Source: Novosphingobium barchaimii LL02 (GTDB lineage: Bacteria; Pseudomonadota; Alphaproteobacteria; Sphingomonadales; Sphingomonadaceae). From it: DNA of 64,000 bases. The stretch lies in NCBI RefSeq assembly GCF_001046635.1, contig NZ_KQ130452.1, forward strand, positions 608,668 to 672,667, in the 5' to 3' direction. The notes under the pieces were generated by a model. The model searched no databases. It saw only the letters and a list, made by a program, of their open reading frames with translations, and was not told the DNA's origin. Both the position numbers and the translations under genes were made by a program. This document shows positions 1-64,000 of this stretch, piece after piece (position 1 is the stretch's first letter; each line of letters starts with the position of its first letter).

Positions 1-45
1 TTCGCGAGGGCCTCCTTCGGATACCGCGACTGCTTGCGGATTTCG

Positions 46-1329
46 TTAACGCTGGCCGATGGCCAGGTAGTCGCGCTGCGTCGGACCCGTGTAGAGCTGA
101 CGCGGACGACCAATCTTCTGGCCTGGATCCGAGATCATTTCGTTCCACTGCGCGACCCAGCCCACGGTGCGGGCCAGAGCAAAGAGAACGGTGAACATCG
201 TGGTCGGGAAGCCGATTGCCGACAGGATGATGCCTGAATAGAAGTCGACGTTCGGGAACAGCTTTTTCTCGACGAAATACGGGTCGCTCAGTGCCAGTTC
301 TTCAAGGCGCAGCGCGGTTTCGAAGAGCGGATCGGTAACCTTGAGCGCGTCGAACACCTCGCGCAGAGTCGACTGCATGACCGTCGCGCGTGGATCGTAG
401 TTCTTGTAGACGCGGTGACCGAAGCCCATCAGACGGAACGGATCGTTCTTGTCCTTGGCGCGCTCGATGTAGTGGGGGATGCGATCGGGAGTGCCGATTT
501 CCTTGAGCATGTTGAGCGCGGCTTCATTGGCGCCGCCATGCGCGGGGCCCCACAGGCAGGCGATGCCGGCGGCGATGCACGCGAACGGGTTCGCGCCCGA
601 CGAACCGGCAAGGCGCACGGTTGAGGTCGACGCGTTCTGCTCGTGGTCGGCGTGAAGAATGAAGATGCGGTCCATCGCCTTTTCGATGGCGGGGATCACT
701 TCATACTCTTCCGCAGGCACACCGAAGGTCATGCGCAGGAAGTTGCCGGTGTAGCTCAGCGAGTTGTCCGGATAGACGAACGGCTGGCCGACCGAATACT
801 TGTAGGCCATCGCGGCGATCGTCGGCATCTTCGCGATAAGGCGATGCGAGCTGATCTTGCGATGCTCGGGGTCCGCGATATCGGTCGAATCGTGATAGAA
901 CGCCGAAAGCGCGCCTACGACGCCGCACATGATCGCCATCGGGTGCGCATCACGGCGGAAACCGCGATAGAACGTCGCCAGCTGCTCGTGCAGCATGGTG
1001 TGGCGCGTGATGGTGTTTTCGAATGTGGTGAGTTCGCTTGCGCTCGGCAGTTCGCCGTTGAGCAGAAGGTAGCTCGTTTCCATGAACGAGGAGTGCTCGG
1101 CCAGCTGACCGATCGGGTAGCCGCGGTGCAGCAGCACGCCTTCGTCCCCGTCGATGTAGGTCAGCGCCGACTCGCAGCTTGCGGTCGAAGTGAAGCCTGG
1201 ATCGAACGTGAACTTGCCGGTCTGGGCATAGAGCTTGCGGATGTCGACGACATCCGGGCCAACGCTGCCCTTAAGGATCGGATATTCGAAGTCCGCGCCA
1301 CCAGCGCTCAGTTTAGCCTGATCACCCAC
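46..1329 (-). CDS. gltA: Citrate synthase
   Basis: This enzyme condenses acetyl-CoA with oxaloacetate to give citrate, the entry step of the TCA cycle, in the cytoplasm. The 427-residue length matches the large type II bacterial enzymes. The active-site blocks are visible: [11 protein letters not shown] near residue 260 carries the first catalytic His, [13 protein letters not shown] near 303-315 the second His, and NVDFYSGI near 363 the catalytic Asp. The protein starts MGDQAKL at an ATG. It lies 21 bp downstream of gltX on the same strand, so the two are probably co-transcribed. The 45 bases between its stop and the window edge show nothing recognisable. Confidence 0.97.
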
Positions 1330-1350
1330 CAGTTATATCTCCTTATGAGG

Positions 1351-2790
1351 TTACTCGACTGGAACGTCCGCCTGCGCACCGATGCGTGCGAGGCTCTCTT
1401 CCCGTCCGAGTAATACCAGTACGTCGAAAATCCCCGGCGAGGTCGTCTGACCTGTCAGGGCCGCCCGCAAGGGTTGTGCGAGCTTGCCGAGTCCCAGTCC
1501 CAGTTCTTCGGCCATTGCCTTCAGGTTTGCTTCCAGTTCCTCCAATGTCCAGTCGGTGAGACCGGACAGGCGCTCGCATATCACGCCAAGGCGGCCACGC
1601 GCCTCGTCGGACAGGAGGCCAAGCGCCTTTTCGCTCATCGCGAGCGGACGCTTGGCAAACAGGAAGGCGGAGCCCTCTGCAAGTTCGTTGAGGTCCTTTG
1701 CTCGGACCTTGAGAACGGGCATGGCGCGCGCAAGCAGATCGAGGTTCGCGTCGGCGATCCCTTCGAGGCGCGGCAGTACCAGGCCGGCAAGGCGATCGTC
1801 GTCGGCCTCGCGCAGGTAATGCCCGTTGAGATTTTGAACCTTTGCGAGATCGAAGCGCGAAGGCGCCTTGCCCACGCCGACCATGTCGAACCATTCGACG
1901 GCCTGATCGCGGGTGATGATCTCATCGTCGCCATGACCCCAGCCAAGGCGGAGCAGATAGTTGAACAGCGCTTCGGGCAGGATGCCAAGGTCATCACGAT
2001 AAGAATCGACGCCGAGGGCGCCGTGGCGTTTGGACAGCTTGGCCCCGTCGGCGCCGTGGATCAGCGGCACATGGCCATAGACCGGCACGTCCCAATTCAT
2101 CGCGTGAATGACGAGAAGCTGGCGGAATGCATTGTTGAGGTGGTCGTCGCCTCGCAGAACGTGGGTTACGCCCATGTCGTTGTCGTCGACTACCACGGCC
2201 AGCATGTAAGTCGGCGTGCCGTCACTGCGCAGAATGATGTAATCGTCGATCTCGACGTTCTGGACCGTAACGGTGCCCTGAACGAGGTCCTCGATCGTCG
2301 TCTCACCGTCACGCGGTGCCTTCATGCGCACCACGTAGGACTTGTCGGCCGGCCAGGTTGAAGGCGCGGCGTCGCGCCATTCGCTGTTAAGGCGGAACGG
2401 CCGGCGTTCTTCCTGTGCCTTCTGGCGACGCTCGGCGAGTTCTTCAGACGTCAGATAGCACCGATAGGCATGGCCACTATCCAGCATTTGCGCGGCAACC
2501 TGCGCGTGGCGGTCAGAGCGCGCGAACTGGAATACGGGGGCTTCGTCGCCTTCAAGGCCAAGCCAGGTCAGACCGTCGAAAATAGCCTCGATCGCCGGTT
2601 CAGTCGAACGGGCCCGATCGGTATCTTCGATGCGCAGCAGGTATTTGCCGCCATGATGGCGCGCGAAAAGCCAGTTGAATAGCGCCGTACGGGCACCGCC
2701 GATATGCAGGAAACCCGTGGGCGAGGGGGCAAAGCGCGTGACAACGGCTTTCGAGCCCGCCGCTCCGCTCGTTGCACTGCCGCTTGCCAT
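1351..2790 (-). CDS. gltX: Glutamyl-tRNA synthetase
   Basis: This class I aminoacyl-tRNA synthetase charges tRNA-Glu with glutamate. The signature [12 protein letters not shown] lies near residues 20-32 and the KLSKRHG (KMSKS-type) loop near 253-259. The C-terminal third is the helical anticodon-binding domain. An in-frame GTG lies at 2799, but the ATG at 2790 is chosen because AAGGTGG sits five bases upstream of it, giving 479 residues. comEC begins about 30 bp away in the other direction, so the two genes share a very short divergent promoter region. gltA follows downstream. Confidence 0.96.
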
Positions 2791-2819
2791 CAATACCACC
2801 TTACTATCCTAATGCAGCC

Positions 2820-5036
2820 ATGGGGACCCAAGCCGCACCTCTCGAAAATCTGCCTCCGGCCCCCCGGGGAGCCGCTGCATTGCAGCATGGGCCATGGAAC
2901 AGCGAGAGCCACTTGTCGAGGGGTTTGGCGGCTCTCGAACGATTTCTTTCAGAGGCCGGATTCGATCGTGGCCCGTGGCTCACCGTAGCCTTCGGAACCG
3001 GCATAATTGCGTGGTTTGGACTGCCGTCCGCAGGCTGGTGGCTGGGCTTTTGCGGACTGCTCTGCGCACTTGCAGTTGCAAGTTTTGCACTAGCGGCGAG
3101 GTGTCGAGCCTATCCGCATGTTCGGAGGGCGATTCTGGTGCTGCCGCTGCTCATGGTAGCCGGGTGTCTGGCGGTATGGGCGCGGTCGGAAATCGTCGGC
3201 GAATTACCGTTGGAGCGGCCGATCGCGGGCACGTTCACGGCCAAGGTGCTGGATATCCAGCCTCAGCCCGCGCTTGAGCGCGACCGTTTGATCCTGGCGA
3301 TGCGTGAGCCGGGCAGCGGACGGGCGATCAAGGTCCGGGTTAATGTTCCGGGTTCGGGTATCGCTTCCCGCGTAAATGCCGGCGATGTCTTGCGGTTCAG
3401 AGGGCGTCTGATGCCGCCGGCTCCACCGATGTTGCCAGGCGCTTACAACTTTGCGCGGACCGCCTGGTTCTCGGGCTTGGCCGGAAGCGGCACGGTGACG
3501 GGCGAAGTGGAGGTGGTTCAGCGGGGATCGCCGGGCGGTGGGTGGTTATCAGGTTTGCGCCGCAAATTGTCCGCTCACATCCGCACGCGAATCGGAAAGG
3601 ACGGTGCCGGTATCGCCGGGGCATTGGTGACCGGTGATAGGGGCGGAATCGCCGAGACCGACGATCAAGCCATGCGCGACTCCGGTTTGGCGCATTTGCT
3701 GTCGGTAAGCGGCCTCCACGTCAGCGCGGTGGTTGGCGCTGTCTATGTCTTGTTCGTGAGAGGGCTTGCTCTGTTTCCTTGGCTGGCGCTTCGGGTGCGG
3801 CTGCCGATCGCGGCTGCGGGCGCTGGCGCGCTGGCTGGGGTCGCTTACACTCTGATTTCGGGGTCGGAAGTGCCGACTGTTCGTTCCTGTATCGGCGCGC
3901 TTCTGATCCTGGGTGCGCTTGTACTGGGGCGGGAGGGCCTGTCGCTGAGGATGCTGGCCGTCACGGCATTCTGCGTCTTGTTGCTCTGGCCAGAAGCCGT
4001 GACCGGACCCAGCTTCCAGATGAGTTTTGGCGCGGTTCTGGCGCTGGTCGCATTAAGCACAGCCGAACCGATACGGCGGTTCGTCGCGCCGCGGGACGAG
4101 TCGCTTGCGATGCGGATGCTGCGTCATGTCGCGATGCTGCTGTTAACCGGCTTTGTGATCGACCTCGTCCTCATGCCGATCGGACTTTTTCATTTCCACC
4201 GTGCAGGACTTTACGGGGCGCTGGCCAATGTGTTCGCGATTCCGCTGACGACCTTTATCATCATGCCACTGCTGGCCGGGGCTCTCTTACTTGACATAAT
4301 AGGCGCCGGTTGGCCGCTTTGGTGGCTCGCAGACGTGGCGATCGACTGGCTGATGGGAATTGCCCACTGGTTCGCGTCCCGCCCAGGCTCGGTCACGATC
4401 CTCCCATCGGGCGGGACGGGTGCGTTTCTTGTGTTCGTCGCGGGAGGCATTTGGCTCGGGCTTTGGAATGGGCGGATACGCTGGCTGGGCCTTCCATTCG
4501 CCATAATGGGCGCAGGACTTCTGGCCACGGCGATGCCACCGGACATCCTCGTCTCAAGCGACGGCCGCCATGTCGGGCTGGTAGAGTCCGGAGGCGCGCG
4601 TCTCTTTGTCCTTAGACAAGGCGGAAAAGGCTATGCGCGTGAGAATCTGATGGAACTGGCCGGCATGGAGGGCGAGCCGGTGGCACTCGACCGTTGGCCG
4701 GGCGCGCGCTGCAACCGCGATTTTTGTGCCTTCGTGATAAAGCGAGAAGACGCAAAGTGGCGCCTGCTCATCTCCAGAGGCCGCGATGCCGTGCCCGAAC
4801 GAGCTTTGGCTGCAGCCTGCGACCGCAGCGACATCATCATTGCCGATCGCTGGCTTCCAAGCAGTTGCCGTCCCCGCTGGTTCAAGGCCGATCGCGATAT
4901 GTTGCAGCGTACCGGAGGACTCGCGGTGCACCTTTCGTCACAGCAGGTCGATACGGTTGCCGATAGCCAAGGCGCACACGGTTGGTGGCGGCCTGTAACG
5001 CCGACGGCAGCAAGATTTTCCCCCGAGCCTCGATAA
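2820..5036 (+). CDS. comEC: ComEC/Rec2-family DNA uptake channel protein
   Basis: This is a polytopic inner-membrane protein of the ComEC/Rec2 family, which moves single-stranded DNA into the cytoplasm during natural transformation. The N-terminal part has membrane segments and the soluble DUF4131-like region (about residues 60-210). The competence domain with many membrane helices follows (about 270-530), including the family block LLSVSGLHVSAVVGAVY. The C-terminal part (about 570-738) is short, and I see no HxHxDH metallo-beta-lactamase motif in it. The ATG at 2820 (MGTQAAPLEN) is preferred to the upstream in-frame ATG at 2772, which would lie inside gltX. Its stop codon is part of a perfect hairpin with 9-bp arms. 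Confidence 0.88.
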   Translation: MGTQAAPLENLPPAPRGAAALQHGPWNSESHLSRGLAALERFLSEAGFDRGPWLTVAFGTGIIAWFGLPSAGWWLGFCGLLCALAVASFALAARCRAYPHVRRAILVLPLLMVAGCLAVWARSEIVGELPLERPIAGTFTAKVLDIQPQPALERDRLILAMREPGSGRAIKVRVNVPGSGIASRVNAGDVLRFRGRLMPPAPPMLPGAYNFARTAWFSGLAGSGTVTGEVEVVQRGSPGGGWLSGLRRKLSAHIRTRIGKDGAGIAGALVTGDRGGIAETDDQAMRDSGLAHLLSVSGLHVSAVVGAVYVLFVRGLALFPWLALRVRLPIAAAGAGALAGVAYTLISGSEVPTVRSCIGALLILGALVLGREGLSLRMLAVTAFCVLLLWPEAVTGPSFQMSFGAVLALVALSTAEPIRRFVAPRDESLAMRMLRHVAMLLLTGFVIDLVLMPIGLFHFHRAGLYGALANVFAIPLTTFIIMPLLAGALLLDIIGAGWPLWWLADVAIDWLMGIAHWFASRPGSVTILPSGGTGAFLVFVAGGIWLGLWNGRIRWLGLPFAIMGAGLLATAMPPDILVSSDGRHVGLVESGGARLFVLRQGGKGYARENLMELAGMEGEPVALDRWPGARCNRDFCAFVIKREDAKWRLLISRGRDAVPERALAAACDRSDIIIADRWLPSSCRPRWFKADRDMLQRTGGLAVHLSSQQVDTVADSQGAHGWWRPVTPTAARFSPEPR

Positions 5037-5049
5037 CGGATTATCGAGG
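5028..5049. repeat. Perfect inverted repeat across the comEC stop codon
   Basis: CCTCGATAA (5028-5036) and TTATCGAGG (5041-5049) are perfect 9-bp arms around a CGGA loop, and the TAA stop of comEC is the end of the left arm. There is no T-tract, so it is not a classical intrinsic terminator. It sits between the convergent comEC and lexA genes and could act as a 3' end structure for the comEC transcript. The remaining bases up to 5160 show nothing else. Confidence 0.6.
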
Positions 5050-5160
5050 CGTTCACCTGGAAGATAACCGTTGCAACCGGATGGAATCTATCCGAGTCGT
5101 AAACAGGTGCCGTCTTGCTGCAGCCGGATGTCAGTTCATCCTTGGGGGCAGGCAAAGCCC

Positions 5161-5853
5161 TCAATGATATCGACGCAGCAGGCCTGCAAGCTTGCCCTGG
5201 ACCTCGATTTCGTCGGGTCCGTAGATCTGTGGTTCGTATGCAGCATTGGCGGGGTCGAGGCGGACCATGCCGTTCTCGCGGCGCAGATACTTGAGAGTCG
5301 CTTCCTCGCCGCGCACCAGCGCGACAACGATCTCGCCGTCGCGGCAGGTGTTGGTACGCTTCACCAGCGCGAAATCACCGTCAAGAATGCCTGCATCGAC
5401 CATCGAGTCGCCCGACACCTCCAGGGCATAGTGCTCGCCGGATCCGAGAAGTGCGGCAGGCACCGCAAGCGAGGACTGACCTTCGAGTGCTTCGATAGGA
5501 ACGCCAGCGGCAATGCGCCCGTGAAGCGGAATTTCGATGACGTCATTGGCCGGTTCCGGTGCGAGTTGCGGAACACGAGCGCGGGCGGAATCGTCATTGC
5601 TGTTGGCCGGGACAGGGCGCTGGGGTTTGATGCCCGCATCGTCGGGTTGACGCAACACTTCCAGTGCGCGGGCGCGATTAGGGAGGCGGCGTATGAAGCC
5701 GCGTTCTTCAAGCGCTGAAATCAACCGGTGAACGCCCGACTTCGACTTGAGGTCCAGCGCTTCCTTCATTTCCTCGAAGCTGGGAGAGATGCCGCTCTCC
5801 TCAAGCCGAGCCTGAATGAACCGGAGCAATTCGTGCTGCTTGCGCGTCAACAT
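5161..5853 (-). CDS. lexA: LexA repressor
   Basis: LexA represses the SOS regulon and cleaves itself when stimulated by RecA-ssDNA. The N-terminal winged helix-turn-helix begins [13 protein letters not shown] and carries the block [25 protein letters not shown]. The cleavage site Ala-Gly is in [10 protein letters not shown] near residue 130, the nucleophilic Ser in SGDSMVDAG and the general-base Lys in [10 protein letters not shown]. The ATG at 5853 is preferred to an upstream in-frame start at 5931 because it gives the canonical LexA N-terminus and 230 residues. It is the last gene of the leftward moaC-moeA-lexA block but has its own SOS box 62 bp upstream, which points to autoregulation. 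Confidence 0.96.
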
Positions 5854-5914
5854 TGTCGCTGCCTCTTCGTTGCGGCCCGGCAAAGCCAACGCCGACCGGG
5901 AATGTTCTTGTTGT

Positions 5915-5929
5915 GAACATTGAGAGAAC
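5915..5929 (-). promoter_or_regulatory. SOS (LexA) box upstream of lexA
   Basis: Read on the minus strand the site is GTTCTCTCAATGTTC, an exact match to the alphaproteobacterial LexA operator GTTC-N7-GTTC. It lies about 62 bases upstream of the lexA ATG, in the gap after moeA. On the plus strand a neighbouring GTTC-N7-GAAC shares the same GAAC. The position fits autorepression of lexA independent of the upstream trp/moa genes. Confidence 0.85.
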
Positions 5930-5965
5930 AATTAAGCAACGAAATTCATCGCGTCAAGCGAAGCC

Positions 5966-7186
5966 TCAAGCAATACCGCCATTTTCGAGCAGGAATACAC
6001 GCACTGGATCACCAACCTGCGCTGCGGGTGCAAAGCTGGGACGGTCGATCAGGACGTTGCTCGCCGCGAGCGCGGCGAGGGCGCCGCTGTCTTGGTTCGT
6101 TTGCGGCACGACGTTCTCGCCGTCCCAATTGCCCCGCAGAAATTCACGTCGAGGTCCGTTCGCCCGCAAAGGGGCGGCGAGGTAGGTCGCGATTTGGAGC
6201 GGCGTTGCCTGGCTTGAACCGAGCATGCGCCGGAGCAGAGGCATGAGGAAATGATAGGCAGTTACGAAACTTGACACCGGATTGCCTGGCAGTCCGAGGA
6301 TGATTTGTATCCTCCCGTTCCGCTCGCGGGTGGCGACGAGGATGGGTTTTCCCGGCTTGATTGCCACGCGCCAGAAATCCAGGTTTGCGCCCCAGCCTTC
6401 AAGCGCCGGGAGCACGAGATCGTGGTCGCCGACGGAGGCGCCGCCGCTGGTCACGATGACGTCCGAGTCGGCAGCGCCTTCAAACGCCGCAGTTAACGCT
6501 GCGAGGGTGTCGGCTACGGGACCGATCCGGCTCGCCGCGATCGGGAGCGAGCGGGCAAGCGCCATTAGCATTGCACCGTTGCTGGCCGGGATCTGGTGAG
6601 GCGCGCAGCATTCGGGATCGGCGGCAAGTTCATCGCCGATGTCGATAACGGCGAGGCGCGGTATGCGCCGGACCGGCAGATGCCTGTACCCACAAGCAAT
6701 GGCGAGAGCCGCCTGCGCCGGGCCGATGCGGATGCCGGCGGGCATAACTTCGCTATTCTCGAAAAAATCCATACCGCAGTGACGGATGTGCCTGTCGGCA
6801 GGTTCGGGCGGCTCGCCGGTTAGCGTAAGGTTGGCTGCTTCGCGCGCGAGGTCTTCCTGCAGGATCACTGCTTTGGCGCCCATCGGCAGGATGGCGCCCG
6901 TCGAAATGCGCACGGCCTCTCCGCTATGGACAGTACCGGAATAGGGATGCCCGGCAGCGCTTTCGCCGACCACGCGCCAAGGGCCGGAGAGATCGCCAGC
7001 GGTCACCGCGTAGCCATCCATCGCCGAAAGGTCAGTGGGGGGGTGGGTCCGGCGGGCATGAAGCGATTGCGCCAGATAGCGGCCGAGACAGCCTTCCGCA
7101 TCGACGTGTTCGACGGGCAGCAGTGGCGCCAGTGCGAGAAGGCGATCCCGCGCTTCTTCCAGCGTTATGGGCGGAGGCAAGCTCAT
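5966..7186 (-). CDS. moeA: Molybdopterin molybdenumtransferase MoeA
   Basis: MoeA inserts molybdate into adenylylated molybdopterin, the final step of molybdenum cofactor synthesis. The family block [15 protein letters not shown] lies near residues 47-61, and the MoCF-binding domain carries [12 protein letters not shown] and [10 protein letters not shown]. The ATG at 7186 is chosen because it overlaps the moaC stop as ATGA; a TTG three codons upstream is less likely. The length is 406 residues, typical of the family. Translational coupling with moaC is expected, and lexA follows after a gap holding the SOS box. Confidence 0.95.
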
Positions 7187-7668
7187 GCCTGGCAACTCTC
7201 AGCGACCCAGTGGCCTGACTTGCCGCCGCGCTTTTCGATGAGGCGAATGTCGCCGATCACCATCCCCTTGTCGAGCGCCTTGGCCATATCGTAAATTGTC
7301 AGAAGTGCGATGGAAGTGGCTGTTATCGCTTCAATCTCAACACCGGTCTTGCCGGTGAGAGAGGCGGTTGCGGTGGCACGGATGGCACCTTCCTCAAAGG
7401 CGAAATCCACGTTTACCGAGTCAATCATGAGCGGGTGGCACATCGGGATGAGGTCCGACGTGCGTTTGGCGGCCATAATGCCGGCGATGCGGGCGGTGCC
7501 GAGCACATCGCCTTTGGGCGCGTCGCCGGCGCGGATGGCGGCGAGCGCCTTGCGGGTCATTGTGATGCGGCCTGAGGCGACGGCGAGGCGAGGTGTTTCC
7601 GCTTTAGCGCCGACGTCGACCATGCGAGCGGTGCCGTCTAAATCGATGTGGGTGAGGGATTTGCTCAT
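7183..7668 (-). CDS. moaC: Cyclic pyranopterin monophosphate synthase MoaC
   Basis: MoaC converts the MoaA product (3',8-cyclo-GTP) to cyclic pyranopterin monophosphate in molybdenum cofactor synthesis. The sequence has the family blocks [18 protein letters not shown] near residues 16-33, IPMCHPL near 76-82, [10 protein letters not shown] near 109-118 and [11 protein letters not shown] near 126. The length of 161 residues is standard. It lies 50 bp downstream of trpC and overlaps moeA by four bases. Confidence 0.96.
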
Positions 7669-7718
7669 GTCAGCTTCCAGTCATCACACACCGCAACTTG
7701 GCGGCTCAGGTTTGGGTG

Positions 7719-8510
7719 TCAGGCCCCGGTAAGGAGCATGCGTGTCGCGGCTTCGACGTCGGCTTCGCGCATCAGGCTTTCACCGACGAGGAACGTGCGC
7801 GCGCCGCAAGGGGCGAGGCGCAAAAGGTCGTTATGGCTGTTGATACCGCTTTCGCTGACCAACAGCGTGCCATCGGGTGCGAGCGGAGCCAAGCGCTCCG
7901 TCGTGGCGATGTCGGTGGCGAAGCGCTTCAGGTCGCGGTTGTTCACGCCGATAAGCCTTGATTTCAAGCGGCTTGCGCGCTCCATCTCAAGTTCATTATG
8001 AACTTCAACGAGGCAGTCCATGCCGCGTTCCAGTGCGGCGGACTCGATCTCTGCCATCAGAGCATCGTCCAAAGCGGCGACGATTATGAGGATCGCGTCG
8101 GCGCCAATCGCGCGTGCTTCGGCGACCTGCCAGGGGTCGATCATGAAGTCTTTGCGGATCACCGGCAATGTGCAGGCGGCGCGGGCTTCTATCAGGTAAT
8201 CCTCGTGGCCTTGAAAATAGGGCGCGTCGGTGAGGATCGACAGACAGGCGGCGCCACCTTTCTCATAATGCCGGGCGTGATCTGCCGGGCGGAAGTCGGG
8301 GCGGATCAACCCCTTGGACGGGCTGGCCTTCTTGATTTCGGCGATGAGCGCGAAGCCTGTTTGCGCCTTAGCGCGAAGCGCGGCTTCGAAGCCGCGCGGC
8401 GCGCTCTGGCGGGCGGCGCGGGAGTCGAGGTCGGCGGTCGTGGCGGCGGCCTTGCGCGCCGCGACTTCCAGGCGCTTGGTGTCGCAGATTTCGGTGAGTT
8501 TGTCGGTCAT
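7719..8510 (-). CDS. trpC: Indole-3-glycerol phosphate synthase
   Basis: TrpC closes the indole ring in tryptophan synthesis by converting CdRP to indole-3-glycerol phosphate. It is a TIM barrel of 263 residues. [15 protein letters not shown] near residues 55-69, [10 protein letters not shown] near 119-128, LVEVHNELE near 151 and [11 protein letters not shown] near 178-188 are the typical catalytic and phosphate-binding blocks, and LLVSESGIN lies near 206. It is monofunctional, with no PRAI (TrpF) domain. It begins 11 bp after trpD within the leftward trp operon. Confidence 0.97.
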
Positions 8511-8521
8511 GCTTGTGTCTC

Positions 8522-9514
8522 TCAGGCGCGCGTTGCCGCGATCCAGCAGTCGAGCAGGGCGTTGGCAAGGCCCTTGTCGATGGTTTCGGCGGCTTCCTCG
8601 GCGCCTTCGCTCCAGCTTTCCACCTCGCCCGCGACGAGCAGGGCGCCGGCTGCGTTGAGGATCACCGCGTCACGGTATGCCCCGGGTTCGCCCATCAGAA
8701 GCGCGCGTAGAGCCTGAGCGTTATAGGCCGGATCGCCGCCTCGGATGGCGTCGACGGGGGAATTTGCGAGGCCGGCATCCTGCGGGCTGACGCGGCGCAT
8801 CGACAATTCGCTGCCGCGCACTTCGGCCACTTCGTTGCCGCCGGCAAGGCTCAGTTCGTCGAGGCCTTCGTCGCCCGAGATGACCATCGAATGCTCCGTA
8901 CCCAGGCGTAGCAGGGCGTCAGCGTAGATCGGCACGTATGCGGGCCGGGCAATGCCAACCAACTGGCGCGAGACTTGCGCGGGGTTGGCGAGCGGACCCA
9001 TCAGGTTGAATATCGTGCGGCGGCCCAGCGCCTTCCTGAGGGGCATGAGGCGGCCCATCGTCGGGTGATGGCGAGCGGCGAAGAGGAATCCGATGCCGAT
9101 CTCGGACAGGGTCGATTCGGCGGTTTCCACTGCGCGGTCGAGGTCGAGCCCGAGGGCTTCGAGAGTGTCGGCAGCGCCGGCTTTTGAGCTGGCAGCGCGG
9201 TTGCCGTGCTTCGCGACGGGAACGCCGGCTGCAGCGACCACCAGCGAGACGGCGGTGGAGACGTTGAGGGTGTGGAACCCGTCGCCGCCGGTGCCGCACA
9301 CGTCGATGGCGTTCGCGGGGGCGTTCACCGGGATCATACGTGCACGCATGGCGCGCGCGGCGCCAGCGATCTCGCTGGCCGTCTCGCCCCGGTCGGCCAG
9401 GGCGACGAGAAAGGCGGCGATCTTTTCTTCGGGTACTTCGCCGTCGAGGATCGCAGCGAAGGCGGCCTCGGCTTCGTCCTCGGCAATCGGGTGCAGCGGA
9501 TCGGGGAGCGTCAT
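8522..9514 (-). CDS. trpD: Anthranilate phosphoribosyltransferase
   Basis: TrpD transfers the phosphoribosyl group of PRPP to anthranilate. The PRPP-binding glycine-rich block [17 protein letters not shown] lies near residues 71-87. [21 protein letters not shown] near 101-121 binds anthranilate and phosphate, and [11 protein letters not shown] lies near 168. The length of 330 residues is standard. The start overlaps the trpG stop as ATGA, so the two are translationally coupled. Here trpD is a separate protein, not fused to trpG. Confidence 0.97.
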
Positions 9515-10122
9515 GCGGCCTTCGCTGCGGAGATTATGCGATCGGGGATGTGGGCATCGATACCGCAGACGCGCAGGAAGTTCGCCAGCATAGCGTGACC
9601 ATGCTGGGTGGCTATGCTTTCAGGGTGGAACTGGACGCCGTGGATGGGAAGGTCGACATGGCGGAAGCCCATGACGTGACCGTCGTCGGAGCGGGCGTTT
9701 ACCGCCAGCGCATCGGGAATGTTCTCGACGATGAGCGAATGATAGCGCGCGGCCTTGAGCGGTGAGGGGATGCCCTCGAACAGGCCGGTGCCGTCATGGT
9801 CGATCATTGAGGTCTTGCCGTGCATCAGTCCGCCGCGCACGACTTTGCCGCCGAAATACTGGCCGATCGACTGGTGGCCCAGGCAAACCCCCAGCACCGG
9901 GATACCTGCCTTCGCTGCCGCGCCGACGAGACCGAGGCTGATGCCGGCCTCATTCGGGGTGCAGGGGCCGGGCGAGACGAGGAAGCCCTGCGCGCCCATG
10001 TCCATCGCCAGGCTGACGCTCAGCGCGTCGTTGCGCACGACCTGAACTTCTGCGCCCAGTTCCATGACGTAATGAACGAGGTTCCAGGTGAAGCTGTCGT
10101 AGTTGTCGATAACGAGGATCAT
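9511..10122 (-). CDS. trpG: Anthranilate synthase component II (glutamine amidotransferase)
   Basis: TrpG supplies ammonia from glutamine to TrpE for anthranilate synthesis. It is a class I glutamine amidotransferase of 203 residues. [18 protein letters not shown] is the standard N-terminus, [11 protein letters not shown] binds glutamine, GVCLGHQ near residues 77-83 carries the nucleophilic Cys, and GVQFHPES near 170 the His and Glu. The ATG at 10122 overlaps the stop of the preceding lipoprotein gene by four bases. An in-frame start at 10263 would add a non-conserved tail and is rejected. Confidence 0.97.
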
Positions 10123-10922
10123 CTTTTCGCCCCAATTTTCCCGCCCATCGCGCTTTTTTCGACAACGATCAAGGGGCCGAGCGGAGGACCACCATCTACC
10201 CGTCCATGTTCGGGATCCCACAAAGAGGAGACGCTGCCGTCGAGGAACAGCGCGTTGGGGCATTTCAGAGTGTCGCGAAAGTAGCGCGCGAGCTTGCCGA
10301 ACGAGACCGGCTCGTCGGAAATAACGAAGTGGGCGCGGCCTTGGGCATCCACGCCGACGCCGTTGCGCAGCTTCAACGATTTGCCGTCCGCGTCAATGCC
10401 AGGATGCAGCTTGCCGGCGATAACAAGCATCGGGCCGGACTGGGTGCCGAAATCGGGTCGGTCGGTGACGTCCTTTTCGAAGTCCTGCGCGGTGCTTACC
10501 CGCCAGTTGCCTGTGGCATCGCCGTAGAACACGCCGTTGGGCAGGAGGTGGAAGTTGCCCCAGCCCGGCTTGGTGCTGAGTGCGTGGCGCTTTTCGCCGT
10601 TCTCGACGTAGTAGCCGATTGGTAGCCCATTAGCATCGAACATGCCGCCGTTGACCGCGAAGGCGACTTCGTGGCTTTTCGCCGGGCGATCGACCGCAAG
10701 CTGCGAAAGGCTGCGATAGGGGGCGCCGTCCTTGGGGCCGAGGACGGTGTGGACGGTGTGGCGACCGGGAACGGCGGTGCAATGGGTGAAACTGACGCCT
10801 TCGAACATCGCGCCTTGGCAGGGCGGCGGAGGCGGTGCCTCCGGCTTCGGCGCGGTATCGGCGGAGCAGGCGGCGAGGAGGAGCGAGGCCAGCGCAGCGA
10901 AGCTGCCAGCGCGGGTTACCAT
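10119..10922 (-). CDS. Phosphodiester glycosidase-family (NAGPA/DUF2233) lipoprotein
   Basis: This predicted exported lipoprotein has an N-terminal signal ending in LLLAAC, a lipobox with Cys near residue 19, then a proline-rich linker and a NAGPA-like domain. [18 protein letters not shown] near 89-106, TQSGPMLV near 162 and FLDGSVSSL near 230 are the usual blocks of this family, which cleaves phosphodiester-linked sugars; the substrate here is unknown. It overlaps the gene before it by seven bases and trpG by four, so it is embedded in the trp operon although it has no known role in tryptophan synthesis. Family assignment is from remembered motifs. Confidence 0.8.
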
Positions 10923-11464
10923 TTTGTGGGAACCGCGCCGCCGGTTATCGCACGGCGCAAGGTTTCAAGCGTTTCGGCGGCGACTTGTGCCTTGGGGACG
11001 GGGTAGAACATCTGGCTGGTGCGAAACAGCAACAGCACACGCTCGTTCTCGGCCCAGCCGGTGAAATCGCTCCAGAGATTGGTGCTCTTGCCGAAGCGAT
11101 TGCTGCTTTCGATCCCTTCTGGCGAGAAGGTGAACAGCGAATCCACGCCTTCGAACTTGAGTTGGCGGTAGGTCTTTCGCGCCGTGCGGGGAATGCGCCA
11201 GAGCAGGGCGAGTGCGCCCAGAGCGGCGGCGACCGCCGCGGAGCCAACTCCGATGGCGAAAGCGAGCGCGACCGACGTGAAATCGATGCTCTTGCCATCG
11301 ATCAGGTCGATCACGGAGAACAGTACAGCGTAGGCCGCGCTTAGAATGCCGATGAACCGCGCAAGGCCCTTCCACAGCCAGCGGCGGCGGATCATCAGCC
11401 AGTTGCAGGCGAGGTAGTCCTCGTAAGACAGCGCGACCGTGAAAGTGCCGCCAGGTTCCGCCAT
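10916..11464 (-). CDS. YcxB-like membrane protein
   Basis: This 182-residue protein has two membrane segments, near residues 34-53 and 65-90, and a C-terminal soluble domain. That domain contains FSPEGIESSNRFGKSTNLWSDF and ENERVLLLFRTSQMFYPVPK, which resemble the YcxB-like C-terminal domain. The function is unknown. The ATG at 11464 starts one base after the trpE stop codon; an in-frame upstream start inside trpE is less likely. It is the second non-trp gene between trpE and trpG. Confidence 0.75.
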   Translation of the reverse strand: MAEPGGTFTVALSYEDYLACNWLMIRRRWLWKGLARFIGILSAAYAVLFSVIDLIDGKSIDFTSVALAFAIGVGSAAVAAALGALALLWRIPRTARKTYRQLKFEGVDSLFTFSPEGIESSNRFGKSTNLWSDFTGWAENERVLLLFRTSQMFYPVPKAQVAAETLETLRRAITGGAVPTKW

Positions 11465-11465
11465 A

Positions 11466-12977
11466 TTACTGGCCGAACCCCGGCTCCCCCGCGACACGCA
11501 CGGCCTCTCTTGCTGCTGCGAACAGGGCGCCGCTCTTGGCTTCGCATTCGCGCTGTTCGTAGTCCGGGTCGCTGTCTGCGACGATGCCGGCGCCGGCCTG
11601 GACGTGGAGAATGCCGTCCTTCAAAAGGCCGGTGCGCAGAACGATGCAGCTGTCCACCGAGCCATCGGGGGCGAAGTATCCAACACCGCCGGCATAGGGG
11701 CCGCGCGTTTCGGGTTCGAGTTCGGCGATTACCTGGCAGGCGCGGACCTTCGGCGCGCCGGAGACGGTGCCGGCAGGGAAGCCTGCCAGCACAGCGTCGA
11801 TCGCATCGTGATGCGCGGTGTCGAGCCGGCCCACCACGTTCGAGACGATGTGCATGACGTGGCTGTAGCGCTCGATCGTGTAGCTGTCGGTCACCTTGAC
11901 GGTGCCGGCCTCGGCAACGCGGCCGACGTCGTTGCGGCCGAGGTCGAGCAGCATGAGGTGCTCGGCGCGTTCCTTGGGATCGACCAGCAGCGCGGCCTCG
12001 TTGGCCTTGTCCTCGGCCGGGGTCTTGCCGCGCGGGCGGGTGCCGGCGATCGGGCGGATGGTGACTTCACCTTCGCGGACGCGCACGAGGATTTCCGGGC
12101 TGGACCCGATCAGCGCGAAACCGGGCAGGTCGAGGAAATAGAGGAACGGCGAGGGGTTCACGCGGCGCAGCGCGCGATAGAGCGCCAGCGGCGGCAGTGG
12201 GAATTCGCAAGTGAAGCGCTGTGCCAGCACCACCTGGAAGATATCGCCCGCCTCGATGTATTCCTTGGCCTTGAGGGCCATGGCCTTGTAGTCCTCGGGC
12301 GCCATGACGGCGGTTCGGACCGGCTCGGGCAGATCGACCTGTGCGGTCGCTGCGGGAGCAGGCGCAGCGAGGCGGCGCAGCGCTTCGTCGATGCGCTCGG
12401 AGGCCTTCAGCACGGCCTGTACCGGGCTACCGCTACCGGGCCATACCGGCGCAACGCAGAACAGTTCGTCCGAAAGACGGTCGAAGATCAGGATCAGCGA
12501 CGGCCGCACGAACAGCATGTCGGGCAGTTCCAGCGGGCTTTGGGCTGCGCGCGGCAGCTTTTCCACAAGGCCGATGGTCTCGTAGCCAAAGTAGCCGACG
12601 AGGCAGGCCAGCGCCTTGGGGAGCTGCGCCGGGACATCGCAGCGGCAGCTTTCCACCAGCGCACGCAGTTCGGTCAGGCTGTCGCCTTGGAGCGGAGTGA
12701 AAGTCCCGCGGTCTGCCTGCCAGTTGCGGTTGATCTCGCAGGCGGTGCCACTGGCACGAAACACGAGGTCGGGATCGAGCCCGACAAGGCTGTAACGCCC
12801 GCGCGTTTCGCCGCCTTCGACCGATTCGAGCAGAAAGTCGCCGCGGCTGTCTTCAAACAGCTTGAGTGCTGCGCCCACCGGCGTTTCGGTGTCGGCGACT
12901 AGGCTGCGCCAGATCAGCGCAGGCTTTCCCTGGGCAAGCTGCTCCAGCGCTGCCGAACGATCCGATTCCCGCTCCAT
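11466..12977 (-). CDS. trpE: Anthranilate synthase component I
   Basis: TrpE makes anthranilate from chorismate with ammonia from TrpG. The N-terminal domain holds the feedback tryptophan-binding region including LLESVEGG near residues 50-57. The chorismate-binding domain has IRPIAGTRPRG near 327, HLMLLDLGRNDVGRV near 360, ERYSHVMHIVSNV near 388 and GTVSGAPKVRA near 421. The ATG at 12977 (MERESDRSA, 503 residues) is preferred, but a TTG at 12989 is possible. It follows ppiD by about 20 bp. I see no Trp-rich leader peptide before it, so attenuation at this point is unlikely. Confidence 0.96.
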   Translation of the reverse strand: MERESDRSAALEQLAQGKPALIWRSLVADTETPVGAALKLFEDSRGDFLLESVEGGETRGRYSLVGLDPDLVFRASGTACEINRNWQADRGTFTPLQGDSLTELRALVESCRCDVPAQLPKALACLVGYFGYETIGLVEKLPRAAQSPLELPDMLFVRPSLILIFDRLSDELFCVAPVWPGSGSPVQAVLKASERIDEALRRLAAPAPAATAQVDLPEPVRTAVMAPEDYKAMALKAKEYIEAGDIFQVVLAQRFTCEFPLPPLALYRALRRVNPSPFLYFLDLPGFALIGSSPEILVRVREGEVTIRPIAGTRPRGKTPAEDKANEAALLVDPKERAEHLMLLDLGRNDVGRVAEAGTVKVTDSYTIERYSHVMHIVSNVVGRLDTAHHDAIDAVLAGFPAGTVSGAPKVRACQVIAELEPETRGPYAGGVGYFAPDGSVDSCIVLRTGLLKDGILHVQAGAGIVADSDPDYEQRECEAKSGALFAAAREAVRVAGEPGFGQ

Positions 12978-12998
12978 GTCCTGCCCCAATCTACGGTG

Positions 12999-14948
12999 TC
13001 AGTTCGCCGACGCGGTGCCGGCGAGCTGGTCGCGCACTGCCTTGATCGCGGCATCGTTGCGCTTCACGCCAACAGCCTTTCGCACGGCATGACCCAGCGC
13101 GTCGGCATAGGCCTGGCCCAGCTGCTGGCCGAGTTCGTTCTGTGTGCTCTTCACCATGTCCTCGGATTCTACCTTGCCGGGCACGATGTCCTTGAGTTGC
13201 ACCACGAACCAGCCGCGCTCTCCCTCAGCCGACTGCACCTTTACGGTAGTCTTGGCCATATGAAACATCAGCGATACCGGCGGCGGTACCTGGCGGCCCG
13301 AACGCAGCGCAGCGGCCAGCGTCGCGCGCGACATGGCGACCTGCTGCGGCGGTGGCAGCTTCTTGCCCGAAGCAGCAATGACCTGCTCGACCGTCCTGCC
13401 CTTGCGGATATCGGCCTGCATCTTCAGCGCCGCAGCCTTGGCGGCCTTGGATCCGATGTCCACGGCCCATGCCAGCTTCACGTCGTCCTTGATCTGGGCG
13501 AGCGGAGCGGGCGCGGAAGGCGCGATCGCGGTCACGTCGTAGATCACGAAGCTCTTGCCGCGCTCGACCTCAGCAACCTGCGGCTGCTCCTGTTCCATCG
13601 AGAAGGCAGTGGTCAGGACCGGGCGAAGCTGCTCGGGCAGGGTCTGGCCGGGCTTCATGTAAAGTCCGCCATCGGCGGTGACCGGCTGGGTCGTCTGGAC
13701 CTGGCCGCCAATCGATTTTGCGACTTCGTTGAGGTTGGAGCCGTCGGAGAACTGCTCTTCGATGGCCGCCAGTGTGTCGGAAAAGGCCTTGCGACGCTTG
13801 TCGGCGGCGACCTGGGTGGAAAGCTCGGATTTGACGTCTGCCAGCGTACGGGCGGGGGTCTTCTGTTCCTCGTCGACGCGGATCACGTGCCAGCCCAGCA
13901 CGCTCTTCTGCGGTGCGGCAAGCTTGCCGAGCGGGGCTGCGAAGACGGCCTGGGCGACGGCGGGCGAGAACTGGGTGGAAAGGTCTTCCTGGCTGAAGAA
14001 TTCAAGCTTCGCGGCGGACAGACCCTTTTCCTGAGCAGCCGCCTCGAGGCCCTTGCCCTTTTCGACCTCGGCGACGACTGCCTTGGCAGCAGCTTCGGTC
14101 GGCACGATTAACTGGGTGATGCGGCGATTGTCCTTGGCGGCATAGGCGGCCTTGTTTGCCGTGAAGCGCGCGGCGATCTCCGCGTCGGTCGGCGGGGCGG
14201 CGGCCTTGAGCTGATCCTCGGTTACGACGGCATAGCGGATCGTGCGGCGCTCGGGACGGATGAACTGTGCGGAATGACTCTTGTAGAAGGTGGCGAGATC
14301 GGCATCCGTCGGCTGCTTGTCCGGTGCGAACAGCAGCGAGGGCAGGGCGATTACGGTGCCGTTGCGCGTTTCGTCGAGCAGCGAGGCATAACGCTTCGCA
14401 GCGAACTGCGACATCGTCGATCCGATCTGCGCCGGCGTGACGAGTTCGCGGGCGACAAGGCTTTCGCGGATATCGTCGCGCAGGGCCGGCTCGGAGATGC
14501 GCTGCTGGGCCAGGGCCTGGCGAAACACGGTCTGGTCGAACTTGCCGTCGACGCCCTGGAACGCGGGGATCTGCGCGAGTTCGCTGTCGACCAGGCGGTC
14601 GCTGATGGTCACGCCGTTCTTGGTGCCAAACGCGAAAAGGGCGGTGCGGTCGATCAGTTCGCCCAGTACCTGTTCGAGGCCGCCCTGCTCCAGCAGGACC
14701 TTCATCGTCACGTTCGGGCTTTGCTGGCGAACGCGTTCCAGCGCGCGCTTGGCACCCTGGTCGAGGGTGTCGGCATTGACGCTTTCACCGCCGACAGTGA
14801 CGACCGGGGTGCCGGCGCTCACGCCCGAAGAAGAGTTGAAGCCGGCAATGTCGCCGCTGGCGAAGGCAATGGCGATGACGCCCAGCACCAGCAGGCCGAT
14901 GATGGCGCCGAACTTGGACTTGAGAAACGAACGAAAGAAATTGAGCAT
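12999..14948 (-). CDS. ppiD: Periplasmic peptidyl-prolyl isomerase, PpiD/SurA type
   Basis: This is a membrane-anchored periplasmic folding factor. The N-terminal anchor FGAIIGLLVLGVIAIAFA (residues 13-30) follows MLNFFRSFLKSK, the layout of PpiD. A SurA-like chaperone domain follows to about 230. A parvulin-type domain lies near 235-365, including KSVLGWHVIRVDEEQ, and is probably degenerate, as in most PpiD proteins. The length of 649 residues fits PpiD. It is the first gene of the long leftward block and lies immediately upstream of trpE, which suggests that trpE shares its transcript. Confidence 0.88.
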   Translation of the reverse strand: MLNFFRSFLKSKFGAIIGLLVLGVIAIAFASGDIAGFNSSSGVSAGTPVVTVGGESVNADTLDQGAKRALERVRQQSPNVTMKVLLEQGGLEQVLGELIDRTALFAFGTKNGVTISDRLVDSELAQIPAFQGVDGKFDQTVFRQALAQQRISEPALRDDIRESLVARELVTPAQIGSTMSQFAAKRYASLLDETRNGTVIALPSLLFAPDKQPTDADLATFYKSHSAQFIRPERRTIRYAVVTEDQLKAAAPPTDAEIAARFTANKAAYAAKDNRRITQLIVPTEAAAKAVVAEVEKGKGLEAAAQEKGLSAAKLEFFSQEDLSTQFSPAVAQAVFAAPLGKLAAPQKSVLGWHVIRVDEEQKTPARTLADVKSELSTQVAADKRRKAFSDTLAAIEEQFSDGSNLNEVAKSIGGQVQTTQPVTADGGLYMKPGQTLPEQLRPVLTTAFSMEQEQPQVAEVERGKSFVIYDVTAIAPSAPAPLAQIKDDVKLAWAVDIGSKAAKAAALKMQADIRKGRTVEQVIAASGKKLPPPQQVAMSRATLAAALRSGRQVPPPVSLMFHMAKTTVKVQSAEGERGWFVVQLKDIVPGKVESEDMVKSTQNELGQQLGQAYADALGHAVRKAVGVKRNDAAIKAVRDQLAGTASAN

Positions 14949-14969
14949 GGACCCAGCCGATCAGCGATA

Positions 14970-14989
14970 GCCTGCGCGAAAACGCAGGC
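14970..14989. repeat. Short hairpin in the ppiD leader region
   Basis: GCCTGCG and CGCAGGC are perfect 7-bp arms around CGAAAA, lying 21 bp upstream of the ppiD ATG and facing away from tpiA. The divergent gap (14949-15346, about 400 bp) contains no gene that I can support. The only other candidate signal is TTGACA at 15188 with a weak CTAGCT 17 bp later, pointing at tpiA. Confidence 0.35.
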
Positions 14990-15187
14990 TTTACGCCCGC
15001 GTTTTGCGTATGAAACGGGGGGTGGCTTTAGGGGGCCTTGGCGCATCCTGCAATGCCGGTTCGCGCGGGGTAGGGGCAAAACTCCACCCATGCGGCGAAC
15101 TGTGAAGAACGGGCCGTGCTCCCGGCGCAATCCTGTGGCATGAGGGTCACGGCGGGGGGTATCGTCGCGCTGAACGGGTGATGAATT

Positions 15188-15216
15188 TTGACAAGCCGGG
15201 GCGCGCTGTCCTAGCT
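15188..15216 (+). promoter_or_regulatory. Possible tpiA promoter
   Basis: A perfect TTGACA -35 hexamer at 15188-15193 is followed after 17 bases by CTAGCT, a poor -10 match. It would give a leader of about 125 bases before the tpiA ATG. The -35 match and spacing are seen directly; activity is inference. Confidence 0.3.
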
Positions 15217-15346
15217 GCGCCGCAACAAGAGACGACCTGATTCTCCGCGCCGTGATCGCAACCGTGGTCTTCGGCCTAAGGGAATCTGCAGGGGGATCCG
15301 TGGGGGAACCTCCCCAGGTTCGCCAGGATTTGATCAAGGGATTGAA

Positions 15347-16102
15347 ATGGCTGCATTGCCTTACATCGTCGGAAACTGGAAAATGAACGGCACGCGGGGG
15401 ATGCTCAACGAGGCCCGCGCGATCGATCGTTCGGCCGCACGCTTTCCCAAGGTGCAGGTTGCGATCGCGCCGCCCGCCACGCTGCTTTATCGCACGCGCG
15501 AAGCAGTGGAATTCATCGGTGTTGGCGGTCAGGACTGCCACGCCTATGACAGTGGCGCCTATACCGGCGATATTTCCGCGGTGATGCTCAAGGATACCGG
15601 GGCGGATTTCACCATCGTCGGCCACTCGGAGCGCCGGGAATATCACGCCGAAAGCGACGAGGAAGTAAGGGTCAAGGCAGAGGCGGCGCTTTCCGCCGGC
15701 CTCGCGGTGATCCTGTGCGTGGGTGAAACCGAAGCCCAGCGCGATGCCGGCGATGCCGAAGCGGTCGTCGGCAGCCAGCTCGAAGGTTCTTGCCCGCGCA
15801 CGGAAGGCGCAGTCGAGAAACTGTCCGTCGCCTATGAGCCGGTCTGGGCCATCGGCACTGGCCGCGTCCCTTCGGTGGAAGACGTTGCCGCGATGCACAA
15901 ATCGATTCGCGCGAAGCTCGTCGCGATCTACGGTGATGCGGGAGCGGAAGTGCGCATCCTCTACGGCGGTTCGGTCAAGGCGGAAAACGCTTCCGAGCTG
16001 CTGGGCATCGCCGATGTGGGCGGCGCACTGGTTGGTGGTGCCAGTCTTTCAGCCGAGAGCTTTCTGGCGATCGTCGGCGCTGCAGCATCGCTGAGCGACT
16101 GA
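15347..16102 (+). CDS. tpiA: Triosephosphate isomerase
   Basis: TpiA interconverts dihydroxyacetone phosphate and glyceraldehyde 3-phosphate in glycolysis and gluconeogenesis. GNWKMNG near residues 9-15 has the catalytic Lys, VGHSERR near 92-98 the electrophilic His, and YEPVWAIGTGR near 163-173 the catalytic Glu and the mobile loop. YGGSVKAENA near 206 binds phosphate. The length of 251 residues is standard. GC-rich hairpins lie just after the stop (about 16103-16140) but have no T-tract. secG follows 138 bp later. Confidence 0.97.
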   Translation: MAALPYIVGNWKMNGTRGMLNEARAIDRSAARFPKVQVAIAPPATLLYRTREAVEFIGVGGQDCHAYDSGAYTGDISAVMLKDTGADFTIVGHSERREYHAESDEEVRVKAEAALSAGLAVILCVGETEAQRDAGDAEAVVGSQLEGSCPRTEGAVEKLSVAYEPVWAIGTGRVPSVEDVAAMHKSIRAKLVAIYGDAGAEVRILYGGSVKAENASELLGIADVGGALVGGASLSAESFLAIVGAAASLSD

Positions 16103-16240
16103 TCCTTATCCGGGTAAGGCGGGGCCTGATGGGCCCGCCGACCTCGAACAACACGCTGCGGGTTGCGCGCCCGCGTGCTAGCGCCTATCTGCGCGGCGAA
16201 CCAAAGCGGGGCCAGACCCTGCCAGAAGGCTGAAACGAAG

Positions 16241-16642
16241 ATGTTCCTTTTCCTGACCGTGGTCCAGGCCCTTGTCGCCGCTCTGCTTGTGGGCGTCATC
16301 CTGGTACAGAAGTCCGAAGGCGGCGGCCTCGGCGTTGGCGGCGGCAGTCCCTCGGGGCTGATGTCGGCGCGCGGCGCGGCAAACTTCCTCACCCGGGCTA
16401 CCTCGGTTTTGGCGACTCTCTTCGTCGTCCTGAGCATCGTCCTTGCCGCCATGGCGGTGAATGAGACGAGCGGCCGTGACATCGATACTTCACTCCAGCG
16501 CAGCACCGCGCCTGCGGCTCCGGCTCAGCCGGCAGACCCGCTCGGAGCTTCCGCGAATCCCGGTGCGACTCCGGCAGCGCCGCAGAGTGCTCCGACGCAG
16601 TCCGCTCCGGCCGATCCGCTTTCGGGTGCTGCCAAGCAGTAA
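16241..16642 (+). CDS. secG: Preprotein translocase subunit SecG
   Basis: SecG is the small subunit of the SecYEG channel and aids SecA-driven export. The first membrane segment MFLFLTVVQALVAALLVGVILVQ is followed by the typical glycine-rich loop KSEGGGLGVGGGS and a second membrane segment around residues 53-72. The C-terminal 55 residues are a Pro/Ala/Gln-rich tail, longer than in E. coli SecG and common in alphaproteobacteria. The ATG at 16241 is chosen; the upstream in-frame codons have no conserved sequence. A terminator follows. Confidence 0.92.
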   Translation: MFLFLTVVQALVAALLVGVILVQKSEGGGLGVGGGSPSGLMSARGAANFLTRATSVLATLFVVLSIVLAAMAVNETSGRDIDTSLQRSTAPAAPAQPADPLGASANPGATPAAPQSAPTQSAPADPLSGAAKQ

Positions 16643-16680
16643 CCCACCAAAGCGCATTTAAGCGCTTCACCGTAACCGGA

Positions 16681-16710
16681 ATGCCGTCTGGCGCTGTCAG
16701 ACGGCATTTT
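16681..16710 (+). terminator. Intrinsic terminator after secG
   Basis: ATGCCGTCTG (16681-16690) and CAGACGGCAT (16698-16707) form a perfect 10-bp stem with a seven-base loop, followed by TTTTGTTGT counted from the last stem base. It lies 38 bp after the secG stop and 74 bp before pyrG, so it probably separates the two transcripts. Confidence 0.85.
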
Positions 16711-16771
16711 GTTGTATTGACCTGTGGAATGAGGCTCCGGGCGCTTGCCTGAGGGCCCCCATACAATTTAA

Positions 16772-18418
<1,647 letters not shown>

Positions 18419-18428
18419 GTTCTGGGGC

Positions 18429-19457
18429 GTGAACAGGATCGGCGTCGGCATCATCGGCAACGGGATGGCGACGCGGGTCTTCCATGCGCCTTACATTCAG
18501 GCCTGCGACGACCTTGAACTCAAGTCCATTGTCGATCGGAAGGCTGGCGCGGTTTCGCCGATCGAGGGCGCCCGGATCGTCCCGGATGTGGCCGCACTGT
18601 TGGCTGATCCGGCGATCGGCCTCGTCGTCATAGCGACCCCCAGCGGCACCCATGCCGCCCTGGCCCGGCAGGTGCTGGAGGCAGGGCGGCATGTCGTCGT
18701 CGAAAAGCCGTTCACGCTGGCCCTCTCCGAAGCGCGCGACCTTGCCGCGCTGGCGCGAGGCCGTGGCCTTACCCTCAGCGTCTTTCACAATCGCCGCTGG
18801 GATACCGACTTCCTCGCCGTGCGCTCCGCCCTCGAGGCGGGGCTGATCGGCCGTGTTGTCCATTTCGAATCGCACTTCGACCGTTTCCGCCCGCATGTAC
18901 GCGAGCGGTGGCGCGAGGATGGTAGCCCTGGCTCGGGCGTCTGGTATGATCTTGGCCCGCACCTTATCGATCAGGCGCTCGTGCTGTTCGGCCGCCCCGA
19001 TGCGGTAAGCGCGGATATTGCGGCTTTGCGCGAGGGCAGTGGTTCGCCGGATTATGCCCATGTCGTCCTGCGCTATCCGGGCAAGCGGGTGATCGTTCAT
19101 GCGAGCATGCTCGTCGCGGGTGGAGAGCCGCGTTTTCGCGTTCATGGCACTGGCGGCAGTCTGATCAAGCAGAACCTCGACCCGCAGGAAGCGCAGTCGG
19201 TGGCCGGTCTGCGCCCCGGCGAGGCGGAGTGGGGCGTCGACCCCGACCCGCTCGTCCACCATGACGGGGAAGGCGGGGTACGTTCGATCCCTGCACCCAG
19301 AGGCTCGCAGGAGCGCTTCTACGCGATGATGGCGCAGGCGTGCCTCGGCACCGGCCCCACGCCTGCGGGGCTGGACGAGATCGTCTGCGTGCAGGAGGTG
19401 CTCGAAGCAGCGCTGGTCTCGGCCAAAGAGGGCCGAGTGGTGTCGCTGCTGCCCTGA
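18429..19457 (+). CDS. Gfo/Idh/MocA-family oxidoreductase
   Basis: This NAD(P)-dependent oxidoreductase of 342 residues begins with a Rossmann fold, IGVGIIGNGMATRVFHAPYI. VVIATPSGTHAALARQVLEAGRHVVVEKPF near residues 68-97 contains the EKP motif typical of the family, and a GFO_IDH_MocA C-terminal domain follows. The substrate cannot be told from sequence. A GTG start at 18429, 10 bp after the pyrG stop, is chosen because it places the Rossmann fold at the N-terminus; the in-frame ATG at 18381 lies inside pyrG. Co-transcription with pyrG is likely. Confidence 0.85.
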   Translation: MNRIGVGIIGNGMATRVFHAPYIQACDDLELKSIVDRKAGAVSPIEGARIVPDVAALLADPAIGLVVIATPSGTHAALARQVLEAGRHVVVEKPFTLALSEARDLAALARGRGLTLSVFHNRRWDTDFLAVRSALEAGLIGRVVHFESHFDRFRPHVRERWREDGSPGSGVWYDLGPHLIDQALVLFGRPDAVSADIAALREGSGSPDYAHVVLRYPGKRVIVHASMLVAGGEPRFRVHGTGGSLIKQNLDPQEAQSVAGLRPGEAEWGVDPDPLVHHDGEGGVRSIPAPRGSQERFYAMMAQACLGTGPTPAGLDEIVCVQEVLEAALVSAKEGRVVSLLP

Positions 19458-19611
19458 GAAGGGCATCGGGCGAAGTTCCGTCGCTACCGGACCGTACGAA
19501 AAAACGCGCCTCCCCGCTGCAAAAATGCCGCTTTGCGCCGGGCATCGGCGCGGTACTCTCAGCCGGGACCAGCGCGCCGCCCATGCCCGCGCGGCTGCCT
19601 GAGGAGACGAC

Positions 19612-20649
19612 ATGCAACCGATCGCGCAGTTCATCGCGGGCCTGCCCAAGGCCGAGCTTCACGTTCATCTGGAAGGCACGCTGGAAGCGGAACTGAAGTT
19701 CGAACTGGCCGCGCGTAACAAGCTGGACCTACCTTACGCCGATGTCGCCGCGATGCGTGCAAGCTACGTCTACCACGACCTGCCGAGTTTCCTGACGATC
19801 TTCTACGAAGGCAGCGAGGTCCTGCTGCATGAAGCCGATTTCCGCGACCTGGTCTATGCGTACCTCAAGAAGGTCGCCTCCCAGAACGTGCTTTACGCCG
19901 AGATGTTCTTCGACCCCCAGCAGCATACCGATCGCGGGGTGCCCTTCGCCGTCGTCATTGAGGGCCTGACGCAGGGCCGGCTTGAGGCGGAGCGCGACTT
20001 CGGTATCCGCTCAAAGCTCATCATGTGTTTCGTGCGGGAACGCAGCGCGCAGAACGCGATGGCGGTGTTCGAGATGGCGCTGCCCTACAAGCACCTGATC
20101 GTGGGGCTTGGCCTCGATTCAGACGAGAAGGACAATCCGCCCGCCAAGTTCGCCGAAATTTTCCGGCGCGGCCGCGAGGAGGGGTTTCGCCTGACGATGC
20201 ACTGCGACGTCGACCAGTTGAACACCCACGAACACATCCGCCAGGCCATCGAGGTTATCGGCGTCGAGCGGATCGACCACGGCGCCAACCTGCTCGACCG
20301 CCCGGAACTGATCGCAGCGGCGCGCGAGAAGGGCGTGTTCTTCACTGTCTGCCCCTTCGCCAACGAGATGATGCGTCCAGGCGAGAACCAGTCGATCGCG
20401 CGCAGGATGCTCGACCTTGGCCTCAGGCTGACGCTAAACTCTGACGACCCCGCCTACATGGAGGGCAAGTACATCAACGAGAATATGCTGATGGCCCACG
20501 AACTGGCCGATTTCGGCCCGGAAGACTTCATTGCCGTCAGCCGCAATGCCTTCGACGCGGCATGGATCGACGAGGATCTGCGAGACGAATTGCATGGGTG
20601 CCTCGAGGCTTACGCGCTGTCCAGCATTCAGCCAATGGCAGCGAGATAG
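19612..20649 (+). CDS. add: Adenosine/adenine deaminase-family protein
   Basis: This metal-dependent hydrolase of the adenosine deaminase superfamily has 345 residues. LHVHLEGTLEAEL near 17-29 gives the two metal-binding His. RIDHGANLL near 223 and TLNSDDPAYM near 277 supply further active-site and metal residues. Where ADA enzymes have His-Ala-Gly-Glu, this protein has MHCDVDQ, so the catalytic Glu is not in its usual place. That suggests an adenine-deaminase-like or other subfamily, and the symbol should be read as family level only. Its 3' end overlaps the convergent transporter gene by 22 bp. Confidence 0.8.
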   Translation: MQPIAQFIAGLPKAELHVHLEGTLEAELKFELAARNKLDLPYADVAAMRASYVYHDLPSFLTIFYEGSEVLLHEADFRDLVYAYLKKVASQNVLYAEMFFDPQQHTDRGVPFAVVIEGLTQGRLEAERDFGIRSKLIMCFVRERSAQNAMAVFEMALPYKHLIVGLGLDSDEKDNPPAKFAEIFRRGREEGFRLTMHCDVDQLNTHEHIRQAIEVIGVERIDHGANLLDRPELIAAAREKGVFFTVCPFANEMMRPGENQSIARRMLDLGLRLTLNSDDPAYMEGKYINENMLMAHELADFGPEDFIAVSRNAFDAAWIDEDLRDELHGCLEAYALSSIQPMAAR

Positions 20650-21566
20650 ACCGAGATCGTCGCGATCGACAGCACCGTCGAGACGAGAATCACCCGCGCC
20701 GTTATGCCTGCTTCGCGGCCGTAGAACTCGGCAAGCATGAAAGGGCCGGTGCCGGTTGGCAGCATCGCCAGCAGCACGGCGGCGTGGCGAGCCGGGGCAG
20801 AGAGCGGGAACAGAGTGGTCGCCAGCAGCCATGCGAGCGCTGGATGGACGACCAGCTTGAGGGCGACGAGCAGGCCGGTAAGGCGAGCGTCGCTGCGTTC
20901 CTCTGTCGGCCGCTTCTGCGCGAGGAACAAGCCCAGGCCCACCAGTGCGCAGGGCGAGGCAGCAGCCCCCAGCAGCTTGAGGAACACTCCGACCGGGTGC
21001 GGCACTGCAAGCCCGCCGGCGGGGAAGAACGCGGCAACCACGGGTGCGACAATGAGCGGGTTCTTCGCCAGCGACTTCGCCACTTTGGCCGCGACCTTGA
21101 GCGGATGGCTGCCGACATGGAGGCGAACCTCGATCATCACGATGGCGCCTGCAAAAAGTACGCAGGCGACGATGATCGTCGAGATCAGTGTCAGCGTATT
21201 GCTCGATGGTCCAAGCGCAGCCAGCAGCAGCGGGAAGCCGAGATAGCCGGTATTGGGATAGGCGCTCGCCAGCCCGAGCACCGGACCGTCGGCATCCAGC
21301 CCGGATTTGCGGGCATGCAGAAGGATGGTGAGGATAAAGACGACCATAGTACTGATCGTGAAGACGGCCACAAAGTGTAGCTGCCACAGGTCCTTCCAAC
21401 TCGACCCGGCGACGATGTCGAACAGCAGCGCGGGCAGGGCGAGGTAAACCACGAAGCGATTGAGTTCGCTCGATGCTTGCGGGCCCATTACGCCGATGCG
21501 ACGTACCAGCCACCCGGCGAAAATCAGCGCGAAAATGGGCAGGACGATCGCCAGGATCGAGGTCAC
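20628..21566 (-). CDS. AEC-family (auxin efflux carrier-like) transporter
   Basis: This 312-residue polytopic membrane protein has about ten hydrophobic segments in the 5+5 layout of the AEC family. IVLPIFALIFAGWLVRRIGV opens the protein. NRFVVYLALPALLFDIVAG near 36-54 and SAYPNTGYLGFPLL near 104-117 are family blocks. Bacterial members export or import small organic acids; the substrate here is unknown. It starts with GTG at 21566. The stop lies inside the 3' end of the deaminase gene on the other strand. Confidence 0.85.
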   Translation of the reverse strand: MTSILAIVLPIFALIFAGWLVRRIGVMGPQASSELNRFVVYLALPALLFDIVAGSSWKDLWQLHFVAVFTISTMVVFILTILLHARKSGLDADGPVLGLASAYPNTGYLGFPLLLAALGPSSNTLTLISTIIVACVLFAGAIVMIEVRLHVGSHPLKVAAKVAKSLAKNPLIVAPVVAAFFPAGGLAVPHPVGVFLKLLGAAASPCALVGLGLFLAQKRPTEERSDARLTGLLVALKLVVHPALAWLLATTLFPLSAPARHAAVLLAMLPTGTGPFMLAEFYGREAGITARVILVSTVLSIATISVYLAAIG

Positions 21567-21671
21567 TTGCGCACTCCCAAGCGTAAAACCGCTCGGCTAT
21601 AGCCCTGGCCGAATGCGAGCGAGAGAAAATAGCGTCTTAAAGGGTGCGTGAAACGCAACCGGATATGCGAA

Positions 21672-21701
21672 GAGGGCGGCCCGGTCACGCGGGCCGCCCT
21701 C
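21672..21701 (-). terminator. GC-rich hairpin, likely terminator of hsp20
   Basis: GAGGGCGGCCCG (21672-21683) and CGGGCCGCCCTC (21690-21701) form a perfect 12-bp stem with a six-base loop, about 60 bp downstream of the hsp20 stop on the minus strand. Only TT follows the stem, so it is an atypical intrinsic terminator. Confidence 0.5.
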
Positions 21702-21761
21702 GGGGACGGAGCAGTCAGGACATGCGCACAAAGGGACCAGCGCGCATACCGTCCACCCGCC

Positions 21762-22235
21762 TTACGCTGCGGCGGTAGTATCTTCGCCGGCGTTGGTTTC
21801 CACCACGGTCAGGCGGTTGCCGCCGATGGCGATCTTCTTGGGCTTCATCGCTTCGGGAACTTCGCGCACAAGGTCGATCACCAGCAGGCCGTCGGCAAGC
21901 TCGGCGGCGTCCACGCGCACGTAGTCGGCCAGTTCGAAGCGGCGCTCGAAACCGCGCTGGGCAATGCCGACATGCAGGTATTCGCCTTCAGCAAGTTCGT
22001 CGGGCTTGTTGCCCTTGACCACCAGAAGATTGGCCTGCGCGGTGATGTCGATATCCGCCGGCTTGAAGCCTGCGATGGCCAGCGTGATTCGGTAGGCATC
22101 CGCGGCCCGGCGTTCGATGTTGAAGGGGGGGTACTTGTCGCCAGCCTGCGCGCGGCCCTGGTTCTCGATCATGTCGAACAGACGGTCGAAGCCGACCATG
22201 GTGCGGCGGTAGGGCGAAAAATCGATACGGTTCAT
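21762..22235 (-). CDS. Small heat-shock protein, Hsp20/IbpA family
   Basis: This holdase chaperone of 157 residues keeps unfolding proteins soluble. The N-terminus MNRIDFSPYRRTMVGFDRLFDMIE is typical of IbpA-like proteins. The alpha-crystallin domain spans about residues 35-130, with YPPFNIE near 36, YRITLAIAGF near 49 and VGIAQRGFERRFELAD near 85. LVIDLVREVPE near 114-124 is the conserved end strand. The ATG at 22235 is chosen; a GAGGA ribosome site lies eight bases upstream and is folded into a ROSE-like hairpin. It is divergent from grxC. Confidence 0.94.
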   Translation of the reverse strand: MNRIDFSPYRRTMVGFDRLFDMIENQGRAQAGDKYPPFNIERRAADAYRITLAIAGFKPADIDITAQANLLVVKGNKPDELAEGEYLHVGIAQRGFERRFELADYVRVDAAELADGLLVIDLVREVPEAMKPKKIAIGGNRLTVVETNAGEDTTAAA

Positions 22236-22242
22236 GACAAAA

Positions 22243-22259
22243 ATCCTCAAATGAGCAAT
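22243..22259 (-). promoter_or_regulatory. ROSE-like RNA thermometer hairpin at the hsp20 ribosome site
   Basis: On the minus strand the leader reads ATTGCTCATTTGAGGAT just before the start region. TTGCTC can pair with the Shine-Dalgarno GAGGA, leaving one G opposite a G. ROSE thermometers are known to mask the ribosome site in this way, with a U(U/C)GCU sequence, until heat melts the hairpin. The upstream leader (to about 22320) holds further GC-rich self-complementary stretches, as ROSE elements do. The match is seen directly; thermal control is inferred. Confidence 0.7.
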
Positions 22260-22404
22260 CTTCGTAAAAGTAAGGCCCGGCAGCCCGGCGCCTCGTCGAT
22301 GAGCCATCCCCATGGCGGGCCATGACTCGTGACACTAGATATGTTAGCGGCCCGCCCTTTCAAGGGTCGCACCTTGAACCAGAGCGTTCTTGAAGGAGTA
22401 TCGC

Positions 22405-22668
22405 ATGAGCAAGCCCAGGATCGAGATCTACACCAAGTGGGGCTGCCCCTACTGCGTCGCGGCCAAGGGCCTGCTCGACGGGAAGGGCGTGACTTACGAG
22501 GAATACGACGTGACGATGGGCGGCCCCAAGCGCGCCGAGATGGTGAGCCGCGTACCGGGCGCCGCCACGGTCCCGCAGGTGCTTGTGGACGACAAGGCCT
22601 ATGGCGGCTTCGACGACATCAACGCGCTCGACCGCGAGGGCAAGCTCGACGCCATCCTCGGGCTTTGA
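22405..22668 (+). CDS. grxC: Glutaredoxin 3
   Basis: This glutathione-dependent dithiol oxidoreductase of 87 residues starts MSKPRIEIYTKWGCPYC. The redox-active CPYC lies at residues 14-17. The glutathione-binding blocks ATVPQVLVDD near 54 and YGGFDDI near 66 are present. The ATG at 22405 has AAGGAG seven bases upstream. The stop overlaps the start of the nitrilase-family gene as TGATG, so the two form one translational unit. Confidence 0.95.
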   Translation: MSKPRIEIYTKWGCPYCVAAKGLLDGKGVTYEEYDVTMGGPKRAEMVSRVPGAATVPQVLVDDKAYGGFDDINALDREGKLDAILGL

Positions 22669-23513
22669 TGCAAATGACACGCGCCGCGCTGCTGCAGATG
22701 ACCACGGGTATCGACCCGCAGGCCAACGCCGCCACGATCGCCAACGCGGTCGCAGAGGCGCGGGCGGGCGGGGCGGCGATGCTGTTCACGCCCGAGATGT
22801 CCGGCCTGCTCGACCGCAAGCGCGAGCGCGGGAAGCTGTCCATCCGCAGCGAGGCGGACGACGTGGTTCTTGCCGCCGTGCGGGCGGCGGCGCAGCGCGA
22901 GGGCATCTGGGTACACATCGGCTCGCTCGCCATCGAACGCGAGGACGGGAAGTGGGCCAACCGCGCCTTCGTGATCGACGACGAGGGCGAAATTCGCGCG
23001 CGCTACGACAAAATGCACATGTTCGACGTGGATCTTGCGACAGGCGAATCCTGGCGCGAATCGAACGCCTACACTGCTGGCGATGAAGTGCTGATGGTGG
23101 AGACGCCGCTCGGCCGTCTCGGCCTGGCGATCTGCTACGACGTGCGTTTCCCCGCGCTGTTCGAGGCGTTGGGCCGTGCCGGCTGCGATGTGATCGCGGT
23201 CCCCGCCGCCTTCACGGTGCCAACCGGCAAGGCTCACTGGCACCTCCTGCAGCGCGCCCGCGCAGTGGAGGCGAGCGCCTTTGTCCTTTCCGCGGCGCAG
23301 GTCGGCATCCATGAGGATGGGCGCGAGACCTATGGGCATTCGCTGGCCGTCGATCCCTGGGGTGAAGTGCTGCTCGACATGGGCGGCGCGGATGACGGGG
23401 GCAGCGCCGGACTCGCATTCGTCGATCTCGATCCCGAACGGATCGCGGCGGTAAGGGCGCAGTTGCCCAGCCTTGCCAATCGCCGCGCTATCCCCGCATG
23501 GCGTTCAGCATGA
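22668..23513 (+). CDS. Carbon-nitrogen hydrolase (nitrilase superfamily, Nit-like)
   Basis: This 281-residue amidase of the nitrilase superfamily has the Glu-Lys-Cys triad. The Glu is in LFTPEMSG near residue 41, the Lys in RYDKMHMFDVDL near 112 and the nucleophilic Cys in LAICYDVRFP near 150. The arrangement and length are closest to the Nit1/Nit2-like branch, which includes deaminated-glutathione and omega-amidases. Its coupling to grxC fits a role in glutathione damage repair, but that is inference. The ATG overlaps the grxC stop, and the 3' end overlaps the DUF1178 gene. Confidence 0.88.
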   Translation: MQMTRAALLQMTTGIDPQANAATIANAVAEARAGGAAMLFTPEMSGLLDRKRERGKLSIRSEADDVVLAAVRAAAQREGIWVHIGSLAIEREDGKWANRAFVIDDEGEIRARYDKMHMFDVDLATGESWRESNAYTAGDEVLMVETPLGRLGLAICYDVRFPALFEALGRAGCDVIAVPAAFTVPTGKAHWHLLQRARAVEASAFVLSAAQVGIHEDGRETYGHSLAVDPWGEVLLDMGGADDGGSAGLAFVDLDPERIAAVRAQLPSLANRRAIPAWRSA

Positions 23514-24016
23514 TCGTCTACGACCTGGAATGCCGCGAGGGGCAGCATCGATTCGAGGGTTGGTTCAAGTCCTCGGACGATTTCACGCGTCAGCAGGAAA
23601 GGGGCTTCGTATCCTGTCCGCAGTGCGGATCGGGAGATGTCGGCAAGGCCGTGCAGGCCCCGCGCCTCGCCCGCAAGGGCAACCAGTTGGCAGAAGCACC
23701 GCCAGCGCGCCGCGAGCCGCCGGTTCCGGCCGTTCCCTCGCTTCAGGCGCCCGCACCTGTAGCCAACGCACCGCTACCGCCCCAAGCGATCCAGATGATG
23801 CAGGCGCTCGCGAAGATGCAGGCCGATGCGCTCAAGTCCTCGCGCAATGCTGGCGAGAGTTTCGTGAAGGAAGCGCGCGCCATGCATTACGGTGAGCGTG
23901 ATACCGAGACGATCCACGGCCAGGCGACTTTGGGGGAAGCGAAGGAACTGCTGGAAGAAGGGATTGCGGTGATGCCGCTACCGTTTCCGGTGATACCGCC
24001 CGAACAGGCGAACTGA
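23510..24016 (+). CDS. DUF1178 family protein
   Basis: This 168-residue protein has the family N-terminus MIVYDLECREGQHRFEGWF and a CPQCGSGD metal-binding knuckle near residues 39-46. A Pro/Ala-rich linker and a helical C-terminal part follow, with HYGERDTETIHGQATL near 129. The function is not known. The ATG at 23510 overlaps the preceding stop as ATGA. It is the last gene of the grxC operon and lies 65 bp before tRNA-Arg. Confidence 0.85.
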   Translation: MIVYDLECREGQHRFEGWFKSSDDFTRQQERGFVSCPQCGSGDVGKAVQAPRLARKGNQLAEAPPARREPPVPAVPSLQAPAPVANAPLPPQAIQMMQALAKMQADALKSSRNAGESFVKEARAMHYGERDTETIHGQATLGEAKELLEEGIAVMPLPFPVIPPEQAN

Positions 24017-24081
24017 ACCGCGCCGATCTCGCTTTCGCACGATTGCCAAGCCGCCGCACGCAAGCTAGGAGGCCACGGCGT

Positions 24082-24158
24082 GCACCCGTAGCTCAGCCGG
24101 ATAGAGCACCAGATTCCTAATCTGGGGGCCATGGGTTCGAATCCCGTCGGGTGCACCA
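24082..24158 (+). tRNA. tRNA-Arg (anticodon CCT)
   Basis: A 77-base cloverleaf with CCA encoded. The acceptor arms GCACCCG and CGGGTGC pair fully. The anticodon stem CCAGA/TCTGG encloses the loop TTCCTAA with anticodon CCT at 24116-24118, and the T-loop GGTTCGAATCC is standard. It reads AGG codons. The 340 bases after it (24159-24502) contain no gene that I can support. Confidence 0.96.
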
Positions 24159-24502
24159 ACTTTCCGGTATGAACAGCACGCTTGCCATGCTGCTTTGACC
24201 GAAGAAAATCCGCCTCAGTCATGATGAAGCCAGTCGACCCGGCGGGGCCGATAACAGAGGCTTGCGCGGGAGATGGTTGACAGAAACCAGCACATCGACC
24301 GAGCGAGCGCGCTAGGTTGATCTAGTTGAACGAATGGTCTCGCTCGGGCAGGGGCTGGCAAGTCAAACTGCGCCGGCGTTCCGGTATTCTGCCGCTCGAT
24401 AATCGTAATCGTGCAAACCGGGGTGGCTTGAAGGCTTGCTTCGCTTCGAATTTCCGCCGGGCATTGCGCAAATTGCCCTTGCCACCCCAATCCAGGTTCC
24501 TG

Positions 24503-25789
24503 TCAGGCTGCCTTTGCCGCTGCTCGCGCGGCGAGCTTCTCTTCTTCGGTCCAGACTTTCCGCACGCGCTCTTTCTGCGGTTTGATTTTCTTGGCTGGTC
24601 CGCCTCCCAGAACGGGTGCGCGCATGGTCGAGTGCCGCGCGGTTTCCGAATGCCACTGGTGATCGGCCTGAACCGTCAGAGTTCGGCCGATTTCCCGCTC
24701 CACATCGTGCAGCCAGGCACGCTGTTCGGCATCGCACAGCGTGATGGCAAAGCCGCTGCGTCCGGCGCGGCCGGTGCGGCCGATGCGGTGGACATAGCTT
24801 TCCGGCAGGCTGGGGAGGTCGTGATTGAACACATGTGTCACCGTGTCGACGTCGATGCCGCGCGCGGCGATATCGGTCGCCACGAGAACCTGTACGGTCC
24901 CGGCGCGGAACGCGTCCAGCGCGCGCTCTCGTTGACCCTGCGACTTGTTGCCGTGCAGAGCCTCGGCGGTGATGCCGGCCTCGCTGATGAAAGCGCAGAC
25001 TTCGTTGGCGATGTTCTTTTGCAGGGTGAAGACCACGGCCTGGCCGATGTCCTTTGCCTGAAGCAAAGTCAGCAGCGCCGTCTTCTTGTCGGCTGCATCG
25101 AGGAACATCACCGACTGCTCGATCCGATCGACGGTTGTAGAGGGAGGTGCGATCTCTACCTTTGCCGGATCGTTCAGAAGGCTGTCGGCCAGTGCGGCGA
25201 TGGATTTCGGCATCGTTGCCGAAAACAGCAGCGTGTGCCGATCCTTCGGCAGCGCTTCGACAATGCGCTCGATCGGCTTGGCGAAGCCCATGTCCAGCAT
25301 CTGGTCGGCCTCGTCCAGTACCAGCGCTTCCAGCGTCGACAGGTCGCAAAGGCCCTGTTCGATCAAATCCAGCAGACGCCCCGGCGTCGCCACGATGATG
25401 TCTACACCGGCCTTGAGTGCATTGACCTGGTGGAATTGGCTGACGCCGCCGAAGATTGTTGCCACTTGCGGCTGCAGATGGCGGCCGAAGCTCTCGAAGC
25501 CGGCGGCGATCTGGGAAACCAGTTCGCGCGTGGGAGCGAGGACAAGGACGCGGGCACCGCCCTCGGGCGCCGGGCGGGGATCCACGGCGAGGCGGTGCAG
25601 CAAGGGCAGCGCGAACGCGGCGGTTTTTCCAGTGCCCGTCTGCGCCATGCCGAGCATGTCACGCCCTTGCAGCAGCATCGGGATGGATTGGGCCTGGATG
25701 GGAGTAGGGCTGACATAGCCTTCCTCTGCTAGCGCCTGCAGCAATAACGGTGCCAAAGACAGATCGGCGAAAGTCATGTTCATCGTCAC
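24503..25789 (-). CDS. DEAD-box RNA helicase, RhlE type
   Basis: This ATP-dependent RNA helicase of 428 residues has all core motifs: a Q-motif region with TPIQAQSIP near 29, AQTGTGKT near 49, PTRELV near 88, TPGRLLD near 145, VLDEADQMLDMG near 163, SATMP near 196, and HRIGRTGRAG near 336. The C-terminus is a short basic tail. The GTG at 25789 is chosen as start because GGAGG sits six bases upstream; ATGs at 25783 and 25777 are alternatives. It faces the tRNA gene convergently. Members help ribosome assembly and RNA turnover. Confidence 0.94.
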   Translation of the reverse strand: MTMNMTFADLSLAPLLLQALAEEGYVSPTPIQAQSIPMLLQGRDMLGMAQTGTGKTAAFALPLLHRLAVDPRPAPEGGARVLVLAPTRELVSQIAAGFESFGRHLQPQVATIFGGVSQFHQVNALKAGVDIIVATPGRLLDLIEQGLCDLSTLEALVLDEADQMLDMGFAKPIERIVEALPKDRHTLLFSATMPKSIAALADSLLNDPAKVEIAPPSTTVDRIEQSVMFLDAADKKTALLTLLQAKDIGQAVVFTLQKNIANEVCAFISEAGITAEALHGNKSQGQRERALDAFRAGTVQVLVATDIAARGIDVDTVTHVFNHDLPSLPESYVHRIGRTGRAGRSGFAITLCDAEQRAWLHDVEREIGRTLTVQADHQWHSETARHSTMRAPVLGGGPAKKIKPQKERVRKVWTEEEKLAARAAAKAA

Positions 25790-25958
25790 GCGGCGCCTCC
25801 AGCGCTGAGCAAGGCTGCGCCTGATAGGGCTTAGCGTATTGAGAGCGCGCGCTGTTAGGTGTGATGCTGCACCGCGTCAATGCGGAAAGCTGGAAGGGTT
25901 TTAATCCGGGACTAGGTATTTTCTGCCAGGGTCCGAAACGAGCGTTTAACCGTGCACC

Positions 25959-26588
25959 TCAGGCCGCAATCGACTTTCGGCCAAGCAGAACCGTGACCGC
26001 GCCCAGCAGCACGCCGGCGCCAAGGTGCCCCATGAAATCCATCGCCGACATCTCGATAGGGTGGCAAAAGGCCAGCAGAGCAAAAGACAGGAACGCGATC
26101 CCGGCTCCGGCCAGGGTCAGAGAGCGAACGGGCGTCAAAGACCGTGTCCGACGCAGCGCGAGGATTGTGACCAAGATCATCGGAATCCCCGCCGCCAGCA
26201 CGAAGGTGAAGCAGTAGCTGCCGTGCCCTAGTTCGCCTCGTGGATGGCCCGAAATGCTGATGCTGTAGAGAGCCAGGCTCAGCCAGCTCGCCGCGCCTGC
26301 TACGATAAAAAGGTTGAGCCGTGCTGCACCGCCTGCCACGCTGACGGACAGCGCGGCGATAAAGGCAGCAAGACCGAGCATGAGGGAAAGAGCGATATTG
26401 GCGGCAGCAATCCCCGCCATTGGCCCCGCCCAGTCAGTCCCGGAGCGGTGGATGAACTGGGTCGCCAGATAGCCGGCGCCCAGCGCCACCGGCGCCCAGG
26501 CGAGAGCCCGCCGCCATGCCGGAGCCACGCGGCGGACGGGCGAGGCTTCGTGGCAAAGGGTGTCGATCAGGGCGTCATGATCAACCAT
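25959..26588 (-). CDS. DUF1109/NrsF-family anti-sigma factor
   Basis: This 209-residue inner-membrane protein has about six hydrophobic segments and a short N-terminal cytoplasmic stretch. It resembles DUF1109 proteins, of which NrsF of Caulobacter is the known example; NrsF holds the ECF factor SigF inactive until stress. HPIEMSAMDFMGHLGAG near residue 182 and several isolated Cys are notable. The ATG at 26588 overlaps the stop of the ECF sigma gene, the usual arrangement for a cognate pair. Two in-frame starts lie slightly upstream. Confidence 0.78.
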   Translation of the reverse strand: MVDHDALIDTLCHEASPVRRVAPAWRRALAWAPVALGAGYLATQFIHRSGTDWAGPMAGIAAANIALSLMLGLAAFIAALSVSVAGGAARLNLFIVAGAASWLSLALYSISISGHPRGELGHGSYCFTFVLAAGIPMILVTILALRRTRSLTPVRSLTLAGAGIAFLSFALLAFCHPIEMSAMDFMGHLGAGVLLGAVTVLLGRKSIAA

Positions 26589-27147
26589 GTGTCTGATCTC
26601 CATGTTCACGTAGTCTCAGGAACGCGCGGTGCAGCAGGGATTTCACGGCGGAAATGGAGAGCCGGCTTTCCTGCGCGGCGTCGTCCAGCGACATTTCCCG
26701 CAGCTTCACCATTTCCACCATCTGGCGCTGGCGTTCGGGCAAGATGCTCAACATTCCTGCCACCTCCCGCTCTGTGGCCATTGTCTCGAACGCGGATGAT
26801 GCTCCGACATCGACGGCGGCGCCAAGCATGTCTTCATCGTTTACCTCCCGTCCGCGCGACCGGCCCTGCCTGCGCAGCGCATCAACAGCGCGGGCCGAAA
26901 CGATGGCCGATACCCATGGCGACAACGGCAGTGCCGGGTCGTAGGTATGCCGCAGCCGGTGGATCGTCATCAGCACTTCCTGCACCACATCCTCGGCCAG
27001 AACGTCATCGAAGATCCGGCGTCGGACCCGCACGCGGACGACTGGCACCAGCGCGCGCAGCACCAGTCGGTAGGCGCGCTGGTCACCGTCCTGCGCCTGC
27101 GCCATCAGGCAAGGCCAGGCATGTTCCAGAGGCAGGTCGTCCGCCAC
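26581..27147 (-). CDS. ECF RNA polymerase sigma factor
   Basis: This 188-residue extracytoplasmic-function sigma factor has region 2 with LAEDVVQEVLMTIHRLRHTY near residues 50-69 and SPWVSAIVSARAVDALRR near 76-93. Region 4 has LPERQRQMVEMVKL near 135 and SLDDAAQESRLSISAVKS near 152, the helix-turn-helix for the -35 element. It is coupled to a DUF1109 anti-sigma and lies 53 bp downstream of a DsbD-like gene and a periplasmic peroxiredoxin, the layout of SigF-type oxidative/metal stress units. Confidence 0.9.
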   Translation of the reverse strand: MADDLPLEHAWPCLMAQAQDGDQRAYRLVLRALVPVVRVRVRRRIFDDVLAEDVVQEVLMTIHRLRHTYDPALPLSPWVSAIVSARAVDALRRQGRSRGREVNDEDMLGAAVDVGASSAFETMATEREVAGMLSILPERQRQMVEMVKLREMSLDDAAQESRLSISAVKSLLHRAFLRLREHGDQTHG

Positions 27148-27200
27148 GCGGGTGCTACGAAGCCTCTGGCGGCGACATTCGAAATAGCATCATTGCTTCG

Positions 27201-28451
27201 TCAAACCTTCTTGCCTGAGGCGGTTTTCAGGGCCGCAACAGCCGTCTTCGTGTCGAGCAGCTGCGGCAGGATTGCCGGATCGCCGCCCTTGGCCGGATAG
27301 ACGAGGTAAAGCGGCAGCCCGGATCGTCCAAGTTCCATCATAGCCTGCTCGATCCGGGCATCATAGTTGGTCGAGTCCGCCACCATGTAAGTCGTGCCGG
27401 TCTCGGCGATGGCGGCCTTGAACGCAGCGGTGGAAAGCACGGCTTTCTCGTTCACCTTGCAGGTGAGGCACCATTCCGCTGAAAAGTCGACGAATACGGC
27501 GCGTCCCGCCGCACGCTCTTTGGCGACCGCTTCGGGCGACCACGGTACGGGCTTGATCTCGGCCGATGGCGTGGATGCTTCGGCGAGGGGAGCGGTAGCC
27601 GGCGCGCGCAGGGCGCTGCCGGGCGAGGCACAAAGTACCCCGATAGCCACTAAGCCGATGGCCGCCATGCCGTGCAGGGTCTTCGCGGGTCGGCCGGACA
27701 TGCCGCGCCTTTGCGCAATGCCGAAGATCCAGCACGCGAAAGCCAGCAGCAGCGCGCAGCCGAGCATCAGGGCCAGGCCTGCGCTGCCCGTTTGCTGGGC
27801 CAGTACCCACAGCAGCCACGCGGCAGCGGCGAGCATCGGGAAGGCCAGCGCTTGCTTGAGTGTCGTCATCCATGCGCCGGGGCGCGGCAGCTGCCGGGCA
27901 AGTCCCGGGCTGAAGGACAGCAGCGTGAACGGCGCCGCGACGCCGGCGCCCAGCGCGGCAAAGATGGCGAGCGCGGACAAGGGGGGCTGCACCAGGGCAA
28001 AACCGATGGCTCCGGCCATGAAGGGGCCAGCGCAGGGCGTCGCCACCACAACCGCCAGCGCGCCGGTGAGTGCCGCGCCCAGGAGCCCGTCCCTGTCGTC
28101 CAGCGTCTGGCCCATGCGCTGCAGGCCAAGCCCGAATTCGAACAGGCCGGTAAGGTTGAGCGCGGAACCCAGCAGCACCAGGATCAGCAGGCCCACGACA
28201 AGCGGCGACTGGAGCTGGAAGCCCCAGCCCACCGCTTGTCCGCCGGCACGCAGCGCGATCAGAGTGCCGGCAAGCGCCAGCATCGCGAGCAGGGTGCCGG
28301 CGAAAAAGGCCGCCCCTTCCTGCCGCATGCGCTTCGGGTCACCCCCTTGCCGTGCCAGCCCGAACGCCTTGAGCGAAATGATCGGGAATACGCAGGGCAT
28401 GAGGTTCAGGATCAGCCCGCCCAGAAAGGCGGACAACAGGGCAACAAGCAT
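27201..28451 (-). CDS. DsbD/ScsB-like thiol:disulfide interchange protein
   Basis: This 416-residue membrane electron carrier passes reducing power from cytoplasmic thioredoxin to the periplasm. It lacks the N-terminal DsbD-alpha domain and starts directly with the membrane domain. NLMPCVFPI near residue 16-24 and VVATPCAGPF near 135 carry the two membrane Cys. A C-terminal thioredoxin-like domain has DFSAEWCLTCK near 325. The likely partner is the peroxiredoxin encoded 47 bp upstream in the same operon. Confidence 0.88.
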   Translation of the reverse strand: MLVALLSAFLGGLILNLMPCVFPIISLKAFGLARQGGDPKRMRQEGAAFFAGTLLAMLALAGTLIALRAGGQAVGWGFQLQSPLVVGLLILVLLGSALNLTGLFEFGLGLQRMGQTLDDRDGLLGAALTGALAVVVATPCAGPFMAGAIGFALVQPPLSALAIFAALGAGVAAPFTLLSFSPGLARQLPRPGAWMTTLKQALAFPMLAAAAWLLWVLAQQTGSAGLALMLGCALLLAFACWIFGIAQRRGMSGRPAKTLHGMAAIGLVAIGVLCASPGSALRAPATAPLAEASTPSAEIKPVPWSPEAVAKERAAGRAVFVDFSAEWCLTCKVNEKAVLSTAAFKAAIAETGTTYMVADSTNYDARIEQAMMELGRSGLPLYLVYPAKGGDPAILPQLLDTKTAVAALKTASGKKV

Positions 28452-28498
28452 GATTAGGACTCACAGGGACTGGGGACGACCGAGAGCGACTGGCCGGA

Positions 28499-29056
28499 TC
28501 AGCCGTGCTTGGCTTTCCATGCGCGCACCGCCGCCATCGTCTTCTCTATGTGCGCCTGGGGGTTCATGTCGGTATAGCTGAGCAGGATGGTGCCGTTGGG
28601 GGCGATCACGAACGAGGTACGGTTCGAAATCGTCTGCTTGGCGCCTTGCATCGTCGTGTCGAATTTCGCCGCGACTTTGGCGCCCGGATCGGCGGCTACG
28701 GCGAACTTGTTGCGGCATTCCGACTTCGAGAATTCTGCCACCCGCTCGACGTTGCCTGCGGTGACGCCGATGACGCTGGCACCCAGCTTGTTGAAGTTGC
28801 CCGTCGCCTCGGCGAACATATGCGCTTCCACTGTGCAGCCTGAGGTGAAGGCGGCGGGGAAGAAGTAGAGCACGACCGGGCCCTTTTTCAGTGCCTTTGC
28901 CAGTGACAGATTGAAGGACTTGCCGCCGAGCGCCGCATTCAGCGTGAAATCGGGTGCCTTGGCGCCTTGCGGCAGCGCTGCGAAACTCGGCGTGGGCACT
29001 GCCGCCATCAGCAGTCCACAGGCCAGCGACAGGGGGACATTCTTCCGGATTTTCAT
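28499..29056 (-). CDS. Exported peroxiredoxin (AhpC/TSA, BCP-like)
   Basis: This 185-residue protein has a Sec signal peptide (MKIRKNVPLSLACGLLMAAV, cleavage near AFA-AL) and a thiol peroxidase domain. The peroxidatic Cys is in the motif FPAAFTSGCTVEAH near residues 67-80, and a possible resolving Cys is in SKSECRNKF. RTSFVIAPNGTILLSY near 146 is typical. It should reduce peroxides in the periplasm and be recycled by the DsbD-like protein next to it. It is the first gene of the leftward operon that ends in sigma and anti-sigma. Confidence 0.88.
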   Translation of the reverse strand: MKIRKNVPLSLACGLLMAAVPTPSFAALPQGAKAPDFTLNAALGGKSFNLSLAKALKKGPVVLYFFPAAFTSGCTVEAHMFAEATGNFNKLGASVIGVTAGNVERVAEFSKSECRNKFAVAADPGAKVAAKFDTTMQGAKQTISNRTSFVIAPNGTILLSYTDMNPQAHIEKTMAAVRAWKAKHG

Positions 29057-29233
29057 TGGCTCAGCTCCGACACGGATTGTAATGAAAGGCGCGCCGATCG
29101 GGTGCCTTCACAACCGTGTTCGCTGTCGCTCGGCAAAAAGTTGCGGTCCTGCATGAAAGGTCGCAATTTTTCTTGGAAATGGATTCCAGCGGGCGATAGC
29201 ACTGAGCAATAGATCTGCAATGCCGATCTACTT

Positions 29234-29257
29234 GGTGGCGAGGTGGCGAGGTGGCGA
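29234..29257. repeat. Three tandem copies of GGTGGCGA
   Basis: The 8-bp unit GGTGGCGA is repeated three times without change in the 270-bp gap (29057-29328) between the LprI-like gene and the peroxiredoxin gene. It is upstream of the peroxiredoxin start by about 180 bp. No other signal is evident in this gap. Confidence 0.9.
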
Positions 29258-29328
29258 GGCGAAAGAGGAGCTATTTCACCGAAATCTCCCCTTTCACGTC
29301 TGTGTGTGGCCGAATTCAGGTTTGAATC

Positions 29329-30480
29329 TCAGGTGCCGCAGCTGTGGGCGGCCGACAGCAGGGCGGCGATGGCGTCGTTGGCCGTGATCGTTGCATCGGA
29401 GGAAGACTTGCCGAGATAAGTGGCATAGTATCGCACCAGTTCGCGGCGGGCCGCGTCGATCTCGGCAAGGGACACGCGGTTCGGAGCGGCGGCATCTGGT
29501 GCGCCGGCGTGGTCCGTCCGCCCCAGGCGCGCGGCGCTGAGCGCATTCCCATAGGAACGGTAGGCGGCGAAGCGTATGGTTCCTTCGCATTTCGGCCAAG
29601 TGTCGTTGATCTTGCTGTCGAGAGCGCTCAACGCGGGCGCGGGAGGCAGGGTCTGTTCGCAGTCGCTGCGTAGCACGAAGTTGTCCATCGTCGAACCGAA
29701 CACAGAATCGGTAGCCTCCAGCAGGGCAGGATGGCGCACGATCGCGGCGCATGGCAGGGTGCGGGTGATCACCGTGCCACTATCTTCAGGAAGATAAGGG
29801 CCGAGGACGTTGAGCAGCGCCGCGAAATGGCGGTCGGACAAGAAAATGTCCTCGATACGGGCAACGGTTGGCGCGCTTACCCCTGGGTTGGACAAGATCG
29901 ACCAGCCGAACGACTGGTCTTCGTTTGTGCGAAGCTTGGTCAGGTAAGGCTGGAGCAGTGCCATGATGCGTTTCTTCTTGGCCATCCGTTCAGGCGCTGA
30001 CCACTTTGCATTCACGGGCTCGCCGGCCCATAGCGCGGTTGCCTCCAGCACGGGCGCAAAGCCCGCATCGACGCGTCGCAGTATCGGCAGAGCCGTTTCC
30101 GGCGCCCGCATCAGGACGGCGGTGGCCAGTTCGCCGTTGCGGTTCCGGTAGATCGCAGCCAGGCACTTCGACATGAGCACCGTACCGACGGTTTTTTCGC
30201 AGTCCCGCATGTCCTTGAGGGTCTGGCGCTGGGTGACCAGTTCATTCGACGGGCCGGAGCCGAACGCACTTTGCCGGGCAAGGGCGAACAGCGCGGCCAT
30301 ATCGCGGTCGGCCGCCGCCAGCGCAGGATCGGCGCAGATCGCCTTTTCGACGGTGGATTGCGCGGATGCGCACGAAAAGCTGGGACTTGCCTTGTCGGCA
30401 GGGTCGGTTCGCGCCTGAGCCGGGCCTGCCGTGATGATTGCCAATCCCCAGATCATGGCAAGGTGCCTGCATACATTCAT
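29329..30480 (-). CDS. Exported protein with LprI-like N-terminal domain
   Basis: This 383-residue protein has a signal peptide ending near AQA. An LprI/DUF1311-like segment follows: SFSCASAQSTVEKAIC and ADPALAAADRDMAALF (residues 34-65), with the paired Cys seen in that domain. A second segment with DMRDCEKTVGTVLMSKC continues the pattern. The C-terminal two thirds are helical and not recognised. LprI-like domains occur in lysozyme inhibitors and other envelope proteins; the role here is unknown. It stands alone between tetR and the peroxiredoxin operon. Confidence 0.65.
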   Translation of the reverse strand: MNVCRHLAMIWGLAIITAGPAQARTDPADKASPSFSCASAQSTVEKAICADPALAAADRDMAALFALARQSAFGSGPSNELVTQRQTLKDMRDCEKTVGTVLMSKCLAAIYRNRNGELATAVLMRAPETALPILRRVDAGFAPVLEATALWAGEPVNAKWSAPERMAKKKRIMALLQPYLTKLRTNEDQSFGWSILSNPGVSAPTVARIEDIFLSDRHFAALLNVLGPYLPEDSGTVITRTLPCAAIVRHPALLEATDSVFGSTMDNFVLRSDCEQTLPPAPALSALDSKINDTWPKCEGTIRFAAYRSYGNALSAARLGRTDHAGAPDAAAPNRVSLAEIDAARRELVRYYATYLGKSSSDATITANDAIAALLSAAHSCGT

Positions 30481-30510
30481 CGAGCTTCTCCGCTTTCAAA
30501 CTTGTCCTCT

Positions 30511-31119
30511 TCAGGAGACTGTCAGCGCACCTCTCGCGCTAAGTGTCTCCATGATGCGCGCCGCTGCGAGTTCGGCGGGCTTCTCGACGCCCATCAGCGT
30601 GAACGTGCCGCCGAGCTGGAATGCGCAGTGTCCGTGTACTGCGGCGATCATGGAACTGGCGAGTGCCGAAGCATCTGCCCTTCCGTTGCCGGGAAGCACT
30701 GCTGCGACTTCGCGTGTGATGACGTCGGTGAGGTGTACCCGCTCGCTGGCCAAGGCTGTTTCCATGAGCATGCCTTCGGGGACGCGGAGTTCATCGATCG
30801 CCGCCCACAGGTTGCGATGTATCTGCGCGAAGTCGAAGTAGCCCTGCACCAAAACAAGGATGCGTTCGCGCCCCTTTGCGCCGTCCAGACGGTGTTCCAG
30901 CCATTCGGTCCACAGCCGGAACGTCCGCGCATTGATTTCCATGACAAGCCGGTCGACGTTGCCGAAGACGTGCATCACCGTGCCGACCGAATATCCGATG
31001 CGCTTGGCCACTTCGCGGGCGGAGAAGCGAGCATAGCCACCCTCGGCCATGATCTGCCGTCCGGTATCGAGGATCAACGCCTTGAGCTCATCGCGGCCGT
31101 GGTCGGATCGCCGTGCCAC
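30511..31119 (-). CDS. TetR-family transcriptional regulator
   Basis: This 202-residue regulator has a TetR helix-turn-helix at residues 10-57, with ARFSAREVAKRIGYSVGTVMHVFGNVDRLV as its recognition part; the longest part quoted is split by the turn at Gly. The C-terminal ligand domain resembles TetR_C_33 proteins. It begins three bases after the stop of the hydroxylase gene, so it is co-transcribed with it and probably controls the operon through the palindrome at 32311-32331. Confidence 0.9.
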   Translation of the reverse strand: MARRSDHGRDELKALILDTGRQIMAEGGYARFSAREVAKRIGYSVGTVMHVFGNVDRLVMEINARTFRLWTEWLEHRLDGAKGRERILVLVQGYFDFAQIHRNLWAAIDELRVPEGMLMETALASERVHLTDVITREVAAVLPGNGRADASALASSMIAAVHGHCAFQLGGTFTLMGVEKPAELAAARIMETLSARGALTVS

Positions 31120-31122
31120 TGT

Positions 31123-32262
31123 TCAATCCGCCTTGCGCACAAACGGATAGCGCATCTGCGCAAGGTAGCCGGCGGGCACCGCTTCGGGCACGCCGTAGCC
31201 CAGCGGCCATTGGCCCTTGGGGAAGTAGTGGGTGCCGAACAGGCGGTCGAGCCAGGGGAAGTGGATGGCAAAGTTCTTGTCGATACCCTCCGCCTCCAGC
31301 GCATGATGCCAGTGGTGAAAGCGCGGCACCACGATGAAGCGGCCCAGCCGGTTGAAATTCCCGCGGATGTTGGCGTGAACCAGCGAGGAATAGACGTAGA
31401 CCATGCCGATGTACGCCTGCATCACAGAGGGCAGGAAGCCCAGCGTCAGCAGCGGCAGCGAGGTAACCCCGCGCAGCAGCACGACTTCCACGAAATGCAT
31501 GCGTCCACCCGCTAACCAGTCCATCGATCGCGCGGAATGATGCACTGCATGAAAACCCCACAGGAAGGGAATGCGGTGAAACAGCCGGTGGAACCAGTAT
31601 TGCGCCAGATCGGTGAGGAACATCGCCAGCAGGAACTGCACCGCCCAGGGCAGCCCCGCGACTACGGCGCGGATGCCCGAAATTCCGGTGCCGTGGGTGT
31701 TCAGGTAGCTGGACGGCGCGAGCGCAAGGAACGTGATGAGCTGGACCAGCATCGAACTGATCAGGAAGTAGAACAGGTCTTCGCGCCATTCAGCGCGGAA
31801 CAGGCGCTGTTTCGAGCGGTGCGGAACAAGGCGTTCCAGCGGGGCGAACATGAGGCCGGTGGCGATCAGGTTCACGGCAAAGAAGTCCACCCCGAAGAAT
31901 ATGCCCCAATCGTGCATCTCGCGCGGCTGCACCGAGGCGCCGCCCAGGATCGTGCCAGCCAGCGCCACGACCAGCGCGGTCAGGCCCAGCGCCTTGCGGG
32001 GGCGCAGCAGCAGGCTGAGCAGCGCCAGTGCATAGGCGCCCAGCAATGTGGCATGAACGACTATGCGAAAGACCGGTAAGCCAAGTACGCGCGCCAATTC
32101 GGGAGTAGAAAGCCAGTCGGGCCATCGCAGGGCTGCGACGAAGCACAGTCCGGCTGCAGCCAGCAGCAGCGCGAAGAATCCCGAAAACCAGCCCGTGCCG
32201 AAGCCGCGAGCTTCGATCGGCGCTTCAAGATCGCGCACCAGCCTTTTCAGATATCCCGACAT
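31123..32262 (-). CDS. Sterol desaturase/fatty acid hydroxylase-family membrane protein
   Basis: This 379-residue integral membrane di-iron enzyme has several membrane helices and the His clusters of the fatty acid hydroxylase superfamily: HRLFH and FHAVHHS near residues 230-246, and FHHWHHALEAEG near 312. The substrate may be a lipid acyl chain or a carotenoid/hopanoid-type molecule; the sequence does not decide. The ATG at 32262 has GGGGA seven bases upstream and is preferred to the ATG at 32268. The gene forms a two-gene operon with tetR. Confidence 0.88.
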   Translation of the reverse strand: MSGYLKRLVRDLEAPIEARGFGTGWFSGFFALLLAAAGLCFVAALRWPDWLSTPELARVLGLPVFRIVVHATLLGAYALALLSLLLRPRKALGLTALVVALAGTILGGASVQPREMHDWGIFFGVDFFAVNLIATGLMFAPLERLVPHRSKQRLFRAEWREDLFYFLISSMLVQLITFLALAPSSYLNTHGTGISGIRAVVAGLPWAVQFLLAMFLTDLAQYWFHRLFHRIPFLWGFHAVHHSARSMDWLAGGRMHFVEVVLLRGVTSLPLLTLGFLPSVMQAYIGMVYVYSSLVHANIRGNFNRLGRFIVVPRFHHWHHALEAEGIDKNFAIHFPWLDRLFGTHYFPKGQWPLGYGVPEAVPAGYLAQMRYPFVRKAD

Positions 32263-32310
32263 GTTCATTCCCCAGAAGATCGAGGCACTTCTATCGGCGA
32301 AAAATAACGA

Positions 32311-32331
32311 TGTCTAATTATTTATTAGACA
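32311..32331. promoter_or_regulatory. TetR-type palindromic operator
   Basis: TGTCTAAT (32311-32318) and ATTAGACA (32324-32331) are perfect 8-bp arms around TATTT, about 50 bases upstream of the hydroxylase start. An AT-rich palindrome of this size in front of a hydroxylase-tetR operon is the expected autoregulatory site. The palindrome is seen; binding is inferred. Confidence 0.7.
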
Positions 32332-32655
32332 GTGTTCGATTGGGCTGCCCAAGGGCGACAAACCTGATCTAGAGGGCATATCAGCGCGGAGGAACGCGGC
32401 GCTGTTTGCCATGACCGGGACTTTGCCGCGAAAGGGGCCGGATAGGGCCAACACTACGATCTCGTCGCTGAGCCTTGGGTAGCCGATGTGGGAAACACGT
32501 TCGGTGAAGGTAAGCCAGTCATCCAGGTCTTTCCTGTGCCGGGAAAGGGGCTTTCGGGTGCAGCGACGTTTCCGAACCACCGGGAAGCGGTGCGGCAGCA
32601 CTGGTCCATGCGGCTCGAGCTTGCTATCCATGGCTGAAGATCATGGGAGATAGAC

Positions 32656-33177
32656 GTGCCGTTGACCCTCTATGCCGCGACAATTCCATCGTATCTGCAA
32701 ATTCTCGGCTCAGTCGAGCGGCTTGTTGGTACGGCAGAAGCCTATTGCGATGAAAAAGGTTGGTCTCCGGAAGCTCTCATCGATGCGCGGCTTGCTGACG
32801 ACATGCAGCCTTTCGCGTATCAGGTAAAGTCCACGGCGGTCCATTCCTTAGGCGCGATCGAGGGCGTTCGCAGGGGTAGTTTTTCGCCCGACAGCTCGCC
32901 GTTGCCGACCACGTTCGAGGCGCTGCGCCAGCGGGTGGGCGAGACGATAGCCAACCTGCAAGCCATCGAGCCCGACGAGGTGGAGAGCTTTATCGGGCGG
33001 GACATACGCTTCACCTTCGGCGAGAGCCATATCGACTTTCTAGCCGAGGATTTCCTGCTGTCGTTCTCGCAGCCCAACTTCTATTTTCACGCGACGACCG
33101 CGTACGACATCCTGCGGATGAAGGGTGTGCAGATCGGCAAGCGCGATTTCAACGGACGGGTCCGCAAGAAAGCATGA
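32656..33177 (+). CDS. DUF1993 family protein
   Basis: This soluble helical protein of 173 residues matches the DUF1993 pattern, a DinB-like four-helix family. It has an early YAATIPSYLQILGSVERLVGTAE block, a DMQPFAYQV block near residue 49, and FLLSFSQPNFYFHATTAYDILR near 131. The function is not known. It is transcribed alone, with the decayed bufC on the opposite strand overlapping its last 29 bases. The 390 bases before it (32263-32655) hold only the tetR palindrome. Confidence 0.82.
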   Translation: MPLTLYAATIPSYLQILGSVERLVGTAEAYCDEKGWSPEALIDARLADDMQPFAYQVKSTAVHSLGAIEGVRRGSFSPDSSPLPTTFEALRQRVGETIANLQAIEPDEVESFIGRDIRFTFGESHIDFLAEDFLLSFSQPNFYFHATTAYDILRMKGVQIGKRDFNGRVRKKA

Positions 33178-33820
33178 CCATCGGCCAGGTGCGACACTCG
33201 GGCGAGTGAGCGTGTGTGGCGACAATCAGCCCATCGGCAACCCATAGACCCAGCAGGGCTCCCGCACCAGCGACGCCCGCGGTTTCCCCGGAGCGCTCAA
33301 CCAGGGCGGCGCACAGTGTCGCGAACGAATTTCCCGCCAGCATCTGCGCGATGGCGCTGCGCTCCACCATGTCAACGGTCCGAAAGCACGGCGTGAAGTC
33401 CTTCCGCCAGACCATCAGTGCGGCCCGTTCGGGCAGTCGCTGCGCCGGCGGGGGTGTATACCCCGCAACCAGGGCAGACCAGATCGCCGTAGCGTTCGTG
33501 AAGACGTCCAGCGTCGCCAGGGAAGGCGCGAATTCGATTCCGGCCCGATCCCAATCGACCTGGGCAATCGCTGCCGGCGTCAGGGGAGCGATACCGCACG
33601 CCGTGAAGGCCTGCGCCAATGCCCATTCGATTCGGGCGAGTTCCACTATCTCGGGATCGTCGGGATATAGTCACTCCAGTGTCTCGGGGAACCCTGTCGA
33701 ATAGGCGTCCAGTGTCCAGTGCCGGGACGGTTTCGCGTCGATATGGGTGATCGCAGCCGCCAGGAATGCCTTGTCGCCCAGCCAGGAATGCACTCGCTCG
33801 AACGCTTCGGCGAGGCTCAT
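33149..33820 (-). pseudogene. Decayed bufC/HvfC-like (DUF2063) gene
   Basis: The frame starts [19 protein letters not shown] at an ATG overlapping the bufB fragment's stop, runs to FPETLE, hits an in-frame TGA at 33671-33673, and continues in the same frame as LYPDDPEIVELARIEWALAQAF to a stop at 33149. These pieces match the DUF2063 family, which partners DUF692 enzymes. The usual N-terminal 50-60 residues before the AFERVHSWLG block are missing. A truncated start plus an internal stop makes it a pseudogene, unless the stop is a sequencing error. Confidence 0.72.
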
Positions 33821-34110
33821 GCCACCCTCCGACTCATCTCGCCGCCGATGGCGCGCGCGATGTCCAGTTCGGTGAGCAGGTCGCCCAGCGGAGGGATGGC
33901 GTCGTCCCGCTCGATCATCGTTTCTACCGGACCGAGGCGGGCCATGACCGCTTCGTACAGCCTCCATACCGACGGCGGGACGGGCTGGTCGTGCGTGTCG
34001 ATCAACATCTGCGGGCCTGGGGTGTGTCCGGCCAGGTGGACCTGGCGCACGCGGTCTGCGGGGATGCCTGCGACATAGGCTTGTAGCGCTGCCCTCGAGC
34101 AACATGCAGG
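33817..34110 (-). pseudogene. Fragment of a bufB-like (DUF692/MNIO) gene
   Basis: Only the C-terminal end of a DUF692 protein is recognisable. [38 protein letters not shown] and [15 protein letters not shown] match the family's metal-site and C-terminal blocks. Upstream of about 34110 the frame runs into non-homologous sequence with a run of T. DUF692 enzymes are multinuclear iron oxidases that modify Cys-rich peptides. The stop overlaps the bufC start as ATGA, the relic of a normal operon. The following 300 bases (34121-34434) hold nothing recognisable. Confidence 0.7.
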
Positions 34111-34434
34111 TGAGGTCCAATCAAAAAAAAACCTGCGGCGCCGAAGGCGGCTGAATAAGTGCCGGACACGCTTTGGAGCGAGGAGAACCGCCTCGCGGTG
34201 TTGCGTCGGCGGTAGATCCTCGCCCCGCCCCCCGGAGCCGGAGTTCGACGTTGCCATCGCTCTTTCAAAGATGATTTGTCGAACGCCGATTACCCTGATT
34301 AGGGTGCCCGCCGAGGAAGGCACCCACGGCTTAGAATTGCTGCGCAAACTCTATTCAGTGGCCGAACTGTCCGCAGTTCTCACGCAGATCATGCGCGGGA
34401 AGGCGACAACGGCTACATATTGCGATGAGGCGGG

Positions 34435-35685
34435 CTATCGATCGGCATGCTGCCTAATTCGATCGTGCACCGTGCGTAATCTGTCTGCATCTGTGGAACT
34501 CGCCAATTGAGATTGCGCTCTCGCCAGGGCGTCGTCGGCCTCCAACATGCAGTCTTGCCGTGCCCGTGGCTCGATGGCAGCAAGGGCCGCCAGAGACTTC
34601 TGCAGGCGGATGCCCAATTCGACGGTGGCCGACCCGTCACGCGCAAGGGGTCTGTAAAGGTCCTCCAGCAAGTCCGGGAATGCGAACGCGGGCACATGGA
34701 CGCCAGGGAACGGATCGTCTCTTTCCTCGGGGTCGTGACGGAGAATGGCTGCCAGCACACGCGTGCCCGCTTCCAGCACCGCGATCGCCGTTCCCGGGTC
34801 GTTGACGGCGGGAGACAAGGCGCGCGAGCCGATCTCGGAAAGCACGACGAGCCCGAAACGCGGATCGTGGTCGAACGCGCGGTTGTTGGAAACGGTAAAA
34901 GCCTCACGGATGCGTCGCATCTGGCGATCATCCAATCGCACGGTCGTCCAGGCGATAACCCGTGCAGGATCGACGAACGTGCCAGGGAGAGCAGACAGCG
35001 TGATTTCGCCACCTATCTCCTTGGCGACCTCGGCGAGTTGGGGCGTGTCGACATGGGTGATCCTGCCAATGCCGTTATGGTGGATGCACGTTGCCCCCGA
35101 AGGAACGGCACGGCGCTCCTTCTCACCGAACCGAGGCCGCTGAGCCATCGCACGCACTGCCTGCGTGGCGGCGTGCTCCACACGTTCGATGGTGTCGCCG
35201 ACCCGGCCAAAGCGCGTGATGTGCTCGATCCAGCGCAGGAACGTCACGACGATCAACGCAATCACAAGGATCGTGCCGGCGAAAAGGATCACGCGTCCTG
35301 TTTCGCCATAGAGCCCGGTCGACAGGGCGATGATCCCGACCACGGCGAAGAGGAAGCTGCCGAGAAACGTCGCGAGCGCATTCTGGGCGGTCGTATCGTC
35401 GATCAGCAGCTGGACGGCCCGCGGTGTGATGTTGCTCGTCGCCCCGGCATAGGCAGAAACCATTGCGGTCAGCGAAAACGTTGTCACGGCCAACATGCTC
35501 GAAGCGAGGACATTGAGAATATTGTCGACGGATTTGGCACCGACCTTACCTGCGAAATCGTAGGAAATCGTGTGCCCCAGCAGGGCTCCGGCCATGGCGA
35601 GGGCCACGGCGAAGACGCAGAACAGAGCGGCCCGGAACCACATGCGCCTTGTGAGCAGGCGCACGGCCCACTGCCATCGTTTCAT
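34435..35685 (-). CDS. DUF2254 family membrane protein
   Basis: This 416-residue protein has four membrane segments in its first 160 residues, followed by a soluble C-terminal part. The blocks MLAVTTFSLTAMVSAYAGATSNITPRA near residue 63 and SRALSPAVNDPGTAIAVLE near 289 are characteristic of DUF2254. Its biochemical role is unknown. It follows the SLC13 permease and NhaA on the same strand and may belong to an ion-homeostasis cluster. The gap to the permease is 93 bp. Confidence 0.85.
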   Translation of the reverse strand: MKRWQWAVRLLTRRMWFRAALFCVFAVALAMAGALLGHTISYDFAGKVGAKSVDNILNVLASSMLAVTTFSLTAMVSAYAGATSNITPRAVQLLIDDTTAQNALATFLGSFLFAVVGIIALSTGLYGETGRVILFAGTILVIALIVVTFLRWIEHITRFGRVGDTIERVEHAATQAVRAMAQRPRFGEKERRAVPSGATCIHHNGIGRITHVDTPQLAEVAKEIGGEITLSALPGTFVDPARVIAWTTVRLDDRQMRRIREAFTVSNNRAFDHDPRFGLVVLSEIGSRALSPAVNDPGTAIAVLEAGTRVLAAILRHDPEERDDPFPGVHVPAFAFPDLLEDLYRPLARDGSATVELGIRLQKSLAALAAIEPRARQDCMLEADDALARAQSQLASSTDADRLRTVHDRIRQHADR

Positions 35686-35778
35686 TGGCTCTTTCCCGTC
35701 CGCCTGAAGGTCAAACGGGAAGCGACGGCGGGGCCTGATGTTCCATAGGTCGTTGAGCGCCGCAAAAGATCGAGCGAA

Positions 35779-37584
35779 TCAGGTAAGCGCGTAAATCGCC
35801 GCGCACGTCGCCACGCCGACGATGATGTTCATTGGCAGGCCGATCTTGACGAAATCGGCAAAGCGGTAGTCGGCGGCGGCATAGACCATAGTGTTGGTCT
35901 GGTATCCTATGGGGGTCGCAAAGCTGGCGGAGGCAGCGAACATCACGGCGATCACGAGCGGGCGCGCATCGACGCCGCTTTGCCCGGCGATGCCGATCGC
36001 GATCGGGGTCATGATGACGGCTACCGCGTTGTTGGTGACCGTCTCGGTCAAGGCGGACGTAGCGGCGTAGATGGCAAAAATCAGTGCCAGAGGCGGTAGG
36101 CCGTCCATCCATGGCGAAAGGGTATCAACGATCAGCTTGACGCTTCCGGCTTTCTCTAGTCCGAGCCCGAATGCCAGCATCGCAAAGATCAGGACGATGA
36201 CGTTGCCGTCGATGGCCGCCCACGCCTCTTCGGCATCCAGACATCTCGTCGCGAGCACGATGGCCACGCCAAGCAGCGCAAAGGCGTAGACCGGCATCAC
36301 GTTGAACGCGGCGCCAAGGATGACAAGGGCCAGGGTCAGCGCGGCGATGGGCGCCCGGTGGCGGCGGTAGCGCCGCACCCCGCTGGTATCCTCGGCGATG
36401 AAATTGGCATTTTCCCGCAACTCCGAAGCCGCCTGGTCGTCTGCGGCGACCAGCAGGCTGTCGCCAGCCCGCAGACGCGCGTTTGCAAGGTCCGGCCCGG
36501 CGAGATGGCGCGGACGGCTAAGGCCAAGAACGCGCACGCCAAGGTTGGACAGGAAGGGTATCTCCCGCATCCGGCGACCGATCGCCGGGTGGGTTGGCGC
36601 CAGTGTGATCCCCACCATTCTTACAGCTTCGTCGCGTTCGTCATGGGCAAGCCTGATCGGTCGGCCGACATTCTGCAGCCCGACCATGAAATCGTGGGAC
36701 CGCGCCAGAGCATCCAGTTCGTGAGCGCTCGTGGCCACAATGATTCGGTCGGACGATAGAATCTCCTCACCTGCCGACACGTTGCGAACGACCTGCGAGC
36801 CGCGCTTGATCCCGACCACCTTCACGGCGCCGCGCCGCAGAGCACCGAATTCGCTGAGCGGGCGGCCCGCGGCGCCGTGGAACGTCGGAAGGAGCTCAGT
36901 GATGTACTGGCGATCGCTATCCACATCGAGTTCGTCGTCGGGCCGGTTGGGCAGGAGTTTGGGTCCAAGCAGTAGAAGTGTGAGGCCGCCGCTCAGGAGG
37001 GCGACCGCACCCACGGCGGTGATTTCGAAAATGCCGAAAGGCGCAAGACCGCTTTCTTGGGCAACGCCGTCCACCAAAAGGTTGGTGGATGTACCGACGA
37101 GGGTCAGCGTGCCGCTCAGTATCGCGAGGTAGGACAGCGGGATCAGCAACCGGGTCGCGGCGATGCCCACGGTGCGGCCCAGCTTCTTGACCAGCGGGAT
37201 CAGGACCATGACGACCGGCGTGTTGTTGATGAACGCCGGCGCGAGCATGGCCGTGCCCATCAGTTCGGCCACCGTTCGTCGCGGCCGCTCCCGCGCGCGG
37301 GCTATCATGAGGCTGGCCAATGCTTCGATCGCGCCCGTCCTGATCAAGGCGCCGGACAGGATGAAGAAGGCGGCGATCGTGATCGGCGCTGGATTGGAGA
37401 AGACGGTGAGAACGTCCGCTGGGGCCAAGATTCCGGTCCCGAGCATCAGTGCGGCGCCGATCAGGGCGATCACGACAGGCGGGAAGCGCTCGAGGGCGAA
37501 GGACACGAACAGCAGCACAACCATGACGAGGCCGACAAACGGCTTGGCGTCGTGCCAGATAGACATCAAACCGTCGGGGGACAT
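35779..37584 (-). CDS. SLC13-type (Na+/anion) permease with TrkA-C domains
   Basis: This 601-residue transporter has two membrane halves (residues about 15-205 and 385-600) split by two cytoplasmic RCK/TrkA-C domains (about 215-375). LSGTLTLVGTSTNLLVDG near 154 and TETVTNNAVAVIMTPIAIG near 514 are the repeated substrate/sodium-binding loops of the divalent anion:sodium symporter family. Such hybrids transport sulfate, citrate or other dicarboxylates, and substrate choice cannot be read here. It lies between nhaA and the DUF2254 gene. Confidence 0.88.
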   Translation of the reverse strand: MSPDGLMSIWHDAKPFVGLVMVVLLFVSFALERFPPVVIALIGAALMLGTGILAPADVLTVFSNPAPITIAAFFILSGALIRTGAIEALASLMIARARERPRRTVAELMGTAMLAPAFINNTPVVMVLIPLVKKLGRTVGIAATRLLIPLSYLAILSGTLTLVGTSTNLLVDGVAQESGLAPFGIFEITAVGAVALLSGGLTLLLLGPKLLPNRPDDELDVDSDRQYITELLPTFHGAAGRPLSEFGALRRGAVKVVGIKRGSQVVRNVSAGEEILSSDRIIVATSAHELDALARSHDFMVGLQNVGRPIRLAHDERDEAVRMVGITLAPTHPAIGRRMREIPFLSNLGVRVLGLSRPRHLAGPDLANARLRAGDSLLVAADDQAASELRENANFIAEDTSGVRRYRRHRAPIAALTLALVILGAAFNVMPVYAFALLGVAIVLATRCLDAEEAWAAIDGNVIVLIFAMLAFGLGLEKAGSVKLIVDTLSPWMDGLPPLALIFAIYAATSALTETVTNNAVAVIMTPIAIGIAGQSGVDARPLVIAVMFAASASFATPIGYQTNTMVYAAADYRFADFVKIGLPMNIIVGVATCAAIYALT

Positions 37585-37650
37585 CTTGGCTCCTTGCTAA
37601 CCGTTGGGCGAGAGGTGAAACGCACGACCTGTGAGTGCGGCTTCAGGCCA

Positions 37651-38844
37651 TCACCATACGCTTGCCGCAGCCTTTGACTTTTCCCGGTCCGCCAGGCGCA
37701 ATACGGTATAGCCCAGAAGCCCCGAGAGCAGGGAGCCTGCCATGATCCCGATCTTTGCCTCGGACTGGAGGATAAGGTCTCCCGGAAAAGCAAGAAGCGC
37801 GATGAACAGGCTCATCGTGAAGCCAATCCCACATAGCAAGGCGATGCCGAACATTTGCAGCCGGCTCGCATGAGCGGGCGCATCCGCCAGGCCAAACCGG
37901 ATGGCAGCCGCCGACATCCCAAAGACGCCCACCGGCTTGCCAAGCAGCAGGCCGAGCGCCACGCCAAGGGTTACCGGCGCCGCCAGCGCCTCAGCGGGCA
38001 ACTTCAGCACGGGTACGCCAGCGTTGGCGAGCGCAAAGAGTGGCACGATCAGGAAGCCGACCGGCAGGTGGAGAAAATTCTCGAGCCGGTGAAGCGGGCT
38101 GGTCGCATCGACGTCGGACCGGCTCGGCGTAATCTCCATCGGGATTGTCAGCGCCAAGACGACGCCGGCCAGGGTCGCGTGAATTCCGGAGCGGAACACG
38201 AATACCCAAAGCAGCGCGCCCAGCAGGAGATAGGGCGTCAGGCTCCTCACTCGGAAGCGATTGAGCGCGACGAGCGCCGCCACTACTCCGCCCGCGCAGG
38301 CAAGGTCGACTACCGAAAGATCGGCGGTATAGAACATTGCGATGATGATCACCGCGCCTAGGTCGTCGATGATGGCGAGTGCGGCAAGGAAGATGCGCAG
38401 GGAGGCCGGAACCCGATTCCCCAACAGTGAGATGACCCCTAGCGCGAAAGCGATGTCGGTGGCGGCCGGGATCGCCCATCCGCGCGCCGTCGCGCCGGTA
38501 TTGAAGGCATAGAACAGCAGCGCTGGCACCGCCATTCCTCCTGCGGCGGCGATCCCGGGCAGGATCCGACGCGACCACGTGGACAACTGGCCGTCGAGCA
38601 TCTCGCGCTTGATCTCCAGCCCGACCAGCAGGAAAAAAACTGCCATCAGGGCATCGTTGATCCAGTGGGCCAGAGAAAGCGGCCCCAGATAGATGTGCAG
38701 AACCGCCTCGTATGTCCTCGCGAGCGGAGAGTTGGCGAGCACGAGCGCCACTGCTGCCGTAGCCATGAGAACAAGACCGGCGGAAGACTGGCTGTGCAAA
38801 AAGCGACGGATTGCGCTGATGCGCATGCGTGGGGTGATGGCCAT
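37651..38844 (-). CDS. nhaA: Na+/H+ antiporter NhaA
   Basis: NhaA expels sodium in exchange for protons across the inner membrane. The 397-residue protein has the family blocks [19 protein letters not shown] near residues 69-87, [19 protein letters not shown] near 123, [20 protein letters not shown] near 153 with the paired essential Asp, and [15 protein letters not shown] near 336. The start is ATG at 38844. The 320-bp gap to the next gene (38845-39164) contains no supported feature. Confidence 0.96.
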
Positions 38845-39164
38845 TGGTGCTCCGGGCGAAGTTCATCATGCGCTGGCGGCCCGACCAACGCTACGATACC
38901 TGCCCGCCTCTGAAAACGAACACCCGAAGCTGCCTATCGCATTGGAGTGAGCATGCGGCAACCTTGAAGGATCATTCCGAGATGCGCCCGATGCCGGTCG
39001 AAAAGCGCCGGATTTCGCGACCGTTGTGTGGGATTGTGAAAACGCCGGTCGACCCCACGAACCGGATTTTTGACGATCGAAGCGACGGGTTTTCGATTTT
39101 CCCGCGTTCAAGAGCTGTCGCGCAGCAGCGTGGCATGTTCGATCAACCCTCACGAGGTGAAGTC

Positions 39165-39482
39165 ATGAACGTCAAGAAGCTTTCGACACGCATGGGCGCG
39201 ACCCTGATGGCCGCGACCATGATCGTCACTCCGGCCATGGCAGGGGTCAACGGACGGCAGGCGAACCAGCAGCAGCGCATTGCGCAAGGGTGGCGCTCGG
39301 GTGAGTTGACCGGGCGTGAGACGGCGCGACTGGAACGCCAGCAGCATCGCATCCACCGCACCGAACATCGCATGCGCGAGACCGGCGGGATGAACCCGCG
39401 CGAGCGTGCACGGCTGCATGCCCGTCAGGATCGGGCAAGCGCCAACATCCGCCATCAAAAGCATGACGGGTGGCGGCACTGA
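39165..39482 (+). CDS. Small basic exported protein
   Basis: This 105-residue protein has a Sec signal peptide (MNVKKLSTRMGATLMAATMI, cleavage near AMA-GV). The mature part is about 80 residues, rich in Arg, Gln and His, strongly helical, with repeats of the type TARLERQQHRIHRTEHRMRE. There is no Cys in the mature part. GAGGTGA sits five bases before the ATG at 39165, which excludes the longer in-frame reading from 38844. The stop overlaps the EF-hand gene as TGATG. It is the first gene of a seven-gene rightward string. The function is unknown. Confidence 0.8.
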   Translation: MNVKKLSTRMGATLMAATMIVTPAMAGVNGRQANQQQRIAQGWRSGELTGRETARLERQQHRIHRTEHRMRETGGMNPRERARLHARQDRASANIRHQKHDGWRH

Positions 39483-39871
39483 TGCGCCGCCTGGCCATCC
39501 TTGCCCTCCCGGTCGCGCTGCTTCCTGTCGCAGCTCTGGCCGCTCCCGCGTCCGCCAAGGCCGAAGGCATTGGCAAGGTCGAGTTCCAGACCGCGCTGCG
39601 CAGCCGGATGATGCGGGCGGATACGGACGGTGACGGCCGTGTCAGCGCCGTTGAATGGTCCGCCGCCGCCAAGGCGCGGGGCAGGGGAGCAATGGCGGAT
39701 CGCGCCTTCGCGCGAATGGACGCGGACGGCAGCGGCTTCCTTGAAGCCACGGAACTGGATGCGCTGGCAACGAAGCGGTTCGACCGGCAGGATGCCAACC
39801 ACGACGGTCGCCTGTCGGCCGACGAGCGCAAGGCGATGATGGATGCCATGCGGGAGAAGGCTGGCGATTGA
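39482..39871 (+). CDS. Exported EF-hand calcium-binding protein
   Basis: This 129-residue protein has a signal peptide (MRRLAILALPVALLPVAALA) and three EF-hand loops: DTDGDGRVSAVE near residues 47-58, DADGSGFLEATE near 80-91 and DANHDGRLSADE near 103-114. All three keep the Asp/Glu calcium ligands in positions 1, 3, 5 and 12, except Asn or Ser at some inner positions. It should bind calcium in the periplasm. It overlaps the genes on both sides, so it is translated as part of the sigma-factor operon. Confidence 0.9.
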   Translation: MRRLAILALPVALLPVAALAAPASAKAEGIGKVEFQTALRSRMMRADTDGDGRVSAVEWSAAAKARGRGAMADRAFARMDADGSGFLEATELDALATKRFDRQDANHDGRLSADERKAMMDAMREKAGD

Positions 39872-40434
39872 GCGGGATCGGCGACAGCCACGATCCGGAT
39901 GCGGAACTCGTCCGGCGCGTCGTGCAAGGCGATGCGGCAGCGGCGCGGCGCATGGTCGCGGCCAAGCTGCCCCGCCTGCTCGCGCTGGGGACCCGCATCT
40001 TGGGCGATGTGGCTGCGGCGGAGGAGATCGCGCAGGAAAGTCTGCTGCGATCATGGCGGCAGGCGCCGGGCTGGCGCTTCGGTGCAGCGCGGTTCGATAC
40101 CTGGCTCCATCAGGTGGCGCTCAACTTGTGCCGCGACCGGCTGCGCAAGCGGAGGCGCGAGACGCTGACCCCGGAGCCGCCCGAGCGTATCGACCCGGCA
40201 CCGCTGCCGGATCAGGCGCTGGCGAGCATGGACGAAAACCGGCGTATCGAACGCGCGCTGCAGGCGCTGCCGCCGCGCCAGCGCGAGGCGATCGTGCTGC
40301 AGTATTATCAGGAACTCTCGAACGCGGATGCGGCGGCCTTAATGGAGATAAGCGTGGAAGCTCTGGAAAGCCTGCTGTCGCGCGCCCGGCGCGCCTTGCG
40401 CGAACTCTTGCTGGAAACGGACGATGACGCCTGA
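39868..40434 (+). CDS. ECF RNA polymerase sigma factor
   Basis: This 188-residue ECF sigma factor has region 2 with DVAAAEEIAQESLLRSWRQA near residues 47-66 and FDTWLHQVALNLCRDRLRKR near 75. Region 4 has LPPRQREAIVLQYYQELSNADAAALM near 135-160 and EALESLLSRARRALRELL near 165. The most likely start is a TTG at 39868 overlapping the EF-hand stop as TTGA, with GAGAAGG seven bases upstream; no ATG lies near the N-terminus. The anti-sigma candidate follows with an 11-bp overlap. Confidence 0.9.
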   Translation: MSGIGDSHDPDAELVRRVVQGDAAAARRMVAAKLPRLLALGTRILGDVAAAEEIAQESLLRSWRQAPGWRFGAARFDTWLHQVALNLCRDRLRKRRRETLTPEPPERIDPAPLPDQALASMDENRRIERALQALPPRQREAIVLQYYQELSNADAAALMEISVEALESLLSRARRALRELLLETDDDA

Positions 40435-40840
40435 ACGCCTGTCACGCATATTGGCCGCCTACGGCTCCAGCCCCGAGCGCTGGCCCGGCGATGAGCGGGA
40501 GGCGGCCACGCGGCTGCTGGCGCAGGTTCCCGATGCGCAAGCTCGCGCGCGAGAGGAACAGGCGCTTGATGCTCTGCTGGCGCGACATCGCATCCCCGCC
40601 CCTCACGCAGCGCTGGTCGGGCGGACGCTGGCGGCATTCGCGCCGGTTTCCGGGCTTTCGGTTCTGCGCAGCTGGTGGGCGCGGCTGGCCCTGGCGGGCG
40701 CGGCGATTGCTGGCATTGCTGCAGGCATGCTGACGCTCGACGTGCAGCATGGACGTGTGGCGAACCGGCAGATGCTGGCCTTATCCGACGATCAGGACAC
40801 GATCTTCGCATCGCTCGATACCGGCGAGGTCACGCCATGA
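40424..40840 (+). CDS. Membrane-anchored anti-sigma candidate
   Basis: This 138-residue protein has a cytoplasmic N-terminal half (RLSRILAAYGSSPERWPGDERE then a helical stretch), one membrane helix near residues 87-105 (LALAGAAIAGIAAGMLTLD) and a short periplasmic tail. Its position right after an ECF sigma gene, with overlap, and its one-helix layout fit an anti-sigma factor, as CnrY is for CnrH. There is no zinc-binding HxxxCxxC motif. Assignment is from context and topology, not clear homology. The stop overlaps the next start as ATGA. Confidence 0.7.
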   Translation: MTPERLSRILAAYGSSPERWPGDEREAATRLLAQVPDAQARAREEQALDALLARHRIPAPHAALVGRTLAAFAPVSGLSVLRSWWARLALAGAAIAGIAAGMLTLDVQHGRVANRQMLALSDDQDTIFASLDTGEVTP

Positions 40841-41313
40841 AAGGGCGCGGTTTCCAGATCCTGCTGGTCTGCTCGCTGGTCCTCAACGTATTCATGATCG
40901 GCGGGCTGGTCGGCGCGGGTGTCATGTGGCAGCGCGCCGAGGTGCAGCCTCCGGTGAACGGCCTGGGCCGCGCCGGGCGCCTGCGCATGGCGGCCCAGGA
41001 CCTGCCTCAACCCTATCGCCGAGACCTGCGCCGCACGGTGGTGGAAACCATGCGCACGCTCAAGCCCCAGCTCGGCGAGGCGCGCGCGGCCCGGCGGGAG
41101 GCGGCCCGGCTTCTTGCACAGCCCACGCTCGACCAGGCTGCGCTGGATGCCACGCTGGCGCGCGGCCGCGCCGCAGACAGCGCCGTACGCACCCGCTTGG
41201 AGGCAAGCATCGCCGGTTTCGCTGCTGGATTGCCGCAGCAAGAGCGCTTGCGGCTGCTCGAGGCGTTGACACGCCAGCAGCCGCGATCGCCCGGACACGA
41301 GAAGCGGCCATGA
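40837..41313 (+). CDS. CnrX/Metal_resist-like periplasmic sensor protein
   Basis: This 158-residue protein has an N-terminal membrane anchor (FQILLVCSLVLNVFMIGGLV) and a periplasmic four-helix hairpin domain. The block DLPQPYRRDLRRTVVETMRTLKPQLGEARAARREAARLLAQ near residues 54-94 is typical of the heavy-metal resistance (CnrX/CzcX-like) fold. The periplasmic domain has no Cys, and its only His is next to the C-terminus, so the usual nickel/cobalt ligands are absent. It overlaps both neighbours and completes a sigma/anti-sigma/sensor trio. Confidence 0.75.
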   Translation: MKGRGFQILLVCSLVLNVFMIGGLVGAGVMWQRAEVQPPVNGLGRAGRLRMAAQDLPQPYRRDLRRTVVETMRTLKPQLGEARAARREAARLLAQPTLDQAALDATLARGRAADSAVRTRLEASIAGFAAGLPQQERLRLLEALTRQQPRSPGHEKRP

Positions 41314-42692
41314 CCATTGCCATCGCGCTTAACCGCTTTGGACTCGGCGCACGTCCCGACGAGACCTTGTCGCGCGACCCGAAGGGCTTCCTGCTCGACC
41401 AATTCGGCCGTTACGAGGCACTCCCTCCGGCCTGGGCGACCTTGCCGGGCAGCCAGGCGATCGCGGCCGGCTATATCGCCGAGCGACAGGAGGTGCGATC
41501 GACGCAGGGCGACGCCAAGCAACGCGCCCGCATCGACCTGCGCAAGGATGGCCGCGATATCCTGCGCGTTGCCGCGAATGCCCGCGCGGTCAGCGCGCTG
41601 ACGACGCCGACCCCATTCGTCGAGCGGCTGGTGCATTTCTGGTCGAACCATTTCGCGATCTCGGCTGACAAGCAGACGGTGATCCCCTTCGCTGGCGCAT
41701 TCGAGGCCGAGGCGATCCGTCCGCACGTGCTGGGCCGGTTCGAGGACATGCTGCTCGCGGTAGAGCGGCATCCGGCGATGCAACTCTTTCTGGATCAGGC
41801 GCAGTCGGTTGGCCCCGGCAGCGCGTTCGCTCGCCGTGCGACTAGCCGCGATCCGAAGAAGGCGCCCGGGCTCAACGAGAACCTCGCGCGCGAGATCATG
41901 GAGCTTCACACGCTGGGCGCCCGTACCGGATACACCCAGGCCGACATAACCGAGTTCGCCCGTGCTCTCACGGGATGGAGCAGCGTCGGGCTGGGCCGGG
42001 GCGGCAAGGTGCGCGCGGGGGCCGGGGATCCGGGCAGCTTCGTGTTCAGGCCAATGCTGCACGAACCCGGGACGCGCACGATCATGGGCCGCAGTTACGC
42101 CCAGCAAGGCGAGGGGCAGCCACTGGCGATCCTTGGCGAACTTGCCGCCGCGCACTCCACGGCCGACCACATTGCGACGAAGCTGGCGCGGCATTTCGTT
42201 GCGGACGAACCGCCACCTGCATTGGTCGCCCGTCTCTCCGCTGCGTTTCGCGAAAGCAGTGGCGACTTGCCGGCCGTCTATCGTGCGCTGGTGGTAGCGC
42301 CTGAAAGCTGGGCGCCCACCCTGGCGAAGTTCAAGACGCCGTGGGAATGGCTGATCTCCTCGATGCGCGGCCTGGGTATGAGTGATGCCAACGAGATTCA
42401 GGTCGCGGGCGTTATGCAGCAACTGGGGCAGCCGGTGTGGCGCCCCGGATCGCCCGCCGGGTTCGACGACGTGGCGGCCAGTTGGGCCGCGCCCGATGCG
42501 CTCGTGCGCCGCGTCGAAATGGCGCAGCGCCTGACGGTGCGCGCAACTGGAGCAATCGATCCACGCGAACTGGCGCCAAAACTTCTGCCCGGAAACCTGG
42601 CCCCCGCGACGGCGCAAGCGATCGCGCGGGCGGAAAGCCTGCCGACCGGCCTGGCGCTGCTGCTGGTATCGCCGGAATTCCTGAGGAGGTGA
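41310..42692 (+). CDS. DUF1800 family protein
   Basis: This 460-residue protein has the DUF1800 blocks: ALNRFGLGARPDE near residues 6-18, ERLVHFWSNHFAIS near 106, PGLNENLAREIMELHTLG near 187-204, YTQADITEFARALTGWS near 209 and KLARHFVADEPPP near 291. These proteins are almost always paired with DUF1501, as here. The biochemical function is unknown. I see no signal peptide. The ATG overlaps the previous stop as ATGA, and the DUF1501 gene starts two bases after its stop. Confidence 0.9.
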   Translation: MTIAIALNRFGLGARPDETLSRDPKGFLLDQFGRYEALPPAWATLPGSQAIAAGYIAERQEVRSTQGDAKQRARIDLRKDGRDILRVAANARAVSALTTPTPFVERLVHFWSNHFAISADKQTVIPFAGAFEAEAIRPHVLGRFEDMLLAVERHPAMQLFLDQAQSVGPGSAFARRATSRDPKKAPGLNENLAREIMELHTLGARTGYTQADITEFARALTGWSSVGLGRGGKVRAGAGDPGSFVFRPMLHEPGTRTIMGRSYAQQGEGQPLAILGELAAAHSTADHIATKLARHFVADEPPPALVARLSAAFRESSGDLPAVYRALVVAPESWAPTLAKFKTPWEWLISSMRGLGMSDANEIQVAGVMQQLGQPVWRPGSPAGFDDVAASWAAPDALVRRVEMAQRLTVRATGAIDPRELAPKLLPGNLAPATAQAIARAESLPTGLALLLVSPEFLRR

Positions 42693-42694
42693 TC

Positions 42695-43834
42695 ATGACG
42701 TATTCGCGCCGCCATGCCTTGCGCAACATCGCCGCCGTCGGAGCGGGGGCTCTCTTCTGCCCGCGCATCGCCTTTGCAGCCGTGCCGGGAGACCGGCGTT
42801 TCGTCTTCGTGATCCAGCGCGGCGCGGCGGATGGGCTGAACATCGTCGTGCCCCATGGCGATCCCGGCTATGCGGCGGCGCGGGGCGCTCTGGCCATAGA
42901 CCCGGCAAATATGATCAAGCTCGATGGCATGTTCGGGCTTCATTCGGCGCTGAAGGAAACCGGCAGGATGTACGCCGACGGGCAGGCGCTGGCGCTCCAC
43001 GCCGTCGCCTCGTCCTATCGCGAGCGGTCGCATTTCGATGGGCAGAATGTGCTGGAGACGGGCGGCAATCGGCCCTACGCGATCAAGGACGGGTGGATGA
43101 ACCGCCTTGTCAGCCTCATGCCGGGCACCCATGCCGAGCCGATCGCGTTCGCGCCGATTGTGCCGCTCGCCTTGCGCGGCGCGGCGCCGGTTACCTCCTA
43201 TGCCTCGTCGAGCCTCCCGCGCGCGACCGACGACCTGATGGCGCGGGTGGAGGGCCTTTATGCGAGCGATGCTGCGCTCCACGCCCTGTGGTCCGCCGCG
43301 ATGGCGACGCGCGCGCAGGCGGGCGAGGATGCCGGTGGGCAGGACCCGGCCGCGCTGGGGCGCCTTGTCGCGGGGTTCCTCGCCCGGCCCGATGGCCCGC
43401 GCGTGGCGATGATCGAAACCGGCGGCTGGGATACACACAGCGGCCAGGGCGGGCGAATGGCGACGCAACTCAAGCGGCTGGATGCGATGCTCGCCGCCCT
43501 TCGCGATGGCATGGGAACTGTTTGGAGCAAAACCATCGTGTTGGTGGCCACCGAGTTCGGGCGCACTGTGGCGGCTAATGGAACCGGCGGTACGGACCAT
43601 GGCACGGCCTCCGCCACGCTGCTGGTTGGCGGTGCGGTGCAGGGCAGGAAAGTGCTGGCGGACTGGCCGGGGCTGTCACCCGGCGCGCTGCACGAAGGAC
43701 GGGACTTGCGCCCGACTATGTCGCTGGAAGTCGTTATCGGCAATGTGCTCGCGCAAAGCTACGGCATCGATCCAGGCAAGCTCTTTTCGGCCACTAAGCC
43801 GATAGAGCACATCGGTGGTCTGTTGAGGAGCTGA
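42695..43834 (+). CDS. DUF1501 family protein with Tat signal
   Basis: This 379-residue protein has a twin-arginine signal peptide (SRRHALRNI then a hydrophobic stretch to about residue 29). The domain is of the sulfatase/alkaline-phosphatase-like DUF1501 type: VIQRGAADGLNIVVP near 39, LHAVASSYRERSHFDGQNVLE near 100, ETGGWDTHSGQGG near 243-255 and TEFGRTVAANGTGGTDHGT near 286. The Asp/His residues in the last blocks fit a metal site. It has AGGAGGTGATC before the ATG. It is the last gene of the string before the IS element. Confidence 0.9.
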   Translation: MTYSRRHALRNIAAVGAGALFCPRIAFAAVPGDRRFVFVIQRGAADGLNIVVPHGDPGYAAARGALAIDPANMIKLDGMFGLHSALKETGRMYADGQALALHAVASSYRERSHFDGQNVLETGGNRPYAIKDGWMNRLVSLMPGTHAEPIAFAPIVPLALRGAAPVTSYASSSLPRATDDLMARVEGLYASDAALHALWSAAMATRAQAGEDAGGQDPAALGRLVAGFLARPDGPRVAMIETGGWDTHSGQGGRMATQLKRLDAMLAALRDGMGTVWSKTIVLVATEFGRTVAANGTGGTDHGTASATLLVGGAVQGRKVLADWPGLSPGALHEGRDLRPTMSLEVVIGNVLAQSYGIDPGKLFSATKPIEHIGGLLRS

Positions 43835-43859
43835 GCCGAAACGCCGGAGTAGCAAAAAT

Positions 43860-44780
43860 TATAAGTGTCTGACTCAGAAGATAATCAAGCAAAGCAATAC
43901 CTTGCAGTTCGCCGGGTAAGCATGCGGATCGAGGCGATGGTCGCCCATGCGATCGAGGACGCGACGGTTGTCTCCCAATCCTTGGCGAGCCGGCGGCATC
44001 TGCCGAGCCATGCGAAAGTCCGTTCGACGACCCATCGGCGGGGGAGGACGTGGAAGCCCTTGGCCTTGTCGGACCGTTTGATGATATTGATCGTCCACGC
44101 TCCCGATCCGGCGAGTGCATTCCTGAGTTTGTCACCGGCATAGCCCCCATCGGCAAAAACATGCCGCAGCCACGGGAAGCGTTTCGCACGGCCTTGAGGA
44201 CATCGACGGCACCGTCGCGGTCTTGGATGTCGGCGGTGTGGACGAGGATGAAGATGAGAAAGCCGCAGGTGTCGGTCAGGATATGCCGCTTGCGGCCCTT
44301 GATCTTCTTGCCCGCGTCATACCCGCAAGGGCCGCCGCTTTCGGTGGTTTTCACTGACTGGCTGTCGATCACACCGGCGCTCGGCGAGGCTTCGCGCCCT
44401 TCGATCTCGCGTAGGTTCATCACGAGCACCGTGTTCATGGCCTCGAGCAAACCGGTGTTGCGCCAAGCGTAGAAATAGCGCTGCACCGTCGATACCGGCG
44501 GAAAGCACTTGGGCAGAAGCCGCCAGGCGCAGCCACTTGCCGCGATATAGAGCAAGGCATTCACAACCTCGCGCATGTCCGTCGTCCGACGACGGCCTCC
44601 ACGCTTGGCCGGTGGGATAAACGGCGCCGCCAATGACCATTCACGGTCCGTCATATCACTGGAATAGCGCAATCCTTTCCGGCTATGCTCCTGCCGGGCA
44701 ATACCAGTCCATGTCATTGATCGCTCCATCTCTCGCAGGACGGACTGAATCACAACATACTGGTATTGCTCAACAACTTT
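43860..44780 (-). mobile_element. IS5-family insertion sequence (ends not resolved)
   Basis: The element is recognised by its IS5-type transposase frame between DUF1501 and a VOC gene. I could not find convincing terminal inverted repeats or a target duplication. The limits given are estimates based on typical distances between transposase and IS ends. TGACTCAG near 43870 and TGATTCAG (minus strand, near 44750) are weakly similar and could be parts of the ends. Confidence 0.65.
43885..44717 (-). pseudogene. Frameshifted IS5-family transposase
   Basis: The first frame, MTWTGIARQEHSRKGLRYSS followed by DMTDREWSLAAPFIPP, is the DUF4096/IS5 N-terminus. It continues through AGVIDSQSVKTTESGG, with the first catalytic Asp, to AVDVLKAVRN. 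Near 44180 the reading passes to another frame: FPWLRHVFADGGYAGDKLRNAL with the second Asp, then RRWVVERTFAWLGRCRRLAKDWE with the catalytic Glu, ending at TGA 43885-43887. One base seems to be missing at the junction. This may be inactivation or programmed frameshifting; the position makes inactivation more likely. Confidence 0.75.
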
Positions 44781-44811
44781 CGGGGCGGGCTCTAAGGATT
44801 GAAGACGGATC

Positions 44812-45192
44812 TCAGCTGGCGACGCCATAGACGTCGAGCTTGCTGCCATCGGGATCGCGGGTGTAGGCGGCCAGGGCGCCGGGTGCCCATGGCCGGGGGC
44901 CAACCGCCCCCTCGTCGGGCGCGCCAAGTGTCAGCGCGGTTTCGTGAAATACGCGGACGGCAGCCTTGTTCGGCGCCGCGAAGCTGATCGTCACCCCGTT
45001 TCCGACGGTTGCGGGCTGTCCGTTGCGGGGCCGGGTGACCATGAAGCACGGTTCGCCATCCCCCCACATCGATGCGTTGTCCTCAAGATCGAGGAGGCGG
45101 GTCCAGCCAAGCGTGGCCAGCACCGCGTCGTAGAACCGGCGCGACCGTTCGATGTCGTTGGTGCCGACGGTGATATGCGTGAAGCCGCTCAT
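44812..45192 (-). CDS. VOC-family (glyoxalase-like) protein
   Basis: This 126-residue protein is a single vicinal-oxygen-chelate fold. HITVGTNDIERSRRFYDAVLATLG near residues 5-28 is the usual first beta-alpha unit, and AAYTRDPDGSKLDVYG near 108-123 ends the domain. The substrate is unknown. Its ATG overlaps the stop of the upstream NmrA-like gene by four bases, so the two are one operon. The IS element lies just downstream. Confidence 0.88.
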   Translation of the reverse strand: MSGFTHITVGTNDIERSRRFYDAVLATLGWTRLLDLEDNASMWGDGEPCFMVTRPRNGQPATVGNGVTISFAAPNKAAVRVFHETALTLGAPDEGAVGPRPWAPGALAAYTRDPDGSKLDVYGVAS

Positions 45193-46049
45193 GCCGCCTC
45201 CGCGATCAGCGCTTCGGCTAGTACGGCTGACAAGTTACGCGGCTTGCGCCCGGTCAGGCGTTCGACGTCGCCCGACAGATAGTCGTAATTGTGCGAAGCG
45301 GCCTCGCGCTTGCCTTCGACGATGGCGTCGACAAAAGTTGCGGGGATCCCCGCCTGGTTCAGCCCGTCGCGCAGGGCCGCCTCCTCCATGACGATAAAAC
45401 CGATCTCCCGCCCCAAAACGGCGCTGACGTGCGCGGCCTTCTCCCGGCCCGTCAGCCGTTCCGGCCCGCTGATCTGATAGATGGCGCCGTCATGCCCCTC
45501 ACCCGTCAACACAGCCGCGGCGGCGGCGGCAAGATCGTCGCGCGAGACATAGGCAACACTTTCCTCACCAAGGCCGGTCAGCACGCCATGCGCGGTAGAC
45601 AGTTGCGCTTCCTGCGCCATCGCTTCGGCGTGGAAACTGGGGCGCAGGATCGTCCAGTTCGGCGCGTTGGCGATGAGGTGCTGCTCGCCGATCCAGTAGT
45701 CATTGGCCATCGACGGGGTCATCACCTTGCGCGTGCCCTGCGCAGAAACCATTACGATCCGGCCAACGCCAGCGGCGACCGCCGCATCGATGGCGCGGAT
45801 GAACTGAGGGCCGCGAATGTCGGGGCGAAGGTCCGCGCTCGGGATGATGAGCAGGCTGTCCAGACCGGCATAGGCCCCGGCCAGGCTCGCCGGGTCGTCA
45901 TAATCTCCGAAGCACGTGGTGACAGCTGCGGTGGAGATAGCATCAGGAGTACGCGAAATCGCGAAGACCTCGTGGCCATCCCGCGCGATCAGGTTGGCGA
46001 TTGTGGAACGCCCGAGCTTACCGTTCGCACCGCTGACACCGATTTTCAT
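45189..46049 (-). CDS. NmrA-like NAD(P)H-binding protein (quinone oxidoreductase QorB type)
   Basis: This 286-residue atypical SDR begins with the Rossmann motif MKIGVSGANGKLGRSTIANL. Blocks such as IVMVSAQGTRKV near residue 97, NWTILRPSFHAE near 128 and YQISGPERLTG near 188 match the NmrA/QorB group, which uses NADPH to reduce quinones or senses the cofactor. The ATG at 46049 has AAGGAAG before it. It is divergent from hxlR and preceded by one copy of a 42-bp element also found before the cupin gene, so it is likely controlled by that regulator. Confidence 0.85.
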   Translation of the reverse strand: MKIGVSGANGKLGRSTIANLIARDGHEVFAISRTPDAISTAAVTTCFGDYDDPASLAGAYAGLDSLLIIPSADLRPDIRGPQFIRAIDAAVAAGVGRIVMVSAQGTRKVMTPSMANDYWIGEQHLIANAPNWTILRPSFHAEAMAQEAQLSTAHGVLTGLGEESVAYVSRDDLAAAAAAVLTGEGHDGAIYQISGPERLTGREKAAHVSAVLGREIGFIVMEEAALRDGLNQAGIPATFVDAIVEGKREAASHNYDYLSGDVERLTGRKPRNLSAVLAEALIAEAA

Positions 46050-46109
46050 GGCTGCTTCCTTCACAAATATAATGTTCGTCCCGGAAGTAGGACGCGGCAC
46101 AATTCGCAC

Positions 46110-46151
46110 AAGAATGCACTTTTCTGTGCGCCACGATCACGGATGTTCGTG
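46110..46151 (-). promoter_or_regulatory. 42-bp shared element, copy 1 (before the NmrA-like gene)
   Basis: On the minus strand it begins CACGAACATCCGTGATCGTG and ends GTGCATTCTT, about 60 bases before the NmrA-like start codon. It matches copy 2 (46673-46714) at 38 of 42 positions and points toward its own target gene in the same way. It also lies in the divergent gap next to hxlR. Confidence 0.75.
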
Positions 46152-46247
46152 CCAACGCCATAGGCACATTTGAACGTGACGCACTTTTTGTTCATGCCGG
46201 GAGATGCTATCGGGGTCGTCTTCCTTTGGAGATACCATGAGGTGTCC

Positions 46248-46661
46248 ATGCCCATTCCGAACGCCACGCCGTCCTCGCCTCGCCTCCATCTTGTCGCTGA
46301 TGATGAGGATCATTCCGGCTGCCGGGCGCTGCTGCAGGTGCTCGATCGCATCGGCGACAAGTGGACGGTGATGGTGGTCGGGACGCTGGCCAGGGGCCCG
46401 ATGCGCTTCAACGCGATCCAGCGCGCTATCAATGGTATTTCGCACCGCATGCTCACGCTGACGCTGCGCGGCCTCGAACGCGATGGCATGGTCGAGCGCC
46501 GAGCCTTTGCGACGATCCCGCCTAAAGTCGAATATGAACTGACTCCGCTCGGCCGATCGCTGATCGCCCCACTCGATACACTGATGGGCTGGGCGCAGGA
46601 GAACCGCCCGACGATCGAGCAGGCGCAGACCGGGTATGACGGACGGCCGCAGGGCGACTGA
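46248..46661 (+). CDS. HxlR-family transcriptional regulator
   Basis: This 137-residue winged-helix regulator has the HxlR pattern: GCRALLQVLDRIGDKWTVMVVGTL near residues 24-47, FNAIQRAINGISHRMLTLTLRGLERDG near 54-80, and VEYELTPLGRSLIAPL near 92. The Cys at position 25 sits where redox-sensing HxlR proteins have their reactive Cys, which suggests quinone or electrophile sensing. The ATG at 46248 has GAGGTG before it. It lies between two genes that carry the same upstream element and is probably their regulator. Confidence 0.9.
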   Translation: MPIPNATPSSPRLHLVADDEDHSGCRALLQVLDRIGDKWTVMVVGTLARGPMRFNAIQRAINGISHRMLTLTLRGLERDGMVERRAFATIPPKVEYELTPLGRSLIAPLDTLMGWAQENRPTIEQAQTGYDGRPQGD

Positions 46662-46672
46662 CCGAGGTTTCA

Positions 46673-46714
46673 CGAACATCCGTGATCGTGGCGCACAAAC
46701 TTGTGCATTCTTGC
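46673..46714 (+). promoter_or_regulatory. 42-bp shared element, copy 2 (before the cupin gene)
   Basis: It begins CACGAACATCCGTGATCGTG and ends GTGCATTCTT, starting 11 bases after the hxlR stop and ending 76 bases before the cupin start. It contains the perfect palindrome GCACAAACTTGTGC (46694-46707) and the arms CACGA...TCGTG. Together with copy 1 it forms an inverted pair around hxlR. Confidence 0.75.
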
Positions 46715-46790
46715 GGCGGATCGGATGCCCCATATCTCTGCAACCTGCCCGGCGACGCTCGCATTGAGCGCGCGCAACAGGATTTGCAAC

Positions 46791-47162
46791 ATGACCGACC
46801 AGCCCATCATCGAGACATTCGAGAGCGTCGAATGGAAGGATTTCCCGAACGCACCTGGTGTGCAGTATGTCGATGTCGAAGGCTCGATTTCCTCACCCGG
46901 TCCGTTTCTCGCGCGGGTGCGCTTTCCTGGCGGGACCGACACGCCGCCGCATCGGCATGAAGCGCCCTTCATCGACCGCAATACCGTGATTTCAGGTACG
47001 CTGTTTGTCGGGATCGGCGAGACGTTCGACAAGTCTAAAGGCATTGCGGTGCCCCCGGGCGGGGTCGTCGCCATTCCACCTGGTGTCGCACATTTTGCAT
47101 GGTCGGACGAAGAGACAGTCGTACATGTTCATGGCGAAGGGCCGTGGTTGCCGACTGCCTGA
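46791..47162 (+). CDS. Cupin-domain protein
   Basis: This 123-residue single-domain cupin has the first motif with the metal ligands in GGTDTPPHRHEAPF near residues 43-56, a glycine-rich turn ISGTLFVGIGE near 61, and the second motif region VVAIPPGVAHFAWSDEE near 85-101. It could be a small dioxygenase, isomerase or sensor; no substrate is evident. The ATG at 46791 is preferred to the in-frame start at 46701, which lies in the regulatory element. It is convergent with the AraC gene. Confidence 0.85.
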   Translation: MTDQPIIETFESVEWKDFPNAPGVQYVDVEGSISSPGPFLARVRFPGGTDTPPHRHEAPFIDRNTVISGTLFVGIGETFDKSKGIAVPPGGVVAIPPGVAHFAWSDEETVVHVHGEGPWLPTA

Positions 47163-47172
47163 CTGCGCCCTT

Positions 47173-48075
47173 TTATGGCGCCAGGTGACTGCCGCATACA
47201 ATCTGCAGCGTATCCTTCGACGGAGGCAGGCCGAAGAAGCGCGAATATTCTCGGCTGAACTGCGTGGCGCTTTCATAGCCGACACCGAAGGCGACCGAGG
47301 TGGCATTGCCTTCGCCTGCTATGAGCAAGGAGCGTGCGTGCAGCAGCCGGATGCGCTTCTGGTACTGGAGCGGGCTGAGGGCTGTTACCGCCTTGAAGTG
47401 CCGGTGAAACGCGGACACGCTGAGCGCAGCCATCTGTGCCAGCGCCTCGACCCGCAGCGGAAGGGTAAAATTCTCGCGGATCCACTGGATTGCGATGCCG
47501 ACCCGCGACAGGGCGGTGCCCGGCGCGGCGATGTCGCGCAGCATCCAACCGTGCGGGCCTTGCAGCACGCGGTAGAGGATCTCGCGCTCATAAGCCGGGG
47601 CGAGTGCGGCAACGTCGGCGGGGCGCTCCATCAGGCGCAGCATGCGGACCCAGGCGTCGAGCAGTTCGTCGGTGACGGGCGCGATCGAGAAGCCCGGGCT
47701 GTAGAGATCTCCTCCGGCAGGTTTGGGGATGTCGGCGAGCAGATTGGCGACGATCGTCGGCTCCAGCGTAAGGCTGACCGCAAGATAGGGCTCCCCGGTC
47801 TCCGCGGGATGCACCGAGCCGACGGCGGGGAGGTCGACCGACATTACGAAATAGGTCGCCGGGTTGTAGCGCAAGGTGCGCTCGCCGACCGTCATCGTCT
47901 TTGATCCCGTCAGGATCAGGTTGATCATGGGATCATAGACCGCCGCGAGCTGATGCTCGGGAATTTCGCCCTGGACCATCGCTACGCGCGGAATGCCGGT
48001 ATCGGTACGCCTGTTCTCCGCATGGGCGGCAAGACGGCGCAGCTCTTCGAGGTTCGCGTTCATGCGGATGCTCAT
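47173..48075 (-). CDS. AraC-family transcriptional regulator
   Basis: This 300-residue regulator has an N-terminal AraC_N (cupin-like) ligand domain, including YDPMINLILTGSKTM near residue 47. The C-terminal double helix-turn-helix has LRVEALAQMAALSVSAFHRHFKAVTALSPLQYQKRIRL near 209-246 and SVAFGVGYESATQFSREYSRFFG near 261. The ATG at 48075 or 48063 is likely the start; codons further upstream look non-coding. It is divergent from an SDR gene, its probable target, and similar to the AraC gene at 54246-55142. Confidence 0.9.
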   Translation of the reverse strand: MSIRMNANLEELRRLAAHAENRRTDTGIPRVAMVQGEIPEHQLAAVYDPMINLILTGSKTMTVGERTLRYNPATYFVMSVDLPAVGSVHPAETGEPYLAVSLTLEPTIVANLLADIPKPAGGDLYSPGFSIAPVTDELLDAWVRMLRLMERPADVAALAPAYEREILYRVLQGPHGWMLRDIAAPGTALSRVGIAIQWIRENFTLPLRVEALAQMAALSVSAFHRHFKAVTALSPLQYQKRIRLLHARSLLIAGEGNATSVAFGVGYESATQFSREYSRFFGLPPSKDTLQIVCGSHLAP

Positions 48076-48198
48076 CCCATGAGAACCCGGTGCAGCCAAG
48101 CCAAAAGCAGGAATAGGCATGGATTGAAGAGGATCCGATGAGCGGCGGCCGCGCCGCTGACGTAGCTCAAGGGTCGACAGCAACCCGAGGAGTTCCAA

Positions 48199-48942
48199 AT
48201 GAAGATCGTCATCATCACTGGCGGCAGCCGAGGTATCGGAGCGAGCGCTGCCCGGCTTTGCGCACAGCGCGGCATGGGCGTCATTCTGACCTACAACAGC
48301 AATCCCGCCCTGGCCGAAACCGTCGTTGACGGGATCGAGGCGGACGGCGGCAAGGCCGTCGCGCTGAAACTAGACGTCGCCGACACGTCTGCATTCCCCG
48401 CATTCCGCAACTCCGTCAGCGCCGCGCTCAAAGCGCACTGGGATCGCGAGACCTTCGACGGCCTCGTCAACAACGCAGGCTATGGCCTCTACAATCCGAT
48501 CGCGACCGTGACGGAAGCGGAGTTTGACGGACTGTTCGCCGTGCATCTGAAGGGGCCGTTCTTCCTGACGCAGACGCTGCTGTCGATCATGGCCAACGGG
48601 GCCCACATCGTGAATGTCGCCAGCGCCACTGCCCGCGTCGCCACCGCCGGTGTCGCACCTTATGCCAGCTTCAAGGGAGGCCTCCAGGTCCTTACCCGCT
48701 ATATGGCCAAGGAGTTCGGGGACCGCGGCATTCGCGCCAATTCGATCGCCCCCGGCGCGATCCGCACCGACCTTGGTGGTGGCCTGAACGACGAATTCGA
48801 GGCTATGCTTGCCGGACAGACCGCCCTTGGCCGGGTCGGCGAGCCGGACGATGTCGGCGCCGCCATCGCAGGACTCCTTTCGGAGGATAGCCGCTGGGTG
48901 AATGCCCAGTCGATCGAGGTCGCTGGCGGATACATAATCTGA
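48199..48942 (+). CDS. SDR-family NAD(P)-dependent oxidoreductase
   Basis: This classical short-chain dehydrogenase has 247 residues. The cofactor motif ITGGSRGIGASAARL is at residues 6-20, NNAGYGLYN near 92, the catalytic Ser in NVASATAR near 138 and the YxxxK motif in YASFKGGLQ near 155. NSIAPGAIRTDLGG near 178 follows. The substrate is unknown; such enzymes reduce ketones or aldehydes. It is divergent from an AraC regulator and followed by VOC, saccharopine-dehydrogenase-like and tag genes in one rightward string. Confidence 0.92.
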   Translation: MKIVIITGGSRGIGASAARLCAQRGMGVILTYNSNPALAETVVDGIEADGGKAVALKLDVADTSAFPAFRNSVSAALKAHWDRETFDGLVNNAGYGLYNPIATVTEAEFDGLFAVHLKGPFFLTQTLLSIMANGAHIVNVASATARVATAGVAPYASFKGGLQVLTRYMAKEFGDRGIRANSIAPGAIRTDLGGGLNDEFEAMLAGQTALGRVGEPDDVGAAIAGLLSEDSRWVNAQSIEVAGGYII

Positions 48943-48958
48943 AACGGGAGAACGACGG

Positions 48959-49354
48959 ATGCTCGATCATGTCTTTATTTCGGTCAGCGATCTCGATCGC
49001 TCGATCGCCTTCTATACCGCTGCGCTGACGCCGCTCGGGATCACCCAGCGGGTCGATTACGACGGGAAGGATGGCCCTCCCGGTCATCCTGACCTCAAGG
49101 GCTTCGGCAAGAACAACCGAATTTTTTTCTGGCTTAGGCCCGGCGTGGTCGAGGGAGGAGCTGCCCATGTCGGCTTTGTCGCCTCGTCGCAGGACGAGGT
49201 GGATGCGGCCTATGCCGCCGCGATCGTCGTCGGTGCGACCGACAACGGACCGCCCGGCGCGCGGCTCCACTACGACCCCCGCTACTATGCCGCGAGCGTG
49301 TTCGATCCCGACGGATACAGCCTGGAATTCACCTACAAGAGTTGGCAGCACTGA
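48959..49354 (+). CDS. VOC-family (glyoxalase-like) protein
   Basis: This 131-residue VOC protein opens MLDHVFISVSDLDRSIAFYT and ends with YAASVFDPDGYSLEFTYK, with the usual Asp-Pro-Asp-Gly turn and final Glu metal ligand. It follows the SDR gene by 16 bp and precedes the saccharopine-dehydrogenase-like gene by one base, so it belongs to one operon. A detoxifying or ring-cleavage role is possible, but the substrate is unknown. Confidence 0.88.
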   Translation: MLDHVFISVSDLDRSIAFYTAALTPLGITQRVDYDGKDGPPGHPDLKGFGKNNRIFFWLRPGVVEGGAAHVGFVASSQDEVDAAYAAAIVVGATDNGPPGARLHYDPRYYAASVFDPDGYSLEFTYKSWQH

Positions 49355-49355
49355 T

Positions 49356-50345
49356 ATGACGAAACTGATGATTTATGGCGCCGCCGGATATACCGGCCGC
49401 ATGGCATCCACCAACGCCAAGGCGCATGGCTTGGATTTCGTGATCGCCGGCAGGGCGAAGGATGAAGACCGGCTCGCTCCCATCGCCAGGGAACTGGGTG
49501 TGGAATACCGATTGTTCGCCGCTGACGATCGGACCGCGACCGAGGCGGCGCTGGCCGATGTCGGCGTGCTCCTCAATTGTGCCGGTCCTTTCATGCATAC
49601 AGCCGAACCGCTGATGCGTGCGTGCATTGCCACCGGCACCCACTACCTTGACATCGCGGCCGAGATGGACAGCTACCACCTGGCCGAAGCGCTGGACGAG
49701 GAGGCGAAGGCTGCAGGGGTAATGCTCCTTCCCGGCAGCGGCGGTAGCGTCGCCATGCTCGGATCGCTCGCAGGGCATGCAGCAAAGCGTGTGACGGCGC
49801 CGACAAAGCTGAGCATCGCCATGCAAATTGCCGGCGGCTTTTCGCGCGGTTCGGCGGTCAGTGCCAGCGAAAATGTTACGACCGAGACGCTCCACCGCGT
49901 CGATGGCACGCTGATCAGCCGCAGCCCCGAAGAGGTCCGCCCCTTCGACTTCGGCAAAGGCCCCGCCACATCCTTCCCGGTGACGCTGCCCGACCTCATC
50001 ACCATCTGGCGCGCCACGCAAATCCCCAATATCGAGACCTTCGTGCATGTGTCGGAAGGGGCTTTCCCGGAGGGTGATCTCGCCGCGATGCCCGATGGCC
50101 CTACGCTCGAACAGCGCGAGGCCAACCGCTACTACGCCGCCGTCGAAGTGACGGGAGAGGACGGCACGGTCGTCCGCTCGGTGCTTGATACGGTGAACGG
50201 CTATACCTTTACGACGATTGCTGCAGCCGAAGCCGCACGGCGGGTCGTTGGCGGCGAACAGCGCCCTGGCTTCCAGACCCCGGCAATGCTGTTCGGTGAC
50301 GGCTTTGCCGAAACGATCGCCGACACCGTGATCGAAGATCTGTGA
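49356..50345 (+). CDS. Saccharopine dehydrogenase-like NAD(P)-binding protein
   Basis: This 329-residue protein has a Rossmann fold with MIYGAAGYTGRMAST near residues 5-19, then VLLNCAGPFMHTAEPLMRACIATG near 69 and THYLDIAAEM near 93, as in the saccharopine dehydrogenase/trans-acting enoyl reductase group. The second half shows no catalytic motif that I recognise. The ATG at 49356 comes one base after the VOC stop. Its stop overlaps the tag start as GTGA. The substrate is unknown. Confidence 0.82.
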   Translation: MTKLMIYGAAGYTGRMASTNAKAHGLDFVIAGRAKDEDRLAPIARELGVEYRLFAADDRTATEAALADVGVLLNCAGPFMHTAEPLMRACIATGTHYLDIAAEMDSYHLAEALDEEAKAAGVMLLPGSGGSVAMLGSLAGHAAKRVTAPTKLSIAMQIAGGFSRGSAVSASENVTTETLHRVDGTLISRSPEEVRPFDFGKGPATSFPVTLPDLITIWRATQIPNIETFVHVSEGAFPEGDLAAMPDGPTLEQREANRYYAAVEVTGEDGTVVRSVLDTVNGYTFTTIAAAEAARRVVGGEQRPGFQTPAMLFGDGFAETIADTVIEDL

Positions 50346-50932
50346 CAAAACAGGATAGCCCGGTCCTGAACGGCAGGCATCGTTGCAGCTGGGCGGGCTC
50401 GAACCCGCTCATGAGGCACTATCACGACACGGAATGGGGCGTGCCAGAGCATGATCCTCGGATGCTGTGGGAGACGCTGATGCTCGAAGGCTTCCAGGCC
50501 GGGCTTTCCTGGGAGATTATCCTGCGCAAGCGCGAAACCTTCCGTGCGGCCTTCGCCGGGTTCGACCCGGCCAGGGTTGCCCGGTTTGAAGAACAAGATA
50601 TCGAACGCCTGATGGGCGACCCCGGCATCGTGCGTGCCCGCGCCAAGATCGAGGCCACGATCAGCGGCGCGCAGATCTTCAACGCCATGCAGGACAGCGG
50701 CGAGGACTTCGCCGCGTATTGCTGGTCGTTCACGGATGGTCAGCCGATCACGGGCAATGTCCACGACACACAGACACCGCTATCGGCTGCCATTTCGAAG
50801 GATATGAAGAAGCGCGGGTTCAAATTCGTTGGCCCGACCATCGTCTATGCGTGGATGCAGGCGGTTGGCATCACCAACGACCATGTGTCGGACTGCTACC
50901 GCTGCCGTGAAACCGCGCCGCACAGGCGCTGA
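50342..50932 (+). CDS. tag: DNA-3-methyladenine glycosylase I
   Basis: Tag removes 3-methyladenine from alkylated DNA, starting base excision repair. The 196-residue protein has the zinc ligands Cys in HRCSWAG near residue 15, His in RHYHDTEWG near 28 and His/Cys in DHVSDCYRC near 180-187. LEGFQAGLSWEIILRKRE near 49-66 is the base-binding region. The start is GTG, overlapping the preceding stop as GTGA. It is the last gene of the SDR-VOC string, so repair and detoxification functions are linked here. Confidence 0.93.
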   Translation: MTKQDSPVLNGRHRCSWAGSNPLMRHYHDTEWGVPEHDPRMLWETLMLEGFQAGLSWEIILRKRETFRAAFAGFDPARVARFEEQDIERLMGDPGIVRARAKIEATISGAQIFNAMQDSGEDFAAYCWSFTDGQPITGNVHDTQTPLSAAISKDMKKRGFKFVGPTIVYAWMQAVGITNDHVSDCYRCRETAPHRR

Positions 50933-50953
50933 TGCGCGCCCTGGTCGCCCGGA

Positions 50954-51409
50954 TCAGAGCCAGGTCTCCTCGACCCTGATCCGGGTGACGACGCTCTTGC
51001 GGATTTTCCATGATCCGCCGACTTTCACATAGTCGTCATGATAATGCCCCCAGCCTCTGAAGATGTAGTGCGGGGCGATGAGGAGATCGTGCAGCGCCCA
51101 GATACCGGTCGCCGTCGTATCGCTGGTGATCGTGATCTCCGGCAAGGATAGCTGGTGGATCGGCTGAATGTCGGCGACCATCGTCATGGCATTGGCGACG
51201 AATGCATCGGCACCATGCACTTCGTAGGCGTTCGGATGATCCGCCGACGAGCGCGGTGCGCCGGTCACGAGGCAATGGTAATCATCGGCCAGGCACGCTC
51301 GGAAAGCGGGCCAGTCCTTTGTATCGCCGAAACGGGCGTAGCGGGCTTTCAGCGCCTGGATGGCCAGAATGTCGGCAACATCACGCGGATCGCGTGCCTT
51401 GGGCGTCAT
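50954..51409 (-). CDS. SnoaL-like (NTF2-fold) protein
   Basis: This 151-residue NTF2-like fold protein has ADILAIQALKARYARFGDTKDW near residues 13-34, FRACLADDYHCLV near 37, and a C-terminal HYHDDYVKVGGSWKIRKSVVTRIRVEETWL. The pattern is that of SnoaL_4 proteins, which include dehydratases and ring-modifying enzymes; no specific substrate is clear. A second such gene lies just upstream on the same strand. Confidence 0.82.
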   Translation of the reverse strand: MTPKARDPRDVADILAIQALKARYARFGDTKDWPAFRACLADDYHCLVTGAPRSSADHPNAYEVHGADAFVANAMTMVADIQPIHQLSLPEITITSDTTATGIWALHDLLIAPHYIFRGWGHYHDDYVKVGGSWKIRKSVVTRIRVEETWL

Positions 51410-51520
51410 GTTTGGTGCTCCTGATTATAGCGTGGCGAGGCACTGGCGCCATCGAAGGTGGGCGCGCTTGAGCGTCCGTTCCCACCTCCGGCGGCTTTTT
51501 CGACGGACCGAAGTCACGCC

Positions 51521-51994
51521 TCAGATATTGGCGAGCACGCTCGGATCACCTGTGCGCCAGACGTTATCGATGATCTGATGGGTGATGACCCACACCGGAC
51601 CCTGCCGCTCCAGGCGCGTGTCGTAGCGGTTCTTCATGAGATAGTGACGGGCGGGATCGGCCGAAGGGACATGCTGGGCTTCGACAAGCGCATCCATCTG
51701 CGCCGTGTCGCCATCTACGGTGACGCGCGGGTTGCTGACCGAGTGTGTGGTATCGATGCCCGCCAGCGAAGTGGACAGAGCCTGCGTGACGGTATCGCGC
51801 CCTTCGATGACCGGATAATCGAAGCCCGCCTTTGCGCCCGCAGGCCGGAAATCGAGGATGGTGTCCTCGGCAAAGGATGAGGCGAGGAGCGCCTGGTCGC
51901 GCAAGTCAATGCCGGCGCAATAGCGGTAAAGCGCTTCGACTACGGCCAGCTTGTCGGCCGCTTCGCCCGCGGCGGTGTTTTCAATGTCAGACAT
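51521..51994 (-). CDS. SnoaL-like (NTF2-fold) protein
   Basis: This 157-residue NTF2-like protein has LAVVEALYRYCAGIDLRDQALLASSFAED near residues 16-44 and AQHVPSADPARHYLMKNRYDTRLER near 108. It ends with VWITHQIIDNVWRTGD. It is a SnoaL_4-type domain like its neighbour at 50954, so the two may form a heteromer or act in sequence. The ATG at 51994 is chosen over the in-frame start at 52054, which would give a non-conserved leader. Confidence 0.82.
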   Translation of the reverse strand: MSDIENTAAGEAADKLAVVEALYRYCAGIDLRDQALLASSFAEDTILDFRPAGAKAGFDYPVIEGRDTVTQALSTSLAGIDTTHSVSNPRVTVDGDTAQMDALVEAQHVPSADPARHYLMKNRYDTRLERQGPVWVITHQIIDNVWRTGDPSVLANI

Positions 51995-52120
51995 GATGTT
52001 TCCTGAAAAAAGGGATGAGGCCTTCCACGAAGGCACACCCTTTAATAAGTTCATCGATACCGCCGCTGTAGGCCACCCACCCGCATAGCATCCATGCCGC
52101 AGGGGAATGCGGCGCTCTAC

Positions 52121-53026
52121 TTAATCAATTCGAAGACCTGGCTCAGCAGCGAAGGCGGCTGCGAGGAAATCCACTAATACGCGCACTCGCTGGGGCATCT
52201 CGCGCCCGCTGGAGCAGACGGCGTGGATCGGAACTGGGGCTGGCGTGAAGGCATCAAGAATGCGCACAACACGTCTCTCCTGAAGGTCGGGCCGGAAAAG
52301 GGCGCTCGGACCATGGGTAATCCCAAGTCCTGCCAGCACCGCCGCTCGCAGATCCTCGCCATCATTCGACCTGACGGCGCCATTCGGCACCATGGACCAG
52401 GGGCCGTTTTCGCCCCCGAACCGCCACGGCAGCACCTCGCCGTCGGTCTGGCCGCTCACGAGCTTGTGATGGACCAGATCCTGAGGATCGGTCGGGGTGC
52501 CATGAGTGACGAGATATTCTGGCGCCGCCACGGTCATCGTTTGTATACTCCCGATCCGCCGCGCGACGAGGCTGGATGACTCAAGGCTACCAACCCGAAG
52601 CGCCACATCGACACCTTCCTTCACGAGATCCGCCAACCGCTGGGCGACGGAGAACTCAACGCTGATCTCGGGGAACTGGGCGATGAATGCTGGCAGCCTT
52701 GGAATGATGTACATGCGGCCGAGGACTGGCGGCGTGGCGATACGAACAAGCCCGACCGGGCCTTTGCTCGCGCTCCGAATGCGAGCCTCCGTCTCCTCCA
52801 TGTCAGCCAGCAGGCGTATCGTTGAATTGTAAAGGTCCAGGCCCGCTGCCGTGGCGCGCAGTCCACGCGACGTCCGGTCCAACAAACGCGCCCCGAGATG
52901 GGCCTCCAGCGCGGCGATCTGCTTACTGACGGCAGGCTGGCCAATGCCGACCTCTTTCGATGCACGCGTGAAGCTGCCCAGTTCGACGACCCGGGCGAAA
53001 AGCTGCAATGACGAAAATCGGTCCAT
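52121..53026 (-). CDS. LysR-family transcriptional regulator
   Basis: This 301-residue regulator has the LysR helix-turn-helix at residues 1-60 (FARVVELGSFTRASKEVGIGQPAVSKQI as two helices). An effector-binding domain follows, with VGLVRIATPPVLGRMYIIPRLPAF near 92 and the typical VDVALRVGSLESSSLVARRIG. ATGs at 53032 and 53026 are both possible. It lies upstream of the two SnoaL-like genes on the same strand. About 540 bases of gene-free sequence follow it on the right (53033-53568), in which I see only short non-conserved frames. Confidence 0.92.
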   Translation of the reverse strand: MDRFSSLQLFARVVELGSFTRASKEVGIGQPAVSKQIAALEAHLGARLLDRTSRGLRATAAGLDLYNSTIRLLADMEETEARIRSASKGPVGLVRIATPPVLGRMYIIPRLPAFIAQFPEISVEFSVAQRLADLVKEGVDVALRVGSLESSSLVARRIGSIQTMTVAAPEYLVTHGTPTDPQDLVHHKLVSGQTDGEVLPWRFGGENGPWSMVPNGAVRSNDGEDLRAAVLAGLGITHGPSALFRPDLQERRVVRILDAFTPAPVPIHAVCSSGREMPQRVRVLVDFLAAAFAAEPGLRID

Positions 53027-53568
53027 AACCATTCTTAGCAGGAATGAGTGGAAATGCCGATTATGTGTCTCTACCCGGCAAGATAGTCGTTCGATCTATA
53101 TCTCAGGGCGCGTGCGCTATGGCTGCTTTGGCCCCATTTTTCGCTGTTCATCATTGCTGGCCATCGCGACCGATTTGTCCCAAAGCCGGGCCTTCCGGTG
53201 TCGACCCTTCCCGGTCACTCAGCGCCACAATTTCGCTCCCCAGGTGCGGACCGGCAGCTGTTCCAGCAGCTCGCGACCAACTCAGCCGTTCCGATGTGGT
53301 GGCGGAAACGTCCGCTCACGCCGGAACCCGCCGTTCACAACGCCGATAGCTGCCGACCAGCAACGCGCCAAATGTCGCCTTTGATTGCGCGATATGCTGA
53401 TCCCGAGACCGGCCGTCGGTTCACGGCCGGCGCGGCGGCGGCGATGCTCTTACGTCGGAGATTAGGGGCGCGGCCCAGGCGGAAGGGCAGCGCGCGATCC
53501 GTTTTGCGTTGCGTCACAGCCTGTGCTCTGCGAGCCATCGCTTCGGCAGGATTTCGAGGATGGTCATC

Positions 53569-54179
53569 ATGCTCACCGTTTACGGCGAAGGCCGCGGATT
53601 TCGCGTCGTCTGGTTGCTCGAGGAATTGGGCTTGGCGTATCGCTTACATCCAGTCGACCTGATGGCCGCCGAACCAGATCCTGACTTTCTTACGGTCAGC
53701 CCGGCAGGGTTCATCCCGGCGTTGCAAGATGGCGCAACGATCATGGTCTAGTCGATCGCTATCCTCCAGTATCTGCTCGCCAAACACGGTCCGACGTCGC
53801 TCGCCGTCACGCCCGAGGAGCCACCTTCGCCGCCTATCTTCAGTTCCTCCCTATGGGTGAGGCCGGACTCGCCGGACCGATGAACGCGGTCCTTGTCGGC
53901 CGTAACTTCGCACCCGAAGCCGAGCGTGATGGCTATGTCACCCGTTGGGCAGCGAAAACCTTCGAGAGCAGGCTCGGCTGTGTGGTCCGCCGTCTCGCCG
54001 ATCATGCCTACCTTGCCGGCGACCGGTTCACCGCTGCCGACATCTCGGTGAGCTACGCGCTGTTGCTCGGGCTGCGTAGCGGCAATTATATGCCCGGTAG
54101 CACCGAGCGCGCCTATCTCGGAAGGATGAGGACGCGCCCCGCCTATTTGCGCGCGATGGAAACGTGTCAGGCGAACTAA
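53569..54179 (+). pseudogene. Glutathione S-transferase pseudogene
   Basis: The sequence reads as a GST N-terminus, MLTVYGEGRGFRVVWLLEELG through FIPALQDGATIMV. An in-frame TAG at 53749-53751 then stands where GST proteins have Glu-Ser (MVES). It continues in frame as SIAILQYLLAKHGP to about 53815, then shifts frame near 53820 and goes on from MGEAGLAGPMNAVLVGR through ADHAYLAGDRFTAADISVSYALL to TAA at 54177-54179. The stop and the frameshift together indicate a dead gene. GST function would be glutathione conjugation. Confidence 0.85.
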
Positions 54180-54245
54180 GGCCTGGGCGGCGCGATCACC
54201 ACAATTATAGGTCGACACTAAATAACGATCCGGGCGGGGGCTGCC

Positions 54246-55142
54246 TCAGATCGCACCGATCGTGTCGGCGGTGACCATCCGCCGCCGCGCACCGTCCTGC
54301 GAGGGTGGCGCTCCGAAAAAGCGCGCATATTCGCGGCTGAAATGCGAAGCGCTTTCATAGCCCACCGCATAAGCGGCTCTGGCCGCATCGGAGCTGCTCG
54401 CCAGCAGGCGGCGAGCAGCCTGCTGGCGCAGCGTCTTCTGATATTGCAACTGGCTCATCGCGGTCGCGGCCTTGAAATGGCGGTGGAAGGACGGGACGCT
54501 CATCCCCGCAATCTCCGCCAAGGTTCCGATCGGCAGCGCCTGATCGTAATGGCGGCGGATCCAGTCGATCGCGCGGCGCACCTGCGACAGCCGGCTGTCC
54601 GCCCGCCCGACCTGGCGCAGCATCGCGCCATGCCCGCGCTGCAGCAACCGGTAGAGCACCTCGCGCTCGCGCGCAGGTGCCAGATAGGGAATGTCGTCCG
54701 GTGCGTCGAGCAGCGCGAGCAGATGGTCCCAGGCGTCGAGCAATTCCGGCGTGACCGCGGCAACACCGAACCCCGCCAAGGGCGGCGACGGTGGCGCGGG
54801 AGGCAATTCGGCGAGGAGTGACGAGAGCGCATCGCCGTCAAGCGAGAGCGTGGCGACGACATAGGGCCGCTCGCTCGAGGCTTCCATCACGCATCCGGTC
54901 GCGGGCAGCTCGACCGACGCTACGAAGCAGCTTGCTGCGTCGTAGCGCAGCAGTTGGTCCCCGATCATCACCTGCTTGGCACCCTGCAGCACCATGCAGA
55001 CCATCGGTTCATAGACCGTTCTTACCGGAGTGCCGCGCGCACCGGAAACGCCGAGCGCGACGCGCGGTGTTGGCGTCTCGAGCCCCATGCCCTCGGTATG
55101 GCTTCGCACGCGGCGGCACAGGCGATCGAGTGTCTCTTGCAT
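54246..55142 (-). CDS. AraC-family transcriptional regulator
   Basis: This 298-residue regulator has an AraC_N-type ligand domain with VYEPMVCMVLQGAKQVMIGD near residue 43. The DNA-binding part has LPIGTLAEIAGMSVPSFHRHFKAATAMSQLQYQKTLRQ near 200-238 and AAYAVGYESASHFSREYARFFG near 252. It is clearly paralogous to the AraC at 47173-48075. The frame stays open far upstream, but that part is antisense to the SDR gene; the ATG at 55142 is the likely start. It is divergent from an SDR gene. Confidence 0.9.
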   Translation of the reverse strand: MQETLDRLCRRVRSHTEGMGLETPTPRVALGVSGARGTPVRTVYEPMVCMVLQGAKQVMIGDQLLRYDAASCFVASVELPATGCVMEASSERPYVVATLSLDGDALSSLLAELPPAPPSPPLAGFGVAAVTPELLDAWDHLLALLDAPDDIPYLAPAREREVLYRLLQRGHGAMLRQVGRADSRLSQVRRAIDWIRRHYDQALPIGTLAEIAGMSVPSFHRHFKAATAMSQLQYQKTLRQQAARRLLASSSDAARAAYAVGYESASHFSREYARFFGAPPSQDGARRRMVTADTIGAI

Positions 55143-55293
55143 CGGGCAAAGATCGGGCCTGCGTAGGAGCATAGCAAGCCTGCCGATAGGATTGGGCAAG
55201 CCATCGATATGATCGGGCACCGCGCGCCGATGCCGCGTCGCTATGTCGCTGCGTAAGGGCGTTGTTGCCAGGGCGATGTGCAAAGATGCAACT

Positions 55294-56253
55294 ATGAGCA
55301 GCAAATTCGGCGCGACCTCGACGACGGACGAGGTGCTTTCAGGGATCGACCTGACCGGTAAACGTATCCTCGTGACTGGCGCTTCCGCCGGGCTGGGTGT
55401 GGAGACATGCCGCGCGCTGGTCGCGCGCGGCGGCGCGGTCGTCGGTGCGGCGCGCGATCTCGGCAAGGCCGAAAAGGCGACCGCCGGCGTGCGCGCTGCG
55501 GTCACCACCGGCAGTTTCGAACTCGTCGAACTGGATCTGGCCTCGCTGGCGAGCGTTCGCGCCTGCGCCGACCGGCTCGTCGCCGAAGGCAAGCCGCTCG
55601 ATATCGTGATCGCCAATGCCGGCGTGATGGCGCCGCCCTTCGGTCACACCGCCGATGGCTTCGAACTGCAGTTCGGCACCAACCATCTCGGACATTTCGT
55701 TCTCGTCAACCGCATCGCCGGACTGATCCGCGACGGCGGCCGGCTGGTTACCGTTTCCTCCGCCGGACACCGCTTCGCCGACGTCGATCTCGACGACCCG
55801 AATTTCGAGCACACCGAATATGATCGCTGGGTCGCTTATGGCCGTTCAAAGACCGCCAACATCCTGTTCGCCGTTGCGTTCGACCGTCTGCACAAGGTGC
55901 GCGGCGTTCGTGCCGCGGCAGTCCACCCCGGCGGAATCCGCACCGAGTTCCATCGCCACATGAGCGAGACCGACGAGGCGGTAATGATCGCTGCGATCAA
56001 TGCCGCGAACGCCGCGGCGGGCCTGCCGCCCTTCCAGTACAAGTCGATCGCGCAGGGGGCGGCGACCTCGGTCTCGGCAGCGGCGGTGCCGGATGGCGAT
56101 GCCGTCGGCGGTCGCTACTGCGAGGGTTGCCATGGCGCCGAGGCGCAGGAAGGCGAAGGCCTTCGCGGCGGCGTGCGCCCTTATGCGCTCGACGCGGAGC
56201 GTGCGGAGGCGCTGTGGGCCAAGAGCGAGGCATTGGTCGCGGAGACCTTCTGA
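55294..56253 (+). CDS. SDR-family oxidoreductase, retinol-dehydrogenase-like
   Basis: This 319-residue short-chain dehydrogenase is of the longer RDH/WWOX-like type. The cofactor motif VTGASAGLGVETCRALVARG is near residues 27-46, ANAGVMAPPFG near 108 and QFGTNHLGHFVLVNRI near 129. The catalytic Ser is in VSSAGHRF near 156 and YxxxK in YGRSKTANILFA near 185. A CEGCH sequence lies near residue 273; without a signal peptide it is unlikely to be a heme site. The ATG at 55294 is preferred over in-frame starts at 55243 and 55276. It is divergent from AraC. Confidence 0.9.
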   Translation: MSSKFGATSTTDEVLSGIDLTGKRILVTGASAGLGVETCRALVARGGAVVGAARDLGKAEKATAGVRAAVTTGSFELVELDLASLASVRACADRLVAEGKPLDIVIANAGVMAPPFGHTADGFELQFGTNHLGHFVLVNRIAGLIRDGGRLVTVSSAGHRFADVDLDDPNFEHTEYDRWVAYGRSKTANILFAVAFDRLHKVRGVRAAAVHPGGIRTEFHRHMSETDEAVMIAAINAANAAAGLPPFQYKSIAQGAATSVSAAAVPDGDAVGGRYCEGCHGAEAQEGEGLRGGVRPYALDAERAEALWAKSEALVAETF

Positions 56254-56269
56254 CCTCGATCCTCGTCGG

Positions 56270-57130
56270 TCACCCGCGAATCGCCGCCCAGTCCAGGACG
56301 GCGGTGATGAGCGCCTGGGCGACCGGCTGGTGACCGCCCGGCCCGAGCACGACGAACTCAATCTCGGGGAGCGTCGGCAGCCCTGGATCGGGACCGAGCA
56401 GCGCGAGTCCGGCCGGCATCAGCCGCGCCGAATGCGGCATCACGCCGAGCCCGGCGCGGGCGGCGGCGGTCAGCCCGGTCAGGCTCGCGCTGGTGAAGGC
56501 GACGCGCCAGCGCCAGTCGACCGCCTCGAGCGTCTCGATCGCCTTTGCGCGCGTCACGCTCGGCGCCGGATAGAGCAGGAGCGGTAACGGTTCGTCGGGA
56601 TCGATCCGCAAGTCCGCATGCCCGACCCACCGGATCGCTTCGCGCCACACGCGCGTGCCGCGGCGGTCGCCGGTGCGCCTTTTGACGAAGATGACGTCGA
56701 GCCGCCCGGCGTCGAACGCATCGTAGAGATCTTCGCTCAACCCGGCGCGCAACTCGAGATCCACTTCCGGGTGCCGGCGCGCGAAGCTGGCCAGCACGTC
56801 GGGTAGCGCCGACAGCACGAAGTCTTCCGACGCGCCAAGCCGGAGGCGGCCGCGCAACGGCGTGTCCGTAAGGCTCCGCTCGAGCCGGAGATGCGCGTCG
56901 ATCACCGTGCGGGCGTGCTCCAGCAAGCGCTCGCCATGGAGGGTGAGCGACAAGCGGTGCGTATCGCGATCAAGCAGCCGCCGCCGCGTCGCCGTCTCCA
57001 GCCTCGCGATCTTCTGGCTGACGGTGGACTGGCGCACGCCCAGCGCGCGCGCCGCGCCCGTGAAGCTGCCCGCGTCCACGACGGCGACGAAAGCTTCGAG
57101 CAGGTCAACGGGAATCAGGTCCATGGTCAT
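56270..57130 (-). CDS. LysR-family transcriptional regulator
   Basis: This 286-residue LysR regulator has its helix-turn-helix at residues 5-62, with FVAVVDAGSFTGAARALGV and VRQSTVSQKIARLE. The effector domain contains LRGRLRLGASEDFVLSALPDVLASF near 92. It starts at ATG 57130 or 57124. It is divergent from a bile-acid-symporter-like gene 88 bp away, the usual LysR arrangement with its target, and convergent with the SDR gene at 55294. Confidence 0.92.
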   Translation of the reverse strand: MTMDLIPVDLLEAFVAVVDAGSFTGAARALGVRQSTVSQKIARLETATRRRLLDRDTHRLSLTLHGERLLEHARTVIDAHLRLERSLTDTPLRGRLRLGASEDFVLSALPDVLASFARRHPEVDLELRAGLSEDLYDAFDAGRLDVIFVKRRTGDRRGTRVWREAIRWVGHADLRIDPDEPLPLLLYPAPSVTRAKAIETLEAVDWRWRVAFTSASLTGLTAAARAGLGVMPHSARLMPAGLALLGPDPGLPTLPEIEFVVLGPGGHQPVAQALITAVLDWAAIRG

Positions 57131-57218
57131 CACGATATATGATGAGCGTTATCGTTTCTATCGGGATTGCGGACGATCGCTAGCGGCGTACATCGGCCGG
57201 ACCTTATCGAGGACGCCG

Positions 57219-58253
57219 ATGATGCCCCTTCCCAAGATCGGATCGATCCTGCTCCGGCTCGATCGCTATCTGCTGCTGTTGATCGCGACGGTCGCCCTCG
57301 CCGCCTTGCTGCCCGCGCGGGGCGCTGCGACGGGATGGGTCGAGCATCTCGTCGTCGTTGCCGTTGCGCTGCTCTTCTTTCTCTACGGCGCGCGGCTGGC
57401 GCCGGACGCGATCTGGCGCGGGCTCGCGCACTGGCGCTTGCAGGCGCTGATCTTCGCCAGCACCTATCTGCTGTTCCCGATCCTCGGCGTCGTCGTCACG
57501 CTGTTGCTGCGCGGACATCTGCCGCGCGACGTGCTGACCGGCCTGCTGTTCCTGTGCCTGCTGCCGTCGACCGTGCAGTCGTCGATCGCCTTCACCTCGA
57601 TCGCGCGCGGCAACGTGCCGGGCGCATTGTGTGCCGCCTCGCTGTCGAACGTGCTGGGTGTGGTCTTGACGCCAACCCTCGTGTCGCAATTGCTGCCGGC
57701 AGCGAGCGGCGGCTTCTCGCTCTCCGCACTCGAGGACATCGCGACGCAGATCCTGCTGCCGTTCGTGCTCGGCCAGGCGGCGCGGCCGTGGATCGGCGCG
57801 TGGCTGCTGTGGCACCCGCTGCCGACCTCGATCGTCGATCGCGGCTCGGTGCTGGTGGTGGTCTATGCCGCGTTCAGCGCGGGGATGGTCGCCGGGATCT
57901 GGCACCAATTATCGCTCGGGAGCCTGGCCGCGGTCCTCGCGATCGATCTGGCGATGCTGGCACTGGTGTTGCTCGCGACGACGCTCACCAGTCGCACCCT
58001 CGGCTTTTCGACCGAGGACGAGATTGCGATCGTCTTCTGCGGCTCGAAGAAGAGCATGGCGGGTGGCATTCCGATGGCGGCGATCCTGTTTCCCGGCCAC
58101 GCCGTCGGTCTGATCGTGCTGCCGCTGATGCTGTTCCATCAGGCGCAATTGTTCGTCTGCGCGACGCTCGCGCGGCGCTATGCCGGACGTGACGATCCTA
58201 TCCCTCGCGCGTGTCGCCCTGCGGTGCGCCCAACGCTCGGAGATCCCGCATGA
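57219..58253 (+). CDS. Bile acid:sodium symporter-family (SBF-like) membrane protein
   Basis: This 344-residue protein has ten hydrophobic segments in the BASS layout. Blocks such as LLFFLYGARLAPDAIWRGLAHW near residue 48 and TGLLFLCLLPSTVQSSIAFTSIARGN near 107-132 belong to the SBF-like (YfeH/P7) group, and VFCGSKKSMAGGIPMAAILFP near 272 carries the conserved crossover region. Substrates are sodium-coupled organic anions; the specific one is unknown. The stop overlaps the start of the next gene as ATGA. It is divergent from a LysR gene. Confidence 0.9.
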   Translation: MMPLPKIGSILLRLDRYLLLLIATVALAALLPARGAATGWVEHLVVVAVALLFFLYGARLAPDAIWRGLAHWRLQALIFASTYLLFPILGVVVTLLLRGHLPRDVLTGLLFLCLLPSTVQSSIAFTSIARGNVPGALCAASLSNVLGVVLTPTLVSQLLPAASGGFSLSALEDIATQILLPFVLGQAARPWIGAWLLWHPLPTSIVDRGSVLVVVYAAFSAGMVAGIWHQLSLGSLAAVLAIDLAMLALVLLATTLTSRTLGFSTEDEIAIVFCGSKKSMAGGIPMAAILFPGHAVGLIVLPLMLFHQAQLFVCATLARRYAGRDDPIPRACRPAVRPTLGDPA

Positions 58254-59020
58254 CCCCGTTCCGCTCGATCCTGTCCGGCCTGCTGGCCGGCGCGGCCACA
58301 CTGGTAGCCACTGCCGCATCGGCGGCGCCGCCGATCCGCGACATCGTCCTAGTGCACGGTGCGTTCGTCGACGGATCGGGCTGGCGCCCGGTCTATGACA
58401 TCCTCACCCGCGACGGGTTCAAGGTCAGCATCGTCCAGGAACCGCTTACCGGGCTCGACGCCGACGTTACCGCGACGAAGCGGGTGATCGACCAGCAGGA
58501 CGAGCCGGTGATCCTGGTCGGGCACAGCTATGGCGGCGCGATCATCACCGAGGCGGGCAACGATCCTCGTGTCGCCGGACTGGTGTATATCGCAGCGCAC
58601 GCGCCCGATGCGGGCGAGACCGAAAGCGGCAACGGCAAGCGCTATCCGGCGATCGGCCGCGACGCGATCACCAAGACGGCGGACGGCTACACCTATATCG
58701 ATCCGGCACGCTATGCGGCCGAATTCGCGGCCGACCTCCCGCCCGCCGAAGCGGCGTTCGAGGCCCGTTCGCAGGGTATCACGGCCGCTAGCGTTTTCAC
58801 CACGCCGATCGTCGATCCTGCGTGGAAGAACAAACCGGTGTGGTACATGGTCGCCAAAGCCGATCACATCATCAGCCCCGATCTCGAACGGATGTACGCC
58901 GCGCGGGCGAAGGCGCAGCAGGTGGTCGAAATCCCCGGCGCCAGCCATTCGGTGTACCGATCGCACCCGCGCGAGGTGGCGGCGCTGATCGAGGCCGCCG
59001 CGCGCGGCAGCGCGCTCTGA
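58250..59020 (+). CDS. Exported alpha/beta hydrolase
   Basis: This 256-residue protein has a signal peptide (SILSGLLAGAATLVATAASA) and an alpha/beta-hydrolase fold. The oxyanion block is IVLVHGAFVDGSGWRPVYD near residues 33-51. The nucleophile elbow GHSYGGAII near 91 holds Ser, and the catalytic His is in PGASHSVYRSHP near 236. It resembles esterases of the EstC/salicylate-esterase-like group. Coupling to the symporter gene suggests that it releases a carboxylate that is then imported, which is inference. A terminator follows. Confidence 0.9.
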   Translation: MTPFRSILSGLLAGAATLVATAASAAPPIRDIVLVHGAFVDGSGWRPVYDILTRDGFKVSIVQEPLTGLDADVTATKRVIDQQDEPVILVGHSYGGAIITEAGNDPRVAGLVYIAAHAPDAGETESGNGKRYPAIGRDAITKTADGYTYIDPARYAAEFAADLPPAEAAFEARSQGITAASVFTTPIVDPAWKNKPVWYMVAKADHIISPDLERMYAARAKAQQVVEIPGASHSVYRSHPREVAALIEAAARGSAL

Positions 59021-59036
59021 GCAGCGCGCAAGCGAA

Positions 59037-59065
59037 CGGGCGCCCGGCGCGAGGCCGGACGCCCG
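59037..59065. terminator. Hairpin between convergent genes
   Basis: CGGGCG (59037-59042) plus CCGGC (59044-59048) pair with GCCGG (59054-59058) plus CGCCCG (59060-59065), an 11-bp stem with one mismatch, followed by TCTCTT. It sits between the convergent hydrolase (stop 59020) and carboxymuconolactone-decarboxylase-like gene (stop 59085) and may end both transcripts. Confidence 0.65.
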
Positions 59066-59084
59066 TCTCTTCAAACGGCGTCGA

Positions 59085-59651
59085 TCAGGCGGCGACGCCA
59101 ACCGGCTTCGACCACGCATTGCCCTTCATGAAGCCATCGAGCGGCGTGTGGACGATATGGTTGGTGTAGTTGCTCATTACCTTGGTCGCGACGCCGAGGA
59201 TCACATCGAGCACGTTCTGCCGGGTGAAACCCGCGGCCAGGAACGCGTCGACATCGGCATCGGCCACCCAGCCGCGCTGGCGCACCACCAGCGTCGCAAA
59301 GCGGTGCAGCGCCTCGAGCCGGGCGTCCGGCAGCGGCGTGCCGGCGCGTAGCGCCTCGATCACCGCCGTTTCCATCTTCTGCAACTTGGCGAGCGTGGTG
59401 TGCCCGGCCATGCAATAGTGGCACTCGTTCTCGAAATTGGAGGTGAGATAGACGACCTGCTGCTCGTGCGGCGTCAGCGTCGTTTTCGAGAAGAGGTCCC
59501 ACAGCGCGGTATAACCGGCGAGCAGCTCGGGCGATTCCGCCATATAGGATTGCAAATTGGGCACGAAGCCGAACGCGGCTTGCACCCCTTCGAAGATCGG
59601 GCGGGCGGCGGCGGGAGCAGTGTCGGCGGTATAGGCGGTGAACTGGGTCAT
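59085..59651 (-). CDS. Carboxymuconolactone decarboxylase/AhpD-family protein
   Basis: This 188-residue protein has the AhpD-like redox motif ECHYCMAGH near residues 75-83 within LTSNFENECHYCMAGHTTLA. An all-helical fold follows, with VLDVILGVATKVMSNYTNHI near 153. Members act as alkylhydroperoxidase-linked disulfide reductases or as decarboxylases; the CxxC motif favours the redox role. It lies 91 bp downstream of a LysR gene on the same strand. Confidence 0.88.
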   Translation of the reverse strand: MTQFTAYTADTAPAAARPIFEGVQAAFGFVPNLQSYMAESPELLAGYTALWDLFSKTTLTPHEQQVVYLTSNFENECHYCMAGHTTLAKLQKMETAVIEALRAGTPLPDARLEALHRFATLVVRQRGWVADADVDAFLAAGFTRQNVLDVILGVATKVMSNYTNHIVHTPLDGFMKGNAWSKPVGVAA

Positions 59652-59742
59652 GATCGGTTCCTTCGGTCAGGTCGGTAAAGTCGACGAGCCGGAACCTGAT
59701 CGATCGGCGGCTACGCTCGTAGCCGGCGCGATCGACTAACGC

Positions 59743-60636
59743 TTATGCCGCGCCGGAATGGCCGGCGAGCGCCTGCTCAACGAAGGCAGCGAACTGGCGC
59801 GCCTTGGCGCTCATCATCCGGCCGGCCGGGAATACCGCCCACAGGTCGATCGGCGGGAGCGACCAGTCGGTCAGCACGCGCCGTACCGCGCCGCTCTCGA
59901 TCTCGCGCGCGAACATCCAATCCGAGGCGATGGTCAGCCCCATGTCGGCGAGCACCGCCTCGCGCAGCCCTTCCGCCGCGCTCACGCGGACGCGGCCGTG
60001 CACGGTCACCGAGGTCTCTGTGCCGTCGCGGCTGAGCGCCCAGACGTTGGCGGTCTGGCTGTAGATAACGACGTCATGCCCGGCGAGCTCGGCCGGCGTC
60101 CTGGGCTCGCCGGCGCGCGCGAGATAGCCGGGGGTCGCCAGCACCGATCGGCCGCCAGTGGCGAGCTTGCGCGCGACCGCCGCGGAATCGGCGAGCGTCC
60201 CCATCCGCAGCGAGAGATCGACGCCCTCGGCGACCAGATCGATCACCCGATCGTCGAGGATGACGTCGATCTCGAGCTCGGGATTGTCCGCCAGGAAGCG
60301 CGGCAGCAGCGGCACGATGTGCAGCCGGGCGAAGGTGGTGGCGGCGGACACGCGCAGGCAGCCCGACAGCCCCGCACCCGCGCCGCGCGCCGCAAGCTCC
60401 GCTTCGTCGGCTTCCTGGATTGCCACTTTCGCGCGCTCGAAGAAGCGCTGGCCCGCTTCGGTCGGCGAGAGACCATGGGTGGAGCGGATCAGCAGGCTGA
60501 CCTGCAACCGGTTCTCAAGCTGCGCGATCGTCTTCGACACCGCCGGCTGGCCGACGTTGAGCTGACGCGCAGCGGCCGAGAAGGAGCCCGTCTCGACCAC
60601 CCGCACGAAGGTCGTCATCGCCTGATATCGGTCCAC
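59743..60636 (-). CDS. LysR-family transcriptional regulator
   Basis: This 297-residue LysR protein has the N-terminal helix-turn-helix (FVRVVETGSFSAAARQLNVG and QPAVSKTIAQLENRL). An effector domain follows, with LRVSAATTFARLHIVPLLPRFL near 95-116. It is divergent from the rightward string of small gene, GST, Old Yellow Enzyme, peroxiredoxin-like and SDR genes, which it most likely controls, and it precedes the AhpD-like gene on its own strand. Confidence 0.92.
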   Translation of the reverse strand: MDRYQAMTTFVRVVETGSFSAAARQLNVGQPAVSKTIAQLENRLQVSLLIRSTHGLSPTEAGQRFFERAKVAIQEADEAELAARGAGAGLSGCLRVSAATTFARLHIVPLLPRFLADNPELEIDVILDDRVIDLVAEGVDLSLRMGTLADSAAVARKLATGGRSVLATPGYLARAGEPRTPAELAGHDVVIYSQTANVWALSRDGTETSVTVHGRVRVSAAEGLREAVLADMGLTIASDWMFAREIESGAVRRVLTDWSLPPIDLWAVFPAGRMMSAKARQFAAFVEQALAGHSGAA

Positions 60637-60755
60637 GTCATTCCTCCTTGGAATGGGCGTTATTGCCGCGTGGCGGCTGCCATGTCGAGCGGCGGGGGAG
60701 CATTTCCCGGATCGCGCTTCGGATCGGCCGGGGCGCGCAACCCAGGGAGACCGTC

Positions 60756-60908
60756 ATGATGGCATGGCTGATGCGCCTGCATCCCGCGCCGACCGTCATC
60801 GACGGACTGCTCGCCTACCAGCTCTCCGGCAGCCCGATCCCGGCGCTGATCGCGCTCGCCGCGCCGATCCTGCGCCGCCGGATCACGCGCACCAACAAGG
60901 ACCAATGA
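60756..60908 (+). CDS. Small hypothetical protein
   Basis: This 50-residue frame starts MMAWLMRLHPAPTVIDGLLA and ends with RRRITRTNKDQ. It has one amphipathic to hydrophobic stretch (IPALIALAAPILRR). AGGGAGA sits six bases before the ATG at 60756, and the GST gene begins one base after its stop, so it looks like the first gene of the GST operon. I do not recognise the family. A longer in-frame reading from 60648 is not supported. Confidence 0.45.
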   Translation: MMAWLMRLHPAPTVIDGLLAYQLSGSPIPALIALAAPILRRRITRTNKDQ

Positions 60909-60909
60909 C

Positions 60910-61542
60910 ATGCTAGACGTCTATGCCTTCGCCACGCCCAACAGCATCAAGGTGCCGATCGCGCTCGAGGAACTCGGGCTCGACTATGCGCTGCACTCGG
61001 TCAACGTCCGGCAGGGCGAGCAGAAAGCGCCCGCGTTCGTGGCGCTCAACCCCAATGCCAAGGTGCCGGTGTTGGTCGATACCGACTCGGACGAGCGGCT
61101 GGTGCTGACCGAATCCGCCGCGATCCTGATCTACCTCGCCGAAAAGAGCGGCAAGCTGCTGCCCGCGTCCGGCCCGGAGCGGGCGCGGGTGTTCGAGCAG
61201 CTCTTCTTCCACGCTTCGGGGCTCGGGCCGGCGTTCGGCCAGGCGGGCTTCTTCCAGCGCCAGGCGTCCGAGCCGCAGCCGCTCGCGATCCAGCGTTTCA
61301 CGGCCGAGGCGGCGCGCACGCTCGCGGTGCTCGACGGCGTGCTCGGGACGCGGCGCTTCGTCGCCGGCGACGCCTTCTCCATCGCCGACATCGTCCATTT
61401 CGGCTGGCTGTGGCGGCGCGCCTTCGCTGGTGTCGACTTCGCGCAGAGCCCGCATGTCGCGCGCTGGTACGCCGAGGTCGAGGCGCGTTCCGCCGTCCAG
61501 CGCGCGATCGCCCGCGTCAACGCGCTCCTTCCCCAAGCCTGA
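60910..61542 (+). CDS. Glutathione S-transferase
   Basis: This 210-residue GST has an N-terminal thioredoxin-like domain: MLDVYAFATPNSIKVPIALEE, with VALNPNAKVPVLVD near 47-60 and LTESAAILIYLAEK near 68-81 for glutathione binding. The C-terminal helical domain has RRFVAGDAFSIADIVHFGWLW near 138. The N-terminal Pro-Asn-Ser-Ile-Lys is like YfcG/Ure2p-type GSTs, which are disulfide reductases. It is 15 bp upstream of an Old Yellow Enzyme gene. Confidence 0.93.
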   Translation: MLDVYAFATPNSIKVPIALEELGLDYALHSVNVRQGEQKAPAFVALNPNAKVPVLVDTDSDERLVLTESAAILIYLAEKSGKLLPASGPERARVFEQLFFHASGLGPAFGQAGFFQRQASEPQPLAIQRFTAEAARTLAVLDGVLGTRRFVAGDAFSIADIVHFGWLWRRAFAGVDFAQSPHVARWYAEVEARSAVQRAIARVNALLPQA

Positions 61543-61557
61543 CCAAAGGAAACTGTC

Positions 61558-62652
61558 ATGTCGAAACTGTTCACCCCGGTTCGCGCCGGTGCCCTGGCGC
61601 TCGGCCACCGCGTCGTCATGGCGCCGCTCACCCGGATGCGCGCCGATCCCGGCGACCGGCCGAGCGCGCTGATGCTGGACTATTACACGCAGCGCACCAC
61701 CGCTGGCGGGCTTATCGTCTCGGAGGCCACGCCGATCTCGCGCCAGGGCTATGGCTATGCCGGCGCGCCCGGCATCTATGACGATGCCCAGATCGAGGGC
61801 TGGCGCGCGATCACCGATGCGGTCCACGCCGGCGGCGGACAGATCGTGCTGCAACTCTGGCACGTCGGCCGCCAGTCACATCCCGACATCCGGCCGGGCA
61901 GCGGGGCGCCGGTCGCGCCCTCGGCGATCCAGGCGGAGGGGCATGGTTATGCGCCGGCCGGGGAAGTGGCGTTCGCGATGCCGCGCGCGCTCGACCGGGC
62001 CGAGATCGCCGACATAGTCGTCGAATTCGGTGCGGGTGCGGCGCGTGCCCGGGCGGCGGGGTTCGACGGGGTCGAGATCCACGGCGCCAATGGCTATCTG
62101 CCCGACCAGTTCCTGCAGGACGGCACCAACCACCGCACCGACGACTATGGCGGCCCGATCGAGAATCGCGCGCGCTTCCTACTCGAAGTGACGCAGGCGG
62201 CGATCGACGTGTGGGGCGCCGACCGCGTCGGCGTGCGGCTCAGCCCGAGCGGTAGCTATGGTGACATGTCGGACAGCGATCCGCAGGCGACGTTCGGCTA
62301 TGCCGCCGCCCGCCTCGACGATCTCGGGATCGCCTGGCTGCACGTCGTCGAGCCGCGCATCAGGGGCACCGAGCTGATCGCCGAGGCCGAACCGGTCGCA
62401 GCGCGGCATTTGCGCGCGATCTTTCGCGGCACGCTGATCGCGGCCGGCGGCTTCGACGGCGCCAGCGCGGAAGCGATCCTCGCGAGCGGCGACGCCGATG
62501 CGGTGGCGTTCGGGCGCGCGTTCATCGCCAATCCCGACCTGCCCGAGCGGCTGCGGCTCGCCCTGCCGCTCAACGCTTACGACCGCACCACTTTCTACGG
62601 CGGCGATGCGCGCGGTTACACCAACTACCCCTTCTATCGCCGCGCCGCCTGA
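61558..62652 (+). CDS. Old Yellow Enzyme-family NADH:flavin oxidoreductase (alkene reductase)
   Basis: This 364-residue FMN enzyme reduces activated C=C bonds, quinones or nitro compounds. MAPLTRMRAD near residues 21-30 is the FMN-binding block, LQLWHVGRQSHPD near 99-111 and FDGVEIHGANGYLPDQFLQDGTN near 169-191 have the His-Asn substrate pair, and RVGVRLSPSG lies near 223. It ends with YPFYRRAA. It is most similar to NemA-type xenobiotic reductases. It follows GST with 15 bp between them. Confidence 0.94.
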   Translation: MSKLFTPVRAGALALGHRVVMAPLTRMRADPGDRPSALMLDYYTQRTTAGGLIVSEATPISRQGYGYAGAPGIYDDAQIEGWRAITDAVHAGGGQIVLQLWHVGRQSHPDIRPGSGAPVAPSAIQAEGHGYAPAGEVAFAMPRALDRAEIADIVVEFGAGAARARAAGFDGVEIHGANGYLPDQFLQDGTNHRTDDYGGPIENRARFLLEVTQAAIDVWGADRVGVRLSPSGSYGDMSDSDPQATFGYAAARLDDLGIAWLHVVEPRIRGTELIAEAEPVAARHLRAIFRGTLIAAGGFDGASAEAILASGDADAVAFGRAFIANPDLPERLRLALPLNAYDRTTFYGGDARGYTNYPFYRRAA

Positions 62653-62763
62653 CGCCTTTCCCCGCATTCCGGACGGGAATGACGGTTAGTCGCACCCGCC
62701 ATCTGCAGCCTCCGGCCGGAATGCCGCATCTTCCAACCACCCGTTTTATCAAGGAGACCTATC

Positions 62764-63438
62764 ATGACCCTGCAAGCCAAGCTCGACGCCTTCAAAGCCG
62801 ATTTCGAAGCCGGCAAGCCGCCCTACAACGTGCCCCATTCGGTGATCGAGACGATGCACCGCGCCACCGCCGAGCTGATCGCCTCGGGCGCCGCCGGTCG
62901 TGCGCTGAAGGCCGGCGACACAGCGCCCGCCTTCACGCTCGACGATCCCGACGGCCGTCCGGTCGCCTCGACCGACCTGCTCGCCAGAGGGCCGCTGGTG
63001 GTGAGCTTCTATCGCGGCGTCTGGTGCCCTTATTGCAACATGGAGTTGCAGGCGCTGCAGGCGGCGGTGCCTGCGTTCGAGGCGCTCGGTGCCGGGCTGG
63101 TCGCGATCTCGCCGCAGACCGCGGTCAACAGCCGCAAGTCGGTGCGCCAGAACGACCTCGGCTTCCCGATCCTGTCGGACACGCATAACGACGTCGCCGC
63201 CGCCTTTGGCCTGCGCTTCGCGATGCCCGACTATTTGATCGAGCTCTACCAGGGCCTCAAGAACGACCTGCCGGCGTTCAACGGCGACCCGAGCTGGACG
63301 CTGCCGATGCCCGGTCGCTTCGTGATCGGGCAGGACGGCACGATCCTCTACGCCGAGGAGAACCCGGACTATACCCGCCGCCCCGAGCCCGAGGACATGC
63401 TCCCTGCGCTGCGCCGCGCCGCCAGCGTCACTGCCTGA
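62764..63438 (+). CDS. Peroxiredoxin-like protein (AhpC/TSA family)
   Basis: This 224-residue thioredoxin-fold protein has the block SFYRGVWCPYCNMELQALQ near residues 81-99 with a CPYC motif. Many family members keep only one Cys there, so it may combine peroxidase and disulfide-reductase activity. TLPMPGRFVIGQDGTILYAEENPDYTRRPEPEDM near 179-212 is typical of the AhpC/TSA peroxiredoxin-like group. It follows the Old Yellow Enzyme gene by 111 bp and ends before a strong hairpin. Confidence 0.9.
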   Translation: MTLQAKLDAFKADFEAGKPPYNVPHSVIETMHRATAELIASGAAGRALKAGDTAPAFTLDDPDGRPVASTDLLARGPLVVSFYRGVWCPYCNMELQALQAAVPAFEALGAGLVAISPQTAVNSRKSVRQNDLGFPILSDTHNDVAAAFGLRFAMPDYLIELYQGLKNDLPAFNGDPSWTLPMPGRFVIGQDGTILYAEENPDYTRRPEPEDMLPALRRAASVTA

Positions 63439-63447
63439 CAGCCAGCG

Positions 63448-63477
63448 CCGGCCGCCATGCGCGGCCGGGGCCTTTTT
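63448..63477 (+). terminator. Intrinsic terminator after the peroxiredoxin-like gene
   Basis: CCGGCCGC (63448-63455) pairs with GCGGCCGG (63461-63468) around CATGC, followed by GGCC and TTTTT at 63473-63477. It begins 10 bases after the stop codon. The four bases between stem and T-tract make it slightly atypical. Confidence 0.65.
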
Positions 63478-63490
63478 AGAGAGGGCCTCC

Positions 63491-64000
63491 ATGTCCCGCA
63501 CTTTCCTCGTCACCGGCGCCAGCAAAGGGATCGGCCTCGCGCTGTCCCACCGTCTCGCGCGCGATGGCCATCACGTCGTCGGCATCGCCCGGCATAAGGT
63601 CGATACCTTCCCCGGTACGCTCGTCCAACTCGACCTGGGCGATACCGACGCCACCCAGGCGCGACTGACAGACCTCGGCCGCGACTTCGCCTTCGACGGC
63701 GTCGTCAACAACGTAGGGCTGGTCCGGCCGCAGCGGCTGGGCGCGGTCGAGCTGTCGGCGCTCGACGACGTGCTGCGCGTCAATCTGCATCCTGCGCTTC
63801 AGGCGGTGCAGGCGTTCCTGCCCGGCATGACCGATCGCGGCTGGGGCCGGATCGTCAACATCTCCAGCCTGACCGTGCTCGGCGCGGTCGAGCGCACCGC
63901 TTATGCCGCGGCCAAGGCCGCGCTGATCAGCTTCACGCGCAGCTGGGCGCTAGAGCTCGCGACCAGCGGCGTGACCGTCAATGGCGTGGCGCCGGGGCCG
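63491..64000 (+). CDS. SDR-family oxidoreductase (partial, runs off the window)
   Basis: The first 170 codons of a classical short-chain dehydrogenase are present. The cofactor motif LVTGASKGIGLALSHRL is near residues 6-22, VVNNVGLVRPQ near 71 and the catalytic Ser in VNISSLTVLG near 121. YxxxK appears in AYAAAKAALISF near 137, and VTVNGVAPGP is the last visible part. GAGAGGG lies before the ATG at 63491. Its end is outside the window. It lies after a terminator-like hairpin, so it may have its own promoter or depend on read-through. Confidence 0.92.
   Translation, partial: MSRTFLVTGASKGIGLALSHRLARDGHHVVGIARHKVDTFPGTLVQLDLGDTDATQARLTDLGRDFAFDGVVNNVGLVRPQRLGAVELSALDDVLRVNLHPALQAVQAFLPGMTDRGWGRIVNISSLTVLGAVERTAYAAAKAALISFTRSWALELATSGVTVNGVAPGP

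Follow-up and report, generated by a model that had tools for sequence, protein, structure and literature searches.

A string of seven genes in Novosphingobium barchaimii LL02 is probably explained by an autoregulated transmembrane switch, in which an ECF sigma factor reads a promoter in front of its own operon. The genes lie in a 64,000-nucleotide stretch of DNA, the window, and all seven open reading frames were found on the + strand, rightward and tightly packed as the preliminary description had reported (Table 1). TGATG joins g1 to g2 and TTGA joins g2 to g3, g3 and g4 overlap by 11 bp, g4/g5 and g5/g6 each meet in an ATGA, and 2 bp separate g6 from g7. Because an identical promoter precedes both the sigma operon and DUF1800/DUF1501 in relatives, the sigma factor, judged from the sequences, very probably drives its own operon and the DUF pair; the earlier proposal that the unit controls this pair is upheld at that strength. 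DUF1800 and DUF1501 are common, and the sparse literature that we found settles neither their role nor their regulator. A conserved promoter with a likely sigma factor offers a handle on the timing of their production and a first testable regulator.

Table 1. Promoter and genes of the string, in window coordinates.
Feature	Position	Strand	Description
P1	39082-39111	+	ECF-type promoter, GCGACGG-N16-CGTTCAA; 53 bp 5' of g1
g1	39165-39482	+	Small basic exported protein, 105 aa
g2	39482-39871	+	Exported EF-hand protein, three calcium loops
g3	39868-40434	+	ECF sigma factor, TTG start
g4	40424-40840	+	One-helix membrane protein, likely anti-sigma (inferred)
g5	40837-41313	+	Membrane-anchored periplasmic protein, CnrX/CpxP/Spy fold, without His/Cys site
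g6	41310-42692	+	DUF1800 (PF08811, 3.3e-120)
g7	42695-43834	+	DUF1501; SRRxxL start, Tat-like by eye; model resembling the alkaline phosphatase superfamily

The gene order, its conservation and the promoter pattern are read directly from sequence, and the fold of g5 from a structure model. The earlier call of g3 as an ECF sigma factor agrees with its score of 257.7 bits against the NF004113/PRK05602 family (curated cut-off 208) and with its matches to PF08281 and PF04542. Because a search of genome contigs with the single g5 sequence returned no match, loci were collected through DUF1800. The sigma adjoins DUF1800-DUF1501 in 74 of the 80 loci retrieved in this way; the 74 are mostly Burkholderia and Paraburkholderia and hence not independent. 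The gene order recurs across bacterial classes, and the string is conserved as a unit, as had been supposed. No plasmid or phage record resembled the window DNA, and no g2 relatives were found on plasmids at E <= 1e-5.

Upstream of position 39165, where an ECF promoter motif was sought, lies P1, and the motif recurs before the sigma and before DUF1800 in relatives. P1 is the sole strict site (GCGACGG-N16/17-CGTTNAA) in the window; 0.04 are expected per dinucleotide-shuffled window (100 shuffles). Among the 74 sigma loci, 70 have a strict site no more than 1 kb 5' of the sigma gene (P1), 68 have one before DUF1800 (P2) and 65 have both, the motif having been recognised in the same locus set over which it was then counted. 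There are 146 strict sites over the 80 loci with six elsewhere than P1 or P2, and the reversed-sequence control gave one. P2 is kept in an Ensifer locus (L123) although DUF1800 is convergent to the sigma-g4-g5 trio there, and in L014, where DUF1800 lies kilobases off behind opposite-strand ORFs. Three loci (L066, L067 and L069) have no P2, and in these DUF1800 joins g5 directly, like in the window. One locus (L077) has the genes and neither site. In L002, L047 and L079, which are trio-less, no strict site precedes DUF1800, and NF004113 has no match over the cut-off in these genomes.

DUF1800 is encoded in 102 of 385 alphaproteobacterial genomes. Where it is on another contig or 30 kb from the sigma in other alphaproteobacteria, the promoter core precedes it in five of ten cases. 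We also compared 95 genomes, the 102 minus seven with late-starting or fragment profile matches (G238, G278, G465, G466, G536, G542 and G548). One gene was scored per genome, with G001 represented by a paralogue (L284) and not by its P2-bearing cluster copy. The core is found before DUF1800 in 3/7 genomes with a P1-bearing sigma and in 5/88 others (p = 0.012); adding G536, with its late-starting match and no core, would make the former 3/8. With the core in just three of the seven, the DUF pair is not universally a target. A wider regulon was not found with the 13-base pattern, which gave 45 sites in 16 genomes while its reverse gave 17. A second site common to G030 and G050 was dropped, as it seems to be part of a coding sequence (L126).

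A second set consisted of 80 alphaproteobacterial loci with sigma matches over the NF004113 cut-off; G001, G230, G249, G532 and G501 are outside it. A clade of 54 sigma tips (support 0.93) includes the window g3 and takes in every one of the 27 alphaproteobacterial sigmas that have the promoter core; of the 37 with an EF-hand gene, it holds 29. The DUF pair is downstream of the sigma unit in seven of the 80 loci, and these are spread over several weakly supported branches outside the clade. That the core tracks the g3 clade, and is also found in betaproteobacteria, argues against the promoter belonging to another sigma such as EcfG while the local sigma has other targets, which we regard as highly improbable. 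The EcfG general stress sigma has the consensus GGAAC-N-CGTT, and the -10 CGTT is indeed common to promoters of this type, but the -35 CGACGG differs from GGAAC. The core also precedes DUF1800 in 2/42 genomes without the g3-type sigma, and SigT was proposed for cabp and sigV in the available text of a Caulobacter study (PMC13171946). Three genomes without a close sigma, however, have no exact core before DUF1800, one having a CGTG variant.

g4 has one hydrophobic stretch, strongest near residue 89, consistent with the one-helix membrane protein described before. It is conserved beside the sigma and begins MTPERF..AYG..RWP. No Pfam family matched it above cut-off, its profile had no credible match among PDB sequences, and hhalign found no match to CnrY, which was a single short sequence. 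Its helix and its position suggest that g4 likely acts as the anti-sigma. g5 matches PF13801 (Metal_resist, 2.7e-22), and its structure model takes the CnrX/CpxP/Spy fold with CnrX as the top structural match, in line with the CnrX-like protein without the known His site that had been described. The g5 profile gave a weak Spy match among PDB sequences, and hhalign found no match between g5 and CnrX, each as a single sequence. Matches of g5 to the PDB by phmmer were mainly designed PPR repeats and were judged composition artefacts.

The preliminary description also had a CnrX-like domain without Cys and with a sole His near its end. The His is H154, in the tail; the absence of Cys is correct for the periplasmic part and not for the whole protein, whose only Cys (C12) is in the membrane helix. 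We take the Ni/Co site of CnrX to be H42, H46, H119 and M123, and a very weak hhalign alignment places S124 and F128 of g5 opposite H119 and M123. It is scarcely credible that the string is a metal-responsive Cnr-type system, in which g5 would bind nickel, cobalt, zinc or copper and trigger the sigma. PF13801, which CnrX also matches, and the top structural match are what such a system would show, and the other alphaproteobacterial g5 relatives have a His in one column (36%), with only 5/72 free of His and Cys after residue 45. The periplasmic part of the window g5, however, has neither residue save H154. In the alignment of this protein with 35 relatives, only one column reaches 20% His or Cys: a His in the linker (61%), which the window g5 lacks. 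No efflux genes adjoin. As a sensor, g5 would need a signal other than metal at the known site.

g2 matches PF13202/PF00036 above cut-off, and the three good calcium loops attributed to it are canonical, at residues 47, 80 and 104 (DTDGDGRVSAVE, DADGSGFLEATE and DANHDGRLSADE). In 37 of the 80 alphaproteobacterial loci the gene immediately 5' of the sigma encodes an EF-hand protein with two to six loops; apart from these genes the regions contain just six EF ORFs, of which five again lie close to the sigma unit. The promoter core is present in 23/37 loci with an EF-hand and in 4/43 without (p = 8e-7). No EF-hand was found in the Burkholderiales among the 80 DUF1800 loci, which led us to reject it as a component common to all such modules. 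In the Sphingomonadales, 19 of 20 g5 regions (20 of 30 loci, taken with wider flanks) have neither EF-hand, DUF pair nor core promoter site. Of the calcium or envelope sensing proposed before, the calcium side gains from the 37 loci and loses from the Burkholderiales and Sphingomonadales. Calcium is a plausible signal, and the repeated occurrence of an EF-hand next to a single ECF sigma family opens external-calcium sensing to reporter tests.

g1 matched no Pfam family above cut-off. Its relatives occur in 15/196 Sphingomonadales genomes and at none of 16 places (of 19) do the preceding 500 bp contain the exact core; we therefore rejected g1 as a conserved core part. The Delftia relatives of g1 (L012 and L044) have their own promoter copy. 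The small first gene, whether an EF-hand, a WXXGXW protein or g1, could instead be regulated cargo or a decoy substrate and no calcium sensor. It would then belong to a general envelope-stress or misfolded-protein switch, with g5 acting in the manner of CpxP or Spy. We consider this somewhat unlikely given where the EF-hand genes lie, immediately 5' of the sigma, their association with the promoter core, and the induction of the Caulobacter EF-hand gene promoter by EGTA (PMC13171946, available text).

The Pfam matches of g6 and g7 (8.7e-31 for DUF1501) confirm the DUF pair. No PDB sequence matched the DUF1800 profile, and one weak, unrelated sequence matched that of DUF1501. A low-confidence model of g7 resembles alkaline-phosphatase-superfamily enzymes; D46, D246, H248, D301 and H302 are invariant over 24 DUF1501 sequences and are candidate two-metal catalytic residues. 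DUF1501 may be exported, and the pair may have an enzymatic output.

In the switch that we propose, g4, with a cytoplasmic N-terminus and one membrane helix, would hold the sigma in the resting state, assisted by g5 as a periplasmic sensor without a metal site. The periplasmic g2 would signal calcium or envelope state to g5/g4, and a drop in calcium or an envelope disturbance would release the sigma. The freed sigma would read P1 for its own operon and, in relatives, P2 immediately 5' of DUF1800-DUF1501. The ATGA overlap would have pulled the DUF pair into the operon in the window, with P1 alone serving both. The exported DUF1501 protein and its DUF1800 partner would have the envelope or some surface polymer as their target. 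More tentatively, the string may exemplify a widespread calcium-gated ECF sigma class, in which a periplasmic EF-hand protein signals to a CnrX-fold sensor free of metal and to an anti-sigma with one helix. In the lineage of the window this switch would drive an exported phosphohydrolase-like DUF1501 together with DUF1800, and g4/g5 would supply the transmembrane link that the Caulobacter CaBP-SigV circuit lacks. This reading is graded lower because a CaBP deletion resembles wild type under EGTA; excess calcium also lifts the promoter (PMC13171946, available text).

Among known systems, CnrYXH/NccYXH of Cupriavidus likewise combine an ECF sigma, a one-helix partner and a membrane-anchored CnrX-fold protein, but g3 shares only 31% identity with CnrH (140 aligned columns). 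The likeness of the trio to CnrH-CnrY-CnrX noted before stands for the build of the relay but not for gene order, as the Cnr order is Y-X-H (cnrY-cnrX-cnrH on pMOL28) followed by RND efflux genes while the window has sigma-g4-g5-DUF1800-DUF1501. g5 also lacks the His site, and the output is no nickel/cobalt efflux pump. CpxP, Spy and ZraP share the periplasmic helical hairpin fold, but g5 retains an N-terminal membrane helix and adjoins an ECF sigma, whereas CpxP and ZraP are associated with two-component systems. Beside bacterial chitin synthases, DUF1800-DUF1501 also form one operon and the DUF1501 has a twin-arginine motif, with no sigma module mentioned in the available text (PMC5122149).

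The experimental system closest to the string is the CaBP-SigV pair of Caulobacter vibrioides (CCNA_02838/CCNA_02837; PMC13171946, 2026), which likewise has an exported three-EF-hand protein directly 5' of an ECF sigma (133 aa; g2 has 129 aa). Among 14 control genomes, Caulobacter alone had an NF004113 match at E <= 1e-45, over the cut-off, and its genome also has PF13801 and DUF1800 matches. Induction by calcium depletion and acid is taken as a mark of this type; according to the available text, EGTA induces the EF-hand gene and SigV overexpression raises the EF-hand gene promoter to about three times wild type. cabp and sigV are monocistronic with an internal sigV promoter, and both promoters were read as SigT-like by the authors. 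The printed GGAAA-N13-CGTTCA would fit CGAC-GGAAA-N13-CGTTCA, a comparison of the -10 and spacing only. The hypothesis that the preliminary description called new is therefore not entirely so, as an EF-hand protein next to an ECF sigma has been published; the available text mentions neither an anti-sigma nor a CnrX-fold protein nor the DUF pair. The Caulobacter model does not specify the transmembrane link (PMC13171946), for which g4 and g5 are candidates.

The reading frames and junctions of the window bear out the seven-gene string of the preliminary description: a small basic exported protein (g1), a three-loop EF-hand protein (g2), an ECF sigma factor (g3, PRK05602/NF004113 family), a one-helix membrane protein that is a likely anti-sigma factor (g4), a CnrX-fold periplasmic protein (g5), DUF1800 (g6) and DUF1501 (g7). 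The overlaps stand as described except that g3 and g4 share 11 bp, and g5, said to have no Cys, carries C12 within its membrane helix. Families were assigned with Pfam and NCBIfam, export by hydropathy and eye alone. By these means a hydrophobic stretch is seen at the N-terminus of g1, g2, g5 and g7 and at about residue 89 of g4, with none found at the N-terminus of the DUF1800 protein. The ORFs flanking the string were identified by eye (table).

Features located in the window and in related loci
Feature	Locus	Position	Strand
Anion permease-like divergent neighbour	window	35779-37584	-
NhaA antiporter-like divergent neighbour	window	37651-38844	-
Strict promoter site	window	39082-39111	
Seven-gene string	window	39165-43834	+
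IS5-like transposase after DUF1501, apparently split over frames	window	43874-44830	-
g1-like gene, Delftia	L012	7352-7750	opposite
g1-like gene, Delftia	L044	10712-11110	opposite
WXXGXW-repeat protein, Burkholderiales	L020	5885-6184	
WXXGXW-repeat protein, Burkholderiales	L028	5796-6131	
CnrX-like domain and DUF1800 in a single 650-codon frame, Cupriavidus basilensis OR16	L067	7392-9344	
EF-hand protein after anti-sigma gene	L232	4387-5028	
EF-hand-sigma locus, alphaproteobacterial MAG G003	L085	2735	

The string is conserved in relatives. With DUF1800 as query, we analyzed the best 80 of 486 related genome stretches, and 74 encode the sigma factor followed in the same order by a g5-like gene and DUF1800-DUF1501; g4 went undetected in two of the 74 (L035 and L060). 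Two of the six loci without sigma, L018 and L071, have g5, and L018 begins at a contig end. No gene of the sigma-g4-g5 trio was seen in the remaining four of the 80 (L001, L002, L047, L079). These 80 loci are mainly from Burkholderia and Paraburkholderia, with Trinickia, Cupriavidus, Delftia, Xenophilus, Methylophilaceae, further Burkholderiales and two Sphingomonas (L052, L063); by phmmer and loop pattern, an EF-hand gene precedes sigma only in the two from Sphingomonas. An Ensifer plasmid encodes the trio with DUF1501-DUF1800 convergent to it. The single frame in L067 is possibly a natural fusion or a sequencing error.

One repeated element was spotted on reading the DNA 5' of DUF1800. Its strict form, GCGAC(A/G)G-N15-17-CGTTNA(A/G), occurs 146 times in the 80 loci, against one site in the reversed control. 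Of the 74 sigma loci, 70 have a copy on the sigma strand no more than 1 kb before sigma (P1), 68 have one no more than 260 bp before DUF1800 (P2), and 65 have both; six sites lie elsewhere, and the spacer at P1 and P2 is 16 (80 sites) or 17 (60 sites). Because the motif was discovered in these same loci, most of them close relatives, the counts are not independent trials. A probable ECF motif, such as the preliminary description proposed to look for upstream of the string, is present: the window's sole strict site lies there and is shared with related loci (chance expectation 0.04 per window, 100 dinucleotide shuffles). The strict scan of the 74 found no P1 in L073, L075, L077 and L080, and no P2 in L012, L044, L066, L067, L069 and L077. 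In L066, L067 and L069 DUF1800 overlaps or continues g5, an arrangement close to the window's that allows P1 to serve the entire string. The Delftia g1-like gene (L012, L044), downstream of DUF1501, has its own promoter copy within about 90 bp upstream.

We read the interval between P1 and sigma in 15 loci. Eight encode a WXXGXW-repeat exported protein (PF12779 in all three tested), which in Burkholderiales loci occupies the EF-hand position. Several have a very short lipoprotein-like ORF, often beside the repeat protein, Delftia and Xenophilus have a short Tyr/Pro-rich ORF, and L003, L078 and L123 have no clear gene among the 15 read.

A draw of 385 alphaproteobacterial genomes yields 134 with a PRK05602-type sigma that reaches E <= 1e-45 and 79 with a sigma that passes the cut-off. 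Caulobacter vibrioides is the single genome of 14 named controls to match at E <= 1e-45. Of 80 sigma regions, 37 have an EF-hand ORF (at least two loops) directly upstream, 66 have g4, 72 have g5 and seven continue into DUF1800-DUF1501; four of the eight regions lacking g5 stop no more than about 800 bp from sigma. L223, L247 and L250 carry EF-hand, sigma, g5, DUF1800 and DUF1501 as the window does, with g4 undetected in L223. The L232 EF-hand protein sits at the usual place of the CnrX-like gene. His is found at the column of window E122 in 36% of 71 alphaproteobacterial g5 relatives, so some may still bind metal. In 27 of the 80 regions the 1 kb before sigma contains the promoter core, CGACGG-N15-17-CGTT (23/37 with the EF-hand versus 4/43 lacking it; reversed control 3/80). 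Another 19 core sites occur in the 1.6 Mb of strand scanned.

In a FastTree of the alphaproteobacterial sigmas, the window and 16 other relatives, one clade (54 tips, support 0.93) holds the window, the 16 relatives, every one of the 27 core-bearing loci and 29 of the 37 EF-hand loci. The window's subclade (19 tips, support 0.98) includes two EF-hand loci, Sphingomonas, Ensifer and betaproteobacteria. The other eight EF-hand loci and the seven loci with an adjoining DUF pair fall outside the 54 tips on branches of mixed support. This one tree suggests that EF-hand-sigma-g4-g5 under this promoter predates the link to the DUF pair, and that the EF-hand was replaced in Burkholderiales.

DUF1800 may also be a target when unlinked. 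In a first set of 34 sigma genomes, mostly with EF-hand or core, eight encode DUF1800 (10 genes). Five of the 10 have an exact core no more than 160 bp before the point where the domain begins; four of these genes lie on contigs other than sigma's and one lies 30 kb from it. In G003, the EF-hand-sigma locus and an unlinked DUF1800 (L268) share a CGTG-for-CGTT variant. A wider test took one DUF1800 gene per genome in 95 of 102 genomes. The core precedes DUF1800 in 3/7 genomes with a core-bearing sigma locus, 2/26 with a core-less sigma locus over the cut-off, 1/20 with a weaker sigma and 2/42 with none (3/7 versus 5/88 others, p = 0.012; 3/8 counting G536, one of those left out; reversed control 1/95). 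DUF1800 occurs in 56/134 sigma genomes versus 46/251 others, a co-occurrence above expectation, uncorrected for kinship or genome size. Together, the unlinked genes and the wider counts argue, on sequence grounds, for a sigma-DUF pair link that is real in several lineages and not universal.

Among Sphingomonadales, 32 of 196 genomes match g5. Sigma is present in 19 and g4 in 14 of the 20 regions read. Neither EF-hand, DUF pair nor core site was found in 19 of these 20, so the window's string is rare in the order as sampled; the exception, L408, has the EF-hand and a promoter site.

No description of the module was found among the matches listed for DUF1800/DUF1501, ECF sigma, EF-hand and CnrX literature, most subscription journals lying outside coverage. 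The closest comparison is the Caulobacter EF-hand protein CaBP and the adjacent ECF sigma SigV (PMC13171946). In that study, both EGTA and acid induce the EF-hand gene, overexpressing SigV takes the gene's promoter to about three times the wild-type level, and the membrane link of the circuit is left open by the authors. There, a CaBP deletion responds to EGTA with a profile resembling that of the wild type, and excess calcium also raises the promoter, findings at odds with a simple depletion sensor.
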